A model generated the notes under the pieces. It was not told where the DNA came from, searched no databases, and saw only the letters and a list, made by a program, of their open reading frames with translations. Below, one piece after another: positions 1-64,000 of a stretch of DNA of 64,000 nucleotides. Source of the DNA: Streptomyces sp. SCUT-3. Its GTDB lineage: Bacteria > Actinomycetota > Actinomycetes > Streptomycetales > Streptomycetaceae. The number at the start of each line of letters is the position of its first letter. Within the stretch, counting starts at the first letter, position 1. The stretch lies in the NCBI RefSeq assembly GCF_014083985.1, contig NZ_CP046907.1, forward strand, positions 1,434,501-1,498,500, written 5' to 3'. Position numbers and translations under genes: made by a program.

Positions 1-912
1 GTGATCACCTGTGCGACCGCTTCCCGCGAACTGGACGAGCCGCTCACCGCGACCGCGGCGACGGCCCGCACCTGGCTGCTGGTGGAGCAGCCCGGCCCCT
101 GGGGCGCCAAGGCCCTCACCTCCGGCCACCTCGACCCCGCGCTCGGCCGGGAACTGGAGGCGTCGGCGGAGGGCACGGGCACCCGGATCGCGCTCGTCCG
201 CCGCCCGGGCCGCCACGCCGACCGCCACGGGCCCGCGCGTCACCACGTCTTCCTCGCCCACACCGCCCCCGGCAACTCCTGGATCCGCCACGCCGTCCTC
301 GACGACCCGGCCGGGCTCCGCGGCCTGGACCCGGCCGCGGCCGGGCACGGCGACCACGGCGGCTGGGGCGAGCCGTGGACCGGCGACCCGCTGGTGTGCG
401 TGTGCACCAACGGCAAGCGCGACCGCTGCTGCGCGCTGCTGGGACGCCCCCTGGCCGGCGACCTGGCGCACCTGGACGGCGCCGAGGTCTGGGAGATCAC
501 CCACATCGGCGGCCACCGCTTCGCCCCCACCGTCCTGGTCCTGCCCCACGGCTACGCCTACGGCCGCGTGGACGCCCGGCACGTCAAGGAGGTCGTCGAG
601 GGGGTGCGGGAGGGGCGGGTCGTCACCGGGCTGTGCCGGGGGCGCTCCACCTGGGACCGCCCCGGCCAGGCCGCCGAGCTGGCGGTGCGCGCCCTCACCG
701 GCGAGGACCGCGCCGACGCGCTGACGGCGGAGCCGGCCGCGGGGGCCGCCCCGCACCGGACCGTCCTGGTGCGCCACACCGACGGGCGGCGGTGGCGGGT
801 CGCGGTCGAGCAGGGCTCCTCCGTACCGCCGAGGCCCGAGAGCTGCGGCGCGGAACCGGCCTCCCCCGCCCGCTTCACCGCCCGCGACGTGCACCCGCTG
901 CCTCCCGCGTGA
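1..912 (+). CDS. Sucrase/ferredoxin-like family protein
   Basis: A 303-residue protein of the sucrase/ferredoxin-like family found throughout Streptomyces; its biochemical role is not settled. The N-terminus (CATASRELDEPLTATAATA, then WLLVEQPGPWGAKAL) is the family opening. In the middle, VCVCTNGKRDRCCALLGRPLA carries a Cys cluster typical of the thioredoxin-like [2Fe-2S] ferredoxin fold, followed by WEITHIGGHRFAPTVLVLPHGYAYGR, the most conserved block. The GTG at base 1 gives the usual family N-terminus, so the gene is probably complete even though it begins at the window edge and no ribosome site can be seen. A cytoplasmic redox-type protein is likely, but that is inference from the family. 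Confidence 0.85.
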   Translation: MITCATASRELDEPLTATAATARTWLLVEQPGPWGAKALTSGHLDPALGRELEASAEGTGTRIALVRRPGRHADRHGPARHHVFLAHTAPGNSWIRHAVLDDPAGLRGLDPAAAGHGDHGGWGEPWTGDPLVCVCTNGKRDRCCALLGRPLAGDLAHLDGAEVWEITHIGGHRFAPTVLVLPHGYAYGRVDARHVKEVVEGVREGRVVTGLCRGRSTWDRPGQAAELAVRALTGEDRADALTAEPAAGAAPHRTVLVRHTDGRRWRVAVEQGSSVPPRPESCGAEPASPARFTARDVHPLPPA

Positions 913-949
913 CCCCGCCCGCGCCGGGCCGGGGCCTTCGGCGCGCCGG

Positions 950-1405
950 TCACCGGAGCCTGTCCCGGACCTCCCAGCGCAGGTCCAGCGCCGCCCGGTC
1001 GCGCCGCAGCCGGGCGTGCCGCGCGTACGCCCCGGCCAGCAGGAACGTCGAGGCGAGCTGCCCCAGCCCGGCGACCGCGGCCACGTTCAGCGGGCCGGCC
1101 ACCCGGAGCGCCATCAGTCCGGGCGCGGTCACGGCGGCCACGACGTAGGCCAGGTACCACAGCAGGGCGAACGCGGCCGCGGGGAACGCGAACCGCCGGT
1201 ACCGGCCGCGCAGCTCGCGGAACGCCTCGCCGCGCTGCACCTCCAGGTGGACCGCCGCGCGGTCCGCCCCCCGGTCCGCGGACCGTGCGGGGCGGTGGTC
1301 CGGGCCGCGGGCCGCGTCACGGACCCCCGGCCGGGTCCCCGTCCGCCCGTGCCGGGCGCCGGGGGCCCCGAGCACTCCCGGGCGGCTGCGGTCCTGCTCT
1401 CCCAC
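950..1405 (-). CDS. DUF485 family membrane protein
   Basis: A 151-residue membrane protein. The conserved DUF485 part is the C-terminal ~100 residues: a soluble stretch (FRELRGRYRRFAFPAAA) leading into one hydrophobic segment (FALLWYLAYVVAAVTAPGL), a second (LNVAAVAGLGQLASTFLLAGAY), and a basic end (ARHARLRRDR). DUF485 proteins often accompany acetate/solute-sodium symporters, but no symporter is next to this one. The GTG at 1405 was chosen because a strong GAGGAGG site lies 5 bases upstream; the open frame extends further into the parE terminator and is not likely to be translated there. The N-terminal ~55 residues are Arg/Pro-rich and not conserved. Function unknown. Confidence 0.75.
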   Translation of the reverse strand: MGEQDRSRPGVLGAPGARHGRTGTRPGVRDAARGPDHRPARSADRGADRAAVHLEVQRGEAFRELRGRYRRFAFPAAAFALLWYLAYVVAAVTAPGLMALRVAGPLNVAAVAGLGQLASTFLLAGAYARHARLRRDRAALDLRWEVRDRLR

Positions 1406-1420
1406 CGGTGCCTCCTCGCT

Positions 1421-1456
1421 TCTCCCACGGGCCCCGGGCCCGGGGCCCGTGGGAGA
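1421..1456 (-). terminator. Perfect 36-bp palindrome, likely parE terminator
   Basis: Arms 1421-1438 and 1439-1456 are exact reverse complements with no central spacer. The structure sits about 100 bases past the parE stop and immediately upstream of the DUF485 ribosome site, so it probably ends parE transcription. There is no U-tract, as is usual for Streptomyces terminators. Confidence 0.75.
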
Positions 1457-1555
1457 CAGCATGGGGCGGTTCGCGGCCGGCCCGCGCGGGCCGGCCGCGA
1501 CGTTCACACCATCCGGTGACGGGCGAAGGCCCTCCGCCAGCGGTTCCGGGACCGG

Positions 1556-3679
<2,124 letters not shown>

Positions 3680-4086
3680 GCGGGCAGCTCCTCGAGAAGG
3701 TACGGATGGGTCGCCGGTGAGCAGGGTACCCAGGGCCGCACCGGGCGGGTGCGCCGCGACCCGGTAAGGGCCTATGCTAGTACCTGATCGAGCATGCGTT
3801 CGATGGCTCCCCCGGCTGATACGGATATCACGTTCCCCTCGGAGGCATGAACCGTCTAGGCTCCGGGCACGTCCTCCTCAACGACGGTGACAGGACCACC
3901 GGCGCGACAGGACCGACACGAAGAAGCCAAGACGACAAATCGGACTAAGGCCCCATTCGCCGCCAACCGGCATCATCCAACCTCCTCGGGAACGAATTTC
4001 GAGGAAAAGCCACGAGCGGGAACGTTTTCGGCCTGGTTGGATGTTGACCCTGGTACGACAGCTCGTCGAGCTAGAGAAGAGGCGAC
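3680..4086. other. Divergent control region between parE and the small protein gene
   Basis: This is 407 bases without a convincing gene. On the minus strand TAGCAT (around 3773-3778) is a possible -10 for parE, next to the palindrome at 3789-3802. On the plus strand a 33-codon open frame (3847-3948) has a GGAGG only one base from its ATG, too close for normal initiation. The end of the region is unusually A/T-rich for this genome and probably holds the promoter and leader of the gene at 4087. Promoter calls here are inference only. Confidence 0.35.
3789..3802. promoter_or_regulatory. Candidate LexA (SOS) box upstream of parE
   Basis: CGAGCATGCGTTCG matches the actinobacterial LexA pattern CGAAC-N4-GTTCG with one mismatch. 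With flanking T and A it becomes a 16-bp near-palindrome. It lies just upstream of a possible parE -10, a typical repressor position. It is weaker than the lexA and recA boxes in this window. Confidence 0.4.
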
Positions 4087-4311
4087 GTGACTACAGTTCT
4101 CACCCCCGCGAGCCCGCTGACCGCAGCCGACCGTTGCGACCGCTGCGGCGCCCAGGCCTACCTGCGCGTCGTCCTGGTCAGTGGCGGCGAACTGCTCTTC
4201 TGCGCCCACCACGGGCGCAAGTTCGAGCCCGAACTGAAGAAGATCGCAGCGGAAATACAGGACGAGACCGGCCGGCTGCACGCCACCTCGGCGTCTGCCG
4301 GGGACGACTGA
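4087..4311 (+). CDS. Small conserved actinobacterial protein (DUF7455-type)
   Basis: A 74-residue conserved small protein. The core DRCDRCGAQAYLRVVLVSGGELLFCAHHGRKFEPELKK has two CxxC/CxxH-like pairs (CDRC and CAHH) spaced like a small zinc-binding module; the last ~20 residues are variable. The same small gene lies between parE and hrdB in other Streptomyces. The GTG start follows an AGAAGAGG ribosome site. A strong hairpin lies about 55 bases past the stop. Function is unknown; zinc binding is inferred from the Cys/His spacing. Confidence 0.8.
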   Translation: MTTVLTPASPLTAADRCDRCGAQAYLRVVLVSGGELLFCAHHGRKFEPELKKIAAEIQDETGRLHATSASAGDD

Positions 4312-4368
4312 CACGACCACATCGCATCCGACGACGAGCTCGGACCGGTTACCAGGGCCGGAGATTCC

Positions 4369-4407
4369 AGGAGGGCGGCCACCCCGGCAAGGGGTGGCCG
4401 CCCTCCT
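4369..4407. terminator. Convergent (bidirectional) terminator
   Basis: Arms 4369-4385 and 4391-4407 form a perfect 17-bp stem with a 5-base loop between the stop of the small gene (+) and the stop of the trypsin-like protease (-). It can serve both. Confidence 0.85.
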
Positions 4408-4421
4408 CGTCGTCCCGCTCC

Positions 4422-5246
4422 TCACAGTTGCGGGTCCAGCACCCTGCGCATCCCGGCGATGCGCGTGTAGACCCCCGGGTGGTCGGGGTCCGCGCAGCCG
4501 GCACCCCAGGAGACCAGCCCCACCAGGCGCCCCCCGGCGATCAGCGGCCCCCCGCTGTCCCCCTGGCAGGCGTCGCGCCCGCCCTGCGGATCACCCGCGC
4601 ACAGCATGCTCGCGGGCGAGTAGGCGCTGCCCGCGCCGCTCGGATAGGCCTGCTCGCACACCGGGTCGTCCAGCACCCTGACCCGGGCCGCCCGCAGCAC
4701 CTCGGAGTAGGTCCCGCGCCCCGTGGTGTCCCCCCAGCCGTAGACCGCGGCGGGCGTCCCCGGCGCCTGGGCCGCGTCCCCCGGCCGCGCCATCGGCAGC
4801 GTCCAGCCGGCCGGCAGCGCCTCGTCGAGGGTCAGGACGGCGACGTCGCCCCGGTGGTTCCAGGTGTTGTAGTCGGGGTTGACCCACAGCCGGCGGACCC
4901 CGACCTCCCTGCCCCCGTCCGTGCTCAGCCGGGTGCGGCCCGCGACCACCGTCAACTCCCCCGCACCGATGCTGGTGGGACCCATGATCCCGCCCTCGAA
5001 GCAGTGTGCGGCGGTGACGACCTTGTCCGGGGCGACGAGGGCCCCTCCGCAGAACTGTCCCGACCGGGCCGTACCGAACCGCGAACGGCTCGAGAGCGCC
5101 ACCACCCAGGGATGGTCGGCGGTGCTGACGCTCTCACCGCCCACGATCACCGGGCGGCCCTCGGCCGGGGTGGCGAGCACGAGGGGAGCGGCCACCGAAG
5201 CCGCGGCGGTGACCGCACCGATCGCCCTGCGGAACACGGAACCCAA
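4422..5246 (-). CDS. Secreted trypsin-like serine protease (S1A)
   Basis: A 274-residue exported chymotrypsin-fold protease. A Sec signal peptide covers about residues 1-38 (FRRAIGAVTAAASVAAPLVLATPAEG). The mature enzyme starts near VIVGGESV, like the IVGG of activated trypsin. The catalytic triad is intact: His in VTAAHC, Asp in GDVAVLTLD, Ser in CQGDSGGPL. The Asp six residues before the catalytic Ser predicts cleavage after Arg/Lys. Six Cys residues are in places consistent with disulfides. The start is taken as the TTG at 5246 because AGGAGG lies 5 bases upstream. The gene sits between parE and hrdB, as in S. coelicolor. Confidence 0.9.
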   Translation of the reverse strand: MGSVFRRAIGAVTAAASVAAPLVLATPAEGRPVIVGGESVSTADHPWVVALSSRSRFGTARSGQFCGGALVAPDKVVTAAHCFEGGIMGPTSIGAGELTVVAGRTRLSTDGGREVGVRRLWVNPDYNTWNHRGDVAVLTLDEALPAGWTLPMARPGDAAQAPGTPAAVYGWGDTTGRGTYSEVLRAARVRVLDDPVCEQAYPSGAGSAYSPASMLCAGDPQGGRDACQGDSGGPLIAGGRLVGLVSWGAGCADPDHPGVYTRIAGMRRVLDPQL

Positions 5247-5331
5247 GACAGCCTCCTGACGGTGCGGAACCAAGCGGACACCCAGAGTATCGGGACCGGC
5301 GCCGCGACGCGCCCGGCACACTGCGGCACCG

Positions 5332-5378
5332 CACGGCTCGGGCCCGGAACCCCGCCTGGGTTCCGGGCCCGAGCCGTG
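5332..5378 (-). terminator. hrdB terminator
   Basis: A perfect 21-bp inverted repeat (5332-5352 / 5358-5378) starts about 35 bases past the hrdB stop, with a 5-base loop. It also separates hrdB from the promoter of the protease gene. Confidence 0.88.
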
Positions 5379-5412
5379 ACGGCGTGCGGTGCTCGCGCGA
5401 ATGCCCGAAGGC

Positions 5413-7005
<1,593 letters not shown>

Positions 7006-7203
7006 GAACAACCTCTCGGAACGTTGGGAACGACTCCCGACCCCTGGTGCTGCCCGCGCTGACATCAGCGGTCGTCGCGTCCGGGACGGGTCGGTCTTGG
7101 ACTGGTCTCCGGCCTAGTAGGCCGGTGGCACGGGCGGAGCCGCGTAGCAACACAGCATTGTGACACTTCACCTGTATTCCTCGATCGGCTACCACCTCTT
7201 AGG

Positions 7204-7230
7204 TCATCGCGCCTGCCCTTCAAGTGTTAC
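7204..7230 (-). promoter_or_regulatory. Candidate ECF-type promoter of hrdB
   Basis: Read on the minus strand, GTAAC (7230-7226) is followed after 16 bases by CGATGA (7209-7204). This layout resembles extracytoplasmic-function sigma promoters rather than TTGACA/TATAAT. In Streptomyces griseus hrdB is known to be transcribed by the ECF sigma factor ShbA, which fits, but the assignment here is inference. Confidence 0.45.
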
Positions 7231-7352
7231 GCAGGTCTTCAGTGGTCCGAGTCACACCGCACATCCGGGCGAAAGCCGCCCTTCTCCTCTTACCCGCACA
7301 CTCCAGACGCAGCGGCCGCGGGCGGGGGCGCGGCCGCGGACACGGCCACGGC

Positions 7353-7414
7353 CATCCGCACGTGCGACCGCCGCCGGACCCGGGGAGGTCCGACGGCGGT
7401 CGCACGTGCGGATG
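7353..7414 (-). terminator. whiH terminator
   Basis: Arms 7353-7379 and 7388-7414 are 27 bases long with a single mismatch. They start about 20 bases past the whiH stop. This is one of the longest stems in the window and should insulate hrdB from whiH read-through. Confidence 0.88.
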
Positions 7415-7434
7415 GGCGCGGGAGGAGCCGGCGG

Positions 7435-8325
7435 TCAGTGCTCGCGGGGGGCGGGGACCACGTGGTCGACCTCGGGGTGGACGGTGAGCAGTGCGCGCAT
7501 CGCGGTCTCGGCGGCACCCGCGTCGCCCGCGGCGAGGGCGTCGACCAGGCGGAGGTGGCCCGCGACGCAGGTCTCGGTGACGCGGTCGCAGCCGAGGGCC
7601 GGGGCGCCGGAGACCTGAAGGGCGGAGGAAACGATGCCCGAGAGGTGGTCCAGCATCCGGTTGCCGGCCGCCTGCAGGAGCACTCCGTGGAACTCGGCGT
7701 CGGCCCGGGAGAAGGTGACGGCGTCGCCCTGTCCGACGGCGTGCCCCATGATCTCCACCATGTCGGCGAGGCGCTGGCGGCCCTCGGCGCGGCCGTGGCC
7801 CGCGGCGAGCCGGGCCGCGAGGGGCTCGATGGCCGCGCGGAGCTCGAAGAGTTCCCGGCGCTGGTCCTCGCGCTGGGGGCCGAACGCGCGCCACTCGATG
7901 ATGTCGGGGTCGAGGAGGTTCCAGTCGCTGACCGGCCGGACCCGGGTGCCGACGTTGGGGCGCGCGCTGACGAGCCCCTTGGCCTCCAGGACCCGCAAGG
8001 ACTCGCGGACGACGGTGCGGGAGACCTCGAAGCGCTGGCCGATCTCCTCGGGCACCAGCGGACGGTCCGCCCCCAGGTCCCCGGAGACGATCATCTGGCC
8101 GAGCTGCTGGACGAGCTGGCCGTGCAGTCCGCGTCCGCGGCCGGCACCGGTTCGGCGGCCGATGCCGCCCATCCCGCGGTCCGGGGCCTCCCAGGAGGCG
8201 GAGCCCGGCCGCTCCGGCCCGGGGGCGCCTTCGGGCCGGGGGCGCCGGTCGGTGCCGGCCGAAGCGGGGAGGCCGGCGTCGGCGGAGCGGCCCGCGTTCA
8301 TCATGGTCTGCGCAAGGGTGTTCAC
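7435..8325 (-). CDS. whiH: Sporulation regulator WhiH (GntR/FadR family)
   Basis: A 296-residue transcription factor needed for sporulation septation in aerial hyphae of Streptomyces. A variable Pro/Arg-rich N-terminal third precedes a GntR winged helix (HGQLVQQLGQMIVSGDL, then EEIGQRFEVSRTVVRESLRV, LEAKGLVSARPNVGTRV). The C-terminal half is an FCD all-helical ligand domain (FELRAAIEPLAARLAAG, AEFHGVLLQAAGN, HLRLVDALAAGD) whose Asp/His residues usually bind a metal. Position beside hrdB is as in S. coelicolor. The GTG at 8325 has AAAGGA just upstream. A sequence resembling a WhiG-type promoter lies immediately before it (see findings). Confidence 0.9.
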   Translation of the reverse strand: MNTLAQTMMNAGRSADAGLPASAGTDRRPRPEGAPGPERPGSASWEAPDRGMGGIGRRTGAGRGRGLHGQLVQQLGQMIVSGDLGADRPLVPEEIGQRFEVSRTVVRESLRVLEAKGLVSARPNVGTRVRPVSDWNLLDPDIIEWRAFGPQREDQRRELFELRAAIEPLAARLAAGHGRAEGRQRLADMVEIMGHAVGQGDAVTFSRADAEFHGVLLQAAGNRMLDHLSGIVSSALQVSGAPALGCDRVTETCVAGHLRLVDALAAGDAGAAETAMRALLTVHPEVDHVVPAPREH

Positions 8326-8536
8326 GCATCCTTTGTCGGCGATGCCTCCGAATGCCTTGAGGGCTTTGCTGAAAAGCACACGAAAGGGTGATCGCTCCCC
8401 CACCCACAATTGACGACTTATCGTGTCAAAGCGGACGCAAATGCTCTTCAGGGGGCGGGACAGGCCCGGACGCCTCCCGGGCCGGGCGGCCACCCGGCCG
8501 GGCCCCGGAGGGGCGCCGGAGGAACACCGGGGCCCG

Positions 8537-9286
8537 TCAGACCTCGGGCCGCAGCATCGGCGGATTCAGGACGGTGGCACCGCCGGCCCGGAACAGCTGG
8601 GCGGGACGTCCGCCCTGGCGGGTGGTGGTGCCGCCCGCGGGGACGAGGAAACCGGGCGTGCCGGTCACCTTGCGGTGGAAGTTGCGCGGGTCCAGGGCGA
8701 CCCCCCACACCGCCTCGTACACCCGGCGCAGCTCGCCGACGGTGAACTCCTCGGGGCAGAAGGCCGTCGCCAGCGACGAGTACTCGATCTTGGAGCGGGC
8801 CCGCTCGACCCCGTCGGCCAGGATCTGCGCGTGGTCGAAGGCCAGCGGCACGGCCTGCTGCCCCGCGTGGCCCAGCAACTCCTCAACCGGCGCCCAGCGG
8901 ACACTGCGTGCGTCCCCTCCCGCGCGGGGCGCAGGCAGGTCGGGGGCGAGGACCAGGTGCGCGACGCTGACCACCCGCATCCTCGGATCCCGGTCGGGGT
9001 GGCCGTAGGTGGCGAGCTGCTCCAGGTGCGCCTCCTTCCCCGCCGCTCCCGCATCGCCGGGCTGCTGGGCGCGCAGCCCGGTCTCCTCCGCGAGCTCGCG
9101 GGCTGCGGCCTCGGCCAGGTCCTCCTCGGGCCGCACGAAGCCGCCGGGCAGGGCCCAGCAGCCCTGGAAGGGCGGCTCGCCGCGGCGTACCGCCAGTGCG
9201 CACAGGGCGTGCTCGCGCACGGTGAGCACGACCAGGTCGACGGTCACGGCGAAGGGCGCAAAAGCCGACGGGTCGTAGGGAGGCAT
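8537..9286 (-). CDS. NUDIX hydrolase with C-terminal NrtR-type winged helix
   Basis: A 249-residue protein with two modules. Residues ~8-150 form a NUDIX domain with an intact catalytic box: G at GGFVRPEEDLAEAA, then ARELAEETGL. It should therefore hydrolyse a nucleoside-diphosphate derivative, ADP-ribose being the usual ligand of relatives. The C-terminal part (FTVGELRRVYEAVWG, NFHRKVTGTPGFLVPAG) is the winged helix of NrtR-type regulators, which control NAD metabolism in several bacteria. No NAD genes are adjacent. The start is uncertain: the ATG at 9286 gives the usual MPPYDPSAF opening but has no well-placed ribosome site. A GTG at 9331 with GGGGAG upstream is possible. It is divergent from the hydrolase at 9463. 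Confidence 0.85.
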   Translation of the reverse strand: MPPYDPSAFAPFAVTVDLVVLTVREHALCALAVRRGEPPFQGCWALPGGFVRPEEDLAEAAARELAEETGLRAQQPGDAGAAGKEAHLEQLATYGHPDRDPRMRVVSVAHLVLAPDLPAPRAGGDARSVRWAPVEELLGHAGQQAVPLAFDHAQILADGVERARSKIEYSSLATAFCPEEFTVGELRRVYEAVWGVALDPRNFHRKVTGTPGFLVPAGGTTTRQGGRPAQLFRAGGATVLNPPMLRPEV

Positions 9287-9297
9287 GGCGTGATCAT
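9244..9297 (-). CDS. Possible 17-residue leader peptide overlapping the NUDIX start
   Basis: The only strong ribosome site upstream of the NUDIX gene (AGGAGG at about 9309-9304) is ideally spaced for an ATG at 9297, which opens an 18-codon frame (MITPCLPTTRRLLRPSP, stop). This frame overlaps the first codons of the NUDIX gene in another frame. It could be a translational regulator or chance. No homologue is recognised. Confidence 0.25.
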   Translation of the reverse strand: MITPCLPTTRRLLRPSP

Positions 9298-9462
9298 AGT
9301 CGTCCTCCTGACGATAAAAAGGGGGTTCCACGCCGCTCCCCGGCGATTCCGCGCCGACCGCTCCACCCGCCCCGGGAGCCCGCGGGCCCGGCGGCGGCGG
9401 GGCCCGGTGCGGCGGATACCGTCGCGGACGGGCCGAGTGCCGCCGTGACCGAGGAGGAGACC

Positions 9463-10776
9463 TTGTCCGTGTTCCGTCGACCGGGGGTCGTACTGACCGA
9501 CCACACCTTCAACGTGCCCCTGGACCACCGCGATCCCGCCGGAGAGCGGATCGAGGTGTACGCCCGCGAGGTGGTGGCCGCGGGACGCGAGGAGGAGCAG
9601 CTGCCGTGGCTGCTCTTCCTGCAGGGAGGCCCCGGGGGCAGGTCCCCCCGGCCGTCGGCCCGGGAGGGCTGGCCCGCCCGGGCCCTGGACGACTACCGGG
9701 TGCTGCTGCTGGACCAGCGCGGCACCGGCCGCTCGACGCCCGCGAACCGGCAGACGGTGCCGCTGCGGGGAGGCCCCGAGCAGCAGGCCGCCTACCTGGC
9801 GCACTTCCGGGCCGACTCGATCGTCCGGGACGCCGAGCTGATCCGGCGCGCCCTGCTGGGCGAGGACGGCAGGTGGAGCCTGCTGGGGCAGAGCTTCGGC
9901 GGCTTCTGCGCGCTGACCTACCTGTCGCTGGCCCCCGAGGGGCTGCGGGAGGTCATGATCACCGGCGGCCTGGCCGGCCTGGGGCGCGACGCGCACGAGG
10001 TCTACCGGGCGGCGTACCCGCGGGTGGAGCGCAAGAACGAGAGGTACTACCGGGACTTCCCCCAGGACGTGGCGGCGGTGCGGCGGATCGCCGCGCACCT
10101 GCTGCGGGCGCAGAAGGCCGGGGAGCCGGTGCGGCTGCCGGACGGCGGACTGCTGACCGTGGAGGCGTTCCAGTCGCTGGGGATGCTGCTGGGCACCGCC
10201 TCCGGCCCGGCCGTCCTGCACTACCTGCTGGAGGACGCCTGGGTGCCCGGCGCGGACGGCCCGGAGCTGTCGGACACGTTCCTGGCAGGGGTGCAGGCAC
10301 AGCTGTCCTTCGCCTCCAACCCGCTGTACGCGGTGCTGCACGAGTCCATCTACGGCCAGGGCGCGTCGACGGGATGGGCGGCGCAGCAGGTGCGGGGGGA
10401 GTTCCCGCGCTTCGACGCGGCACGGGCGCTGGAGGGGGACGCTCCGGTGTTCTTCACCGGCGAGATGATCTACCCGTGGATGTTCGGGGCCGACCCCGCC
10501 CTCGGCCCCCTGGAGGAGGCGGCGCACCTGCTGGCCTCGCGCGAGGACTGGCCGCCGCTGTACGACGCGGGCCGGCTCGCGGAGAACACGGTGCCGGTGG
10601 CCGCGGCGGTCTACCACGACGACATGTACGTCGACACCGCGCACTCGCTGGAGACCGCCGCGGCGGTGCGGGGACTGCGGACCTGGGTCACCGACGAGTT
10701 CGAGCACGACGGCCTGCGGGCCGACGGGGACCGGGTGCTGGGCCGACTGATCGCGATGGTGCGCGGGCAGGTCTGA
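9463..10776 (+). CDS. Alpha/beta hydrolase, prolyl-aminopeptidase-like (S33)
   Basis: A 437-residue alpha/beta hydrolase of the proline iminopeptidase type, likely cytoplasmic, releasing N-terminal Pro or a related residue from peptides. The family N-terminus is present (DHTFNVPLDHRDPAGERIEVYAREV). FLQGGPGG is the oxyanion-hole motif, LLDQRGTGRSTP is typical of S33 enzymes, and GQSFGGF holds the nucleophilic Ser. Near the C-terminus the likely Asp/His pair is in YHDDMYVD and FEHDGLR. The start is taken as the TTG at 9463, five bases after GAGGAGGA; a GTG at 9445 lies inside that ribosome site and is less likely. No signal peptide is seen. Confidence 0.88.
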   Translation: MSVFRRPGVVLTDHTFNVPLDHRDPAGERIEVYAREVVAAGREEEQLPWLLFLQGGPGGRSPRPSAREGWPARALDDYRVLLLDQRGTGRSTPANRQTVPLRGGPEQQAAYLAHFRADSIVRDAELIRRALLGEDGRWSLLGQSFGGFCALTYLSLAPEGLREVMITGGLAGLGRDAHEVYRAAYPRVERKNERYYRDFPQDVAAVRRIAAHLLRAQKAGEPVRLPDGGLLTVEAFQSLGMLLGTASGPAVLHYLLEDAWVPGADGPELSDTFLAGVQAQLSFASNPLYAVLHESIYGQGASTGWAAQQVRGEFPRFDAARALEGDAPVFFTGEMIYPWMFGADPALGPLEEAAHLLASREDWPPLYDAGRLAENTVPVAAAVYHDDMYVDTAHSLETAAAVRGLRTWVTDEFEHDGLRADGDRVLGRLIAMVRGQV

Positions 10777-10790
10777 GAGGGCCCGCGCGG

Positions 10791-10862
10791 CCGGCGCGGC
10801 GGGGCGGGCCGGGGCGGCGGGGCAGGCCGGCGCGGCGGGGCGGGCCGGGGCGGCAGGGCGGG
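10791..10862. repeat. Two-copy GC-only tandem repeat (about 36 bp)
   Basis: Units 10791-10826 and 10827-10862 are nearly identical and almost purely G/C, lying between the hydrolase stop and the convergent DUF4192 gene. The region could act as a crude terminator; no clean stem is visible. Confidence 0.6.
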
Positions 10863-10868
10863 CCGGGC

Positions 10869-11969
10869 TCACCCCCGCTCCCGCGTCTCGCGCCGCTGCC
10901 GCTCCTCGCGCAGGCAGCGGCGCAGCGGCTCGGGGTCCAGGCCGCTGTTGCACGCCTGGTGCAGCAGCCTGGCGAAGGTGTACTCGGGGTCGGCCTCCAG
11001 GGCCCGGACGAAGGCGACCCGGGCCGCCGGCTCGTCGCCGCAGGCCCAGCAGACCCAGCCGGCCAGGGTCAGCGGGGCCGCGGCGTGGCCGGAGTAGGCG
11101 CCCGTGCAGCGCCGGGCCAGGGCGCGCCACAGGCGCAGCGCCGCACCGGCGTCGGGTTGCTCCACCCACTCCGCGGCCCGGTCCCGCGCCACGCGGTCCT
11201 GCAGTCCGAGGACCAGGCGGGCCGCCTGTGCGGGGGTGAGGAGGGCGTCGTCGTGGCGGTCGGCCTCGTCGTCGGTGCAGGAGGGCGGCGGCGGGCCTGC
11301 CCGGAAGCGGTCGAGCACCGCGGCGAGAGCCGCCACGGTCTCCTCCACGAGTCCCCCCGGCCCGCCGTCCCCGCCCCCGTTCCCCTCCCCCTCTCCGTCT
11401 CCGTCCCCGGACAGGAGGCGGGGGAGGAGGACGGCGCAGGCGCGGTCCAGGGCTGTCTCCTGGATCCGGTCGTGCGGGGGCGGCAGCGGCTCGAAGCGGG
11501 CGGCCATCTGCTTGAGGGAGCCCTGCACCCGGATCCCGGCGAAGGCCGCGGCCGCGGCCATCACGGAGGTGCCGCCGGATCCGAGCTCGGTGCCCTCGGC
11601 GGGGCAGCACCCGGTGTCCGGGCAGACGTAGGACCACCACCGCCCGCCGCTGACGCACAGGGCCTCGGGAACGGGCACGTCCAGGGCCCCGCAGGCGGTG
11701 CGCAGGGCCTGGGCGAGTGGCCTCAACCGCTCCGCCGTCCGCGCCGGCGGGGTGCCCGGCGGCGGGTCCTGGCACAGGAAGACCAGGATCCCGTCGGGCT
11801 GCCGGCCGCGCGCCCGCGCCCCCTCGACGAAGCAGGTGGTGAGCTGCCGGGCGGCCTCGGGCCACTCGCCGGCGTCCTCGGGGATCGCCAGCCGCAGCCG
11901 CCCGCCGAAGCGGCTCCGGTCGCCGTGCAGGGCGACCAGGACGATCGAGTCGTCCGGGTGGAAGCCCAT
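10869..11969 (-). CDS. DUF4192 domain protein, 5' end apparently frameshifted
   Basis: The open part encodes 366 residues of a DUF4192 protein, a family of unknown function universal in Streptomyces (MGFHPDDSIVLVALHGDRSRFGGRLRLAIP; LRPLAQALRTACGALDVPVPEAL; WWSYVCPDTGCCP). The family normally begins about 30 residues earlier with a TLRSPxELAxALPYL segment. Those residues are present in this frame (VTLRSPGELAEALPYL), but no ATG, GTG or TTG precedes them before a stop. An ATG at 12060 (MTQH...) is in the neighbouring frame. One base removed from the six-C run at 12037-12042 would join them into a normal protein. The C-terminal third holds repeated helices resembling tetratricopeptide repeats. 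Whether the break is biological is unknown. Confidence 0.75.
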   Translation of the reverse strand: MGFHPDDSIVLVALHGDRSRFGGRLRLAIPEDAGEWPEAARQLTTCFVEGARARGRQPDGILVFLCQDPPPGTPPARTAERLRPLAQALRTACGALDVPVPEALCVSGGRWWSYVCPDTGCCPAEGTELGSGGTSVMAAAAAFAGIRVQGSLKQMAARFEPLPPPHDRIQETALDRACAVLLPRLLSGDGDGEGEGNGGGDGGPGGLVEETVAALAAVLDRFRAGPPPPSCTDDEADRHDDALLTPAQAARLVLGLQDRVARDRAAEWVEQPDAGAALRLWRALARRCTGAYSGHAAAPLTLAGWVCWACGDEPAARVAFVRALEADPEYTFARLLHQACNSGLDPEPLRRCLREERQRRETRERG

Positions 11970-12232
11970 CAGGTACGGGAGGGCCTCGGCGAGCTCTCCG
12001 GGGCTGCGCAGGGTGACGCGGGGGCCTTCGGCGTGCGGGGGGAGGGGTGTGCTGTGTCATGCCCCGACGGTGCCGTTGCGGGGCGGCCCGTGGGGGCCCG
12101 CGGCACGGATCTGTGGACGCGGCGGCGACCGCCCACGACCCCTTCCCCCGATAGTGGTACTTCGGGGCGCGGGGTTGACGTCGGTCCACAGGGCTTTGGC
12201 CGTTGTCGGTGCGGGGCGGTTGGATGGAGGGC

Positions 12233-14404
12233 ATGAACGACGCACTCCGCTCCGCCGCCGACGCCGTGCTGTGCCGGCTGGTCGGCTCCACCGACGGCAC
12301 CGCCCGGCTGCGCGAGGACCAGTGGCGGGCGATCGAGGCACTGGTGGACCAGGGGCGGCGGGCCCTGGTGGTGCAGCGCACGGGCTGGGGCAAATCGGCG
12401 GTGTACTTCGTGGCCACCGCCCTGCTGCGCGAGCGCGGCAGCGGGCCGACGGTGATCGTCTCACCGCTGCTGGCCCTGATGCGCAACCAGATCGAGGCCG
12501 CCGAGCGGGCCGGCATCCGGGCCCGGACCATCAACTCCGCCAACACCGAGGAGTGGGAGGCGGTGCAGGCCGAGGTGCTTGCCGGCCGGGTCGACGTCCT
12601 GCTGGTCAGCCCGGAGCGGCTGAACAACCCCGACTTCCGCGACCAGGTGCTGCCCGCGCTCGCCGCCTCCACCGGGCTGCTGGTGGTCGACGAGGCGCAC
12701 TGCATCTCCGACTGGGGCCACGACTTCCGCCCCGACTACCGGCGCCTGCGCACCATGCTCTCCGAACTGCGGCCGGGGGTACCGGTGCTGGCCACCACGG
12801 CCACCGCGAACGCACGGGTCACCGCCGACGTCGCCGAGCAACTGGGCACCGGCACCGGGCAGGACGGGGACGGCTCCGCCCTGGTGCTGCGCGGCTCCCT
12901 GGAGCGGGACAGCCTCGGCCTGGGAGTCCTGGCCCTGCCCGACGCGCCCCGGCGGCTGGCCTGGCTGGCCGACCACCTCGACGAGCTGCCGGGCTCGGGC
13001 ATCGTCTACACCCTGACCGTGGCCGCGGCCGAGGAGGTCACCGCCTTCCTGCGGCAGTGCGGGCACACCGTGGCCTCCTACTCCGGCCGCACCGAGGACG
13101 CCGACCGGCGCGCCGCCGAGGCGGACCTGCTGGCAAACCGGGTCAAGGCCCTGGTGGCCACCTCCGCGCTCGGCATGGGATTCGACAAGCCCGACCTCGG
13201 GTTCGTGGTCCACCTGGGCTCCCCCGCCTCCCCCATCGCCTACTACCAGCAGGTCGGACGGGCCGGGCGCGGCGTCGACCGGGCGGACGTGCTGCTGCTG
13301 CCCGGCAAGGAGGACGAGGCGATCTGGCAGTACTTCGCCTCCCTCGCCTTCCCCGCGGAGGAGCAGGTGCGGCGCACCCTCGACGTGCTGGCCGCGTCCG
13401 ACCGGCCGGTGTCCACCGCCGCGCTGGAGGCCAGGGTCGACCTGCGCCGCTCCCGCCTGGAGACGATGCTCAAGGTGCTGGACGTCGACGGGGCGGTCCG
13501 CCGCGTCAAGGGCGGCTGGACGTACACCGGGCAGCCGTGGTCCTACGACGCGGAACGGTACGCCCGGGTGGCCCGGCAGCGCGAGACGGAGCAGCAGGCG
13601 ATGCGCGAGTACGCGCGCACCACCGGGTGCCGGATGGAGTTCCTGCGGCGCCAGTTGGACGACGAGCAGGCCGCGCCGTGCGGCCGGTGCGACAACTGCG
13701 CGGGCGCGCGGTTCTCCACCGAGGTCTCCCCCCGGACCCTGGACGCGGCCCGGTCCGCGCTGGGCCGGCCCGGGACGGAGGTCGAGCCTCGCCGGATGTG
13801 GCCCACCGGACTGCCCGCGATCGGCGTGGAGTTGAAGGGCAGGATCCCCGCGGACGAGCAGGCGCTCCCGGGGCGGGCGCTGGGCCGGCTGTCCGACATC
13901 GGCTGGGGCAACCGGCTGCGGCCGCTGCTCGCCGAGGGCGCCGCGGACGCGCCGGTGGCGCCGGACGTGGTCGACGCGGTGGTGCGGGTACTGGCCGACT
14001 GGGCCAAGGGGCCCGGTGGTTGGGCGAGCGGCGAGCCCGGCGCGGTGCAGCGCCCGGCCGGCGTGGTCACCGTCGCGTCCGTGTCCAGGCCGCAGTTGGT
14101 CGGTTCGCTGGGCCGGCGGATCGCCGAGGTGGGCCGGATGCCGCTGCTGGGCGAGGTGGAACTCACGGAGGAGGCCGCGGGGAGGAGACTGCCGCGCAGC
14201 AACAGCGCGCAGCGGGTGAGGGCGCTGCACGAGGCGTTCGCCGTTCCCCCCGGCCTGGCCGCGGCCCTGGAGGAGGCCCGGGGGCCGGTGCTGCTGGTGG
14301 ACGACTTCGCCGACACCGGGTGGACCCTGGCGGTGGCCGCCCGGCTGCTGCGCCGGGCCGGGGCCGCCGGAGTACTGCCGCTGGTGCTCGCCGTCCAGGG
14401 ATGA
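12233..14404 (+). CDS. RecQ-family DNA helicase with phosphoribosyltransferase-like tail
   Basis: A 723-residue superfamily 2 3'-5' DNA helicase. RecA-like domain 1 has Walker A QRTGWGKS (about 48-55), DEAH box at 153-156 (VVDEAHCISDWGHDFRPDY) and the TTATAN motif. Domain 2 has ATSALGMGFDKPDL and YYQQVGRAGRG (motifs V and VI). A zinc-binding RecQ C-terminal segment shows four Cys in GCRMEFL...CGRCDNC. The last ~40 residues, LLVDDFADTGWTLAVAARLL, look like the PRPP loop of type I phosphoribosyltransferases, an addition absent from E. coli RecQ. The ATG at 12233 is preceded closely by TGGAGG. A DNA repair role is likely; the job of the tail is unknown. Confidence 0.88.
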   Translation: MNDALRSAADAVLCRLVGSTDGTARLREDQWRAIEALVDQGRRALVVQRTGWGKSAVYFVATALLRERGSGPTVIVSPLLALMRNQIEAAERAGIRARTINSANTEEWEAVQAEVLAGRVDVLLVSPERLNNPDFRDQVLPALAASTGLLVVDEAHCISDWGHDFRPDYRRLRTMLSELRPGVPVLATTATANARVTADVAEQLGTGTGQDGDGSALVLRGSLERDSLGLGVLALPDAPRRLAWLADHLDELPGSGIVYTLTVAAAEEVTAFLRQCGHTVASYSGRTEDADRRAAEADLLANRVKALVATSALGMGFDKPDLGFVVHLGSPASPIAYYQQVGRAGRGVDRADVLLLPGKEDEAIWQYFASLAFPAEEQVRRTLDVLAASDRPVSTAALEARVDLRRSRLETMLKVLDVDGAVRRVKGGWTYTGQPWSYDAERYARVARQRETEQQAMREYARTTGCRMEFLRRQLDDEQAAPCGRCDNCAGARFSTEVSPRTLDAARSALGRPGTEVEPRRMWPTGLPAIGVELKGRIPADEQALPGRALGRLSDIGWGNRLRPLLAEGAADAPVAPDVVDAVVRVLADWAKGPGGWASGEPGAVQRPAGVVTVASVSRPQLVGSLGRRIAEVGRMPLLGEVELTEEAAGRRLPRSNSAQRVRALHEAFAVPPGLAAALEEARGPVLLVDDFADTGWTLAVAARLLRRAGAAGVLPLVLAVQG

Positions 14405-14585
14405 GGCGGTGAACGGCCGTTGAACCTCCGGCCACCGTCCGGAGAACGGGACGGCGGCGCGAAACCGGGGGAATCTATGCGGCGGACCGCCCCATACCGG
14501 TCGGCCGCAGTCAATTGCGCATTGCCGCTGCGGGATGCGACGGCAAGAATTGCCGTGTATCCGCAGCCGGCCCCCTCGCGGGGTC

Positions 14586-14611
14586 CCGGCACCGGCGTGC
14601 GCCGGTGCCGG
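14586..14611 (+). other. Leader hairpin upstream of the gene at 14642
   Basis: A perfect 12-bp stem (14586-14597 / 14600-14611) lies in the 237-base gap, about 30 bases before the GTG of the next gene. It may be the recQ terminator or a translational leader structure. The rest of the gap (14405-14585) is less GC-rich and probably holds a promoter, but no clear -10/-35 pair was identified. Confidence 0.45.
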
Positions 14612-14641
14612 CCCGACGGATGCGCCCACGAAGGGAGGACC

Positions 14642-15232
14642 GTGTCTTTCGGCTTCGCTCCGGATTCCTCCGGCTCGGCCTCCGGCCAGCTGCGGGCCAT
14701 CGAGCCCGCCGAGTGGAACAGCGCGGGCATCCCCCTGCTGCGCGATCCGCGCGAAGTGGTCAAGGACCTGCACGCCCGGCACCTCCCCTCCCCCTCGACC
14801 GCGGTCGTGGCCGTCTACGACGCCACGGGCCGGCTGGTGGCCAGTGCCTCGTTCGCCGAGCGCTTCGGCGGCACGGACGGCTGGGAGCACCGCAACATGC
14901 TGCTGGCGCACCTGCGCCGGGTCGTCCCGCACGACCTGCGGCGGCCGCACCCGGTGCGCACGGCGGTGCTGCTGGTGTGCCGCGAGGGCGAGTCGTCCTG
15001 GACCGAGGCCGACGGCGCGTGGATGTGGGGGCTGCGGGACGCCTGCTCCCTGCACGGACTGCGCTGCGGGGCGTACATCACGCTGACTCCCGGGGGCTGG
15101 CAGGTGCTCGGGGAGGGTCGGAGCGGACGGAACCCCAACTCCGACACCTGGGCGGAACTGACCGGCAGGTCGCTGGAGATCGGCCCCGCCGAGGGAGCCC
15201 CACAGGCGGTCCGCCGGGCCGTCGCCCGCTGA
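14642..15232 (+). CDS. Conserved Streptomyces protein of unknown function
   Basis: A 196-residue soluble protein conserved next to the recQ-like gene in Streptomyces. No known domain was recognised. Visible features: a conserved N-terminus (SFGFAPDSSGSASGQLRAIEP, EWNSAGIPLLRDPREVV), a beta-strand-rich middle (TAVVAVYDATGRLVASASFAERF; RTAVLLVCREGESSWTEADG) and a Trp-rich segment (WMWGLRDACSLHGLRCGAYITLTPGGW). There is no signal peptide or membrane segment. The GTG start has an excellent GAAGGGAGGA site. It is convergent with the gene at 15503, sharing a hairpin. Confidence 0.75.
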   Translation: MSFGFAPDSSGSASGQLRAIEPAEWNSAGIPLLRDPREVVKDLHARHLPSPSTAVVAVYDATGRLVASASFAERFGGTDGWEHRNMLLAHLRRVVPHDLRRPHPVRTAVLLVCREGESSWTEADGAWMWGLRDACSLHGLRCGAYITLTPGGWQVLGEGRSGRNPNSDTWAELTGRSLEIGPAEGAPQAVRRAVAR

Positions 15233-15411
15233 CCCGGGCCGGGCTCCTGCCGGGGCGTCGCCGGGGCCGCAGGGCCGGACGCCGACAGGGACACAGGGCC
15301 GTGCGCAGGCCTTTCGGACCGGATCAGGAGCGCACGTCGGCTGCGGCACCGGCCGCGGGCGGTGCGGGCCCTCCGGACGAAGGCCGCCCGGGACGAAGAC
15401 CGCCCGGGCAG

Positions 15412-15455
15412 GGAAGGAGCCGGCGGCCGCGCAGGGCGGGCCGCCGGCTCCTTCC
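15412..15455. terminator. Convergent terminator
   Basis: A 17-bp perfect stem (15412-15428 / 15439-15455) with a 10-base loop lies between two convergent genes. Confidence 0.8.
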
Positions 15456-15502
15456 GACAGGATCAGGCCGGTTCAGGCAGGTTCGGACAGGGGCGGGCCG
15501 GT

Positions 15503-16150
15503 TCAGGCCGGGGCGGGAACCTCGCCCGCCAGGGCCCGCAGGCGCTGCGGATCGCCGCACACGTGCAGCTCCTCGGCCGCTCGGGCCATGGCCGCCGGGA
15601 GCGCCGCGGCGGCCTGCTCGTCGGTGCCGCCGTTGACGGCCAGCACCACCACGGCCCGCCGGGCGGCCCGCTCTGCGGTGGCGTGGGCGTAGAAGACGTC
15701 ACCGCCCTCGTCGAGCTGCTTCCAGTAGGCGTCCTCGCCGAAGGACAGCTCGTGCAGCGCCCAGGGGTGCTGCTCGGCGGTGGTCAGCACCAGGATGTCG
15801 CCCGGCGCGCGGCCGGAGTCCAGGAGCCGGTCGACCGTCTCGTCGGCGGTTTCCACCGCGGTGGAGTCGGTGGTCGGCACCAGCTGGACGCGGGCGCCGG
15901 CACCGGCGCCCGGGACGGGCGGAGGGGGCGTGGCGGCGGGGGCCGGCGGGCGCGGCGCGCCGGGGCGGCCGGGGCCGGGCCTGGTGCGCGCCGCGGGGCC
16001 GCCGCCGGGGGGCGCCGGGCGCGGCGGAGCGGGTCGGGGGCCAGGAGCCGGGACGGGACGGGGCGTCTGCGGGTTACGGGTGCTCCCCGCAGAGCTGCGG
16101 GGGCCCGGGACACTCTCGTGGATCTGGGGCTCCTCGGGGGTGAGAGGCAT
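15503..16150 (-). CDS. Unknown protein with helicase-C-like domain, no Walker A
   Basis: A 215-residue conserved protein. Residues 1-85 are a Pro/Ala/Gly-rich disordered region. Residues ~90-215 are compact: VQLVPTTDSTAVETADETVDRLLDSG, DILVLTTAEQHPWALHELSFGEDAYW, then VFYAHATAERAARRAVVVLAVNGG and AMARAAEELHVCGDPQRL. The order (nucleotide-proximal strand, a VVVLAVNGG strand, then a helix followed by a strand ending in a small turn) resembles the second RecA-like domain of UvrD-type helicases. No ATP-binding P-loop exists in this gene, so a stand-alone helicase activity is not expected. The fold comparison is by eye and tentative. The ATG at 16150 has only a weak ribosome site; rnhB lies just upstream. 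Confidence 0.7.
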   Translation of the reverse strand: MPLTPEEPQIHESVPGPRSSAGSTRNPQTPRPVPAPGPRPAPPRPAPPGGGPAARTRPGPGRPGAPRPPAPAATPPPPVPGAGAGARVQLVPTTDSTAVETADETVDRLLDSGRAPGDILVLTTAEQHPWALHELSFGEDAYWKQLDEGGDVFYAHATAERAARRAVVVLAVNGGTDEQAAAALPAAMARAAEELHVCGDPQRLRALAGEVPAPA

Positions 16151-16197
16151 GGGGTGTTGTCTATCAAACGTGGTTCGACCGCGCACCGGCGGGGCTG

Positions 16198-16896
16198 TCA
16201 GAATTCGAACCCCAGCTGTCCGGCCTGCTCGAGGGGCGGGGGCACGGGGGTGCGCTCCTTCTTTAGGTGGCGCCACCGCTCCAGCCCGTCGAGGTAGGAC
16301 CACGAGAGCCGGTGGTGCGGTGTGGGGCCCAGCTCCTCCAGCGCGGCACGGTGTACCGGTGAGGGGTACCCGGCGTTGTCGCCGAAGGCGAACGATACGT
16401 GTTCCAGGCCCAGTTCGGCCATCATTGCGTCACGCCGGACCTTGGCCAGAACTGAGGCGGCGGCGACGCACACGCAACTGCGGTCGCCCTTGACCACCGT
16501 ACGCACCCGCCAGGGGTCGCCGAGGTAGTCGTGCTTGCCGTCGAGGACGACGGCGTCCGGGCGGACCGGTAGGGCCTCGAGCGCGCGGACCGCGGCGAGC
16601 CGCAGGGCCGCGGTCATGCCCATCTCGTCGATCTCCTGCGGCGACGCGTGCCCGAGGGCGTGCGCGTCGACCCAGTCCTCCAGTTCCGCCGCGAGCTCGA
16701 CGCGGCGGCGGGGGGTGAGCAGCTTGGAGTCCGTGAGCCCGGCGGGCGGCCTGCGCAGGCCGGTGACGGCCGCGCAGACGGTGACCGGTCCGGCCCACGC
16801 CCCGCGGCCCACCTCGTCGACACCGGCGACGACCTTGGCGCCGCAGGTGGCCCGGAGGGAGCGCTCGACGCTGTGGGTGGGAGGTTCGAAGGGCAT
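16198..16896 (-). CDS. rnhB: Ribonuclease HII
   Basis: A 232-residue type 2 RNase H that nicks DNA at embedded ribonucleotides and removes RNA from RNA/DNA hybrids. The first catalytic acids are in [14 protein letters not shown] (Asp, Glu). The GRG loop contacts the RNA-DNA junction. A third Asp is in [12 protein letters not shown], and the fourth is in the conserved segment [27 protein letters not shown] near the C-terminus is typical of actinobacterial RnhB. Length is normal. The ATG at 16896 gives the usual [15 protein letters not shown] start, though no strong ribosome site is visible. It is followed by the gene at 15503 in the same direction, so the two may be co-transcribed. Confidence 0.95.
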
Positions 16897-17005
16897 GACA
16901 GGGCCAAGATTACGCCCCGGAGCGGGGCCCGGCCGCACCGGTCCCCGCTCCGGAACCCGGCCCCTGCCCCAGGGCCCCGGAGGTGCGGGACCGGGGGCGC
17001 GGGGC

Positions 17006-18811
17006 CTACCTCATTACGGCTCGCGGCAGTCCGGCCCGCCAGCACGGGTCCCCGCCCTCCAGGGGGCGCTCCCGAAGGATCCCCAGGGCGGTGTGCTCGG
17101 CCAGGCTGATCGCGTACCAGGGGGTCCGTGCGTCGGGCAGCTCCCGGGCGATCTCCTCCAGCGCGCACGAACGCTGGGGCTCGGGCAGCGAGTCCAGGGC
17201 CGGTACGGCGTCCGCGGACAGGTTCTGCAGGTAGGCCAGGTCGAGCCTGCCGGGCTCCCCGGCGTGGCGGGCGATGTTCTGCCGTGCCACCAGGTCGTCC
17301 GGGGAGGCCAGGCCGAACGCCAGGACACCGGCCGCGGCACTGGCCACGACGGCCCGCGGCAGCCACCGGGCGCCCCACACCCCGGCGGCCGTCACCAGCA
17401 CCAGGACCAGGCCCAGCCACAGTTCGGCGCCCATCACCGACACCCTCAGCCGGGTGAGCCCGTACGCCTCCACGTACAGGTCCATGCGGCGCAGCGCGGA
17501 GGCCACGACGACCAGCGCCAGCAGGCACAGAAGCCCCAGGGTGCCGCGCACCAGCAGTCGGTCCCCCCGGCCGCCGCGCGGGGCCCAGCGCGCGGCCAGG
17601 GCGATCACCACCAGGGTCAGCACGGTGGCCCACAGCAGCTGCCAGAACCCCTGGCGCGCGTACTGCGCGTAGGTAAGTCCGGTCGAGGCCAGCACCTTGT
17701 CGTAGCCGCCGAACAGCACCGCCAGCTGCACCGCGTTGAAGGCGGCGAACAGGACGTCGAGGAGCACCAGCGGAAGCGCCCACTCCAGTCGGCCGCGGGC
17801 CTTCCCCGGCTTCGCTGCCGCGCGGTCGAAGCGCAGCGGGGCCGCGGCGGCCCGGGCGGCCGCCAGCGCGCCCAGCGCACCGAGCGCCAGCAGGAACAGG
17901 CGCAGCGGGACGTCCCCCGCCCCGGTGTCGGGGGCCAGGGAGCCCAGCAGGTCCGCGAAGGCGGCGTCCGCCCCGGCGAACAGCGCGCCGAAGACGCCCA
18001 GCAGCCCGGCCGCCACCAGGACCGCGCGCACCGCGGGCCACCAGCGGTCCTTGGAGGAGCGGCCCCGCTCCCGCAGTCCGGCCCAGGCCCAGCGCCCTCC
18101 CGGGACGACCGAGGCGAGCAGGCCGACCGGCCCGAGGAGGACGCCGGCCCAGGTGCGCCCCCCGTGCAGGGCCAGCGACCCGGCCCCCAGGGCCGCGGTC
18201 ACCGCGAGGAAGGTCGGCCATCCCGCGTCGCGCAGTGCGGGCACCACGAGCAGCGCCAGGCCGACGGCCGCCCACAGCAGCGTCCAGGGGCGCGGGCGGC
18301 GGCGGGCCGCGACGGCCGCGAACCCGGCCGCGACCGCGGCCGGGAGTGCCGCGACCAGCAGGCCCACGCCCAGTCCGTCGCCCAGCAGCAGGGCGGACAG
18401 CAGGCCGGTGGCCAGTGCCGACCACAGCACCGCGGTGCGCACCGGTCCCGGGTCCGCGGACCGCACCGCCCGCACCCAGGCGGGCGGCTCGGACGGCGGC
18501 GCCTGCCACTGCTGCACCGACCACTGCTGGTACTGCTGCGGAGGGGGCCCGCCCGGGCCACGCTGCCGCCCCGAGTCCGGACCGGGGCCGGGGTCCTGGC
18601 CCCGGTCCGGGTCCTGGCTCGGGCCGGGGTCCTGGCTCGGGCCGGGGTCCTGGCTCGGGCCGGGGTCCTGGCCGCGGTCCTGGTGCGGGACGTGGCCGGC
18701 CGGGCGGGGCTCCGCGTCCTCGTGGGCGGGCTCCTGCGGGTGCTCCCCGTGGTGTTCCCGCGACCGGTCCGGGCCCGGCTCGGGCATGGTTCCTGACGGC
18801 GTGTCGGGCAA
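17006..18811 (-). CDS. DUF4173/DUF4153-type polytopic membrane protein
   Basis: A 601-residue membrane protein of unknown function. The first ~110 residues are a hydrophilic, disordered Gly/Pro/Gln/Asp-rich cytoplasmic tail containing a DPGPSQ hexapeptide repeated in tandem, encoded by an 18-bp DNA repeat. About ten to twelve hydrophobic helices follow (examples: [65 protein letters not shown]). The family core is recognised at [18 protein letters not shown] and [21 protein letters not shown]. The C-terminus is a soluble segment ([27 protein letters not shown]). The start is the TTG at 18811, seven bases after AGGGGGG; an ATG at 18787 is an alternative. Confidence 0.8.
18583..18675. repeat. 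18-bp in-frame tandem repeat
   Basis: About five copies of GGGCCGGGGTCCTGGCTC (exact at 18621-18638 and 18639-18656, imperfect outside). They encode the DPGPSQ repeats in the N-terminal tail of the DUF4173-type protein. The unit length keeps the frame, so copy number can vary without breaking the gene. Confidence 0.9.
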
Positions 18812-19011
18812 GGCGTCCCCCCCTGGGCGTCGGCCGGCGCGGCCGGGAACCGTTCCCCGGCGGCGCGGCAGTCACCGTAGCCCCGCCGGCGGCCGGTTCC
18901 CCCGCTGTGGCAGTCCTGCCCCCCAGCGGTGACAGGGCCGTGACAAAGGCCCCCGGGCAGGGCACCCGGGGCACCCGGGGCGGTCCCCGTCCCGGGCCGG
19001 CTCCGCCCGGT

Positions 19012-19920
19012 TCAGCCGGTCCTCTCCGCGGGCACCGCCGGCAGCCAGGCCGGCAGTTCCTCGGTTCGCCCGGCCCACGTCGCGGGGACCGGGACCCCGG
19101 GTCCGCAGGCGACGATTCCGCCGACGATGGCGCAGGTGGTGTCCACGTCCCCGCCCGCCTGCGCGGTGGCCCACAGCGCCTGCTCGTAGTCGCCCAGGTG
19201 CCGGGCGGCCGCCCACAGGGTGAACGGCACCGTGTCGTGGGCGCTGGTGCGACGGCCGCTGCCCAGGACCGCGGCGACGGTGGCCACGTCCCCGTAGTCG
19301 AGCATGTCCCGCGCCCTGCCGACCCCCGCGTGCACGGCGCTGCGCGGCAGCAACTCCAGGACCCCGGTGAGCAGTTCCTCGGGGCCGGGCGGCGGGCCGG
19401 AGGCGTCCGCGACCAGGCAGGCCGCGACGGCCACCGCCGTCGCCCCCGCCACGGCCTCGCGGTGCCGGTGGGTGGTGAGCGCCGAACGCTCCGCCTCGTG
19501 CGCCGCCCGTTCGGGCTCGCCGGCGAACCATGCGCCCAGCGGCGCGACGCGCATCGCGGCCCCGTTGCCCCAGGAGCCCTGGCCGTCGAAGAGGCCGGCC
19601 GCCAGGGCCCGCCAGTCACCGCCCTCGCGGACCAGCCGCAGCATGCGGTTGACCGCGGGCCCGTAGCCGCGGTCGAAGTCGTGGCGTTCGGCGAAGGAGG
19701 CGGCCAGCGCGTCCTGGTCGATGTGCCCGTGCCCGGCGAGGACGGCCAGCACGGAGCACGCCATCTCGGTGTCGTCCGTCCACTGCCACACCCCGGGCGG
19801 CAGCTCCCGGCCGCGCAGGGCCGGAAGGTTGGAGGGCACGAAGAACTGCGATCCCAGGGCGTCCCCGACGGCCAGCCCGCGCAGGCTGGCCAGGGCACGG
19901 TCGAAACGGTCGGTGGTCAT
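19012..19920 (-). CDS. ADP-ribosylglycohydrolase family protein (DraG/ARH-like)
   Basis: A 302-residue all-alpha hydrolase of the DraG family, which removes ADP-ribose from proteins or related molecules using two divalent metals. The N-terminus shows the family opening ALASLRGLAVGDALGSQFF. The first metal site is in WQWTDDTEMACSVL. The C-terminal metal site is in AGGDVDTTCAIVGGIVA (the D-x-D/TT pattern). Spacing and length match the family. The ATG at 19920 is preferred over a GTG at 19938; neither has a strong ribosome site. No ADP-ribosyltransferase is visible nearby, so the substrate cannot be assigned. Confidence 0.9.
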   Translation of the reverse strand: MTTDRFDRALASLRGLAVGDALGSQFFVPSNLPALRGRELPPGVWQWTDDTEMACSVLAVLAGHGHIDQDALAASFAERHDFDRGYGPAVNRMLRLVREGGDWRALAAGLFDGQGSWGNGAAMRVAPLGAWFAGEPERAAHEAERSALTTHRHREAVAGATAVAVAACLVADASGPPPGPEELLTGVLELLPRSAVHAGVGRARDMLDYGDVATVAAVLGSGRRTSAHDTVPFTLWAAARHLGDYEQALWATAQAGGDVDTTCAIVGGIVACGPGVPVPATWAGRTEELPAWLPAVPAERTG

Positions 19921-20035
19921 CGCCAGGAACTCTGGCACCGCGCCCCGACGGGGTCAATCGCCCGCAGTCTCCTTTGTGCCCAGAATCACCACGGATGCCC
20001 CCGGAGCACCGTGTCCACCGGTCCCTCCCGGCTGC

Positions 20036-20641
20036 TCAGACCGTCCAGGCCTGCTCCACGGCCACGATGTCGCCCGCCACCGACAGCACGTCGTCCTCCG
20101 TTCCCGCGCGTTCCCGCAGGCGCTCCACCCCGGCCGGACGGTACTTGGCCCGCTCGTTGGCCGAGTCCCACAGCGACAGCACGAGGAACTCGCTCCCCGC
20201 CCCCTCCGCGAACACGCCGCGCAGCATTCCCGGGGACCCGGCCATCGCCGGGTTCCACACCTTCTGCTGCATCAGCACGAAGTGCTCCACCCGTTCGCGG
20301 CGCACCCGCGAGTGCGCCACCCGCAGCACGTCCGCGTCCTCGAAACGCGCCCGGAAGCCGACCTTCACGTCCGTCCGGTGCTCGAACAGCCGGACGTCCG
20401 GGGGGCGGTGGGTGTCCGCCCCGGGCCCGGCGAACCGGTCGTGCGAGTGCGCCATGAAGTCCTCGTACGCCTCCCGGCTCTCCCAAAAGGCGAAGACGTG
20501 CGCGACGCCGGCGGTCCCCCGGCTCCAGCCTCCGCCCTGTCCCAGGAATCCCGGCTCCCCGCGAAGCCCCGCCCACTGCCGCTGCCCACGGTCGAACCCG
20601 TCCCGGTCCTGGACCGTGCAGCGAATCCACTTCACCAGCAC
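20036..20641 (-). CDS. DUF4937 (YdbC-like) protein
   Basis: A 201-residue conserved protein with two ferredoxin-like halves. The first half (VLVKWIRCTVQDRDGFDRGQRQWAG; HVFAFWESREAYEDFMA) resembles dimeric alpha/beta-barrel proteins such as antibiotic biosynthesis monooxygenases. The second repeats the pattern (HFVLMQQKVWNPAMAGSPGML; FLVLSLWDSANERAKY). No catalytic residues are known for the family. The GTG at 20641 gives the usual xLVKWIRCTV start. It follows the arylamine N-acetyltransferase gene in the same direction with a 41-base gap, so co-transcription is plausible. The role is unknown. Confidence 0.8.
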   Translation of the reverse strand: MLVKWIRCTVQDRDGFDRGQRQWAGLRGEPGFLGQGGGWSRGTAGVAHVFAFWESREAYEDFMAHSHDRFAGPGADTHRPPDVRLFEHRTDVKVGFRARFEDADVLRVAHSRVRRERVEHFVLMQQKVWNPAMAGSPGMLRGVFAEGAGSEFLVLSLWDSANERAKYRPAGVERLRERAGTEDDVLSVAGDIVAVEQAWTV

Positions 20642-20682
20642 CGGCCCATGGTAGGGCCACCGGCATGTGCCGCACCGCCGCG

Positions 20683-21507
20683 TCAGGCGTGCACCCGGCG
20701 CAGTGCGGCCCGGTCGTCCGCCTCCAGCTCGATCCCGAAGAACTCCTCGAGCACGTCGGGCAGTTCGCCGTCGGCGATCTCCCGCCGGCGGTGCGAGCCG
20801 TCCGGCCGGGAGGTCACCATCACGGAGCCGACCAGGGAGCGGCGCACGTCGTCCTCGGTGCGCTGCGCCATCGGCCGGGTGGTGAACGGGGAGCGGGGGT
20901 GGGTGGAGATGTAGTGGTTCATCACCTCGTAGTCCTCCGGGTACCGCGCGTCCTCGGTGAACGCGTGCAGGTCGAACCAGCCGTCGGGGTGCAGCGAGCG
21001 CAGCACCCGCACCCCTTCGGCCTCGGCGGCCACCGTGAACGTCCACCCGCCCTGGCGGACCTCGGCGCCCTCCTCCAGGGGGACGGGCTCGAGGAGGCCC
21101 TCCCCGCCGAACCCGACGTCGGCCAGCCACGGCCGCCCCTCGACGTCCACCCTCAGCAGGGCGTGGGTGGCCGCCCGCCTCTTCTCGCCGCTGCCCATCC
21201 GCACGCGGGCGCCCAGCCCCGTCACCGCGAAGCCGAGCCGCTCCAGCACCGCCGCGAACAGCAGCGTGTGCTCGAAGCAGTAGCCGCCGCGCCGCTGCCG
21301 GACCAGCTTCGCCTGCAGGCTCTCCAGGTCCAGCGGCACCGGCCGGCCCAGCACGATCTCCAGGTTCTCGAACGGGACGGCCGTCACGTGCGCCCGGTGC
21401 AGTTCCCGCAGTGTCCGTGCGGTCGGCTCCAACGCGCCGGTGAAACCGACGCGTTGGAGGTAGGCGTCCAGGTCTGTCCGTTCCCCGCCCCACAGTTGGT
21501 GGCCCAT
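20683..21507 (-). CDS. nat: Arylamine N-acetyltransferase
   Basis: A 274-residue cytoplasmic enzyme that transfers acetyl from acetyl-CoA to arylamines or hydrazines, or acts as an amide synthase in some Streptomyces pathways. The catalytic triad is complete: Cys in RRGGYCFEHTLLF, His in ATHALLRVDV, Asp in WLADVGFGG. The N-terminal domain (LDAYLQRVGF, LHRAHVTAVPFENLEI) is standard. Length is normal. No biosynthetic cluster is next to it, so a detoxification or general role is more likely than antibiotic assembly. The ATG at 21507 is taken as the start. Confidence 0.92.
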   Translation of the reverse strand: MGHQLWGGERTDLDAYLQRVGFTGALEPTARTLRELHRAHVTAVPFENLEIVLGRPVPLDLESLQAKLVRQRRGGYCFEHTLLFAAVLERLGFAVTGLGARVRMGSGEKRRAATHALLRVDVEGRPWLADVGFGGEGLLEPVPLEEGAEVRQGGWTFTVAAEAEGVRVLRSLHPDGWFDLHAFTEDARYPEDYEVMNHYISTHPRSPFTTRPMAQRTEDDVRRSLVGSVMVTSRPDGSHRRREIADGELPDVLEEFFGIELEADDRAALRRVHA

Positions 21508-21595
21508 GGCCTGCCCCTTCGACGTCGCCCGGCGGTCCTCGTCCGTCAGCCTGCCACAGACCGATCGGGGAGTACCCGCCTCAGCTTGGCGTTCA

Positions 21596-22761
21596 CTGAG
21601 TTTGTCGGTGTGATGTCGTCAGGGTGGTCGGCCTGTTTTGAGGTGGAGCCCGGTGGCGGCGAGGCATCCGTCGATCAGGTCGCTGAGGTACTGGATCGCG
21701 CGGAGGCCGTGGCGCAGGGCCCGCACAGGTGGTCGGGGTCGGTGAAGGCGGTGCTGGCCTGGCTGGAGCGCCCGAGCACGGACCAGACGCCCTCGACGGG
21801 GTTGAGGTCGGGCGCGTAGGGCGGCAGGAAGAAGGCGGTGATCCAGTCGTGGGTGTCGATGAAGTCCCGCAGCCGGGCGTCCCGGTGCACGTTCAGGTTG
21901 TCCCACAAGGAGCACGAGAGGGCCGCCCAACTGGTGGGGGGGCTGCGGTCAGCAGGTCTCGGCAGTCGGCCCAGGTGAAGCTGCGCCGGCCGCCGCGTTC
22001 GTGGTCGAGGTGCCGTCTGGGCCGGTAGATCAGGCGGGACCGCGTCCCGTGCCGGTAGCAGGCCGGGGCGGCGATGGAGAAGCGCCACTGGGAGCGGCCG
22101 CGCACCTGGACCGTCGGCGTGTGTCCACGCCGGGCCCACGTTCGGTGAGCGGGCGGCGTCATCGAGAATCCGGCCTCGTCCTCGAAGACGAGCCAGGCCC
22201 CGCACGCCGCCGCGGCGTTTTTGCCTGCGGCCGGACCTCCTTCACCCAGCCGGAGACGGCCTGCTCGTCGCGCTCGAGTGCGTGCCGGGCCGGCACCTGG
22301 TGGCTCCATCCGTGCCGGTGCAGCATTTGCGCGATCTTGAAGGGGGTGAGACTGGTGTGGAACCGGCGTCCGATCAGCATCTCGATCCGCGCCAGGGTCC
22401 AAGTCTGGTCCGGCCGGCCGTGCGCCACCGGCCCCTTGCCCAGCTCCTGCTCCAGCACCGCGAACAGGGCCTCGCTCAGCCGGGGCCGGGAGGCCGGTCC
22501 CTTCGAGTGCAGGGCCTGCGGGCCGCCGTCCTGCCAGGAACGGCGCCACCGCTGCACCGAACGCACACTGACCCGCAGCTGCCTGGCGACCACCGCGTTG
22601 TCCTGTCCTGCGGCGAACATCCCGGCCGCCTCCATACGGAGGCGTTCGCGAAACGCCCGCCGCTCGGCGGTCAGCCCGCCACCTTGCGGATACCTCACAA
22701 CTCAGGCATACCGCGACGGCCGCCACCTGTCAGACCCACAACATCGCGCCGACAAACTCAG
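21596..22761 (-). mobile_element. Decayed IS630-family insertion sequence
   Basis: A 1.17-kb element bounded by imperfect 21-bp terminal inverted repeats: CTGAGTTTGTCGGTGTGATGT at 21596-21616, and its near reverse complement at 22741-22761 (two mismatches). Size and coding capacity fit IS630. No TA duplication is obvious at the edges. It lies between nat and an orphan gene. The transposase frame is broken, so the copy is probably immobile on its own. Confidence 0.8.
21619..22698 (-). pseudogene. IS630-family transposase, multiply frameshifted
   Basis: Pieces of one transposase are spread over three reading frames. The N-terminal helix-turn-helix (ARQLRVSVRSVQRWRRSWQD) and IS630 linker (RRFHTSLTPFKIAQMLHRHG) are in one frame to about 22215. 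The first catalytic Asp (LVFEDEAGFSM) is in a second frame to about 21940. The second Asp and the Glu (WDNLNVHRDARLRDFID; PPYAPDLNPVEGVW) are in a third to about 21720, and the C-terminal tail (LRAIQYLSDLIDGC) is in a fourth segment. All DDE residues survive, so decay looks recent. Several breaks fall in C or G runs, so sequencing error is also possible. Confidence 0.85.
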
Positions 22762-22891
22762 CAGACCGATGCCGATCGGCCCGTGCCGGGATGAATCAAG
22801 CCAAGTTCAGGAAGTCGCATACGTACGCCTACCACCCGGCCACACTACGCAGTGCAATTAACCGACTACACAGTTCAGGTGGAGGGCTTCC

Positions 22892-23998
22892 TTGCTGCGC
22901 AGGGGCGACATCGTGTCGATCGTGATCGACACGAAGAACGAGATGAAGAGATCGATCGACGGCCTGGGAGCCAGGGTCAATGATCTGGAGCGGGACCTTC
23001 GGGCCGCGTTCACCGCCGAGTTCGCAGGGCTGCGCGAGACCGCCCTCGCCGACTTGAAATCGTCGCAGCACGAGACGCGGACCAGCGCCTACAACGCGGG
23101 CAAGCGGGCCGGCGAAGCCGTTGCTGCGGTGGCCGACCTGCGCCGGGACGTGGACCGGCTGCACCACGGGCTCGAAGGCTTGCGTGAGGACATCGGCAAG
23201 ATCCTGGAGGCTCTGCAGGCAGTGACACGGGTACCGGCGACCGTCGGTTCGGCGGAAGACCCGTACCCGGGCCAGGCCGGAACCAGCACTGGGAGCGAGC
23301 CGGATTCTGCCGTCCTGCCCGAGCAGAGGCAGGCACCGGGCCAGGAGTCGGCGCCGCAGGCGGAACCTGCTGACTCGAGGCTCTCTGCGGACGCCTCGCC
23401 CGAAGATGACGAGCCGGGAGTCCCTACGGACCTCAATGCCCCCACAGCCGGTGAGGAGGAAGCCGGTCAGTCCGCATCTGGAGCTGAGCAGTCCGCGCCG
23501 GGATCCGACGGCCGCGAAGAAGGAGCCTCCGACGTTCCCCGCGCGGCGCTGGAGGCCAGCGAGCAAGGCCCCAGCGATTCGGTGGAGGAGCCGTCTCCGC
23601 TCACCTGGGAGGGCAGGATCTGGGCGGTCATGAGGGCGGGGAGGGTCGCGTCGGCCACGCTGGTCTGCCACCGGGACACCTGGGAATTCGTGGCGGCACA
23701 GGTGGGCAGCCACCCGCACTTTCGGACCCCGTCCCTCGAGGAGCGGGAGAACGGCCTTGTGGCCGCGGTCCTCTCCGGCCGGTCGCTGGTCGCCGTGCTC
23801 CTGGCCCTCTACCGCGTGGCGAACGTCTCCATGCACAGGCCGGACGGCGAGGACACCGAGGAGCTGGTCGCCTATGCCGACTGGGCCATGGCCTCCCAGG
23901 TCTACTACGCGACCGCCCGGGTCCTCAGCCGGGCCCACTACGAAGAAGGCGATCCCGTCGTGGTGACGATCGACAGCCGGGTGCCTGCCCGGGCATGA
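22892..23998 (+). CDS. Orphan coiled-coil protein with acidic linker and globular C-terminus
   Basis: A 368-residue protein with no family recognised. Residues ~1-115 are heptad-rich and charged (SIDGLGARVNDLERDLRAAF; VADLRRDVDRLHHGLEGLRE), suggesting a coiled coil. Residues ~120-240 are a low-complexity Glu/Ser/Pro/Gly/Asp linker. The final ~125 residues look folded (LTWEGRIWAVMRAGRVASATLVCH; LVAVLLALYRVANVSM; YADWAMASQVYYATARVL). There is no signal peptide or membrane helix. The TTG start is preceded by GGAGGG. Base composition is less GC-rich than the neighbours and it lies beside an IS630 remnant, which suggests acquisition. It could be a scaffold or partner of a mobile element; that is speculation. 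Confidence 0.65.
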   Translation: MLRRGDIVSIVIDTKNEMKRSIDGLGARVNDLERDLRAAFTAEFAGLRETALADLKSSQHETRTSAYNAGKRAGEAVAAVADLRRDVDRLHHGLEGLREDIGKILEALQAVTRVPATVGSAEDPYPGQAGTSTGSEPDSAVLPEQRQAPGQESAPQAEPADSRLSADASPEDDEPGVPTDLNAPTAGEEEAGQSASGAEQSAPGSDGREEGASDVPRAALEASEQGPSDSVEEPSPLTWEGRIWAVMRAGRVASATLVCHRDTWEFVAAQVGSHPHFRTPSLEERENGLVAAVLSGRSLVAVLLALYRVANVSMHRPDGEDTEELVAYADWAMASQVYYATARVLSRAHYEEGDPVVVTIDSRVPARA

Positions 23999-24101
23999 CG
24001 GTGCCGGGCGGGCGCCCGTGAAGGGTCAAGACGGAAGTCTCGCCCTTCCTGACAGCCTCGGCAGCCGTACCTGCACCGCACATGCCCTGCCGTCTCCAGA
24101 G

Positions 24102-24143
24102 CAGTGTGTCCTCTCGGAGCGGGTGCTCCGAGAGGACACACTG
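24102..24143. terminator. Convergent terminator
   Basis: A perfect 19-bp stem (24102-24120 / 24125-24143) with a GGGT loop lies between the orphan gene (+) and nrdJ (-). It can stop transcription from both sides. Confidence 0.88.
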
Positions 24144-24226
24144 GTTGGTCATATTGCCCTCAGTCGGCGTTTCGCCTGGTGCTCACTCCAACGGACGACA
24201 AGAGGACACGGCATGGATGGTCACAT

Positions 24227-27112
24227 TCAGCTGCAGCCGCTGGTGGAGCCGCAGCCCTCGCACAGGTAGCAGCTGCCCGCGCGGCGCATCTTGGTGCCGC
24301 AGGAGAAGCACAGCGGTGCGTCGGCGTTCAGGCCCAACTGGATCTCGGCCAGTTCGACCGAGGTGTGCGCCTCGCGGGAGGCCGGCGCCTGTGCCGCCTC
24401 CTTCTGCGGGGCTTCCGCGGCGGCCTGCTTCGGGGCCTCGGCCTGGCGCGGGGCGGACTGGGCGAGGCCCTCGACGTCCACCTCCTCGTCCTCGGCCGGC
24501 TCGTAGGAGCCGGTCTCCAGGTGGCGGCGGCGCTCATCGGCGGAGTGGATGCCGAGCGCCGAGCGGGTCTCGAACGGCAGGAAGTCCAGCGCGAGGCGGC
24601 GGAAGATGTAGTCGACGATCGACTGCGCCATGCGCACGTCCGGGTCGTCGGTCATGCCGGCCGGCTCGAAGCGCATGTTGGTGAACTTCGAGACGTAGGT
24701 CTCCAGCGGGACGCCGTACTGCAGGCCCACGGAGACGGCGATGGAGAAGGCGTCCATCATGCCCGCGAGGGTGGAGCCCTGCTTGGACATCTTCAGGAAG
24801 ACCTCGCCCAGGCCGTCGTCGGGGTAGGAGTTGGCGGTCATGTAGCCCTCGGCGCCGCCGACGGTGAAGGAGGTGGTGATCCCCGGGCGGCCCTTCGGCA
24901 GGCGCTTGCGGACCGGGCGGTACTCGACGACCTTCTCCGCCGGGGCGGCCGCGGTCTCCTCCTTCGCCGCCGTCTCCTTCTTCTTCGCGGAGAGCGGCTG
25001 GCCGACCTTGCAGTTGTCGCGGTAGATGGCGAGGGCCTTCAGGCCGAGCTTCCAGCCCTCGAAGTAGATCTCCTCGATCTCCTCGACGGTGGCCGACTCC
25101 GGCATGTTGACGGTCTTGGAGATCGCGCCGGACAGGAACGGCTGGGCCGCGGCCATCATCCGCACGTGGCCCATCGGCGAGATGGCGCGCTCGCCCATGG
25201 CGCAGTCGAAGACCTCGTAGTGCTCCGGCTTCAGGGCCGGGGCGTCGACGACGTTGCCGTGCTCGGCGATGTGGGCGACGATCGCCTCGACCTGCTCGGG
25301 CTGGTAGCCCAGGCGCTTGAGCGCCTTCGGCACGGTGTTGTTGACGATCTGCATGGAGCCGCCGCCGACGAGCTTCTTGAACTTCACCAGCGCCAGGTCC
25401 GGCTCCACGCCGGTGGTGTCGCAGTCCATCATCAGGCCGATGGTGCCGGTGGGGGCGAGCACCGAGGCCTGGGCGTTGCGGAAGCCGTTCTTCCCGCCGA
25501 GCTCGAGCACGCCCTGCCAGGCGCGGGTGGCCGCGTCCCAGACGGGGGTGTCCAGGTCGTCCATGCGCCGGGCGGCGGCGTTGGCGTCCGCGTGCTGCTT
25601 CATGACCCGGTTGTGGGCCTCGGCGTTGCGGGCGTAGCCGTCGTACGGGCCGACGACCGCGGCCAGTTCGGCGGAGCGGCGGTAGGAGGTGCCGGTCATC
25701 AGCGAGGTGATGGCGCCGGCCAGGGCGCGGCCGCCGTCGCTGTCGTAGGCGTGGCCGGTGGCCATCAGCAGGGCGCCGAGGTTGGCGTAGCCGATGCCCA
25801 GCTGGCGGAAGGCGCGGGTGGTCTCGCCGATCTTCTCGGTGGGGAAGTCGGCGAAGCAGATGGAGATGTCCATCGCGGTGATGACCAGCTCGACGACCTT
25901 CGCGAAGCGCTCGGCGTCGAACGACTGGTTGCCCTGGTCGTCGTCGCTCAGGAACTTCATGAGGTTGAGCGAGGCGAGGTTGCAGGACGAGTTGTCCAGG
26001 TGCATGTACTCGCTGCACGGGTTGGAGGCGGTGATGCGGCCCGTCTCCGGCGAGGTGTGCCAGTGGTTGATGGTGTCGTCGTACTGGATGCCCGGGTCGG
26101 CGCAGGCCCAGGCGGCCTCGGCCATCTTGCGGAACAGGCGCTTGGCGTCGACCGTCTCGATGACCTCGCCGGTGAGGCGGGCGCGCAGGCCGAACTCGCC
26201 GCCGGTCTCGACGGCCTTCATGAACTCGTCGTTGACGCGGACCGAGTTGTTGGCGTTCTGGTACTGGACGGAGGTGATGTCGTCGCCGCCCAGGTCCATG
26301 TCGAAGCCCGCGTCGCGCAGGGCGCGGATCTTCTCCTCCTCCTTCACCTTGGTCTCGATGAAGGCCTCGACGTCGGGGTGGTCGACGTCGAGCACGACCA
26401 TCTTGGCCGCGCGGCGGGTGGCGCCGCCCGACTTGATCGTCCCCGCGGAGGCGTCGGCGCCGCGCATGAAGGAGACGGGGCCGGAGGCGTTGCCGCCGGA
26501 GGAGAGGAGTTCCTTGGAGGAGCGGATGCGGGAGAGGTTGAGGCCGGCGCCGGAGCCGCCCTTGAAGATCAGGCCCTCTTCCTTGTACCAGTCCAGGATC
26601 GAGTCCATGGAGTCGTCCACGGACAGGATGAAGCAGGCGCTGACCTGCTGCGGCTGGGCGGTGCCGACGTTGAACCACACGGGCGAGTTGAAGCTGAAGA
26701 CCTGGTGCAGCAGGGCCCAGGCGAGCTCGTGCTCGAAGATCTCGGCGTCGGCCGGGGAGGCGAAGTAGCCGTGGTCCTCGCCGCCCTTGCGGTAGGTCTT
26801 GACCACTCGGTCGATGAGCTGGCGCAGGCTGCTCTCGCGCTGCGGGGAGCCGACGGCGCCCCGGAAGTACTTGCTGGTGACGATGTTGACCGCGTTGACC
26901 GACCAGAAGTCGGGGAACTCGACGCCGCGCTGCTCGAAGTTGACCGAGCCGTCGCGCCAGTTGGTCATGACGACGTCGCGGCGTTCCCAGACCACCTCGT
27001 CGTAGGGGTGCACCCCGGGGGTGGTGTGGATGCGCTCGATGCGCAGCCCCTTGCCCGCCTTGGACCCCTTGCCGCGTGATCCGCGTGCCGGGCCGCTCGT
27101 CGTCTCGGTCAT
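24227..27112 (-). CDS. nrdJ: Adenosylcobalamin-dependent (class II) ribonucleotide reductase
   Basis: A 961-residue class II reductase that makes deoxyribonucleotides using a coenzyme B12 radical, independent of oxygen. The ten-stranded barrel core is intact: FNSPVWFNVG, the finger-loop and active-site region NPCSEYMHLDNSSCNLASLNLMKF, and LAPTGTIGLMMDCDTTGVEPDLAL. A long Lys/Glu/Ala-rich linker precedes the C-terminal zinc-like domain CFSCGTKM...CYLCEGCGSTSGCS, which carries the Cys pairs that re-reduce the active site. The ATG at 27112 has GGAGG upstream. It lies 122 bases after nrdR in the same direction. By family knowledge nrdR and nrdJ form one NrdR-repressed operon in Streptomyces. Confidence 0.97.
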   Translation of the reverse strand: MTETTSGPARGSRGKGSKAGKGLRIERIHTTPGVHPYDEVVWERRDVVMTNWRDGSVNFEQRGVEFPDFWSVNAVNIVTSKYFRGAVGSPQRESSLRQLIDRVVKTYRKGGEDHGYFASPADAEIFEHELAWALLHQVFSFNSPVWFNVGTAQPQQVSACFILSVDDSMDSILDWYKEEGLIFKGGSGAGLNLSRIRSSKELLSSGGNASGPVSFMRGADASAGTIKSGGATRRAAKMVVLDVDHPDVEAFIETKVKEEEKIRALRDAGFDMDLGGDDITSVQYQNANNSVRVNDEFMKAVETGGEFGLRARLTGEVIETVDAKRLFRKMAEAAWACADPGIQYDDTINHWHTSPETGRITASNPCSEYMHLDNSSCNLASLNLMKFLSDDDQGNQSFDAERFAKVVELVITAMDISICFADFPTEKIGETTRAFRQLGIGYANLGALLMATGHAYDSDGGRALAGAITSLMTGTSYRRSAELAAVVGPYDGYARNAEAHNRVMKQHADANAAARRMDDLDTPVWDAATRAWQGVLELGGKNGFRNAQASVLAPTGTIGLMMDCDTTGVEPDLALVKFKKLVGGGSMQIVNNTVPKALKRLGYQPEQVEAIVAHIAEHGNVVDAPALKPEHYEVFDCAMGERAISPMGHVRMMAAAQPFLSGAISKTVNMPESATVEEIEEIYFEGWKLGLKALAIYRDNCKVGQPLSAKKKETAAKEETAAAPAEKVVEYRPVRKRLPKGRPGITTSFTVGGAEGYMTANSYPDDGLGEVFLKMSKQGSTLAGMMDAFSIAVSVGLQYGVPLETYVSKFTNMRFEPAGMTDDPDVRMAQSIVDYIFRRLALDFLPFETRSALGIHSADERRRHLETGSYEPAEDEEVDVEGLAQSAPRQAEAPKQAAAEAPQKEAAQAPASREAHTSVELAEIQLGLNADAPLCFSCGTKMRRAGSCYLCEGCGSTSGCS

Positions 27113-27234
27113 GTTTCCGCCTCCATGTGGAAAACGCCCTGCTGCGGCGCGGTTCTTCCCCCGCGTCGCGTTGTTCCTTGATGCCGGCCACGGCGGCGCG
27201 AGGGCGCGCCGGCCGGCGGTCCGCGGTGTACCGC

Positions 27235-27744
27235 TCAGTCGGCGGTGACGACGGGAGCCGGGGCCGCGGGCCCCTGGTCTCCGTGGGATTCGGGTCCGGC
27301 GTGCTGCTCGCGCAGCTCCCGGATGGCGGCCTCGAAGTCCTCGAGCGAGTCGAACGCCCGGTAGACGGAGGCGAACCGCAGGTAGGCGACGAGGTCGAGT
27401 TCCTGCAGGGGGCCGAGTATGGCCAGGCCGACGTCGTGGGTGGTCAGCTCGGCGCTGCCGGTGGCGCGCACCGCCTCCTCCACCTGCTGCCCCAGCTTGG
27501 CGAGGGCGTCCTCGGTGACGGGGCGGCCCTGGCACGCCTTGCGCACGCCGGCGATGACCTTGGTGCGGCTGAAGGGCTCGGTGACCCCGCTGCGCTTGAT
27601 CACCATCAGTGACGCGGTCTCCACGGTGGTGAAGCGGCGGCCGCAGTCGGGGCACTGGCGGCGACGGCGGATCGACGTCCCGTCGTCGGTGGTGCGGCTG
27701 TCGACCACGCGGCTGTCGGGGTGCCGGCAGAAGGGGCAGTGCAT
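27235..27744 (-). CDS. nrdR: Transcriptional repressor NrdR
   Basis: A 169-residue ATP/dATP-sensing repressor of ribonucleotide reductase operons. The N-terminal zinc ribbon has [15 protein letters not shown] and [10 protein letters not shown] (two CxxC pairs), with the DNA-binding RRRRQ stretch between them. The ATP-cone domain follows ([27 protein letters not shown] ... [16 protein letters not shown]). The C-terminal 25 residues are disordered. It is the first gene of the nrdR-nrdJ unit and should repress its own transcription through the paired boxes at 27866-27912. Confidence 0.97.
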
Positions 27745-27865
27745 CGTCCTCTTCCCTCTCCGTCCGTCGTCGTCAGCGCGGTTGTCGCCGCTCGCGGCGG
27801 CCGTGGGGGCGCCTGCGGAGCAGCCACAAGCATAGGGGATCCGGTGGAGTGCTCTCGCCCTCGAA

Positions 27866-27881
27866 CCACAACCTATGGGCC
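27866..27881 (-). promoter_or_regulatory. NrdR box (proximal)
   Basis: Minus-strand GGCCCATAGGTTGTGG resembles the NrdR consensus ACACWATATATWGTGT, strongest in its right half. Its centre is 31 bases (three helical turns) from the distal box, the usual spacing for NrdR pairs. Confidence 0.65.
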
Positions 27882-27896
27882 ATCAGCCCCATGTGA

Positions 27897-27912
27897 CCAC
27901 AATATCTAGGGG
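27897..27912 (-). promoter_or_regulatory. NrdR box (distal)
   Basis: Minus-strand CCCCTAGATATTGTGG is the better match to the NrdR consensus, with an AT-rich core in an otherwise GC-rich gap. The two boxes lie about 120-170 bases before the nrdR ATG. The rest of the 464-base gap between nrdR and lexA holds GC-rich spacer and the lexA control region, with no gene. Confidence 0.75.
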
Positions 27913-28131
27913 AGTGGGGGCCGGTGCGCCGGTGGCGTGTCCCAGGGGCGGCGCGGCCCCACGAGCCTAAGGGAAGCAGCCGCGTGCACCTCGCACGGGG
28001 GGCCGCGGTGCCACACTGGGCGAACTGCGCCTGCCCGCCCCCGGGGCCGCGAATCCCGCAATTCATCGAATCTTTTTTCGATCAATACACCGGGAATGAC
28101 ATCTGCGCCATGCACTTCAGGAAATTTCACT

Positions 28132-28145
28132 CGAACGTGTGTTTG
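28132..28145 (+). promoter_or_regulatory. LexA (SOS) box of lexA
   Basis: CGAACGTGTGTTTG matches the actinobacterial SOS box CGAAC-N4-GTTYG exactly, 63 bases upstream of the lexA GTG. It provides autoregulation of lexA. Confidence 0.92.
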
Positions 28146-28208
28146 GCGCAACCTTTCGAAAGCAACTACCGTTGGCTAACCAGGGAGAACATCTCGAGAG
28201 GGGCCGCC

Positions 28209-29042
28209 GTGACCACAGCAGAGAGCGCCACCATGACCGCGCAGGACCGATCCCACGACCCTCGTGGCCGCATTCACGAACACGGCCGCGAACGGCGTCA
28301 GGAGCGTTTCCCCGACCGCCCCGCCTCCCTGGCGGACACGGCCTCCGCGGACGACGGGCAGCCCAGGCCCGCACGGGCGCTCCCCGGAAGGCCTCCCGGG
28401 ATCCGCGCGGACAGCAACGGGCTGACCGACCGCCAGCGGCGGGTCATCGAGGTGATCCGCGACTCCGTGCAGAGGCGCGGGTACCCCCCGTCGATGCGGG
28501 AGATCGGCCAGGCGGTCGGGCTGTCCAGCACCTCCTCGGTGGCCCACCAGCTGATGGCCCTGGAGCGCAAGGGCTTCCTGCGCCGCGACCCGCACCGGCC
28601 CCGCGCCTACGAGGTCCGCGGCTCGGACGCGCCCCACACCCAGCCGGCCGACACCGCGGGCAAGCCGTCCGCCTCCTACGTGCCGCTGGTGGGGCGGATC
28701 GCCGCGGGCGGCCCGATCCTCGCCGAGGAGTCGGTCGAGGACGTCTTCCCCCTCCCCCGGCAGCTCGTCGGCGACGGCGACCTGTTCCTCCTGAAGGTCG
28801 TCGGCGACTCCATGGTCGAAGCCGCCATCTGCGACGGCGACTGGGTGACCGTGCGGCGCCAGCCCGTCGCCGAGAACGGCGACATCGTGGCGGCCATGAT
28901 CGACGGCGAGGCCACCGTGAAGCGGTTCCGGCGCGAGGACGGCCACGTGTGGCTGCTCCCCCACAACGCCGCCTACCAGCCGATCCCCGGCGACGACGCC
29001 ACCATCCTCGGCAAGGTGGTCGCCGTACTGCGGCGGGTCTGA
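28209..29042 (+). CDS. lexA: SOS repressor LexA
   Basis: A 277-residue repressor and self-cleaving protease of the DNA damage response. After a variable ~65-residue extension, the winged helix reads [34 protein letters not shown] (DNA reading helix at [11 protein letters not shown]). The cleavage site Ala-Gly is in GRIAAGGPI. The catalytic Ser is in [11 protein letters not shown] and the Lys in [10 protein letters not shown]. RecA filaments trigger cleavage. The GTG at 28209 follows GAGAGGGG and matches the Streptomyces LexA start (TTAxSATxTAQDRS). An SOS box lies upstream, and recA in the same window carries another. Confidence 0.97.
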
Positions 29043-29061
29043 CCGGCCCCCGCCCCGACCG

Positions 29062-29095
29062 GGCCCTGGAACCACTGCGCCGGTTCCAGGGCCCT
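29062..29095. terminator. lexA terminator
   Basis: A perfect 13-bp stem (29062-29074 / 29083-29095) begins 20 bases after the lexA stop. It lies between convergent genes and may also serve the DinG-like gene. Confidence 0.8.
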
Positions 29096-29120
29096 GCCCG
29101 TGCCCGGAGTCCCTCGGCCC

Positions 29121-29177
29121 CGGCCGCGCCGGTTCAGGACGGCCGCGCCGGTTCAGGACGGGCGCGCGGGTTCAGGA
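29121..29177. repeat. Three-copy 19-bp tandem repeat at the end of the DinG-like gene
   Basis: CGGCCGCGCCGGTTCAGGA is repeated at 29121-29139 and 29140-29158, with a diverged third copy at 29159-29177 that overlaps the last codons of the helicase gene. It looks like local duplication; no function is evident. Confidence 0.75.
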
Positions 29178-31223
29178 CGGGCGCGGGGCCACCGGCCTGG
29201 GCTCGGGAGCCGAGGCGTCGATCGCGGCCAGGGACCTGCGCACCTGCTCGCGGTCCTGGGTGTACCAGAATCCGGGCAGGGAGGCGCGCAGGAAGCCGCC
29301 GTAGCGCGCGGTGGCCAGCCTCGGGTCCAGGACCGCCACCACCCCCCGGTCGTCCGAGGCCCGCACCAGGCGGCCGGCGCCCTGCGCCATCAGCAGCGCG
29401 GCGTGCGTGGCCGCCACCGCCATGAAGCCGTTCCCGCCGGCCTCCTCCACCGCCTTCTGCCGGGCGCTCATCAGCGGGTCGTCGGGGCGCGGGAAGGGGA
29501 CGCGGTCCATCACCACCAGCTGGCACGCCGACCCGGGGACGTCCACCCCCTGCCACAGCGACAGGGTGCCGAACAGGCAGGTGCGGGCGTCGGAGGCGAA
29601 GGTGCGGATCAGCTCGCCGAGGGTCTCCTCGCCCTGGAGCAGGACCGGGACGTCCAGGCGCCCCCGCATCTCCTCGGCCGCGGCCTTCGCGGCCCTCATC
29701 GAGGAGAACAGGCCCAGGGTCCGCCCCCCGGCGGCCTCGATCAGCTCGGCCAGCTCGTCGAGCATGTCGGACCGGCTGCCGTCCCGCCCCGGCTGGGCAA
29801 GGTGCCTGGCGACGTAGAGGATGCCCTGCCGGCCGTAGTCGAAGGGCGAGCCGACGTCCAGGCCGGTCCAGGCGGGCAGGTCGTCCTCCCCGCCGCCCTC
29901 CTCCGGGCCGAGCCCGACGGACAGGGCGACCTGCCGGAAGTCGCCGCCGAGCTTGAGCGTGGCGGAGGTGAGGACCACCGAGCGGTCCTCGAACAGCTTC
30001 TCCCGCAGCAGCCCGGAGACGTTCAGCGGCGCGACCCGCAGCGAGGCGCCGTAGCGGTCGTGGCGCTCGCACCAGACGACGTCGTACTCGGAGCACTGCA
30101 GGATCCGCTCGGCCGTGGCGTGGACGTTCTCCACGAAGGCCATGGCCTGCTTGCGCACCGCGTCCTCGTCGGTCACCGAGCGGTCGCGCACCTCCCCCAG
30201 GGAAACGATCACCTGGCGGCAGGCGTCGCGCAGCGCGGCGAGGGCGAAGCCCAGGTCCTCCGGGAGCTCCTCCAGCCGCCCGGGCAGGGCGAGTTCCATC
30301 AGGCGCTCGAAGTCCTCGGAGGCGCTCAGCAGGGCGTCCGCGGCCTTCTCGTTCGCCAGCTTCGCCGCGCGCTTGACCGCGCGGTTGACGCCGCCGGGGG
30401 TGAGTTCGCCGGTGGCCACCCCGGTGACCCGGGAGACCAGCTCGTGCGCCTCGTCGACGATCAGCACCTCGTGGCTCGGCAGCACCGGCGCGCCCTCGAT
30501 GGCGTCGATGGCGAGGAGGGCGTGGTTGGTGACGACCACGTCGGCGAGCTTGGCGCGCTCGCGGGCGGCCTCGGCGAAGCACTCGGCGCCGTAGGCGCAC
30601 TTGGTGGCGCCCAGGCACTCCCGGGAGGTGACCGACACCTGCGACCAGGCGCGGTCGGAGACGCCGGGGGCCAGGTCGTCGCGGTCGCCGGTCTCCGTCT
30701 CGTCGGCCCAGTCGCGCAGCCGCAGCAGGTCCTTGCCGAGCTTGCTGGTGGGCCCGCCCGCGCTCTCCAGCGGGTCGAACAGGCCGTCCTCCTCGTCCCC
30801 GGGCACGCCCTCGTGGAGGCGGTGCAGGCACAGGTAGTTGGAGCGGCCCTTGAGCATGGCGAACTCCGGGCGGCGCCGCAGCAGCGGGTGCAGGGCGTCG
30901 ACGGTGCGCGGCAGGTCGCGCTCCACCAGCTGGCGCTGGAGGGCGAGGGTGGCGGTGGCCACCACCACCCGCTCGCCGTGGGCCAGGGCCGGCACCAGGT
31001 AGGCCAGGGACTTGCCGGTGCCGGTGCCCGCCTGGACCAGCAGGTGGTCCCCCGCGTCGACGGCGTCGGCGACGGCCTGCGCCATCGCGACCTGGCCGGG
31101 GCGCTCCGTGCCGCCGACGGCGGTGACGGCGGCGTGGAGGAGGTCGGTGAGGGCGGGGGCGGAGCCGGAGGTGCGCGGGGCGGGCCGCTGCGGTGCCGGT
31201 TCTTCGGTGGGCGCAGTCGTCAT
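29172..31223 (-). CDS. DinG/XPD-like ATP-dependent DNA helicase
   Basis: A 683-residue superfamily 2 helicase of the DinG/XPD group, predicted 5'-3' polarity, acting in repair of damaged or structured DNA. Walker A is VQAGTGTGKSLAYLVPAL. Four Cys of the likely iron-sulfur cluster are in NYLCLHRL and CLGATKCAYGAEC. The DEAH box is LIVDEAHELVSR. Later motifs include SVVLTSATLKLGG, FGTLSLWQGVDVPGSACQLVV and MAQGAGRLVRASDDRG (motif VI). The gene faces lexA, as in S. coelicolor. No clear SOS box was seen upstream. The ATG at 31223 has a poor ribosome site. Confidence 0.92.
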   Translation of the reverse strand: MTTAPTEEPAPQRPAPRTSGSAPALTDLLHAAVTAVGGTERPGQVAMAQAVADAVDAGDHLLVQAGTGTGKSLAYLVPALAHGERVVVATATLALQRQLVERDLPRTVDALHPLLRRRPEFAMLKGRSNYLCLHRLHEGVPGDEEDGLFDPLESAGGPTSKLGKDLLRLRDWADETETGDRDDLAPGVSDRAWSQVSVTSRECLGATKCAYGAECFAEAARERAKLADVVVTNHALLAIDAIEGAPVLPSHEVLIVDEAHELVSRVTGVATGELTPGGVNRAVKRAAKLANEKAADALLSASEDFERLMELALPGRLEELPEDLGFALAALRDACRQVIVSLGEVRDRSVTDEDAVRKQAMAFVENVHATAERILQCSEYDVVWCERHDRYGASLRVAPLNVSGLLREKLFEDRSVVLTSATLKLGGDFRQVALSVGLGPEEGGGEDDLPAWTGLDVGSPFDYGRQGILYVARHLAQPGRDGSRSDMLDELAELIEAAGGRTLGLFSSMRAAKAAAEEMRGRLDVPVLLQGEETLGELIRTFASDARTCLFGTLSLWQGVDVPGSACQLVVMDRVPFPRPDDPLMSARQKAVEEAGGNGFMAVAATHAALLMAQGAGRLVRASDDRGVVAVLDPRLATARYGGFLRASLPGFWYTQDREQVRRSLAAIDASAPEPRPVAPRPS

Positions 31224-31269
31224 AACCGGACCACTGTATGCCCTGCCCCCGACACCGGGGAGCGGTCCG

Positions 31270-33027
31270 TCACGGAGCGTGCAGGGGGTTGGGCACGGTG
31301 CCGTGGACCGCCGCGTGCGGGCGGTCGGGGCGGTCGCGGTAGCCGTCGAGGTGGAGGCGGTTGCGGTTGAGGCACAGCCGCTCGATCCTCGGGGTGAGCA
31401 GGTCGAACAGGGCGAACCGCTCCTTGAGCCCGGGGAAGCGCTCCTGGTGGCGCAGCACCTCCTCGCGGACCATGCGCCAGAACTCCCCCTCGGGCACGCC
31501 GAGCTGCTCCTCGCACAGGGGGGCGAGGTAGCGGAAGACGCCGACGAACAGCCCCGAATGGATGAACTGGCACAGGAACTCCGGCGGCTCCCGCAGCAGG
31601 ACGGCGGAGACCTCGGCGGGCATGTCCTCCAGTTCCGGCAGGGGCGCGGCGCTGACGTTGACGTCGTCGACGAAGTCCTTGACCGCGAGCCGCACGGGGA
31701 CGTCGTGGTCGTCGAAGACCACGACGGCGTTCTCGCCGTGGGGCGAGAAGACGGTGCCGTAGCGGTAGAGGAAGTGCAGCAGCGGCGGCAGCAGGGCGGC
31801 GAAGAGCCTGCGCAGCCAGGCGGCGGGGGCCAGGCCGGAGCGGGCGACGAGTTCGGCGGTGAGCGCGCGGCCGGCCGGGTCGACGGACAGGAGGGCGGCG
31901 AGGGTGCGGGGGCGCTCGCCGGGGTCGAGGTACCGGTGGAGGGGTTCGCGCCAGATGGCGCCGAGGAGTTCGCGGTACTGGTAGGGGACGTCGGGCAGGC
32001 CGTCGTAGACGGGGTGGGGGACGGCCACCGAGGCGACCTCGCCGAGGAGGACGACGCGGGTCCCGTCGCGCAGGAAGGGGTCGTTGTCGCGCAGGGAGTG
32101 GACCCAGGCGGTCACGGCGGGGGCGGCGAGGGTCCGTTCGGTGGGCAGGCCGCGCCAGACCAGGGTGTTGAGCACCGACAGCGGCAGTTTGACGGTGTGC
32201 CGGTCCGGGCGGTCGGTGTTGAGGAAGGTGCGGATCGACTGCTGGGGCAGGCGCAGGTCGCCGTCGGTGGGCAGGGGGACGATCGTGCCGTCGGCGATGT
32301 GCTCGGCGAACAGCGGCACGATCGTCTCGTCCCACTGCCAGGGGTGGACGGGCAGCCACAGGTAGTCGTCCGGGTCGGCGCCGCGGGCGGCGACGGTGCG
32401 GCGGTAGAGGTCCCTGGTGCCTTCGTCGAGTTCGCGGGAGTAGAGGGCGGCCGGGTCGGCCAGGGCGGCGGTGCCCCGGTAGGCGGCGAGGTCGCGGTGG
32501 ACGGCGATCCAGGGCAGGGCCGCGGGGGTGCGGGCCTCGGGAGCCCAGCGTTCGGCGTCGCCGGCGGAGAACCCCATGCGGCCCTTGTTGACGACGATCC
32601 AGGGGTGTCCGCTCTGGTGGCCCTCGAGTTCGGCGTGGCCGAGGTCGGCGAGTTCGGCGGCGGTCGCCGCGCTCCCGTCCAGGCGGACGTCCGCGGCCAG
32701 GGTGGCGAGGGTTTCGCGGACGAGGTGGCCGAGGGTTCCGCCGTCCAGCCCGAGGGGGGTGTCGCGGGCCCGGACGAGGAAGCGGACCGGGTCGGTGTCC
32801 GGGGTGATGCTGCCGGGGTCGACCCGCCAGTGGCCGTAGGCCCCGCGTTCGGCGCGGAAGCGGTACTCGGTGCCTTCTCCGGTGGGCAGCAGGTAGGTGC
32901 CCGGGGCGTCCGGGCAGGGACGGGGCTCGGTCATCCCCTCGTAGGCGAACTCGGCGAGCATCTTGGCCAGGAGACGCTGCGAGGCGCGGCGCCACGGTCC
33001 GGGGTGCGGCTGGGACGGTCGGTGCAC
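31270..33027 (-). CDS. IucA/IucC-type NIS siderophore synthetase
   Basis: A 585-residue ATP-dependent synthetase that joins carboxylates to amines or alcohols without a peptide-synthetase template. The first IucA/IucC block is HQSGHPWIVVNKGRMGFS with WLPVHPWQWDETIVPLFA. LPQQSIRTFLNTDRP, LPLSVLNTLVWRGLP and TRVVLLGEVASV contribute to the nucleotide site. The C-terminal FhuF-like part has GTVFSPHGENAVVVFDDHDVPVRLAVKDFVDD. Length matches the family. The GTG start has CAGGAG 8 bases upstream, and an iron box lies in the promoter. No other siderophore, transporter or hydroxylase gene is adjacent, so product and partners are unknown. Confidence 0.92.
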   Translation of the reverse strand: MHRPSQPHPGPWRRASQRLLAKMLAEFAYEGMTEPRPCPDAPGTYLLPTGEGTEYRFRAERGAYGHWRVDPGSITPDTDPVRFLVRARDTPLGLDGGTLGHLVRETLATLAADVRLDGSAATAAELADLGHAELEGHQSGHPWIVVNKGRMGFSAGDAERWAPEARTPAALPWIAVHRDLAAYRGTAALADPAALYSRELDEGTRDLYRRTVAARGADPDDYLWLPVHPWQWDETIVPLFAEHIADGTIVPLPTDGDLRLPQQSIRTFLNTDRPDRHTVKLPLSVLNTLVWRGLPTERTLAAPAVTAWVHSLRDNDPFLRDGTRVVLLGEVASVAVPHPVYDGLPDVPYQYRELLGAIWREPLHRYLDPGERPRTLAALLSVDPAGRALTAELVARSGLAPAAWLRRLFAALLPPLLHFLYRYGTVFSPHGENAVVVFDDHDVPVRLAVKDFVDDVNVSAAPLPELEDMPAEVSAVLLREPPEFLCQFIHSGLFVGVFRYLAPLCEEQLGVPEGEFWRMVREEVLRHQERFPGLKERFALFDLLTPRIERLCLNRNRLHLDGYRDRPDRPHAAVHGTVPNPLHAP

Positions 33028-33104
33028 GGTGGCGCTCCTGTCGGTTCGAGGTCGGATGCCGGTGGCGCTGGGCGAACGGTCCGCGGGCCCCGTCGACCCG
33101 TCAG

Positions 33105-33124
33105 TGAGGCAAGGCTTACCTTAT
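33105..33124. promoter_or_regulatory. Iron box (DmdR/IdeR-type operator)
   Basis: TGAGGCAAGGCTTACCTTAT is a near-palindrome resembling the Streptomyces iron box (TTAGGTTAGGCTNACCTAA). It lies about 80-100 bases before the siderophore synthetase start and should repress that gene when iron is plentiful. The rest of the gap to 33301 holds the divergent protease promoter. Confidence 0.75.
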
Positions 33125-33301
33125 CGATGTGACATGGTGCAACCCCTTTGGGACGTAAGGTAGTTGGGTCACCGACCGTTCGGGGGGTCTCCGGCGGAAC
33201 CGCCGACCCGGTTGGGCCGGTCCTCCCCCGGAACGGCATAGTGGGACCTCGCCTCCGCGCGCGAGGCCATGACAAGTTCACAACAGGGGGATCCACAACC
33301 C

Positions 33302-34474
33302 ATGCGATCGATACGCCGCCCGGCGGCGCTGGCGGTGGCTGCAGTCGCGCTCGTCGCGTTCACCGGCACCGCCTGCGGACCCGAGGACGACAACGGCGAC
33401 CCGAACGCCGCCGCGACCGCCGACGACCAGATCAAGCTCCCGTCGGGCTTTCCCACCAGCCTGCCCTCCGACCTCCCCAGCGGCCTGCCCACCACGGCCG
33501 AGGAGCTGGAGAAGTGGAAGAAGGGCGGCTGGAAGGACTGGGAGAACTGGGCCCGCGAGGCCGCCCACTTCATCAACCCCATCATCGAGGACCTGTGGGA
33601 CCAGGAGCGGGCCGAGGGGGCGGAGGGGAACGACAAGCCGGTCGAGGAGGACATCGCCGCCGACCAGGGGGCCACCGACCCCGACCCGGAGCCGGTCCGG
33701 GCCGCGAAGGTGGCCACGCCCTACACCAGGACCGCGCCCGCGGCGGGCAAGCTCTTCTTCGACACCCCCGAGGGCCAGGGCGTCTGCTCCGCGACCGTGG
33801 TCGAGGACCCGGCGCACCCCGGCAAGAGCAACCTGGTGTGGACCGCGGGCCACTGCGTCCACACCGGCTCCAAGGGCGGCTGGCTCCGCAACCTGATGTT
33901 CGCCCCCGCCTACAACAACGGGGCCCTCCCCAGGGGCAGCACCGCGACCGAGGAGCAGATCTTCCCGCACGGCCAGTGGTGGGTGGAGGACGCCAAGACC
34001 TCCGACGAGTGGATCGCGCAGGGCACGGAGACCGGTGCCAACGGGGCGCCGTACGACTTCGCCGTGCTGAAGGTGAAGAACCCCGCGGGCAACGGCAAGT
34101 CCCTCGAGGAGACCGTCGGCGCCGCCCTGCCGATCTGGTTCGACGCGCCCTTCGGCTCGGAGATCGGGCAGATCGGCAACTGGGGCTACCCGGCCGCTCC
34201 CCCCTACGACGGCGTGCTGATGTTCGGCTGCGAGGACACCCCCGGCCGGCTGTCCCTGTTCCAGGGCCAGCCGACGATGCACCGCATCGGCTGCACCATG
34301 ACCGGCGGCTCCAGCGGCGGCGGCTGGTACGCCACCGGGCCGGACGGAAAGCCGGCGCTGGTCAGCAACACCTCCATCGGCCCGACGGAGAACACCTGGC
34401 TGGCGGGTCCGCGCCTGGGCGAGGAGGCCGAGGCGCTCTACAAGAAGATGAGCAAGGAGCACGCCGGCGACTGA
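33302..34474 (+). CDS. Trypsin-like serine peptidase, probable lipoprotein
   Basis: A 390-residue exported protein. The signal peptide ([20 protein letters not shown]) ends in TAC, a lipobox-like Cys, so it is probably membrane-anchored on the outside. An acidic, Pro-rich linker with a Trp-rich helix (KKGGWKDWENWAREAAHF) follows. The peptidase domain is chymotrypsin-like: His in VWTAGHCVH, Asp in YDFAVLKVKN, Ser in TMTGGSSGGGW. It resembles the glutamyl-endopeptidase-like secreted proteins of Streptomyces. The ATG at 33302 is preferred to one at 33269 because it directly precedes the signal peptide and has CAGGGGG upstream. Confidence 0.85.
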   Translation: MRSIRRPAALAVAAVALVAFTGTACGPEDDNGDPNAAATADDQIKLPSGFPTSLPSDLPSGLPTTAEELEKWKKGGWKDWENWAREAAHFINPIIEDLWDQERAEGAEGNDKPVEEDIAADQGATDPDPEPVRAAKVATPYTRTAPAAGKLFFDTPEGQGVCSATVVEDPAHPGKSNLVWTAGHCVHTGSKGGWLRNLMFAPAYNNGALPRGSTATEEQIFPHGQWWVEDAKTSDEWIAQGTETGANGAPYDFAVLKVKNPAGNGKSLEETVGAALPIWFDAPFGSEIGQIGNWGYPAAPPYDGVLMFGCEDTPGRLSLFQGQPTMHRIGCTMTGGSSGGGWYATGPDGKPALVSNTSIGPTENTWLAGPRLGEEAEALYKKMSKEHAGD

Positions 34475-34490
34475 GCCGGCGCACCACGGA

Positions 34491-34546
34491 CAAGGGCCGG
34501 GGCCCGTCCCCTCCCCGCTGGGGGAGGGCACGGGCCCCGGCCCTTG
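34491..34546. terminator. Convergent terminator
   Basis: A long GC-rich hairpin, with arms beginning CAAGGGCCGGGGCCCGT and ending CGGGCCCCGGCCCTTG, lies between the peptidase stop and the hflX stop. Confidence 0.85.
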
Positions 34547-34594
34547 TTCCGGTCGTGCACGGCCTCCCGCAACGGGGCGGGCGGCCCGGGGCGG

Positions 34595-36076
34595 TCAGTC
34601 CCGGACGGCCGGCACGAACGGTTCCAGCTCGGCGGCGAGCACGCTGTCCACCCGGACCTTCAGGAGGGTGCCGTGCTCGGTGTGCTCCTCGGACTCGACC
34701 TCGCCGTCCCGGTGCGCACGGGAGACCAGGTCGCCGCGGGTGTACGGGACCAGCACCTCCAGCCGCACCTCGGGGCGGGGCAGCTCCTCGTCGATCAGGG
34801 CGAGCAGCTCGTCGATGCCCTGGCCGGTGCGCGCCGACACGCACACCGCGTGCTTCTCCCGGCGCAGCATCGAGGCGAGCACCAGCGGGTCCGCGGCGTC
34901 CGACTTGTTGATCACGACGATCTCGGGGACGTTCCCCGCCCCGACCTCGCGGAACACCTCGCGCACGGCGGCCAGCTGGGCCTCGGGCTCGGGGTGGGAG
35001 CCGTCCACGACGTGCAGGACGAGGTCCGCGTCGGCGACCTCCTCCATCGTGGAGCGGAACGCCTCGACGAGCTGGTGCGGCAGGTGCCGCACGAACCCGA
35101 CGGTGTCGGCGAGGGTGTAGAGCCGGCCGCTGGGCGTCTCGGCCCGCCGGACGGTCGGGTCCAGGGTGGCGAACAGCGCGTTCTCCACCAGGACGCCCGC
35201 GCCGGTGAGCCGGTTGAGCAGCGAGGACTTGCCCGCGTTGGTGTACCCGGCGATCGCCACCGAGGGCACCTTGTTGCGGCGCCGCTCCTGGCGCTTGAGG
35301 TCGCGGCCGGTCTTCATCTCCGCGATCTCCCGGCGCATCTTCGCCATCTTCTCGCGGATCCGCCGCCGGTCCGTCTCGATCTTGGTCTCACCGGGACCGC
35401 GGGTGGCCATGCCCCCGCCCCCGCTGCTGCCGCCGCCGCCCATCTGCCGGGACAGCGACTGGCCCCAGCCGCGCAGCCTGGGAAGCATGTACTGCATCTG
35501 GGCCAGCGAGACCTGCGCCTTGCCCTCCCGGGACTTGGCGTGCTGGGCGAAGATGTCCAGGATCAGCGCCGTGCGGTCCACGACCTTGACCTTGACGACG
35601 TCCTCGAGGTGGATGAGCTGGCCGGGGGTCAGCTCACCGTCGCACACCACGGTGTCGGCGCCGCTGGAGAGCACGATGTCGCGCAGCTCGGCGGCCTTGC
35701 CGGAACCGATGTAGGTGGCCGGGTCCGGCTTGTCGCGGCGCTGGATCACGCCGTCGAGGACGAGCGCGCCGGCGGTCTCGGACAGGGCGGCCAGCTCCGC
35801 CATGGAGTTCTCGGCCTCCTGCAGGGAGCCGGAGGTCCACACACCGACGAGTACCACCCGCTCCAGGCGCAGCTGGCGGTACTCGACCTCGGTGACGTCC
35901 TCGAGCTCGGTGGACAGGCCGGCCACCCGGCGCAGCGCGGCGCGGTCGGCGCGGTCGAACTGGTCGCCGTCCCGCTCGTCGTCGATCCACCGGTCCACCG
36001 CGGCGTCCTCGTCCATCAGGGCTTCGGCCCGCAGGTCCCGGGAAGTGCTTCGGTGGTTCTCGCGAATAGAGGTCAT
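34595..36076 (-). CDS. hflX: Ribosome-associated GTPase HflX
   Basis: A 493-residue GTPase that binds the 50S subunit and rescues stalled or hibernating ribosomes. The N-terminal HflX domain (ERVVLVGVWTSGS; SMAELAALSETAGA; DPATYIGSGKAAEL) is followed by a Gly/Ser-rich coiled segment with ATRGPGETKIETDRR. The G domain has G1 GYTNAGKSSLLNRL, G3 DTVGFVRHLPH and G4 NKSD. It carries an N-terminal extension of about 65 residues, as in other Streptomyces. The ATG at 36076 has GAAGGA 4 bases upstream. Confidence 0.95.
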   Translation of the reverse strand: MTSIRENHRSTSRDLRAEALMDEDAAVDRWIDDERDGDQFDRADRAALRRVAGLSTELEDVTEVEYRQLRLERVVLVGVWTSGSLQEAENSMAELAALSETAGALVLDGVIQRRDKPDPATYIGSGKAAELRDIVLSSGADTVVCDGELTPGQLIHLEDVVKVKVVDRTALILDIFAQHAKSREGKAQVSLAQMQYMLPRLRGWGQSLSRQMGGGGSSGGGGMATRGPGETKIETDRRRIREKMAKMRREIAEMKTGRDLKRQERRRNKVPSVAIAGYTNAGKSSLLNRLTGAGVLVENALFATLDPTVRRAETPSGRLYTLADTVGFVRHLPHQLVEAFRSTMEEVADADLVLHVVDGSHPEPEAQLAAVREVFREVGAGNVPEIVVINKSDAADPLVLASMLRREKHAVCVSARTGQGIDELLALIDEELPRPEVRLEVLVPYTRGDLVSRAHRDGEVESEEHTEHGTLLKVRVDSVLAAELEPFVPAVRD

Positions 36077-36269
36077 CGTGTCCTTCGGCTGAGAGGGGAC
36101 GGGGCGTGCGGCTCTGCTCGCCCGCACCGGGATCAACACCGGGTGGTCCGCGAAGATTCCCCGGCCGGGCCGGGGCCGCGCATCGATGGTCGCACGCCCC
36201 CCGTGCGGCGTCACGCGATATTCGGCGCGGCGCGGCGCGGCCCCGCGGCCCCGCGGGGCCGGTCGGGGG

Positions 36270-38393
36270 TCAGTCGGGGGTGTCCGTCTGCGCGTCCCGC
36301 CGGGCCCGGTAGACGTCGTAGACGCCGGGGACGCGGCGCACGGCGCGCAGCAGCCCGGCCAGGGCGTCCGCGCCGGGCAGCTCGACGGTGTAGGTGTGCC
36401 GCACCAGCTGGTCCTGCGGGGGCTCCACGGTGGCGGAGACGATGGCGATGCCCTCGCCCGCGATCGCCGCGGTGACGTCCGCCAGCAGCCGGGGCCGCAC
36501 GAGGGCCTCGGCGTGCAGGGTGGCCCGGTAGCCGGCGTCCGCGCCGCGCAGCCAGTCGACCCCTACGGCGCTGCGGCCGTCCCCCGTCATCCGCTCCGCG
36601 GCGGAGCACCCGGTCCGGTGCACGGCCACGACGCCGCCGCGGGTGAGGAAGCCGGTGATCTCGTCCGGCGGCACCGGGGTGCAGCAGCGGGCCAGGCGCA
36701 CGGGGGCGTCGGGGTGGCCGCTGAGGACGGCGGTGCCCGCGGCCGGCTCCCCGCGCGGGGGCACCGGGCCGCGCAGGGCGGGGCGGCGGCCGGCGCCCTT
36801 CTCCGCCTGCCGGTCCTCGGGCGGGTGGTTCTGGAGCCAGCGGGTGATCGCGATCCGCGCGGCGGGGGTGGTGGCGTGCTCCAGCCACTCCGGGGCGGGG
36901 CCGTTGTCCCCGTCCTCCCCGGCCAGGAGCAGGTGGACGGTGTCGCCGTCGGTGAGGACGGTGGCCATCGCGGTCAGGCGGCCGTTGACCCGGGCCCCGA
37001 CGCAGCGGTGGCCCTCCTCCTCCCCCAGCGCGTAGGCGGCGTCGACGCAGGTGGCGCCGCGGGGCAGCCCCAGGGTTCCGCCGTCGGCGCGGAAGACGGT
37101 GATCTCGCCCTCCTCGGCGAGGTCGGCCCGCAGGGCCCGCCAGAAGGAGTCGGCGTCCGGCACCTCCTTCTGCCAGGCCAGCAGCCGGGAGAGCCAGCCG
37201 GGCCGGGTCGGGTCGCTCCGCTCGCCCTCGGCCTCCGCCGCCTCGGGCTCCTCGGCGGCGCGGTAGGGGTTGCCGAGCGCGACGACGCCGGCCTCGGCCA
37301 CGCGGTGCATACGGTGGGTGCGCACCAGGACCTCGGCGACGTGGCCGCCGTCGGTGGCCACGGCGGTGTGCAGGGACTGGTAGAGGTTGAACTTCGGGGC
37401 GGCGATGAAGTCCTTGAACTCGGCGATCACCGGGGTGAAGCAGGTGTGCAGCTCGCCCAGGACCGCGTAGCAGTCGGCGTCCTCCTCGACGACGACCAGC
37501 AGGCGGGAGAAGTCGTAGCCGCCCGGCTCGCTGCCGCGTTTCGCGCGCACCCGGTGCACGGAGACGCAGTGCCGGGGGCGGACCGACACGCCCGCCTCGA
37601 TGCCCGCGTCCCGCAGCACCGCGCGCACCTGCACGGCCAGTGCCTCCAGGGGATCGGTCAGGGCCTCGTGGGCGGCCAGGACCTCCTGGGTCGCGGCGTA
37701 CTCCTCCGGATGGAGGATCGCGAACACCAGGTCCTCCAGCTCGGTCTTGACCGCCTGGACGCCCAGCCGCTCGGCCAGCGGGATGAGGACGTCGCGGGTG
37801 ACCTTGGCGATGCGTTCCTGCTTCTCCCTGCGCATCACGCCCAGGGTGCGCATGTTGTGCAGGCGGTCGGCGAGCTTGATGGACATCACCCGCACGTCGT
37901 CGCCGGTGGCCACCAGCATCTTGCGGAACGTCTCGGGCTCGGCGGCCGCACCGTAGTCGACCTTCTCCAGCTTGGTCACGCCGTCGACGAGGTACGCCAC
38001 CTCCTCGCCGAACTCCTCGCGCACCTGCTCCAGGGTCACCTCGGTGTCCTCGACCGTGTCGTGGAGCAGGGAGGCGACCAGGGTGGTGGTCTCGGCGCCG
38101 AGCTGGGCGAGGATCAGGGTCACCGCGAGCGGGTGGGTGATGTACGGCTCGCCGCTCTTGCGCATCTGCCCGCGGTGCGACGCCTCGGCCAGGACGTAGG
38201 CGCGGCGGAGGGCCGACAGGTCGGCCGCGCCGGCACGGGGGTGGTGCGCCCGGTGCGCCTGGACGACGTGCTCGAGGGCGTCGGGGGTGCCGGCCCTGGA
38301 GCCGCCGCGCAGGGCGGCCCGGCCCAGCCTGCGCAGATCGGCCTTGCCCAGGCCCAGCCTGCGGTGGGCGGAATGCGTGGTCTCTACGCTCAT
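36270..38393 (-). CDS. rshA: RelA/SpoT homologue RshA
   Basis: A 707-residue (p)ppGpp metabolising protein. The HD hydrolase domain is intact: YITHPLAVTLI, LLHDTVEDTEVT and KLADRLHNMRTL. The synthetase domain is recognisable (RPRHCVSVHRVR; GGYDFSRLLVVVEEDADCYAVL; FKDFIAAPKFNLYQSLHTAV) but has diverged: the usual NGYQSLHT is NLYQSLHT, EVQIRT is EVLVRT and the AAHW region is altered. TGS (ITVFRADGGTLGLPRGATCVDAAYAL) and ACT (LLADVTAAIAGEGIAIVSATV) domains follow. The ATG at 38393 has GGAGGTG upstream. It is the second Rsh protein of Streptomyces, not the main RelA; hydrolysis may be its principal activity. Confidence 0.9.
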   Translation of the reverse strand: MSVETTHSAHRRLGLGKADLRRLGRAALRGGSRAGTPDALEHVVQAHRAHHPRAGAADLSALRRAYVLAEASHRGQMRKSGEPYITHPLAVTLILAQLGAETTTLVASLLHDTVEDTEVTLEQVREEFGEEVAYLVDGVTKLEKVDYGAAAEPETFRKMLVATGDDVRVMSIKLADRLHNMRTLGVMRREKQERIAKVTRDVLIPLAERLGVQAVKTELEDLVFAILHPEEYAATQEVLAAHEALTDPLEALAVQVRAVLRDAGIEAGVSVRPRHCVSVHRVRAKRGSEPGGYDFSRLLVVVEEDADCYAVLGELHTCFTPVIAEFKDFIAAPKFNLYQSLHTAVATDGGHVAEVLVRTHRMHRVAEAGVVALGNPYRAAEEPEAAEAEGERSDPTRPGWLSRLLAWQKEVPDADSFWRALRADLAEEGEITVFRADGGTLGLPRGATCVDAAYALGEEEGHRCVGARVNGRLTAMATVLTDGDTVHLLLAGEDGDNGPAPEWLEHATTPAARIAITRWLQNHPPEDRQAEKGAGRRPALRGPVPPRGEPAAGTAVLSGHPDAPVRLARCCTPVPPDEITGFLTRGGVVAVHRTGCSAAERMTGDGRSAVGVDWLRGADAGYRATLHAEALVRPRLLADVTAAIAGEGIAIVSATVEPPQDQLVRHTYTVELPGADALAGLLRAVRRVPGVYDVYRARRDAQTDTPD

Positions 38394-38525
38394 GGGCACC
38401 TCCGGCAGCAGTCCCCGGCGCAGTACGGGGTCCCTCGCCGGTGCTTGATGCTACCGAGCCCGTCCACCCGCTCCCGACCGCTCCCGCCCGGCATGATCTG
38501 TATCACTCTTTCGGGCGACCTTCGG

Positions 38526-39449
38526 TCAGTGCGCCCCGGCGCCCGCGCGCCACCATCCGGCGTCGATCGTGCCGCGGGCCAGGACCACCGCCGGGCCGGC
38601 CATCGTGATCCGGCCGTCGGGGTGCTCGGTGATCACCAGGCGCCCTCCGGGGACGTCCACGGTGTAGGTGACGGGGACGCCGTCCGCAGCCGGGTCGTGC
38701 CCGTCCCGGCGGGCGGCGGCGACCATGACGGCGCAGGCCCCGGTGCCGCAGGAGCGGGTCTCCCCGGAGCCGCGCTCGTGCACCCGCAGGGCGACGTGGC
38801 GCGGTCCCCGGTCCACCACGAACTCGACGTTGACGCCGTCGGGGTAGGCGGCCGGCGGGGTCACCAGCGGCGGGCGGAACAGGTCGCCGGCCTCGTCCAG
38901 GCCGTCCACGAAGACAACGGCGTGCGGGTTGCCCATGTTGACGTTGCGGGCGGGCCGGGGGGCGCGCCCGTCGACGGAGACCTCGACGCCGGTGCTGTCC
39001 GGCAGCACCGCGCGCCCCATGTCCACCGTGACGTCGCCCGGGGTTCCGTCCGGGCCCGGGCCGGCGACGTGCACCCGGCGCACTCCGGCGCGGGTGGCGA
39101 CCGCCAGGTCCCCGGGCTCGGCCAGGCCCTCGTCGACCAGGTGGCGGGCGAAGACCCGCACCCCGTTGCCGCACATCTCCGCGACGCTGCCGTCGGCGTT
39201 GCGGTAGTCCATGAACCACTCGGCCCGGTCGGCCATCGGCGCGGCCTCCGGGTGGGCGGCGGAACGGACCACCCGCAGCAGTCCGTCGCCGCCGATCCCG
39301 GCGCGCCGGTCGCACAGCCGGGCGACGAGCGCGGCCGGCAGGTCCAGCCGCCCCTCGTGGTCGGGGAGGATCACGAAGTCGTTCTCGGTGCCGTGCCCCT
39401 TCAGGAACGGCACTCCGCCGTCGGGGTCATCGTGCTGCGCATGGGTCAC
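38526..39449 (-). CDS. dapF: Diaminopimelate epimerase
   Basis: A 307-residue enzyme converting LL- to meso-diaminopimelate for lysine. Streptomyces walls use LL-DAP, so here it mainly serves lysine synthesis. Both catalytic Cys are present: EMCGNGVRVFAR and SCGTGACAVMVAA. The N-terminus FLKGHGTENDFVILPD and the segment NVNMGNPHAVVFVD are family hallmarks. The GTG at 39449 is chosen since it gives the usual short leader before FLKGHGTENDF; the ribosome site is weak. rshA follows in the same direction after about 130 bases. Confidence 0.95.
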   Translation of the reverse strand: MTHAQHDDPDGGVPFLKGHGTENDFVILPDHEGRLDLPAALVARLCDRRAGIGGDGLLRVVRSAAHPEAAPMADRAEWFMDYRNADGSVAEMCGNGVRVFARHLVDEGLAEPGDLAVATRAGVRRVHVAGPGPDGTPGDVTVDMGRAVLPDSTGVEVSVDGRAPRPARNVNMGNPHAVVFVDGLDEAGDLFRPPLVTPPAAYPDGVNVEFVVDRGPRHVALRVHERGSGETRSCGTGACAVMVAAARRDGHDPAADGVPVTYTVDVPGGRLVITEHPDGRITMAGPAVVLARGTIDAGWWRAGAGAH

Positions 39450-39513
39450 CCTGCCGATCGTAGTCCGCGTCCGGACCGCCGCCCCGCCGGGCGGGCCGGC
39501 TCGGTGGGCGGGC

Positions 39514-40023
39514 TCAGCGCAGGCGGGCCACGCGCCAGGCCGCCAGCAGCACCACCGCGGCGGTGACCGCGGTGTAGGCGACGATCACCCGCCAGTCCGC
39601 GCGGCGGCCGGAGCCGCGGGGCGGCAGCCCGGGCAGGGCGTGGCCGACCCTGCGGGCGGCCACGGCGCCCCAGCCCGCGGAGGCGCAGGTGAGCAGCAGT
39701 CCGAGCATGGCGACGACCGCGCCTCCCTCGCTGATCTCGAAGGCGAGGGGGAAGGCGAACATCAGGGAGCCGAGGATGCCGAGGGCGACGATCGGGGCGA
39801 TCTGCCAGACCCGCAGGCGCCGCGGCGGCCTGAGCTCGCGGAACGACTGGCCGGCGGCAGCGGCACCGGGGGCGTCGTCCGGCCCGCCCCCGCCCGTCCC
39901 GGGGTCGTCGTCCGCGGGGCCGTCCTCGACGCCGACGGCGGGCGACGGGACGGGCAGGGCCGTCCCGGCCCCTTCGTCGCCCTCGCCGTACGGTCTGTCC
40001 CGGGGGCCGGCCTCCATCGCCAC
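39514..40023 (-). CDS. Conserved small membrane protein
   Basis: A protein of about 169 residues with an acidic, Gly/Pro-rich cytoplasmic N-terminal half and three predicted membrane helices: WQIAPIVALGILGSLMFAFP, GGAVVAMLGLLLTCASAGWGAVAA and VIVAYTAVTAAVVLLAAW. A similar gene lies between miaA and dapF in other Streptomyces. No functional motif is seen. The GTG at 40023 is preferred, close after GGGAGGG; an ATG two codons later is possible. Confidence 0.7.
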   Translation of the reverse strand: MAMEAGPRDRPYGEGDEGAGTALPVPSPAVGVEDGPADDDPGTGGGGPDDAPGAAAAGQSFRELRPPRRLRVWQIAPIVALGILGSLMFAFPLAFEISEGGAVVAMLGLLLTCASAGWGAVAARRVGHALPGLPPRGSGRRADWRVIVAYTAVTAAVVLLAAWRVARLR

Positions 40024-40125
40024 GCGCCCTCCCGAAGTCGACACCGCAGCCCGTGCTCGCGGTCGATGATGGCACGGCCGAGGGCCTCCGACGGGCTCCC
40101 GAAGCGTCCCGTGGCCATCACGTGA

Positions 40126-41064
40126 TCAGGCTGTGACCGCCCGTTCGACCAGTGCCAGGGCCTGCTCCGCCCGCGTACCGCCGGGTCGGTCCGCGGAGGC
40201 CAGCCAGTGCACGCGCGGGTCGCGCCGGAACCACGACTCCTGGCGGCGGGCGAAGCGCTTGGTCGCCCGGACGGTCTCCGCCCGGGCCTCCTCCTCGGTG
40301 CACTCCCCCGCCAGGAAGGACAGCACCTGCTGGTAGCCCAGGGCGCGCGAGGCGGTGCGTCCCTCGCGCAGCCCCGCGGCCTCCAGGGAGCGGACCTCGT
40401 CGACGAGGCCGGCCTCCCACATCCGGTCGACCCGCAGCGCGATGCGCTCGTCGAGGACCGGCCGGGCGACGTCGACGCCGATCTGCACCGTGTCGTAGAC
40501 CGCCTCGTGGCCGGGGAGGCTGGCGCTGAACGGCCGCCCGGTGATCTCCACGACCTCCAGGGCCCTGACGATCCGGCGGCCGTTGCCCGGCAGGATGGCG
40601 CGGGCCGCCTCGGGGTCGACCGAGGCCAGGCGGGCGTGCAGGACGCCGGAGCCGTGCTCCTCCAGCTCCGCCTCCAGCCGGGCCCGCACCCGCGGGTCGG
40701 TGCCGGGGAACTCCAGGGCGTCGACGGCCGCCCGCACGTACAGGCCCGACCCGCCGACCAGCACGGGGGTGCGGCCGTCCGCCAGGAGCCGGTCGATCTC
40801 GGCGCGGGCCATGCGCTGGTACTCGGCGACGCTGGCGGCCTCGGTGACGTCCCACACGTCCAGCAGGCGGTGCGGGACGCCCTCGCGTTCGGCGAGGGTG
40901 AGCTTCGCCGTCCCGATGTCCATCCCGCGGTACAGCTGCATGGAGTCCGCGTTGATCACCTCGCCGTCCAGGGCCCGGGCGAGGGCGACGCCCAGATCTG
41001 ACTTTCCGGCGGCGGTGGGGCCGACGACCGCGACGACTCGGGGGTGGGATGCTGCGCTGCTCAC
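40126..41064 (-). CDS. miaA: tRNA dimethylallyltransferase MiaA
   Basis: A 312-residue enzyme that adds a dimethylallyl group to A37 of tRNAs reading UNN codons, the first step of ms2i6A synthesis. The P-loop is VVGPTAAGKSDLGVAL. INADSMQLYRGMDIGTAK carries the catalytic Asp region. Then GVPHRLLDVWDV, LVGGSGLYVRAAVDAL, ASRALGYQQVLSFL and ATKRFARRQESWFRRD are family motifs. The partner enzyme miaB is nearby (43392-44882). The GTG start has a GGGAG site about 10 bases upstream. Confidence 0.96.
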   Translation of the reverse strand: MSSAASHPRVVAVVGPTAAGKSDLGVALARALDGEVINADSMQLYRGMDIGTAKLTLAEREGVPHRLLDVWDVTEAASVAEYQRMARAEIDRLLADGRTPVLVGGSGLYVRAAVDALEFPGTDPRVRARLEAELEEHGSGVLHARLASVDPEAARAILPGNGRRIVRALEVVEITGRPFSASLPGHEAVYDTVQIGVDVARPVLDERIALRVDRMWEAGLVDEVRSLEAAGLREGRTASRALGYQQVLSFLAGECTEEEARAETVRATKRFARRQESWFRRDPRVHWLASADRPGGTRAEQALALVERAVTA

Positions 41065-41146
41065 CCGGACAGTCTCCCAAACCCGGAGGGCCGGCCGGCA
41101 CGCGCCGCCGGGCGCGGCCCGCCGGCCGCGGCCCTCCGCCCCCGGG

Positions 41147-42400
41147 TCACCGGTCCCGCCCGGGGGGCGTCCGCACCCCGACCAGGTGCCGGAGGATCAG
41201 GAAGAAGCCGCAGCACGCCACGGCCGTGACGAGGATCAGCACGGCCCTCTGCCACCAGGCGAGGGAGCCGATGACCACGCTCGCGCCCGAGCCGGCCAGC
41301 AGGGCGATGAGGGCGGTGAAGACGCTGAGCACCTCCACCACCTTCAGCTGCCCGCTCTCGACCGCCTTGCGCGACTCGCGGACCCCCTCGGCCACCGCGG
41401 TCCCGATCTCGCGCCGGGCCCGGTCGATCTCCTCGGTGACGACGCTCCGCAGTGCCTCCAGGTCCCGCTGGGCCTGCGCCCGCAGCTCCTGGGCGGCCAG
41501 GATCGAATCGCGCTCGCGGCCGAACTGCTCGTGGACCTCGACCGCCGTCGGGTCCAGCAGGGCCATGCCCCGCTCGATCGCCGCGCGGGCCCGGGCGAAG
41601 TCCCCGAGCTTGCGGTACGCGTACGCCTCGCGCAGCAGCGCGATGGGGTCGTTGCGCGCCGAGAAGTGGGGACGCTGCAGGATCTCCAGTATCCGCTCCG
41701 CCTGCCCCGGCAGCTCCTCGCCGAGCCACAGGCCCTGCATGAGGGCGTGGAGGAGCTTGACGTTGGAGGAGTCGGCCGCGAGGACGTCGTCCATGCACCG
41801 CAGGCCGTGCTCGTCCCCCTGCCCGAGGAGGCCGAACGCGTGCAGGCTCCGCGTGTACGGGTCCAGCTCCTCCAGCGGGCGGGCGAAGCGGTTGAAGAAG
41901 TCGGTGATCCGTGCGCAGCGGAAGTCGAAGCGCAGCCCGCACAGGTACAGGTGGACCAGGCTCCGGCCGGTCACGGTCGAGGGGTCCTCGTGCAGGACCG
42001 TGTCCTCGTCCAGGGAGAGCAGCACGCTCGCCCTGGCCTGCCGCGCGTACCAGGCGACGTCCGCGCAATAAGAGGCCGACTCCTGCCAGGTCGCGTCCAC
42101 CGCCGACATCCACTCCGCCGCCGCGGCCGTCCAGGGCTGCCCGGCGTCGACGCGCCGGAAGACGTCGTGGCGGGCCAGCCGCAGCACCTGCGGCCGCAGC
42201 GGGTCGTCCGGGTCCGCGTGGTGCTCCACGACGGCCGTGCGGCCGCCGGGGTGGTCGAGGACCTCGGCCGCGGCCCGCCGGACGTCGACCTCCAGGTGTG
42301 CGGTGCAGAACCGCTGGAACGGCTCCCGCCAGCCGTCCGGGTCGGCGGCCGTCGCGGTGCCCCCTCCGCCGTCAGTGTCGGGTCGCTGCGGTCCGATCAT
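41147..42400 (-). CDS. Unknown membrane-anchored repeat protein
   Basis: A 417-residue protein, no family recognised with certainty. The N-terminal ~180 residues are Trp/His/Arg-rich and soluble. Residues ~180-310 show paired helices like tetratricopeptide repeats (NVKLLHALMQGLWLGEELPG; IALLREAYAYRKLGDFARAR). A charged coiled coil follows (EQFGRERDSILAAQELRAQAQ; EEIDRARREIGTAVAEG). Two hydrophobic helices close the chain (VFTALIALLAGSGASVVIGSL; AVLILVTAVACCGFFLIL). The ATG has AGGGGGA five bases upstream. Its start overlaps the end of the dihydropteroate-synthase-like gene by 29 bases, so the two are translationally coupled. It may be a membrane scaffold or sensor. Confidence 0.75.
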   Translation of the reverse strand: MIGPQRPDTDGGGGTATAADPDGWREPFQRFCTAHLEVDVRRAAAEVLDHPGGRTAVVEHHADPDDPLRPQVLRLARHDVFRRVDAGQPWTAAAAEWMSAVDATWQESASYCADVAWYARQARASVLLSLDEDTVLHEDPSTVTGRSLVHLYLCGLRFDFRCARITDFFNRFARPLEELDPYTRSLHAFGLLGQGDEHGLRCMDDVLAADSSNVKLLHALMQGLWLGEELPGQAERILEILQRPHFSARNDPIALLREAYAYRKLGDFARARAAIERGMALLDPTAVEVHEQFGRERDSILAAQELRAQAQRDLEALRSVVTEEIDRARREIGTAVAEGVRESRKAVESGQLKVVEVLSVFTALIALLAGSGASVVIGSLAWWQRAVLILVTAVACCGFFLILRHLVGVRTPPGRDR

Positions 42401-43274
42401 CCATTCCCCCTGGTCGGTGTGCTTCCCCGGCGTGCCGGATCGCCGCGACCCGGTCGAGGGTCGTCCTCGCCTCGGCCACGTCGTGCACGCGGAAGACCCT
42501 CGCGCCCTGCCAGGCGCAGACGGCGAGCGTGGCCTGGGTGCCCAGCACCCGCTCCCGGGCCGGCAGGTCGAGGGTCTCGCCGATGAAGTCCTTGTTGCTC
42601 ACTGCGACGAGCACGGGCCACCCCGTGGCGGTCATCTCGCCGAGCCTGCGCGTCACCTCGAGCGAGTGCGCCGTGGCCTTGCCGAAGTCGTGCGCGGGAT
42701 CGATCAGGACCGACTCCCGGGGCACCCCGAGGGCCACCGCCCGCTCAGCCAGGGCGACGGTCTTCCCGATCGCCTCGGCCGTGACGTCCCGGTAGCTGAC
42801 CTTCTTGGGGTCCGTCCGGGGGGCCTGCGCGCCGACGTGGGTGCACACCAGGCCCACCCGCCACTCGGCGGCGACCGCCGCGGTGAGCGGGTCGGCGCCT
42901 CCCCAGGCGTCGTTGACCAGGTCCGCGCCGGCCGAGCAGACCGCCTCCGCCACCTCGTGGCGCCAGGTGTCGACGCTGATCGCCAGCCCCGGGTGGCGCT
43001 TCCTCACCCGTGCGACGAAACCCGCGACCCGCGCGATCTCCTCCCGGGTGCTGACCTCCTCGGTCAACTCCCCGGCCGGGACACCGCCGATGTCGACGAT
43101 GTCCGCGCCGTTGTCCACGGCCGCCGACACCGCGTCGAGGGCGGCGTTCTCGGCGAAGTACGCCCCGCGGTCGTAGAAGGAGTCACGGGTGCGGTTGACC
43201 ACGGCCATCACCAGCGGCCTGTCACCGGGGAACACGTGCTCGCCGAGCTTGAGCAACTCCAACGCCTCCGACAA
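42372..43274 (-). CDS. Dihydropteroate-synthase-like protein (FolP2-type paralogue)
   Basis: A TIM-barrel protein of about 300 residues in the pterin-binding/DHPS family. VMAVVNRTRDSFYDRG corresponds to the N-T-P-D-S-F loop but has Arg for Pro. DIVDIGGVPAGEL lacks the STRPG of true folate synthases. NDAWGG and THVGA replace NDVSG and HMxG. The phosphate-binding region DPAHDFGKATAHS and SNKDFIGETLDL are conserved. These changes resemble the FolP2 paralogues of actinobacteria, which do not make folate, so a different substrate is likely. The start is uncertain: TTG at 43274 or TTG at 43256, the latter better placed after GGAGG. It is coupled to the downstream membrane repeat protein. Confidence 0.8.
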   Translation of the reverse strand: MSEALELLKLGEHVFPGDRPLVMAVVNRTRDSFYDRGAYFAENAALDAVSAAVDNGADIVDIGGVPAGELTEEVSTREEIARVAGFVARVRKRHPGLAISVDTWRHEVAEAVCSAGADLVNDAWGGADPLTAAVAAEWRVGLVCTHVGAQAPRTDPKKVSYRDVTAEAIGKTVALAERAVALGVPRESVLIDPAHDFGKATAHSLEVTRRLGEMTATGWPVLVAVSNKDFIGETLDLPARERVLGTQATLAVCAWQGARVFRVHDVAEARTTLDRVAAIRHAGEAHRPGGMDDRTAATRH

Positions 43275-43391
43275 CGGCCGACATGGACACGATCATGATA
43301 GCCACCGGGGCGGGGCGGGCGGGCCGGGCACGCACGGCCCGGCCCGTTCCGCGGGCGCCCCGCCGGGGCGGCGCGCCGCGGGGCAGGGGCG

Positions 43392-44882
43392 TCAGTCGCA
43401 GCCGCAGCCGCCGGCCGGGACGGGGGACGGGGCGGGCACGCCGACCGTGGGCAGGCCGAGCATCACTCCCGCCGGCTTCTGCCCCTCCCCGGCGTTGCGC
43501 CTCTCCCAGGCGTCGCCGGCGCGGGTGCGGCGCACGCCGCGGGCCGGGCCCTCGGCGAGGAGGTGGTGCGGGGCGGCGTAGGTGACGTCCACGGTCACCA
43601 TGTCGCCGGGGCGCACCGGCTCGCCGGGACGGGCGAAGTGCACCAGCCGGTTGTCGGGGGCCCGGCCGGACAGCCGCTCGGTGCGGTCGTCCTTGCGGCC
43701 CTCGCCCTCGGCGACGAGCACTTCGAGGGTGCGGCCGAGCTGCTTCTTGTTCTCCTCCCAGGAGATCTCCTCCTGGAGGGCGACGAGGCGCTCGTAGCGC
43801 GCCTGGACGACCTCCTTGGGGATCTGGTCCTCCATCACGGCCGCGGGGGTGCCGGGCCGCTTGGAGTACTGGAAGGTGAACGCCTGCGCGAAGCGCGCCT
43901 CGCGCACCACGTGCAGGGTCTGCTCGAAGTCATCCTCGGTCTCGCCGGGGAAGCCCACGATGATGTCGGTGGAGATCGCGGCGTCCGGCATGGCGGCGCG
44001 GACCTTCTCGATGATGCCCAGGTAGCGGTCCTGCCGGTAGGAGCGGCGCATGGCCCGCAGCACCGTGTCGGAGCCGGACTGCAGCGGCATGTGCAGCTGG
44101 TGCATCACGTTCGGCGTCTCGGCCATCGCGGCGATCACGTCGTCGGTGAAGTCGCGCGGGTGCGGGGAGGTGAAGCGCACCCGCTCCAGGCCCTCGATCC
44201 GCCCGCAGGCGCGCAGCAGCTTGGAGAACGCCTCGCGGTCGCCGATGTCGGAGCCGTAGGCGTTGACGTTCTGGCCGAGCAGGGTCACCTCGACGACGCC
44301 CTCGGCCACCAGCGCCTCGACCTCGGCGAGGATGTCGCCGGGGCGGCGGTCCTTCTCCTTGCCGCGCAGGGCGGGCACGATGCAGAAGGTGCAGGTGTTG
44401 TTGCAGCCCACCGAGATCGCGACCCAGGCCGCGTAGGCGGACTCCCGGCGGGTGGGCAGCGTGGAGGGGAAGGTCTCCAGGGAGTCCAGGATCTCGACCT
44501 GGGCCTCCTCCTGGACCCGGGCGCGCTCCAGCAGGGTCGGCAGGTGGCCGATGTTGTGGGTGCCGAAGACCACGTCGACCCACGGGGCCCTGCGGACGAT
44601 GGTGTCCCGGTCCTTCTGCGCCAGGCAGCCGCCCACCGCGATCTGCATCCCGGGACGCCTCGCCTTGGCCGGGGCCAGCCGGCCGAGGTTGCCGTAGAGG
44701 CGGTTGTCGGCGTTCTCCCGCACCGCGCAGGTGTTGAAGACGACGACGTCCGCCTCGCCCTCGGCCGCGCCCTCGGGGGCCCGGACGTAGCCGGCGTCCT
44801 CCAGCAGGCCGGAGAGGCGTTCGGAGTCGTGGACGTTCATCTGGCACCCGTAGGTGCGGACCTCGTAAGTTCGCGCGCTCAT
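43392..44882 (-). CDS. miaB: tRNA-2-methylthio-N6-dimethylallyladenosine synthase MiaB
   Basis: A 496-residue radical-SAM methylthiotransferase acting on i6A37 of tRNA after MiaA. The N-terminal domain binds one 4Fe-4S cluster through three Cys ([36 protein letters not shown]). The radical-SAM cluster motif is [41 protein letters not shown] and [14 protein letters not shown] are typical, and a TRAM RNA-binding domain ends the core. An extra C-terminal tail finishes in GGCGCD, a Cys-rich ending also seen in other Streptomyces MiaB. The ATG at 44882 gives the usual start. Confidence 0.96.
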
Positions 44883-44940
44883 CTCAGTCGACCAGACTAC
44901 CCCTGCCGCCGGGGGGCCGGGGATGGCAGGATCGGGGACC

Positions 44941-45957
44941 GTGCGCCCCTTCCTCCCCGCCTCCGTCGCCCGCCGGACCGCCCGCCCCGTCGCGGCGCTG
45001 GTGGCCGCGGTGACCGCGGTCGCGGCCGCGGCGGCACTGCTGGCGTGGTGGTCGGCGCCGTCGGCCGGGACGCCGGTGCCCGAGGGCCCGGTGACCGTCG
45101 CCACCGGGGTGCGCAGCGGCGTGTACGAGCGGTACGGGCGCATGCTGAAGGAGGACCTGCGCACCGACCTGCCCGGGGTGGACGTCCGGCTGGCACCGAG
45201 CGCCGGCTCGGTCGAGAACATCAACATGGTCGCCTCGGGCCGGGCGTCGTTCACCCTGGCCGCGGCCGACGCGGTCGCCGACTACCGGGGCGCGGGCCGG
45301 GACCGCCTGCGGGCCTGCGCCCGCCTGTACGACGACTACCTGCAGCTGGTGGTGGCGCGTTCGTCGACGGTCCGCAACGCCCGGGAGCTGCGGGGCCTGC
45401 GCGTCGGCGTCGGCCAGGACGGCTCCGGGGTGAACCTGATCGCCGAGCGGCTGCTCACCGCGGCCGGCCTGCACCCGACGCGGGACGTCGAGGCGGTCCG
45501 GGTCGGGATAGACCGGGCGCCGCGGATGCTGGAGAAGGGCGAGCTGGACGCCTTCTTCTGGTCCGGCGGCCTGCCGACGACCGCCGTGTCGAACCTGTCG
45601 CAGCGCTTCCCGATCCGCCTGGTGCAGCTGGGCGACCTGGCGGAGCCGCTCCGCGAGCAGGCGGACGGGGGGCGCAACCACTACCGGCAGGCCGTGATGC
45701 CGGGCGACGCCTACCCAAAGGCGTGGCCAAGGGGCGCCGCGGTCCCGACCGTCGCGGTGGCGAACCTGCTGGTGACCACGGACCGGGTGGACGCGGCGCT
45801 GACCGAGCAGGTCACCCGGACGGTCATCGACAGCCGGGACCGGATCGGGGAGCAGGTCCACGCGGCGCAACTGGTCGACCTGCGCACCGCGATCTACACC
45901 GACCCGCTGCCGCTGCACGAGGGCGCGCGCCGCTACTACCGGTCCGTCAAACCCTGA
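44941..45957 (+). CDS. TAXI-family solute-binding lipo/periplasmic-type protein
   Basis: A protein of about 338 residues of the TAXI group, the binding proteins of tripartite TRAP transporters. A membrane segment or signal anchor near the N-terminus ([21 protein letters not shown]) is followed by the binding domain: [21 protein letters not shown] (the TGVxxGxY motif), [41 protein letters not shown] and [19 protein letters not shown]. No TRAP membrane subunits are adjacent, so it may act as a sensor or with distant permeases; glutamate is among the substrates of TAXI proteins. The GTG at 44941 is chosen for its CAGGA site; an ATG at 44923 is possible. There is no lipobox Cys. Confidence 0.85.
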
Positions 45958-46131
45958 GCCGGGCGGGGAGGGCGACGGATTCCGGGACGTCCCGGGCGAG
46001 AACGCCCCCCCGCCCGGTTCCCCCGCCCCCCGCACGGGGGATGCGGTTGATCACGAACGGGCCGTGCTCGTGTGCTTACCCGTACGGGCGCCCTAACCTG
46101 TTTGCTCACACCGTCTGTTGGGGGCCGAAGG

Positions 46132-48027
46132 ATGCGAACCGGGGGAACGCCGGGCGGCGTCGTCGACGGCCGCTACACACTGCTGCGGCCGCTCGGCCGC
46201 GGCGGCATGGGTGTGGTGTGGGAAGCCCTCGACACGCGGCTCAACCGCCAGGTCGCCGTCAAGGAGCTGCTGTTCCGGGGCGCGGTCGACCCGGACACCC
46301 AGGCCCAGTGGGTGCGCCGTGCGCGGCGCGAGGCCGAGGCGATCGCACGGATCGACCACGAGCACGTGGTCGCCGTCCACGACGTCATCGAGGCCGAGGG
46401 CCAGGTGTGGATCGTGATGGAGCAGGTCGACCCGCACTCGCTGGCCGACCTGCTGCGCGAGCACGACCGGCTGCCGCCGCTGAACGTGGCCCGGATCGGC
46501 CTGGAGGTGCTGCGCGGGCTGCGGGCCGTGCACGCCGCCGCCGTGCTGCACCGCGACGTCAAACCGCACAACATCCTCTTCCGCCGGGACGGCAGGGCGG
46601 TGCTGATGGACTTCGGCATCGCGACCTTCGAGGGTGCCGCCCAGGTGACGCGGCGCCACGAGACGGTGGGCACCCCGCAGTACCTCGCCCCCGAGCTGGC
46701 CTCCCCGTGGACCGACGGGCCGCGGGAGGCGGCCCCGGCGGCCGACCTGTGGTCCCTGGGGGTGACGCTGTTCGAGGCGGTGGAGGGCCGGGCCCCGTTC
46801 CGCGGCCCCACCCCCGTCGAGGTGCTGCACGCGGTGCGCCACGCGGACCTGCCCCCGATGCGGCACGCCGGGCCCCTGCGCCCCCTGATCGAGGGCCTGC
46901 TGGTCAAGGACCCCGAGTCCCGCACGGGCGCCGCGCGGGCGGAGCAGCTGCTGCAGCACGTGGCCCAGGAGACCCCGCTCCAGCCGCTGCCGCTGCCCCG
47001 GCCCGCCCGGGCGGGGGACGGCCGCAACGACACGGACGGCGGCCGGGAGGCCGGCACCACCACCGAGGTCCACCTGGAACGGACCCCGGTCCCGTCGCCC
47101 CTCCCCGCCGCGCCGGACGCCCCGCGGCCGCCGGCCGCCTCCCGCCGGCGCCGCGCCCTGCTGCGCGCCGCGGCCGGCGCGGCGGGACTGGCCCTGCTGG
47201 CCGCCGCGGGCTGGTACGGGGTGGAGCGGCTGCGCGAGGAGGCCGCCCCCCGGCTGTCCTCCTCGCCCACCTGGCAGGCGGCCCGGGACAGGGGGTACCT
47301 GCTGGTGGGGGTCAAGGAGGACCAGCCGGGCCTGAGCCGCCTGGTGGACCCCGCCACCGGCGAGTACGAGGGCTTCGACGTGGACCTGGCCCGGGCCGTC
47401 GCCGAGCGCCTGGGCTTCGAGGAGGTGCGGTTCGAGACGGTGAACACCAAGAGCCGCGAGTACCGGCTCACCAGCGGCCAGGTGGACCTGATAGTCGCCT
47501 CGTACAGCATCACCGAGGAGCGCAAGAAGGAGGTGGACTTCGCCGGGCCGTACTACCTGGCCGGCCAGGACTTCCTGGTGCGCGAGGACACCGACGGCAT
47601 CGACGGCGTGGAGGACCTGGCGGGGCGCCAGGTGTGCACCGTGGAGAGGTCGACGCCCGCGGAGCGCCTGGAGGACGAGTACCCCCGCATAAAGCGCCAG
47701 TTGCGCGTCTCCTACGGGGTGTGCGTGGACGAACTGCTGGCCGGCACGGTGGACGCGGTGACCACCGACGACGTCATCCTGGCCGGCTACCGGGCGGCCC
47801 ACCCGGACCGGCTGCGGCTGCTGGGCGCCCCCTTCGCCATCGAGTACTACGGCGTCGGCCTGCACAAGGGCGAGCCCGCCCTGAAGGCCGCGGTGTGCGA
47901 GGCGATAAGGGAGCAGATCGACTCGGGCGCGTGGAAGAGGAGCTACGACCGGCACCTCAAGCCGCTGGCCCCCGCCGAGCTCTCCGACAGCCGCCCGCCG
48001 GAGCTGGGGGAGTGCCCGCGCCCCTGA
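46132..48027 (+). CDS. Receptor Ser/Thr kinase with extracellular glutamate-binding-like domain
   Basis: A 631-residue single-pass receptor kinase. Residues ~14-280 are a Hanks-type kinase: glycine loop LGRGGMGVVWEA, catalytic Lys44 (VAVKEL), HRDVKPHN (Asp142), DFG at 160-162, TVGTPQYLAPE. A Pro-rich linker follows, then one membrane helix (~344-362). Residues ~383-620 are an SBP_bac_3 binding domain: LLVGVKEDQPG, GFDVDLARAVAERLG, ERKKEVDFAGPYYLAGQ, GTVDAVTTDDVILAGY. The same blocks occur in GluB encoded 3 kb away, so the ligand is probably glutamate or a close relative. The two Cys of GluB-type domains are kept. The ATG at 46132 has a purine-rich GGGGGCCGAAGG upstream. The kinase target is unknown. 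Confidence 0.93.
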   Translation: MRTGGTPGGVVDGRYTLLRPLGRGGMGVVWEALDTRLNRQVAVKELLFRGAVDPDTQAQWVRRARREAEAIARIDHEHVVAVHDVIEAEGQVWIVMEQVDPHSLADLLREHDRLPPLNVARIGLEVLRGLRAVHAAAVLHRDVKPHNILFRRDGRAVLMDFGIATFEGAAQVTRRHETVGTPQYLAPELASPWTDGPREAAPAADLWSLGVTLFEAVEGRAPFRGPTPVEVLHAVRHADLPPMRHAGPLRPLIEGLLVKDPESRTGAARAEQLLQHVAQETPLQPLPLPRPARAGDGRNDTDGGREAGTTTEVHLERTPVPSPLPAAPDAPRPPAASRRRRALLRAAAGAAGLALLAAAGWYGVERLREEAAPRLSSSPTWQAARDRGYLLVGVKEDQPGLSRLVDPATGEYEGFDVDLARAVAERLGFEEVRFETVNTKSREYRLTSGQVDLIVASYSITEERKKEVDFAGPYYLAGQDFLVREDTDGIDGVEDLAGRQVCTVERSTPAERLEDEYPRIKRQLRVSYGVCVDELLAGTVDAVTTDDVILAGYRAAHPDRLRLLGAPFAIEYYGVGLHKGEPALKAAVCEAIREQIDSGAWKRSYDRHLKPLAPAELSDSRPPELGECPRP

Positions 48028-48109
48028 CGCCCGGCCCGCACGCCGTATGCCCGCACGGCTTCGGCCCGCACGGCTTCGGCCCGCACCCCGCCGGCCCGCG
48101 CGCCGCCGC

Positions 48110-49528
48110 TCAGACGACGGGCGCCGAGCGGGGCACCGAGAGGGTGACCTCCAGGCCGTGGGGGTCTCGGGGCGCGTAGGTGATGCCGCCGCCGCCCGCG
48201 GTGAGCAGGGCGCGGGCGATGGACAGCCCGAGTCCGGAGCCGTCGACGTTCTGGTGCCGCCCGCTGCGCCAGAACCGGTCCCCGATGCGGGAGAGCTCCT
48301 CCTCGGCCAGTCCCGGGCCCCCGTCGGCCACGGTGATCTCCACGGTGCCGGTGAGCACCCGCACCCGCACCTCCACCCCCTCGCCGGCGGGGGTGAACTT
48401 GATCGCGTTGTCCACCACGGCGTCCAGCGCGCTGGACAGGGCGATCGGGTCGGCCCACCCGGTCGCGGCGCCGGGGCCGTCGTAGGCCAGGGCGACCTCC
48501 TGCCGCCCGGCGGCGGCCTGCCAGGCGGCCACCCGCTCCGCCGCCAGCTCGGCGATGTCGGTGATCTTCAGGTCGGGTTCGGCGTGCTCGGCCAGGGCCA
48601 GGCCGAGCAGGTCGTCCAGGACCCTGGCCAGCCGCCGGCCCTCCTCCTTCACCGAGGCCAGCTCCGCCCGGTGCTCCCCGGGCAGCGAGTAGCCCAGGAC
48701 CTCGATCCGCAGCATCAGTGCCGCGAGCGGATTGCGCAGCTGGTGCGAGGCGTCGGCGACGAACGCGCGCTGCTGCTCCAGGACGTCCTGGAGGTGGTCG
48801 GCCATCTCGTTGAACGAGCCCGCCAGCCGCCGCAGCTCGGGAGGGCCGCCGGCCGGGGCCACCCGGGACTTCAGGCGGCCGGTCGCGATGTCGTGGGTGA
48901 CGGCGTCCAGGAGTCTCACCGGGCGCAGCACCCAGCCGGTGAGGCGGACGGCGGCCAGGACGGCCACCAGCATGGCCGCCGCCTCGCCCGCGCCGAGCAC
49001 CAGCCAGTCGTGCAGGATGCGCGAGCGCAGGCCGTCGGTGGGCGAGTCGGTGAGCACCACGGCGACCACGTCGCCGTCGCGCACGATCGGGGAGGCGACG
49101 ACCAGCCGCCGGTCCCGCCAGGGCCACGCCTGCGGCGGGTCGTGGCTGCGCCGCCCGTCCAGGGCCTCCTCGAAGGCGCGGTCGGTCTCCTCGTCCCCGG
49201 GCAGCCGCCAGCCGGCGGGGGCGACGGCCATCGGGGCGCGGTCGCGGTGGAAGACGCCGGCCCGGATGCGGTAGAGCTCCTCGTAGCGGCGCAGCTCGGA
49301 GGCGAGGGTGGCCCTCTTCCCCTCCTCGTCCAGGCCGGGCGGGGCCGCCTCGGCGGTGCGGGCGGTGACGAACTGCGCGACGGCGGCGAACCGCGCGGCG
49401 TCGTCCATGCGGTCGACGACGACCTTCTGCTGCTGCGCGGCGGCCAGGCTGGCCGCCAGGGGGAAGCCCAGGGCGAGCAGGACGCCGGCCATCAGGGAGA
49501 GCAGGATCGCCAGGAGTCGGGTGCGCAC
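48110..49528 (-). CDS. gluK: Sensor histidine kinase GluK-like
   Basis: A 472-residue membrane histidine kinase. TM1 (LLAILLSLMAGVLLALGFPLA) and TM2 (GEAAAMLVAVLAAVRLTGWVL) frame an extracellular region of about 150 residues. A HAMP segment (LRPVRLLDAVTHDIATGRL) follows. The phosphoacceptor His is in DASHQLRNPLAALMLR. ATP-binding boxes are DNAIKFTPAGEG (N), VADGGPGL (G1) and GSGLGLSIARALL (G2). It begins 12 bases after the response regulator stop, so the pair is one operon. By position next to gluABCD it corresponds to GluK of S. coelicolor, which is reported to govern glutamate uptake. Confidence 0.9.
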   Translation of the reverse strand: MRTRLLAILLSLMAGVLLALGFPLAASLAAAQQQKVVVDRMDDAARFAAVAQFVTARTAEAAPPGLDEEGKRATLASELRRYEELYRIRAGVFHRDRAPMAVAPAGWRLPGDEETDRAFEEALDGRRSHDPPQAWPWRDRRLVVASPIVRDGDVVAVVLTDSPTDGLRSRILHDWLVLGAGEAAAMLVAVLAAVRLTGWVLRPVRLLDAVTHDIATGRLKSRVAPAGGPPELRRLAGSFNEMADHLQDVLEQQRAFVADASHQLRNPLAALMLRIEVLGYSLPGEHRAELASVKEEGRRLARVLDDLLGLALAEHAEPDLKITDIAELAAERVAAWQAAAGRQEVALAYDGPGAATGWADPIALSSALDAVVDNAIKFTPAGEGVEVRVRVLTGTVEITVADGGPGLAEEELSRIGDRFWRSGRHQNVDGSGLGLSIARALLTAGGGGITYAPRDPHGLEVTLSVPRSAPVV

Positions 49529-49540
49529 CGCGGCCCGGTC

Positions 49541-50275
49541 CTAGTCCGTGGGCGGGACGAGCCGGTAGCCGACCCCGCGCACGGTCTCGATCAGGGCGGG
49601 CAGCTTGAGCTTGGAGCGCAGCGAGGCCACGTGCACCTCGAGGGTGCGGCCGGTCCCCTCCCAGCTGGTCTGCCAAACCTCGCTGATGATCTGCTCGCGC
49701 CGGAAGACGACGCCGGGGCGCTTGGCGAGCAGCGCCAGCAGGTCGAACTCCTTGCGGGTGAGGGCGACCCCCACGCCGTTGACCTCGACCCTGCGGCCGG
49801 CCTGCTCCAGGGTGACCGGGCCCAGGACGACCGGGGCCAGGACGGCCGTGCCGGAGGGGGCACCCGCGTGGCCGGGAGGGTTGGGCAGGGGGGTCTCCTG
49901 GGTGTCCTCGGAGCTGCGGCGGCTCACCGCGTGGATGCGGGCGAGCAGTTCCCCGGTGTCGTAGGGCTTGACGACGTAGTCGTCCGCGCCCAGGTTGAGG
50001 CCGTGGATGCGGGAGCGGACGTCCGCGCGGGCGGTGACCATGATCACCGGTACGCGGCTCACGCGGCGGATGCGGCTGCACACCGCGAAGCCGTCCTGGT
50101 CCGGCAGCCCCAGGTCCAGCAGCACCACCCGGTGGGGGTCGCCGCCGTCCGGCAGGAGCGCCTGCAGCGCCTCCTCGCCGTTCCGCGCGTGGGTGACGGC
50201 GATGCCGTGCCGGCCGAGCACCGCCCTGAGCGCGGCCGCGACGTGCTCGTCGTCCTCCACCAGCAGCAGTCGCAA
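49541..50275 (-). CDS. gluR: Response regulator GluR-like (OmpR family)
   Basis: A 244-residue response regulator. The receiver domain has the acidic pair in LLLVEDDEH, phosphoacceptor Asp in VVLLDLGLPDQDG, Thr in VTARAD and Lys in DYVVKPYDTGELLARI. After an unusually long ~35-residue Pro/Gly linker comes an OmpR winged helix (GVALTRKEFDLLALLAKRPG; GRTLEVHVASLRSKL; IETVRGVGYRL). The TTG at 50275 is selected because GAAGGAGGA lies 8-9 bases upstream and it gives the standard LRLLLVEDD start. It is divergent from gluA; the shared 270-base gap is the likely target. Confidence 0.92.
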   Translation of the reverse strand: MRLLLVEDDEHVAAALRAVLGRHGIAVTHARNGEEALQALLPDGGDPHRVVLLDLGLPDQDGFAVCSRIRRVSRVPVIMVTARADVRSRIHGLNLGADDYVVKPYDTGELLARIHAVSRRSSEDTQETPLPNPPGHAGAPSGTAVLAPVVLGPVTLEQAGRRVEVNGVGVALTRKEFDLLALLAKRPGVVFRREQIISEVWQTSWEGTGRTLEVHVASLRSKLKLPALIETVRGVGYRLVPPTD

Positions 50276-50430
50276 CGCGCTGCTCCTCCTTCGCCTTCCC
50301 GTCGGTCCCGAATCGTTCCTCCGGTGAAGTGACACCGATTCGTACGGGCGGCGTCAAGCGGATCACGCCCGTGCGGAGGAGAAGTTACGCAGACGGTATC
50401 GGCCACCCTGTCCGGTATCCACTCTGCGTG

Positions 50431-50457
50431 TACGGCCGGTGGCCGTATCGTTATGCT
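50431..50457 (+). promoter_or_regulatory. Inverted repeat and -10 in the gluR-gluA intergenic region
   Basis: TACGGCCGGTGGCCGTA (50431-50447) is a perfect 7-bp inverted repeat around a 3-base centre. Five bases later comes TATGCT (50452-50457), a plausible -10 for gluABCD. The repeat occupies the -35 zone, as for an activator or repressor site, and GluR is the obvious candidate. There is no TTGACA-like -35. Confidence 0.45.
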
Positions 50458-50545
50458 CAATTTCCGCTCAGATGTGATGACGCAGGTCGCCCCGCCTCAC
50501 TAGGGTCGGCGCAATCCCGCCGACCGGAGACGGAGCTGACCGCCC

Positions 50546-51322
50546 ATGACCGAGGTCTTTGTGACCAAGGACGCCGCACCCGCGGACGATCCCCTGGTCG
50601 TGCTGGAGAACGTGAACAAGCACTTCGGCGCTCTGCACGTGCTCCAGGACATCGACCTGACCATCGCCCGCGGCGAGGTCGTGGTCGTCATCGGACCCTC
50701 CGGGTCCGGAAAGTCCACGCTGTGCCGCACCATCAACCGTCTGGAGACGGTCGACTCGGGCACCATCCGCATCGACGGCAGGCCGCTGCCCGCCGAGGGC
50801 CGCGAGCTCGCCCGGCTGCGCGCCGACGTCGGCATGGTCTTCCAGTCGTTCAACCTGTTCGCGCACAAGACCGTTCTGGAGAACGTCGTGCTCGGCCAGG
50901 TCAAGGTGCGCAGGGCCGACAAGAAGGCCGCCGAGCAGAAGGCGCGTGCGCTGCTGGAGCGCGTGGGCGTGGGCAACCAGGCGGACAAGTACCCCGCCCA
51001 GCTGTCCGGCGGACAGCAGCAGCGCGTGGCGATCGCCCGCGCGCTGGCCATGGACCCGAAGGTCATGCTCTTCGACGAGCCGACCTCCGCCCTGGACCCG
51101 GAGATGATCAACGAGGTCCTGGAGGTCATGCAGCAGCTGGCCCGGGACGGCATGACGATGGTCTGCGTCACCCACGAGATGGGCTTCGCCCGCTCCGCCG
51201 CCAACCGCGTGCTCTTCATGGCCGACGGCCGGATCGTCGAGCAGGCGAGCCCCGAGGAGTTCTTCACCAACCCCAAGAGCGACCGGGCCAAGGACTTCCT
51301 GTCGAAGATCCTCCACCACTGA
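50546..51322 (+). CDS. gluA: Glutamate ABC transporter ATP-binding protein GluA
   Basis: A 258-residue cytoplasmic ATPase of a polar-amino-acid importer. Walker A is [19 protein letters not shown], the Q-loop is [12 protein letters not shown], the signature is [19 protein letters not shown], Walker B is [15 protein letters not shown] and the switch His is in [10 protein letters not shown]. It is the first gene of the gluABCD operon, 21 bases or fewer before gluB. Confidence 0.96.
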
Positions 51323-51333
51323 GAAGGCAAGGG

Positions 51334-52266
51334 ATGTCTCCCATGAAGTTCCGCAAGACCGCCGCAGCGACCTTCGCCGTCCTGGCGCTCACCGCGACCG
51401 CCGCCTGTGGCGGCAAGGAGGGCACCCCCTCCTCCAACGCCAAGCCGAGCAACTCCTCCGGCGAGACCCCGGAGCTGCCCACCTACAAGGTGGCCTCCGG
51501 CGTCGACCTCGAGGGCTCCGACACCTTCGACCGGATCAAGAAGAACGGCAAGGTCACCATCGGCGTCAAGAACGACCAGCCGTACCTGGGCTTCGAGGAC
51601 CCCAACACCGGGGAGCGCTCGGGCTTCGACATCGAGATCGCCAAGATGATCGCGGCCGACCTCGGCCTGTCCGCCGACAAGATCACGTACAAGACGATCG
51701 ACTCGAAGAACCGCGAGACCGCGATCTCCCAGGGCCAGGTCGACTACTACGTCGGCACCTACACGATCAACGACGAGCGCAAGAAGAAGATCTCCTTCGC
51801 CGGCCCGTACTACATCGCCGGGCAGAGCCTGCTGGTCCGCAAGGACGACGACTCCATCAAGTCCGAGGAAGACCTCAAGGGCAAGAAGGTCTGCTCCATC
51901 AGCGGCTCCACCCCCCTGATGAACATCCAGAAGGGCAACTACGGCGCCGAGATCGTCGCGCTGGACAAGTACACGGACTGCGTCAAGCAGCTCACCGACG
52001 GCCAGGTGGACGCGGTGACCACCGACGACGCCATCCTCAAGGGCTACGCCGCCCAGCAGCCCAAGGTCCTCAAGGTGGTCGGCGAGCCGTTCTCCGACGA
52101 GCCCTACGGCGTCGGCCTCCCCAAGAACGACAAGGTCTTCCAGGAGGCCCTGCTCGACGCGCTGCAGAACCACATGGACAACGGCGACTGGAAGAAGGCG
52201 TACGACGCCACGCTCGGCCTCTCCGGCTCCCCGGCCGACGAGCCGCCGGCGCTCGAGCGCAACTGA
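51334..52266 (+). CDS. gluB: Glutamate-binding lipoprotein GluB
   Basis: A 310-residue substrate-binding protein. The signal peptide (FRKTAAATFAVLALTATAA) ends with a lipobox Cys (TAAC), so it is tethered outside the membrane. After a Ser/Asn-rich tether, the SBP_bac_3 domain shows VTIGVKNDQPYLGFED, GFDIEIAKMIAADLG, DERKKKISFAGPYYIAGQ and GQVDAVTTDDAILKGY. Two Cys (KVCSIS and YTDCVKQL) probably form a disulfide. An ATG at 51343 also has a suitable ribosome site. It delivers ligand to GluC/GluD and shares its ligand domain with the receptor kinase at 46132. Confidence 0.95.
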   Translation: MSPMKFRKTAAATFAVLALTATAACGGKEGTPSSNAKPSNSSGETPELPTYKVASGVDLEGSDTFDRIKKNGKVTIGVKNDQPYLGFEDPNTGERSGFDIEIAKMIAADLGLSADKITYKTIDSKNRETAISQGQVDYYVGTYTINDERKKKISFAGPYYIAGQSLLVRKDDDSIKSEEDLKGKKVCSISGSTPLMNIQKGNYGAEIVALDKYTDCVKQLTDGQVDAVTTDDAILKGYAAQQPKVLKVVGEPFSDEPYGVGLPKNDKVFQEALLDALQNHMDNGDWKKAYDATLGLSGSPADEPPALERN

Positions 52267-52284
52267 CCGGCGACTGATCCGCGC

Positions 52285-52325
52285 GGCTGCCGGCCGCGCC
52301 CCTGCGCGGGGCGCGGCCGGCGGCC
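52285..52325 (+). terminator. Intra-operon hairpin between gluB and gluC
   Basis: An imperfect 18-bp stem (52285-52302 / 52308-52325) lies in the 80-base gap. Such hairpins after binding-protein genes commonly attenuate transcription or protect the upstream mRNA, giving more GluB than permease. Confidence 0.7.
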
Positions 52326-52346
52326 GGGCGAACCTGCGGAGACCTG

Positions 52347-52994
52347 ATGAACGTACTGCTCGACCACTTCTCGCTGTTCCGCGACGGATTCCTGGGAACC
52401 CTGTCGCTGACCGCGGTCAGTGCGGTGATAGCCCTCGTGCTGGGCGCCCTCGTCGCGGCCTGCCGCGTGTCGCCGGTACCGCCGCTGCGGGCCTTCGGCA
52501 CCATGTGGGTCACCCTGCTGCGCAACACCCCGCTGACCCTGCTGTTCCTGGTCGCGATCTTCGTCGTGCCGCAGGTCTTCTTCCCCGGCCTGAGCTACTA
52601 CACCCTGTCCGTGTGGGCCCTGGGCTGCTACACCTCCGCCTTCGTCTGCGAGGCGCTGCGCTCGGGCATCAACACGGTCCCGGTCGGGCAGGCCGAGGCC
52701 GCCCGCAGCCTGGGGATGACCTTCGGCCAGACCCTGCGGCTGATCGTCCTGCCCCAGGCGGGACGCACCGTCGTGCCCCCGATGAGCAGCATCCTCATCG
52801 CCCTCACCAAGAACACCTCCCTCGCCGGCGCCTTCAACGTCTTCGAACTCTTCGGGGCCCAGAAGACGCTGAGCGAACTGGGGTACAGCATCGTGGTGAT
52901 CTTCGGCTGGATCGCCCTCGCCTACCTGATCATCACCCTGACCCTCAGCGGCCTGTTCCGGCTGCTGGAGAACCGGCTGGCGGTGGCCCGATGA
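52347..52994 (+). CDS. gluC: Glutamate ABC transporter permease GluC
   Basis: A 215-residue inner-membrane permease with about five helices (LSLTAVSAVIALVLGALVAA; TLLFLVAIFVVPQVFF; YSIVVIFGWIALAYLIITLTL). The coupling EAA motif that docks the ATPase is EAARSLGMTFGQTLRLIVLPQA. LRNTPLTLLF is the usual N-terminal loop of amino-acid permeases. Its TGA overlaps the ATG of gluD. Confidence 0.95.
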   Translation: MNVLLDHFSLFRDGFLGTLSLTAVSAVIALVLGALVAACRVSPVPPLRAFGTMWVTLLRNTPLTLLFLVAIFVVPQVFFPGLSYYTLSVWALGCYTSAFVCEALRSGINTVPVGQAEAARSLGMTFGQTLRLIVLPQAGRTVVPPMSSILIALTKNTSLAGAFNVFELFGAQKTLSELGYSIVVIFGWIALAYLIITLTLSGLFRLLENRLAVAR

Positions 52995-53896
52995 GTGCCA
53001 GTGTCCTCTACGACGTCCCCGGCCCCCGGGCCCGCAGGCGCAACCTCCTCTACTCGGTGGTCGGCGGGGCCGCCCTCCTCGGGCTGCTGGTCTTCGTCGT
53101 CATGCGCCTGTACTCGCAGGGGCAGTTCGAGTCCTACATGTGGGACCTGTTCGAGTACAACGGCATCCGGCAGCGCCTCCTGGACGGCCTGGTCTCGACG
53201 CTGCTGGCCTTCTCGATGGCCGCCGTGCTCTCCCTGGTGCTCGGCGCGCTGCTGGCGGCGGGCCGGCTCTCCGACCACCGCCCGGTGCGCTGGGTCTGCA
53301 CCGCGGTCGTGGAGTTCTTCCGGGCGATGCCGCTGCTGATCATGATCTTCGCCCTCTACCTCAGCGTCTTCACCGGGACGCCGCTGTGGGCCCTGGTCAT
53401 CGGCCTCACCCTCTACAACGGCTCCGTCCAGGCCGAGGTGATCCGCGCCGGCATCAACTCCGTGCCCAAGGGGCAGGCCGAGGCCGCCTACGCCCTCGGC
53501 ATGCGCAAGACCCAGGTGATGCTGACCGTCCTGGTCCCCCAGGCCGTGCGGGCGATGCTCCCGACGATCATCAGCCAGCTGGTGGTGACCCTCAAGGACA
53601 CCTCGCTCGGCTACGTCATCACCTACGAGGAGCTGCTCTACGCGGGCGGCGTGATCATGCGGAACACCGTCACCGAGGGCGGCAACCCGTACGTGCCCGT
53701 CGTGATCGTGGTCGGCACCGTCTACGTCCTGATGTGCCTGGCGCTGTCCTACCTGGCCACCTGGATCGAGAAGCGCGGGCGGCGCAGCCGCAAGGGCACT
53801 CCGCCCGCCGCCCCGGACGCGTCCGCGCCGACCCCGGGCGCCGTGCCGCCGCAGATGGCCCCGGAGGCGGCCCTCGAAGCCCCCCGGAAGAGCTGA
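52991..53896 (+). CDS. gluD: Glutamate ABC transporter permease GluD
   Basis: A 301-residue permease partnering GluC. An extra N-terminal helix (LLYSVVGGAALLGLLVFVVM) precedes the conserved core (STLLAFSMAAVLSLVLGALLAA; FFRAMPLLIMIFALYL). The EAA loop is EAAYALGMRKTQVMLTVLVPQA. The C-terminal tail after TWIEKRGRRSRK is Pro/Ala-rich and disordered. It starts within ATGA overlapping the gluC stop, indicating translational coupling. Confidence 0.95.
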   Translation: MSASVLYDVPGPRARRRNLLYSVVGGAALLGLLVFVVMRLYSQGQFESYMWDLFEYNGIRQRLLDGLVSTLLAFSMAAVLSLVLGALLAAGRLSDHRPVRWVCTAVVEFFRAMPLLIMIFALYLSVFTGTPLWALVIGLTLYNGSVQAEVIRAGINSVPKGQAEAAYALGMRKTQVMLTVLVPQAVRAMLPTIISQLVVTLKDTSLGYVITYEELLYAGGVIMRNTVTEGGNPYVPVVIVVGTVYVLMCLALSYLATWIEKRGRRSRKGTPPAAPDASAPTPGAVPPQMAPEAALEAPRKS

Positions 53897-53913
53897 CGCC
53901 CCGTCTGCTCCCC

Positions 53914-53951
53914 GACGCCCCGCAGGCCTTGTCCCAGGTCGGCGGGGCGTC
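53914..53951 (+). terminator. gluABCD operon terminator
   Basis: A 10-bp stem (53914-53923 / 53942-53951) with an 18-base loop starts about 18 bases after the gluD stop. Confidence 0.65.
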
Positions 53952-54029
53952 CGCCGTCAGGGGTGCGTGCGCCGGGCGCGCCCCCGCCCCCGCTTGACGC
54001 GGGCATCACCAGCGGCTTGCATACGTTCT

Positions 54030-55775
54030 GTGATCGTGGATCCGGTGATCGTCGCCGGCGCCGGGCCGACAGGGCTGACCCTGGCGCTCGCGCTCGCCCG
54101 GCACGGTGTACCCAGCGTTGTTCTCGACGAGGCCGACGGCCCGCCGCGCGGCGGGCCGCGCTCGGCCGTGCTGCGCCCCGACACGGTGGCCCTGTACGAG
54201 CGGCTGGGCCACCGCGGCCCGGACGCCGACGGAGCCCGGTGGGGCGCCTGGCGCACCGTGCGCCGCCGGCAGGAGGTGCTGCGGGTCGACTTCGCCCCCG
54301 GCCCCTCCGGCACCGCCGCCCCCGGGGCGGGGAGCGGGACGGGGGCCGGACGGCCGGCCTCCCCCCTGCACGTCCTCCAGCACCGCCTCCAGCACGGCCT
54401 GGCCGAGGCCGCCGCCGGGCAGGAGCCGATCCGGCTCGTCCCCGGCTGCCGGGTCGTCCGCGTCGAGCAGGACGACGACGGCGTCACCGTGCACACCGAC
54501 GGCGGCCCCGCCCCCTCGTGGCGCGGCAGCTTCCTGGTCGGGTGCGACGGCCCCCGCTCCACCGTGCGCAAACTGCTGCGCGTCCGCTTCCCCGGGCGCA
54601 CCGCGGTGGACCGGTACGCGGTCGCCGTGCTGCGCGCCCCCCTTCCGTTCCCCGGAGAATCGCTCCTGCACCGGGACCCGCCGTGGCGCGGGGACACCGA
54701 GGTGACGGCCCGTCCGCTGCCCGACGACGTGTGGCGCCTGGACTGGCGCCTCCCGCAGGCGGCGCGCGGGGGCTCCCCCCTGACGCCGGACGACCTGGTG
54801 GCCAGGATCCGCAACACCCTCGGCGGCTGGTGCGGCGAGGTCCCCCCGTACGACCTGCACGCGGCCGTGGAGTACACCGTGCACCAGCGGCTCGCCCGGC
54901 GGTGGCGCGTCGGCCGGATCTTCCTGGCCGGCGACGCCGCGCACGTGCTGGGCGCCCTGGGCATGCAGTCGGTCGACGAGGGTGCGCGCGACGCCGACAA
55001 CCTGGCGTGGAAGCTGGCCATGGTCCTGCGCGGCGAGGCCCCAGACGCGCTGCTGGACACCTACCAGACCGAGCGGCGGGGCGCCGTCGGCGCACGGCTG
55101 CGCGCCGCCGACCAGGCCCTGCCCCTGCTGCGCTCCTCCGGCCCGCTGCACGCCGTCCGGCGCTCGGTGCTGTCCGGGTCAATGCGCAGGCACGGGGCGC
55201 TGCTCTCCGACGGCAACCTGGGCACCGGGCTGCTCGGGGCACCCCCGGTCCACAGCCCCCCTCCGGCGCCCGGGCCCGCCCGGGGCGGCGGGCGGGCCGT
55301 GCCGCAGCCGCGCACCGCCACCCCACCGGGCGCGGTGGTCGAGGACGTCGCGGTGACGGCCGTCGACGGATCCCCCGGGCGGCTGCGCGACCGGCTGGGC
55401 CGCCACCTGCTGGTGCTGCTGGTCGCCCCGGGAACCGGGGTGTGGGAGAGCCGCCACTGGCTCACCGCCGGGCTGATGCCCCGGCTCGCGGAGGCCACGG
55501 CGGCGCTGCCGGTGCCCGCGGAGCTCCTGGTGACCGAGGCCTATCCGGGGGCGGTGGCGCACACGGTCCTGCTGGTCCGGCCGGACGGGCACCTGGTCGC
55601 CACGATGACCGGCTGCCGGCCCGAGGAACTGCGCGCCCACGTCGAGGCGGTACGCGGCGGGGCCGGCGGACCGCCGCCCCGGGAACCCTCCGAAGACCGT
55701 TCCGGGGAATCCTCCGGGGACTCCTCGGGAGCACCGGCAGGGGCCCCCTCCGGGAGCCGCACCGGAAGCGGCTGA
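54030..55775 (+). CDS. FAD-dependent aromatic monooxygenase (PHBH-like)
   Basis: A protein of about 581 residues, class A flavoprotein hydroxylase. The FAD-binding dinucleotide fold is at the start: VIVAGAGPTGLTLALALARHG. The DG motif is FLVGCDGPRSTVRKLL and the GD motif is IFLAGDAAHVLGALGMQSVDEGARDADNLAWKLA. A thioredoxin-like C-terminal domain (GRHLLVLLVAPGTGVW) and a low-complexity Ser/Gly tail follow. The usual H-x-P-P at the GD motif is replaced by HVLGALG, as in its Streptomyces relatives. No biosynthetic cluster is adjacent, so the substrate is unknown. GTGs at 54030 and 54036 are both possible starts and no ribosome site is seen, so the mRNA may be leaderless. Confidence 0.85.
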   Translation: MIVDPVIVAGAGPTGLTLALALARHGVPSVVLDEADGPPRGGPRSAVLRPDTVALYERLGHRGPDADGARWGAWRTVRRRQEVLRVDFAPGPSGTAAPGAGSGTGAGRPASPLHVLQHRLQHGLAEAAAGQEPIRLVPGCRVVRVEQDDDGVTVHTDGGPAPSWRGSFLVGCDGPRSTVRKLLRVRFPGRTAVDRYAVAVLRAPLPFPGESLLHRDPPWRGDTEVTARPLPDDVWRLDWRLPQAARGGSPLTPDDLVARIRNTLGGWCGEVPPYDLHAAVEYTVHQRLARRWRVGRIFLAGDAAHVLGALGMQSVDEGARDADNLAWKLAMVLRGEAPDALLDTYQTERRGAVGARLRAADQALPLLRSSGPLHAVRRSVLSGSMRRHGALLSDGNLGTGLLGAPPVHSPPPAPGPARGGGRAVPQPRTATPPGAVVEDVAVTAVDGSPGRLRDRLGRHLLVLLVAPGTGVWESRHWLTAGLMPRLAEATAALPVPAELLVTEAYPGAVAHTVLLVRPDGHLVATMTGCRPEELRAHVEAVRGGAGGPPPREPSEDRSGESSGDSSGAPAGAPSGSRTGSG

Positions 55776-55859
55776 ACCTCCCTGCCGAGCCTCCCCGCCG
55801 GGCCTTCCCGCTTCTGCAGCCGGGCGCGCCGTGCGTCCCGCGGCCGGTGCGGCGGGGCT

Positions 55860-57359
55860 TCAGCGAGTGGTCTCGGTGACGCGGCTCTCGCGGACGACGG
55901 TGATCCGGACCCGTCCCGGGCCGGCCAGCTCCTCCTGCACCCGCCTGGCCATGTCGCGGGCGATGGCCCGTGCCCGGAGGTCGTCGACCGCCTCGGGGCG
56001 GACCATCACCCGGACCTCCCGGCCGGCCTGCACCGCGTACGCCTTCTCGACCCCCTCGTACGAGGCCGCGATCCGCTCCAGCCCCTGCAGCCGGCGCACG
56101 TACGTCTCCAGCGACTCCCGGCGCGCCCCGGGCCGGCCTCCCGAGACGGCGTCCGCGACCTGGACGAGCACCGCCTCGACCGTTCGGGGCTCGATCTCGT
56201 CGTGGTGCGCCGCGATGGCGTGCACGACCTTCTCCGACTCGCCGAAACGGCGTGCGGCCTCCGCCCCGACGGCCGCGTGGCTGCCCTCCGCCCGGCGGGT
56301 CAGCGCCTTGCCGACGTCGTGCAGCAGCGCGCCGCGCCTGGCCAGCTGCGGGTCGGCGCCCAGTTCGCTCGCCAGCATCGCCGCCAGGCGGCCGGACTCC
56401 ACCAGGTGGGCCAGGACGTTCTGCCCGTAGGAGGTCCGGTACCGCAGCCGCCCCAGGAGGGCCACCAGCTCGGGGTGCATGTCGGTGATGCCGGCGTCGG
56501 TGACCGCGTCCTCGCCGGCCCTCAGGCAGCGCCGCTCGACCTCGGCGCGGCTGCGCTCGTACGCCTCCTCGATCCGGGGCGGGTTGATGCGTCCGTCGGC
56601 GACCAGTGCCTCCAGCGCCAGGCGGGCGGTCTCGCGCCGCACCGGGTCGAAGCAGGAGAGCAGCACGGCCCCGGGGGTGTCGTCCACTAGCAGGTCCACC
56701 CCGGTCACCGATTCGAAGCTGCGGATGTTGCGGCCCTCCCGGCCGATGATCCGGGCCTTCATGTCGTCCCCGGGGAGGGGCAGCACGGACACCACCGCCT
56801 CGGTGGTCCGCTCGCCGGCGATCCGCTGGAGCACCCCGGCCAGGATCCGACGGGCCCGCGCCTCCCCCTCGCGGCGGGCCTCCTCCTCGATCTCCCGGAC
56901 GGTCGCCGCCGCCTCCAGCACGGCCCGGTCCTCCGCGGCGCGCACGATCTCCGCCCTGGCCTCCCGCACCGTCATCGCGGCGGTCCGCTCGAGGATCCGG
57001 CGGCGGTCCGCCTCGGCCTCCGCCAGTTCGGCGCGGCGGCGGTCCAGCGCGCCGAGTTCCTCGGCCAGCCTCAGGCTGCGGGCGCGCAGTTCCTCCGTCT
57101 CGGCGTCCAGCCGCGCCTCGCGGTCGGCCAGCCGCTGCTCCCGGCGCTCCAGGTCGGCCCGCAGCTCGCGGGCCTCCTCGCGGGCGGCGGCGCGGACCCC
57201 GGCGGCCTCCGCCTCCGCTGCGGACCGCACCTCCTCGCGCACGCGGCGCAACCGGCGCAGCTGCGCCGCGGTGCCGGCGGCCAGCACCGCCAGGGCGACG
57301 GCCACCGCGACGGCCGATCCCGCGGGCAGCGGGAAGCTGCCCACCAGCGCGACGCCCAT
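55860..57359 (-). CDS. rny: Ribonuclease Y
   Basis: A 499-residue membrane-anchored endoribonuclease. A single N-terminal helix (AGSAVAVAVALAVLAAGTAA) leads to a very long Arg/Glu/Ala coiled coil (~residues 35-190). The KH domain has MKARIIGREGRNIRSFE. The HD domain has the catalytic pair in RGALLHDVGKALT and a further His in HAIAAHHDEIEP. Domain order is that of RNase Y of Bacillus. The ATG at 57359 has GGGGGAGGGG upstream. It lies downstream of recA-recX in the same direction but separated by 119 bases. Confidence 0.92.
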   Translation of the reverse strand: MGVALVGSFPLPAGSAVAVAVALAVLAAGTAAQLRRLRRVREEVRSAAEAEAAGVRAAAREEARELRADLERREQRLADREARLDAETEELRARSLRLAEELGALDRRRAELAEAEADRRRILERTAAMTVREARAEIVRAAEDRAVLEAAATVREIEEEARREGEARARRILAGVLQRIAGERTTEAVVSVLPLPGDDMKARIIGREGRNIRSFESVTGVDLLVDDTPGAVLLSCFDPVRRETARLALEALVADGRINPPRIEEAYERSRAEVERRCLRAGEDAVTDAGITDMHPELVALLGRLRYRTSYGQNVLAHLVESGRLAAMLASELGADPQLARRGALLHDVGKALTRRAEGSHAAVGAEAARRFGESEKVVHAIAAHHDEIEPRTVEAVLVQVADAVSGGRPGARRESLETYVRRLQGLERIAASYEGVEKAYAVQAGREVRVMVRPEAVDDLRARAIARDMARRVQEELAGPGRVRITVVRESRVTETTR

Positions 57360-57478
57360 GGCCCCTCCCCCGAACCGTCCCTCACCGTACGTGGGCCATT
57401 GTCGACGCAAAGGAACGACGGGGGAACCGTACGCGCCGGTTTCACCCGTCCCTTCCTTTTTCTTCCCCGCCGGGTCCG

Positions 57479-58063
57479 TCAGTCCGGGAGGTGCTCCTGG
57501 AGGAACTCCGGGTCCTCGCCCTCCTCCTCGAGCGCCCTGCGGACGACCCGGAGGGCGAGGCCCTCGGAGTAGCCCTTGCGGGCCAGCATTCCGGCAAGGC
57601 GGCGGACCCTTCGCTCCCGGTCCAGACCGCGGGTGGCCCGCAGCTTGCGGTCCACCAGTTCTCGGGCGGTGGCCTCTTCCCGGTCCGGGTCGAGTTGTCC
57701 GACGGCCCGGTCGACCAGTTCGGAGTCGACGCCGCGGACGCGCAGCTCGCGGGCGAGGGCCCGCCGGGCCAGGCCCCGGCCCCGGTGCCGGGACTCGACC
57801 CAGGCGTCGGCGAACGCCCGGTCGTCGATGAGCCCGACGTCCTCGAAGCGGGACAGCACCTTCTCCGCCGCGTCCTCGGGGATGCCCTTGCGGCGCATGG
57901 CCTCGGCGAGTTGGCCGCGGGTGCGGGGGGTTCCGGTGAGCAGCCTCAGGCAGAGATTGCGGGCGGCCTCCTCCGGGTCCGCCGGGACCTCGGGCTCCCG
58001 CGCCCTCCGCGGCGGCTCCCGCCCGTCCGTGGACCCGGCGGAGCCGCCGCCTCTCCTCGCCAC
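57479..58063 (-). CDS. recX: RecA regulatory protein RecX
   Basis: A 194-residue all-helical inhibitor that caps RecA filaments. Three RecX helical repeats are visible: ARNLCLRLLTGTPRTRGQLAEAMRRKGIP; VGLIDDRAFADAWVESRHRGRG; VDRKLRATRGLDRERRVRRLAGMLARKGYSEGLALRVVRRAL. It begins 5 bases after the recA stop, so the two are co-transcribed and probably translationally coupled, sharing SOS control. Confidence 0.95.
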   Translation of the reverse strand: MARRGGGSAGSTDGREPPRRAREPEVPADPEEAARNLCLRLLTGTPRTRGQLAEAMRRKGIPEDAAEKVLSRFEDVGLIDDRAFADAWVESRHRGRGLARRALARELRVRGVDSELVDRAVGQLDPDREEATARELVDRKLRATRGLDRERRVRRLAGMLARKGYSEGLALRVVRRALEEEGEDPEFLQEHLPD

Positions 58064-58068
58064 CGCGC

Positions 58069-59235
58069 TCAGGCCTTGGTCGCGGCCGTCGCCTTGGTGG
58101 CCCGGACCGCCTTGGTGGCCGTGGTGGCCTTGCCCGCGGGAGCAGCCGCAGCGGCGGGCGCGGCGGCGGGAGCGGTGCCCGCGGGGGCCTCCTTGCCGGC
58201 CTTGTCCGCCTCGGTGGCGCCGTCGGCGGCCGCCTCGGGCTTGACCCCGATGCCGAGCTTCTCCTTGATCTTCCTCTCGATCTCGTCGGCGAGGTCGGGG
58301 TTGTCCTTGAGGAAGTTGCGCGAGTTCTCCTTGCCCTGGCCGAGCTGGTCGCCCTCGTAGGTGTACCAGGCGCCGGACTTGCGGACGAAGCCGTGCTCGA
58401 CGCCCATGTCGAGCAGGCCGCCCTCGCGGCTGATGCCCTGGCCGTAGAGGATGTCGAACTCGGCCTGCTTGAAGGGCGGAGCGACCTTGTTCTTGACGAC
58501 CTTGACGCGGGTGCGGTTGCCGACGGCCTCGGTGCCGTCCTTGAGGGTCTCGATGCGGCGGATGTCCAGGCGCACCGAGGCGTAGAACTTCAGCGCCCGG
58601 CCACCGGTGGTGGTCTCCGGGGAGCCGAACATCACGCCGACCTTCTCGCGCAGCTGGTTGATGAAGATCGCGGTGGTCTTGGACTGGTTGAGCGCACCGG
58701 TGATCTTGCGCAGGGCCTGGCTCATCAGCCGGGCCTGCAGGCCGACGTGGGAGTCGCCCATCTCGCCCTCGATCTCGGCGCGCGGCACCAGGGCGGCCAC
58801 CGAGTCGATGACGATCAGGTCGAGCGCGCCCGAGCGGATCAGCATGTCGGTGATCTCGAGGGCCTGCTCGCCGGTGTCGGGCTGGGAGAGGATGAGGGAG
58901 TCGGTGTCCACACCGAGCTTCCTGGCGTACTCGGGGTCCAGGGCGTGCTCGGCGTCGACGAACGCCACCGTGCCGCCGGCCCTCTGGGCGTTGGCGACGG
59001 CGTGCAGGGTCAGGGTGGTCTTGCCGGAGGACTCCGGGCCGTACACCTCGACCACCCGGCCGCGGGGCAGGCCGCCCACGCCGAGGGCGACGTCGAGCGC
59101 GGTCGACCCGGTGGGGATGACCTCGATCGGCTCGTGCACCTTGTCGCCGAGACGCATGACGGCGCCCTTGCCGAACTGCCGTTCAATCTGCGCGAGCGCG
59201 GCGTCGAGCGCCTTGTCTCGGTCGGTTCCTGCCAT
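58069..59235 (-). CDS. recA: Recombinase RecA
   Basis: A 388-residue recombinase that forms filaments on single-stranded DNA, exchanges strands and activates LexA cleavage. Walker A is [17 protein letters not shown], Walker [14 protein letters not shown]. The DNA loops cover [12 protein letters not shown] (L1) and [25 protein letters not shown] (L2). The C-terminal ~50 residues are an Ala/Thr/Lys-rich extension, as in other Streptomyces. The ATG at 59235 has GGAAG upstream. An SOS box and TTGACA lie 115-140 bases upstream, overlapping the end of the preceding gene's spacer. Confidence 0.98.
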
Positions 59236-59350
59236 GGCTTCCACCCGGTTTGCTTGAGTCGATCGCTTCACATCCACCGACGCTACTGCCTGGCACTGAC
59301 AGAGCGGGGGGACGAGGGCCGGGCTGTGGAAAACCCGGCCCCCCTCATGA

Positions 59351-59376
59351 GAATGCTTGTTCGATTTTCGTGTCAA
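59351..59376 (-). promoter_or_regulatory. recA SOS promoter: LexA box and -35
   Basis: On the minus strand TTGACA (59376-59371) is a good -35. It is followed by CGAACAAGCATTC (59363-59351), close to the known Streptomyces recA SOS box GAACATCCATTC. The operator lies between -35 and -10, where LexA would block polymerase. Confidence 0.85.
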
Positions 59377-59392
59377 GCCGCCACGCGGACGG

Positions 59393-60613
59393 TCAGCGCC
59401 GGATCCGCCGGTACACCGCCCGGCGCGCCCGGGCGAGCAGCGCCGACTCCCGCCGACGCCGCGGATTCGGCCGGTGGGCCCGCGGGTCGGTGACGTCGTA
59501 GCGCTTGACGTAGGCGCCGAGGAAGCCCTGGAGGGTGGCCGTGGCCGGGATCGCGATCAGGGCCCCCACCGCCCCCAGCAGCGCGGTGCCCGCGATCACC
59601 GAGCCGAAGGCGACCGCGGGGTGGATGTTCACGGTCCGCGCGGTGATCCTCGGCTGCAGCACGTAGTTCTCGAACTGCTGGTAGACCACGACGAACCCGA
59701 TCACCCACACCGCGTCCCACGGGTCCTGGGTGAAGGCCAGCAGCGCCGGCAGCGCGCCGGCGAAGTAGGTGCCCACCGTGGGCACGAACTGCGAGACGAG
59801 CCCCACCCACACCGCCAGCGCCGACGCGTAGGGCACGCCCAGCGCCTCCAGCAGCACGTAGTGCGCCCCCGCCGACACCAGGGCCATCAGCCCGCGCGAG
59901 TACAGGTAGCCGCCGGTCTTGGCGACCGCGATCTCCCAGGCCCGCAGCACCTCCGCCTGGCGGTGCGGCGGCAGCACCGAGCACAGCGTCCGGCGCAGCC
60001 GCGGCCCGTCGGCGGCGAAGTAGAAGGCGAACAGGCCGATGGTCAGCGTCTGGAACAGGCCGCCCAGGAGCGTGGCGGACAGCCCCCACACGTCACTGGC
60101 GTTCTGCTGCACGTAGTTGCGCAGCCAGTCCGAGCCGAGCACGTCCCGCTGGACGTCGCCCAGGGAGATGTCGGTGCGGAAGGTGGCATTGATCCAGGAG
60201 ACCAGTGCGTCGATGTAGTCGGGCAGGTCCTTGGCGATGGTGCTCAACTGGTCCACGACCAGCGAGCCCAGCGCCGTGACGAACAGGGCGACGGCCGTGA
60301 ACACCCCCAGGAAGACCAGGGCGGTGGCCAGTCCCCGGCGCATCCCCCGCTCCGCCATCCAGTCCACCGCGGGCTCGACCGCCAGGGCCAGGAAGAAGGC
60401 GATCAGGACGTTCAGCAGCAGCCCGATCAGCTGGTGGAACGCCCAGTTGCCGAGCTGGAAGACTCCGAAGAGGGCGAGCGCGAGGACCATCGCGCGGGGC
60501 AGCCAGGGCGGCATGCCCACCCGGTCCGGCACGGCCTCGGGAGCGGGGTCGGAGGCGGGGCCGTCGTTCTGCGGCTTCTCGGTGTGCGCGTCCACCCCGC
60601 AAGTCTGGCCCAT
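59393..60613 (-). CDS. AI-2E family permease
   Basis: A protein of about 406 residues in the AI-2E (PerM/TqsA-like) transporter family. About eight helices occur in the usual clusters: [54 protein letters not shown], then later [41 protein letters not shown] and [20 protein letters not shown]. The FVPTVGTY and [12 protein letters not shown] motifs are the family signature. Substrates vary; despite the name, AI-2 export has been shown for few members. The ATG at 60613 is chosen; a GTG at 60595 is possible. It ends only 17 bases before the recA -35 box. Confidence 0.88.
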
Positions 60614-60677
60614 GCGCGGCACCCCGCACGAAGGGGCCTCGTGCGGACCCGGCGCGGCGGGGCCCGGCGGGCCCGGC

Positions 60678-60872
60678 TCAGCGCCGCGCCGCGGGGACGT
60701 CCACGGCCGCGCACACTGCGCGCCACACGTCCTTGGCCTCCCAGCCGGCGTCCAGCGCCTCGTGCACCGTGCGGCCCCCCAACTCGGACATCACGTGGTC
60801 GCGGGCGAAGGTGTCGGCGTAGGCCGCGCCGAAGTGTTCGCCCATCCTGCGCCAGAACTCGGTCAACCGCAT
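60678..60872 (-). CDS. DUF3046 family small protein
   Basis: A 64-residue actinobacterial protein of unknown function found close to recA. Conserved pattern: MRLTEFWRRMGEHFG, YADTFARDHVMSELGGRTVHEALDAGWEAKDVWRAVC. It looks like a small helical domain. The ATG at 60872 starts the family consensus exactly. Short G/C repeats fill the spacer to azlD. Confidence 0.9.
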   Translation of the reverse strand: MRLTEFWRRMGEHFGAAYADTFARDHVMSELGGRTVHEALDAGWEAKDVWRAVCAAVDVPAARR

Positions 60873-60972
60873 GCGACCAGTATCCCCGCCCCGCAGCGGC
60901 CGGCCGCCCCCGCCGGCCCCCGGCCGCTCCGGTCGGCCGGCGGATCGGCCGGCGGGTCGGCCGGTCAGCCGG

Positions 60973-61278
60973 TCAGCCGGTCAGCAGGCGCAGCCCCGCG
61001 GTGGTCGCGACGGCGGCGCCGATCACCACCAGGAAGGGCGCCCGGAGCAACAGGGCCACCGCCGCGGCCGCCAGGCCGGCGGCCCGGGTCGCCGCGACCG
61101 GCCACTCGGCGCCGAAGGTCTGCACAGCGGTGAGCGCTGCCAGCAGGGCCAGCGGCACGAGCGCGGCCAGACGGCGCACCAGGGGGTGCTCCAGCCGGGC
61201 CGCCGGCAGGGAGAGGCCCAGGAGCTTGACCGCGTAGCAGCCCACGGCGGTCACGCCGATCGCGATCCACGCGGTCAC
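60973..61278 (-). CDS. azlD: Branched-chain amino acid exporter subunit AzlD
   Basis: A 101-residue membrane protein with four short helices (WIAIGVTAVGCYAVKLLG; ALVPLALLAALTAV; AAGLAAAAVALLLRAPFLVVIGAAVATT). AzlD is the small partner of AzlC in a two-subunit exporter of branched-chain amino acids. Its GTG overlaps the azlC stop (GTGA), so the genes are coupled. Its stop lies within an 8-bp CCGGTCAG repeat. Confidence 0.88.
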   Translation of the reverse strand: MTAWIAIGVTAVGCYAVKLLGLSLPAARLEHPLVRRLAALVPLALLAALTAVQTFGAEWPVAATRAAGLAAAAVALLLRAPFLVVIGAAVATTAGLRLLTG

Positions 61279-61895
61279 CGCGCCCGCCTCCGTTCCACCA
61301 GCAGCGCCAGGGGGGCGGCGAGCGCCGCGACGAGCACGGGCACCCCCGCCGGCAGGAGGGACAGTCCCGCCACCGCGACGACCACCGCGCCCAGCGCGGT
61401 GGCCCGCTCCGTCCCGCCCTCCCGCAGACGGGGCCACAGCAGGGCGAGGAAGACCGCGGGCCCGGCGGCGTCCAGCCCGTACGCCTGCGGGTCGCCCAGC
61501 GCGTCGGCGCCGAGCGCCCCCAGAAGGGTGCCGAGGTTCCACAGCACGTACAGGGAGACGCCGGTGACGGTGAACCCGATGCGCGCCGCCCGGCGGTCGG
61601 GCTGCGCCAGGGCCACGGCCGCCGTCTCGTCGATGGTCAGCTGGGCGGCGAACGGGCGCACCCAGCGCGGCGGTTCCAGCACCTGGGAGAGCCGCAGCCC
61701 GTAGAAGGCGTTGCGGACGCCGAGGAAGAGCGCGCCCGCCGCCGCAGTGAGCACCCCGCCGCCGGCCCCGAGCGCGCCCACCAGCGCGAACTGCGAGGCG
61801 CCGGTGAAGACCAGCAGGCTCAGCGCGCACGCCTGCGCCACGGTCATCCCCTCGCCCGCCGCCGTCACGCCGAAGGCGAAGCCGGACAGCCCCAC
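61275..61895 (-). CDS. azlC: Exporter subunit AzlC, probable N-terminal frameshift
   Basis: The open frame covers 206 residues of AzlC: GLSGFAFGVTAAGEGMTVAQACALSLLVFTGASQFALVGAL, GVRNAFYGLRLSQVLEPP, LTIDETAAVALAQ. The normal protein begins earlier, with a segment ending RDxLxVGxAVGLSGFAFG. That segment is present in the neighbouring frame (GTG at 62065, running to VVRDSLG), and VGIAVGLSGF continues in this one. One G missing from the run at 61907-61910 explains the break. As written, translation would have to start at the GTG at 61895, which has no ribosome site. The gene may be inactive, or the base may be a sequencing error. Confidence 0.75.
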   Translation of the reverse strand: MGLSGFAFGVTAAGEGMTVAQACALSLLVFTGASQFALVGALGAGGGVLTAAAGALFLGVRNAFYGLRLSQVLEPPRWVRPFAAQLTIDETAAVALAQPDRRAARIGFTVTGVSLYVLWNLGTLLGALGADALGDPQAYGLDAAGPAVFLALLWPRLREGGTERATALGAVVVAVAGLSLLPAGVPVLVAALAAPLALLVERRRAR

Positions 61896-62154
61896 CGCGA
61901 TCCCGACCCCAGCGAGTCCCGGACGACCGCGCGGTCGTCGCGCGCGCCGGTGCCGCGGGGCGGGCGGCCCCCGTCGCCGGAACCGCCCCGTGCGCGGGCG
62001 GCCGGGGGCGCGGACGGGCCCGCGGGCGGGGGCGGGGCGGGAGGGTTTTCGGGTATCGCGCTCACCCGTGCAGGTTATGCGGGCCTCCGGCTCCGGCCCC
62101 GCACGGCCCCTGCGCGACCCCCCGCACCACGCCGCGCACCGCCCCGTCGGACCT

Positions 62155-62253
62155 GGCGGAAGACGGCGGGCCCCGGCGGAAGACGGCGGGCCCCGGCGGA
62201 AGACGGCGGGCCCCGGCGGAAGACGGCGGGCCCCGGCGGAAGACGGCGGGCCC
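62155..62253. repeat. Five-copy 20-bp tandem repeat
   Basis: GGCGGAAGACGGCGGGCCCC is repeated at 62155, 62175, 62195, 62215 and 62235 (last copy one base different). The array is non-coding, between the stop of the S8 protease and the upstream end of azlC. There are no spacers, so it is not a CRISPR. Such minisatellites vary in copy number between strains. Confidence 0.95.
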
Positions 62254-62261
62254 AGCGGGTC

Positions 62262-63872
62262 TCAGTCACCGGGGCCCGGGATCCGGGCCACTCCGCGGGC
62301 GCCGAGGGAACGATTCAGCAACTCCTGGAGCCGGTCGGGCGACGCGTCCGGGTGGCGCGCCGCGATGACCGCCACCACCCCGCTGACGTGGGCGGCGGCC
62401 ATGGACGTGCCCGACAGGGCCGCGTACCGCCCCCCGGGCCAGGCCGAGACCACCTGGTCCCCGGGACCGCCGTACGGGTCCCCGCCGGGCGCGGCGGGCC
62501 AGCCGCGCCCGGCGGCGTGGTTGGAGTAGGCGGGGCGCGTGCCCCCCGGGCCGACGGCGGTGACCCCGAGGACGCCGGGCAGCTCCCCCGGCAGCCGGAC
62601 GCACTCGGGGCCCAGCCTGCGGGCCCGCGGCCGGACTCCGTCGGGGTGGTCGTGCGGGCTGCGCCCGTCGACGCGGACCGCGTCCAGGTCCTGGCCGTCG
62701 TTGCCGGCCGAGGTCACCACCACCGCGCCGCGGGAGCGCGCGTACGCCACGGCCCGGCCGACGGCCTCGATCAGGGCGGCCTGGTCCGGGTCGCCGGGGC
62801 AGTTGTACTTCCACGGGTCGGCGAAGTAACTGTTGTTGATCACCCGGGCGCCGTTGTCCGCGGCCCACAGCAGGCCGCAGACGATGTTCTCCGTGTAGTA
62901 CTGCCCCGCGTCGCCCAGGAGCCGGACGGCGGCGATCCGCGCCCCCCGGCGCCACTCCGGCCACGCCGCGCCCGTCGCGGGCCGCGGCGACGGTGGCGGC
63001 GACGTGGGTGCCGTGCCCGCCGTCGGCCGGCCGGGACAGCGGGCGCCACGCCCCGGGGGAGCCGTCGGCCCGGCCGTGGACGCAGGACGCCGAGTGCCGC
63101 GGGTCCACCGCGGCGCGCAGGTCGGGTGGGTGTCGTCGACGCCGGAGTCCAGGACGGCCACCAGGACGCGCTGCAGCGCACGCCGCGGGACGGCGGCGTC
63201 CTCGGCCCCCACCATGGCGAGGTTCCAGGTCCCGCGCTCACCCGGATCGGGCACCGGCGGAGGCTCGTCGGCCCCCGCCGGTGCCCACGGGCGGCGCACT
63301 CCGCCCTCGCCGCTCTCACCGTCCTCACCGCTCCTGCCGCCCTCACCGCCCTCGCCGGCCACGGGGAGACCGGGCTCCCTGCCGTCGCGCGGCAGGGCGG
63401 GGGCGGCGGCGTCCGCCCTGCCGCGCTCCTGCGGGGCCGACAGGGCCGAGGCGGCGGGCGACAGCCGCGGGGCGGCCGCCGGAGCGGGCCGGCCGCTGCG
63501 GGGCCGGGCCGCCGTCACGGCGGGCGGGACGGCGGCCAGCGGTGCCGTGCGGGTGGCGCCCGCGGCGCGGACGCCCGGGGCGTTCCTCAGCCGGGCGGCG
63601 AAGTCCGGGGCGGAGGACCAGGCCAGGACCGTGCCGATCTGCCGGTGGACGGTGCCGGGCCGCCCGCCCGCCTCGCGCACGGCGCGGACCGCGGCCCCGG
63701 CCCCGGCGGCGTCCGCCCGGGAGGCGACCACGAGGTAGCTGATCCAGCGGCGCGCCCCGGTCCCGCCCGGTGCCGCGCCGAGCAGCAGGGCGAGCAGGGC
63801 CAGCAGCACCAGGACGTGCAGCGCGCCCGCGGCCCCTGCGCCCCTTCGGCGGTCCGCATGCTGCCCAAGCAC
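62262..63872 (-). CDS. Subtilisin-family (S8) serine protease, two compensating frameshifts
   Basis: A 536-residue open frame. A signal or anchor helix (LHVLVLLALLALLLGAAPGG) is followed by a prodomain-like region (YLVVASRADAAGAGAAVRAV) and a Pro/Ala/Gly linker. The catalytic Asp is in VLVAVLDSGVDDTHP. The oxyanion Asn region is VVVTSAGNDGQDLDAV and the Ser is in LSGTSMAAAHVSGVVAVIAARHPD. The catalytic His block (GGHGTHVAATVAA) is encoded, but in the neighbouring frame (about 62948-63123). A base seems missing near 63124-63126 and one extra in the C6 run at 62942-62947. As written the protein lacks its His and would be inactive. Without the two indels it would be a normal subtilase. Confidence 0.82.
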   Translation of the reverse strand: MLGQHADRRRGAGAAGALHVLVLLALLALLLGAAPGGTGARRWISYLVVASRADAAGAGAAVRAVREAGGRPGTVHRQIGTVLAWSSAPDFAARLRNAPGVRAAGATRTAPLAAVPPAVTAARPRSGRPAPAAAPRLSPAASALSAPQERGRADAAAPALPRDGREPGLPVAGEGGEGGRSGEDGESGEGGVRRPWAPAGADEPPPVPDPGERGTWNLAMVGAEDAAVPRRALQRVLVAVLDSGVDDTHPTCAPRWTRGTRRPASTAGPTAPPGRGARCPGRPTAGTAPTSPPPSPRPATGAAWPEWRRGARIAAVRLLGDAGQYYTENIVCGLLWAADNGARVINNSYFADPWKYNCPGDPDQAALIEAVGRAVAYARSRGAVVVTSAGNDGQDLDAVRVDGRSPHDHPDGVRPRARRLGPECVRLPGELPGVLGVTAVGPGGTRPAYSNHAAGRGWPAAPGGDPYGGPGDQVVSAWPGGRYAALSGTSMAAAHVSGVVAVIAARHPDASPDRLQELLNRSLGARGVARIPGPGD

Positions 63873-64000
63873 CTTCGCTCCCGGAGTCGGCCGGTCCCGG
63901 GGCGCCCCGGGGACTGTGGCCGATACTAGGGGCTTTTCTTCGTAAATACGGTCATTTCGCCCCCTGGCGTGGGGTCCGTCCCGGTTGTCGGTGCGGCACG
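63873..64000 (-). promoter_or_regulatory. Upstream region of the S8 protease
   Basis: The last 128 bases contain an A/T-rich patch (about 63923-63960). Minus-strand TAGTAT (63928-63923) could be a -10, but no properly spaced -35 was found. No gene start from beyond the window is visible. Confidence 0.3.

Follow-up and report, generated by a model that had tools for sequence, protein, structure and literature searches.

A predicted Ser/Thr receptor kinase with a GluB-type ectodomain encoded beside the glutamate locus in Streptomycetaceae

The analyzed stretch of Streptomyces sp. SCUT-3 DNA (64,000 nucleotides, hereafter the window) carries a gene that likely encodes a single-pass Ser/Thr receptor kinase for extracellular acidic amino acids, namely L-glutamate and perhaps aspartate. 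Judged from sequence comparisons, the protein is real and conserved and probably functions as a receptor kinase of this kind, and we infer its topology, its ligand, the sense in which the ligand would act (activation or inhibition), its targets, and any link to GluR or the importer. The ectodomain is proposed to be a GluB/GlnH-type Venus-flytrap binding domain, whose lobes would close on the ligand; the single membrane helix would carry this signal inward to the Hanks kinase in the cytoplasm, altering dimerization or kinase activity. The kinase would then phosphorylate cytoplasmic targets and so match metabolism to glutamate supply, with the receptor forming a unit of its own in a locus shared with a GluK/GluR-type system and a glutamate-type importer.

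Table 1. Receptor gene, parts of its product, and neighboring genes, in positions of the window.
Feature	Position	Strand	Basis or remark
Kinase-TM-SBP_bac_3 receptor gene	46132..48027	+	Open frame, 631 aa
Hanks-type Ser/Thr kinase domain, residues 15-276	46174..46959	+	Pfam Pkinase and motifs
Single putative membrane helix, residues ~341-364	47152..47223	+	Hydropathy; RRRR precedes on the kinase side
SBP_bac_3 domain, GluB-type, residues 391-609, predicted extracellular	47302..47958	+	Pfam profile
Predicted ligand contacts R442, A456, S457, S459, R464, Y528, D546	47455..47769	+	Alignment to GlnH
Four cysteines C502, C531, C589, C628	47635..48015	+	Alignment
TAXI/NMT1_3 solute-binding protein, N-terminal hydrophobic stretch (by eye)	44923..45957	+	Same strand as receptor, 174 bases upstream
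gluK-like sensor histidine kinase (HAMP, HisKA, HATPase_c)	48110..49528	-	Convergent to receptor gene
gluR-like OmpR-type response regulator	49541..50335	-	Domains
gluA-like ABC ATPase	50546..51322	+	Domains
gluB-like stand-alone SBP_bac_3	51400..52266	+	Stretch analyzed; start approximate
gluC-like permease	52347..52994	+	Domains
gluD-like permease	53002..53896	+	Start approximate

The fusion described in the original prediction, a Hanks-type kinase joined by one membrane helix to an SBP_bac_3 domain, agrees with the open frame, the Pfam domains, and the catalytic motifs, the helix being putative. The Pkinase profile matches with an E value of 1.5e-47 and the SBP_bac_3 profile (PF00497) with 4.1e-28 (98.2 bits against a curated cut-off of 26.4). 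All the hallmarks of a Hanks-type Ser/Thr protein kinase (PF00069) were found, comprising the Gly-rich loop (GRGGMGVV at residue 22), the Lys (VAVK at 41), HRD (HRDVKPHN at 140), DFG at 160, and APE at 186. With kinase and SBP domains in one polypeptide, the receptor has the SBP-kinase architecture as named in PMC6069109. A linker that appears by eye to be of low complexity runs from the kinase domain to the hydrophobic stretch. When scanned in segments of 19 residues, hydropathy rose above 1.4 solely at segment starts 341-346, directly after RRRR, and reached a modest maximum of 1.65; the highest peak likewise lies between the kinase and SBP domains in 40 distinct relatives (44 rows minus 4 duplicate contigs).

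Relatives of the receptor were collected in two ways. A contig scan found 235 relatives, of which the best 80 were taken, giving 79 loci; among these best 80 of 235, 31 loci (L028-L058) match the kinase part closely, and 30 of the 31 match both kinase and SBP domains, the other (L054, a 3.4-kb contig) holding the kinase half alone. The titles of the close loci name Streptomyces, Actinacidiphila, Wenjunlia, Peterkaempfera, Streptacidiphilus, and Mangrovactinospora, all members of the Streptomycetaceae. Twelve of the 31 have a TAXI gene before the receptor gene and gluK after it (group A), and 18, all titled Streptomyces, hold diverged copies (group B). The second approach, an ectodomain search of 150 family genomes, found group-A receptors in 23 fetched genomes besides the window, so that at least 24 of the 150 are carriers. 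Some ectodomain matches with frames of 440-650 aa, for example in G160, G148, G157, and G079, were left unfetched, and the five fetched matches of this size (L143, L145, L148, L150, and L151) are SBPs of a second gluABCD-like operon without a kinase match. Note that the 150-genome set and the contig-scan loci overlap in part and their counts are not additive.

At the place of the receptor ATG at 46132, the group-A relatives have a start followed by similar first residues (MRNGG, MSSGG, and MTTGG), which favors this ATG weakly because our script picked the start nearest to that place; a longer frame is possible from a GTG at 46072. One of the 23 group-A relatives, Streptomyces sp. SPB162 (L124:9445-11374, equivalent to L041:9001-10930), has a receptor frame that breaks near the end of the kinase domain. 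Directly upstream of one group-B receptor, at L043:6945-10839, lies a second kinase and SBP match, apparently in one frame, and this locus perhaps encodes two different SBP kinases in tandem. Plasmid carriers were sought and rejected: 1928 plasmid records match, and none covers 80% of the query. The two best-ranked records touch both receptor domains; that from Tsukamurella proved to hold two adjacent separate genes, and that from Nocardia is unannotated.

The proposed ligand class rests on the pocket of the ectodomain. The three GluB blocks named at the outset are present (GVKEDQP/GVKNDQP, FAGPYYLAGQ/FAGPYYIAGQ, and VDAVTTDDVIL/VDAVTTDDAIL for receptor/GluB), and the ectodomain is 43% identical to GluB over residues 2-236 of 257 (E 4e-60), which is far beyond chance. 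Its best sequence matches among solved structures are AncQR, 5eyf, and GlnH; AncQR ranks top by score and is without the side-chain-binding arginine. The contacts listed in Table 1 correspond, in order, to GlnH residues R147, K161, T162, S164, R169, W232, and D250. According to the available sections of PMC6069109, the ligand side chain in GlnH is held by R147, T162, and W232, and by K161 via water, and the amino acid backbone is bound by S164, R169, and D250. Read at positions 147, 161, 162, 164, 169, 232, and 250, the pocket letters are RKTSRWD in GlnH, RATTRYD in 5eyf, RASSRYD in the window receptor, RGTTRYD in the window GluB, IAGTRFD in AncQR, and ISSTRQD in three of four rows of the mycobacterial SBP kinase StpK7. 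By alignment, the expected equality with the GluB pocket therefore holds for the two arginines, the tyrosine, and the aspartate, and fails at two contacts where Ser stands for Thr and at the water-mediated contact where Ala stands for Gly.

The acidic-type signature (Arg at the GlnH 147 position together with S/T164, R169, and D250) is found in the receptor. R442, equivalent to the GlnH residue that contacts the side-chain carboxylate, is Arg in all 44 ectodomains (24/24 group A and 20/20 group B), and Arg also occupies this position in 32/32 GluB proteins, 10/10 second-operon SBPs, GlnH, and glutamate-bound 5eyf; the residue is Ile in AncQR and in 4/4 StpK7 rows. Across 43 ectodomains (L117 left out), six pocket columns (all save position 161) have a mean conservation of 0.90 versus 0.57 over 248 columns, and random six-column sets were as conserved in 17 of 20000 draws. 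The invariant R442 and the conserved columns indicate a retained pocket of acidic type. Thus a GluB-type pocket on a kinase, as originally proposed, is borne out at the level of sequence, and the accompanying guess that acidic amino acids would be the ligand class is strengthened.

A less likely alternative is that the kinase serves some other small ligand, such as glutamine, cell-wall D-glutamate, or a peptide, and that its ectodomain is GluB-like by descent alone. Two receptor-specific residues speak for this view. Ser457, at a side-chain contact, is present in 23/24 group-A and 7/20 group-B receptors where GluB has Thr in 32/32, and at residue 400, next after the conserved DQP motif, 44/44 receptors have Gly where the 32 GluB proteins have Phe (15), Asn (9), Tyr (4), or Gly (4); affinity or specificity may accordingly differ. 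Moreover, the receptors are sister to GluB and the second-operon SBPs, which implies that they diverged long ago. Nevertheless, 24/24 group-A receptors retain R442, R464, Y528, and D546, a set that suits a neutral or basic ligand less well than an acidic one. As a separate observation, the second gluABCD-like operon (L143-L152) is without gluRK in the fetched stretch, and its SBP and the receptor ectodomain share 47-50% identity.

The ectodomain also carries a distinctive set of cysteines. C502 and C531 are common to receptor, GluB, and GlnH, and C589 recurs in 24/24 group-A and 18/20 group-B receptors versus 0/32 GluB proteins. A further Cys lies within the last 30 residues of 23/23 full-length group-A and 17/18 full-length group-B receptors, and of 0/32 GluB stretches, which may end short of the true GluB end. 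Exactly four ectodomain cysteines are present in 23/23 full-length group-A receptors, and group-B L051 has six; full-length counts leave out L124/L041 (broken frame), L114, and L117, the last of which was read separately. Because L053 and L117 miss both C589 and the terminal Cys and retain two ectodomain cysteines each, the pair appears to have been lost together. The obvious reading is that C589 and C628 would form a receptor-specific disulfide that anchors the C-terminal tail on the binding domain. GluB of the gluABCD importer resembles the receptor in overall identity, in nearly all pocket letters, and in the C502-C531 pair, and differs in being a stand-alone importer binding protein, in forming a sister clade, and in being without the second cysteine pair.

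The glu genes of the window were named from domains and gene order, S. coelicolor not being the direct comparator. GluB had been placed 3 kb from the kinase, and the GluB stretch analyzed indeed begins ~3.4 kb past the kinase stop. In S. coelicolor, GluK binds glutamate and GluR controls gluABCD (as stated in section 3.17 of PMC9739842, the part available), which identifies a locus of such make-up as a glutamate locus. A sensor pair like S. coelicolor GluK/GluR (SCO5779/78) thus lies in the same block as the receptor; unlike the receptor, it consists of a histidine kinase and a response regulator, and the window copy is without an SBP_bac_3 domain.

The order TAXI-kinase-SBP-gluK-gluR-gluA-gluB-gluC recurs in 23/23 group-A genomes fetched besides the window, from six genera, and gluD was recognized in 22 of these 23 blocks. 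In the window and all 23 relatives the receptor lies between the TAXI gene and gluK, with a stretch of 3-7 kb between receptor and gluK in three of the 23; in all 23, the TAXI gene is co-oriented with the receptor gene across gaps of 43-372 bases. The original claim of a non-random placement beside gluRK-gluABCD thus stands for group A. Among the best 80 of 235 relatives, 0/18 group-B loci of Streptomyces match TAXI, gluK, or gluR in fetched flanks of up to 9 kb (~200 bases downstream for L057). When the flanks of the SirexAA-E locus L039 were compared with 16 other group-B loci (L057 left out), the six frames beside it matched none but L038 and L046, save for one that matched L045 as well. 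In two genomes of genus g2, two GluB-like genes occur in one glu locus (L135:13431-17325 and L136:11505-15160).

Six genomes picked for the absence of a kinase match at the block (L153-L158) carry TAXI-gluK-gluR-gluABC(D) without the receptor kinase. The receptor is therefore an optional member at a fixed place, and because the block is syntenic even without the kinase, the gene could stay there without a functional tie. The TAXI gene adjoins either the receptor gene or gluK in 29/29 blocks (23 with the receptor and 6 without); its product might partner with either GluK or the receptor. The solved structure that this product matches best is 1us4, titled 'putative GluR0 ligand binding core'. 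Since the receptor gene is convergent to gluKR and co-oriented with the TAXI gene, it shares an operon with neither the two-component system nor the importer, and it is possibly transcribed together with the TAXI gene as a separate unit. Given this separation, a single signaling module of importer, two-component system, and receptor kinase, as first suggested, would be guilt by association.

The constancy of the locus in 23/23 genomes, along with the blocks and identity shared with GluB, would also suit an ectodomain that acts as a membrane-tethered binding protein docking on GluCD or GluK, with the kinase then sensing transport or two-component activity instead of free ligand. We regard this as improbable, because the 18 diverged Streptomyces loci with flanks (best 80 of 235) have no linked gluK, gluR, or TAXI gene. 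Slightly more doubtful still is the view that the gene is a relic held by synteny, with an ectodomain that serves as a structural or dimerization part and is no longer ligand-gated. Conservation of the surrounding block with or without the receptor is compatible with a relic, but the pocket columns are among the best conserved, and HRDxKP, DFG, and VAVK were found in 23/23 group-A relatives (a pattern search missed APE in two of the 23, L129 and L130).

In a tree of 98 SBP domains, which contains several long branches whose joins may be false, the ectodomains of groups A and B fall together with one stand-alone Actinomadura protein (100/98), and GluB and the SBP of the second operon adjoin this receptor side (100/96). 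Group A is not a clade, and group B is nested inside it. The StpK7 ectodomains group with other stand-alone SBPs (100/100). In the kinase tree the receptors form one clade (99/94) that adjoins L006 and L007, two other kinases of the same genome, and StpK7 kinases occupy another place; the L054 kinase, labeled B and without an SBP row, falls among group A. Together, the trees point to at least two origins of kinase-SBP fusion in actinobacteria, each involving a different binding protein. In the simplest history, the fusion would have occurred once at the glu locus, early in Streptomycetaceae, with subsequent losses and, in Streptomyces, relocation away from the locus; StpK7 would represent a separate fusion. 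L006 and L007, whose kinases are the nearest to the receptor kinase among those of the window genome in the tree, form a tandem with L025 (G000:C1:3458468-3463772), and the outer parts of these proteins look un-SBP-like by eye.

StpK7 (MSMEG_1200; profile NF052427) shares with the receptor a Hanks kinase, a hydrophobic stretch, and a C-terminal SBP domain, and the available part of PMC13355554 reports an effect of StpK7 on sensitivity to phage TM4 and a BREX-like gene island in its neighborhood. That the receptor is the StpK7 orthologue and regulates a phage-sensitivity island is scarcely credible despite the same domain order and the rank of NF052427 as second-best NCBIfam match, since the score is 168.1 bits against a cut-off of 900, both domains fall in other clades, and the StpK7 proteins compared (four of nine rows above the cut-off) are without the acidic-ligand Arg, the pocket Tyr, and the shared disulfide cysteines. 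The NF052427 scan scored four candidates per genome, which renders the absence of a match in the window genome uninformative.

The GlnH-GlnX-PknG-GarA/OdhI system is like the proposed receptor in coupling acidic amino acid sensing by an SBP_bac_3-type pocket to Ser/Thr phosphorylation. It is unlike the receptor in comprising three proteins up to the kinase, which is soluble and has rubredoxin and TPR parts (PMC6069109, in the sections available); a profile search of the receptor shows no PknG rubredoxin domain. The original contrast, in which the receptor is a one-protein version of a three-protein mycobacterial system, is not supported, because a PknG rubredoxin domain occurs in 143/150 family genomes, including 22/24 listed carriers (of at least 24), and because mycobacteria own a fused SBP kinase, StpK7. 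Failure to find PknG in the window genome had raised the idea that the receptor kinase replaces PknG in general. Most carriers keep PknG, and it is missing from 2/24 listed carriers versus 5/126 other genomes (Fisher p 0.31); general replacement is therefore rejected.

The window genome itself, which is near-complete, yielded no PknG with a rubredoxin-domain search or with a protein query (controls 3/3 positive), and no GlnX with a query that detected the controls G020, G008, and G165; G090 keeps GlnX though PknG is missing. Four SBP_bac_3 matches were found in all, with identities to M. tuberculosis GlnH of 35% for the receptor, 33% for the window GluB, and 25% for a third, the fourth having no match. 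A GlnH that is 38-41% identical lies within ~3 kb of PknG in 4/4 relatives examined, and by this comparison a stand-alone GlnH is probably absent from the window genome. A single FHA gene, GarA-like, bears an ETTS site, and its frame is interrupted within the FHA domain (L209:1300-2100, minus strand; G000:C1 ~428.8-429.6 kb), which may be a real loss or a sequencing error; unless the latter applies, GarA is an unlikely substrate here. A more speculative picture, which as a whole we hold to be rather unlikely, is that a ligand-gated glutamate receptor kinase shares ligand and locus with the two-component system and the importer, would in this genome, once GlnX-GlnH-PknG had been lost, be the Ser/Thr-kinase route left for sensing outside glutamate, and would target GluR, the importer, or central nitrogen enzymes.

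Fused kinases of this design have been described before, in an article of 2018 by Bhattacharyya et al. (PMC6069109). The Discussion of PMC6069109, in the part available, states that single-polypeptide SBP kinases, exemplified by MSMEG_1200, are conserved in Mycobacterium and Streptomyces, and that InterPro holds 'a further 260', Streptomyces included. These proteins resemble the receptor in having kinase and solute-binding domain in one chain; the available text names the architecture and does not give a Streptomycetaceae subfamily, pocket, locus, or phylogeny. Our search of openly licensed literature, as far as its texts were accessible, found no work on this receptor branch, its pocket, or its locus. 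The kinase-SBP design is thus already in print, and what appears new from our comparisons is the Streptomycetaceae branch, along with the constant position of its gene and the probable class of its ligand.

Finding the stimuli of bacterial Ser/Thr kinases is described as an outstanding question in the available text of PMC6069109. Most such stimuli are obscure, and in the present case the pocket residues point to a likely ligand class. Because the pocket is readable, the protein is one chain, and otherwise similar loci occur both with and without the receptor, the ligand, gating, and targets of this putative glutamate receptor kinase should be directly testable.
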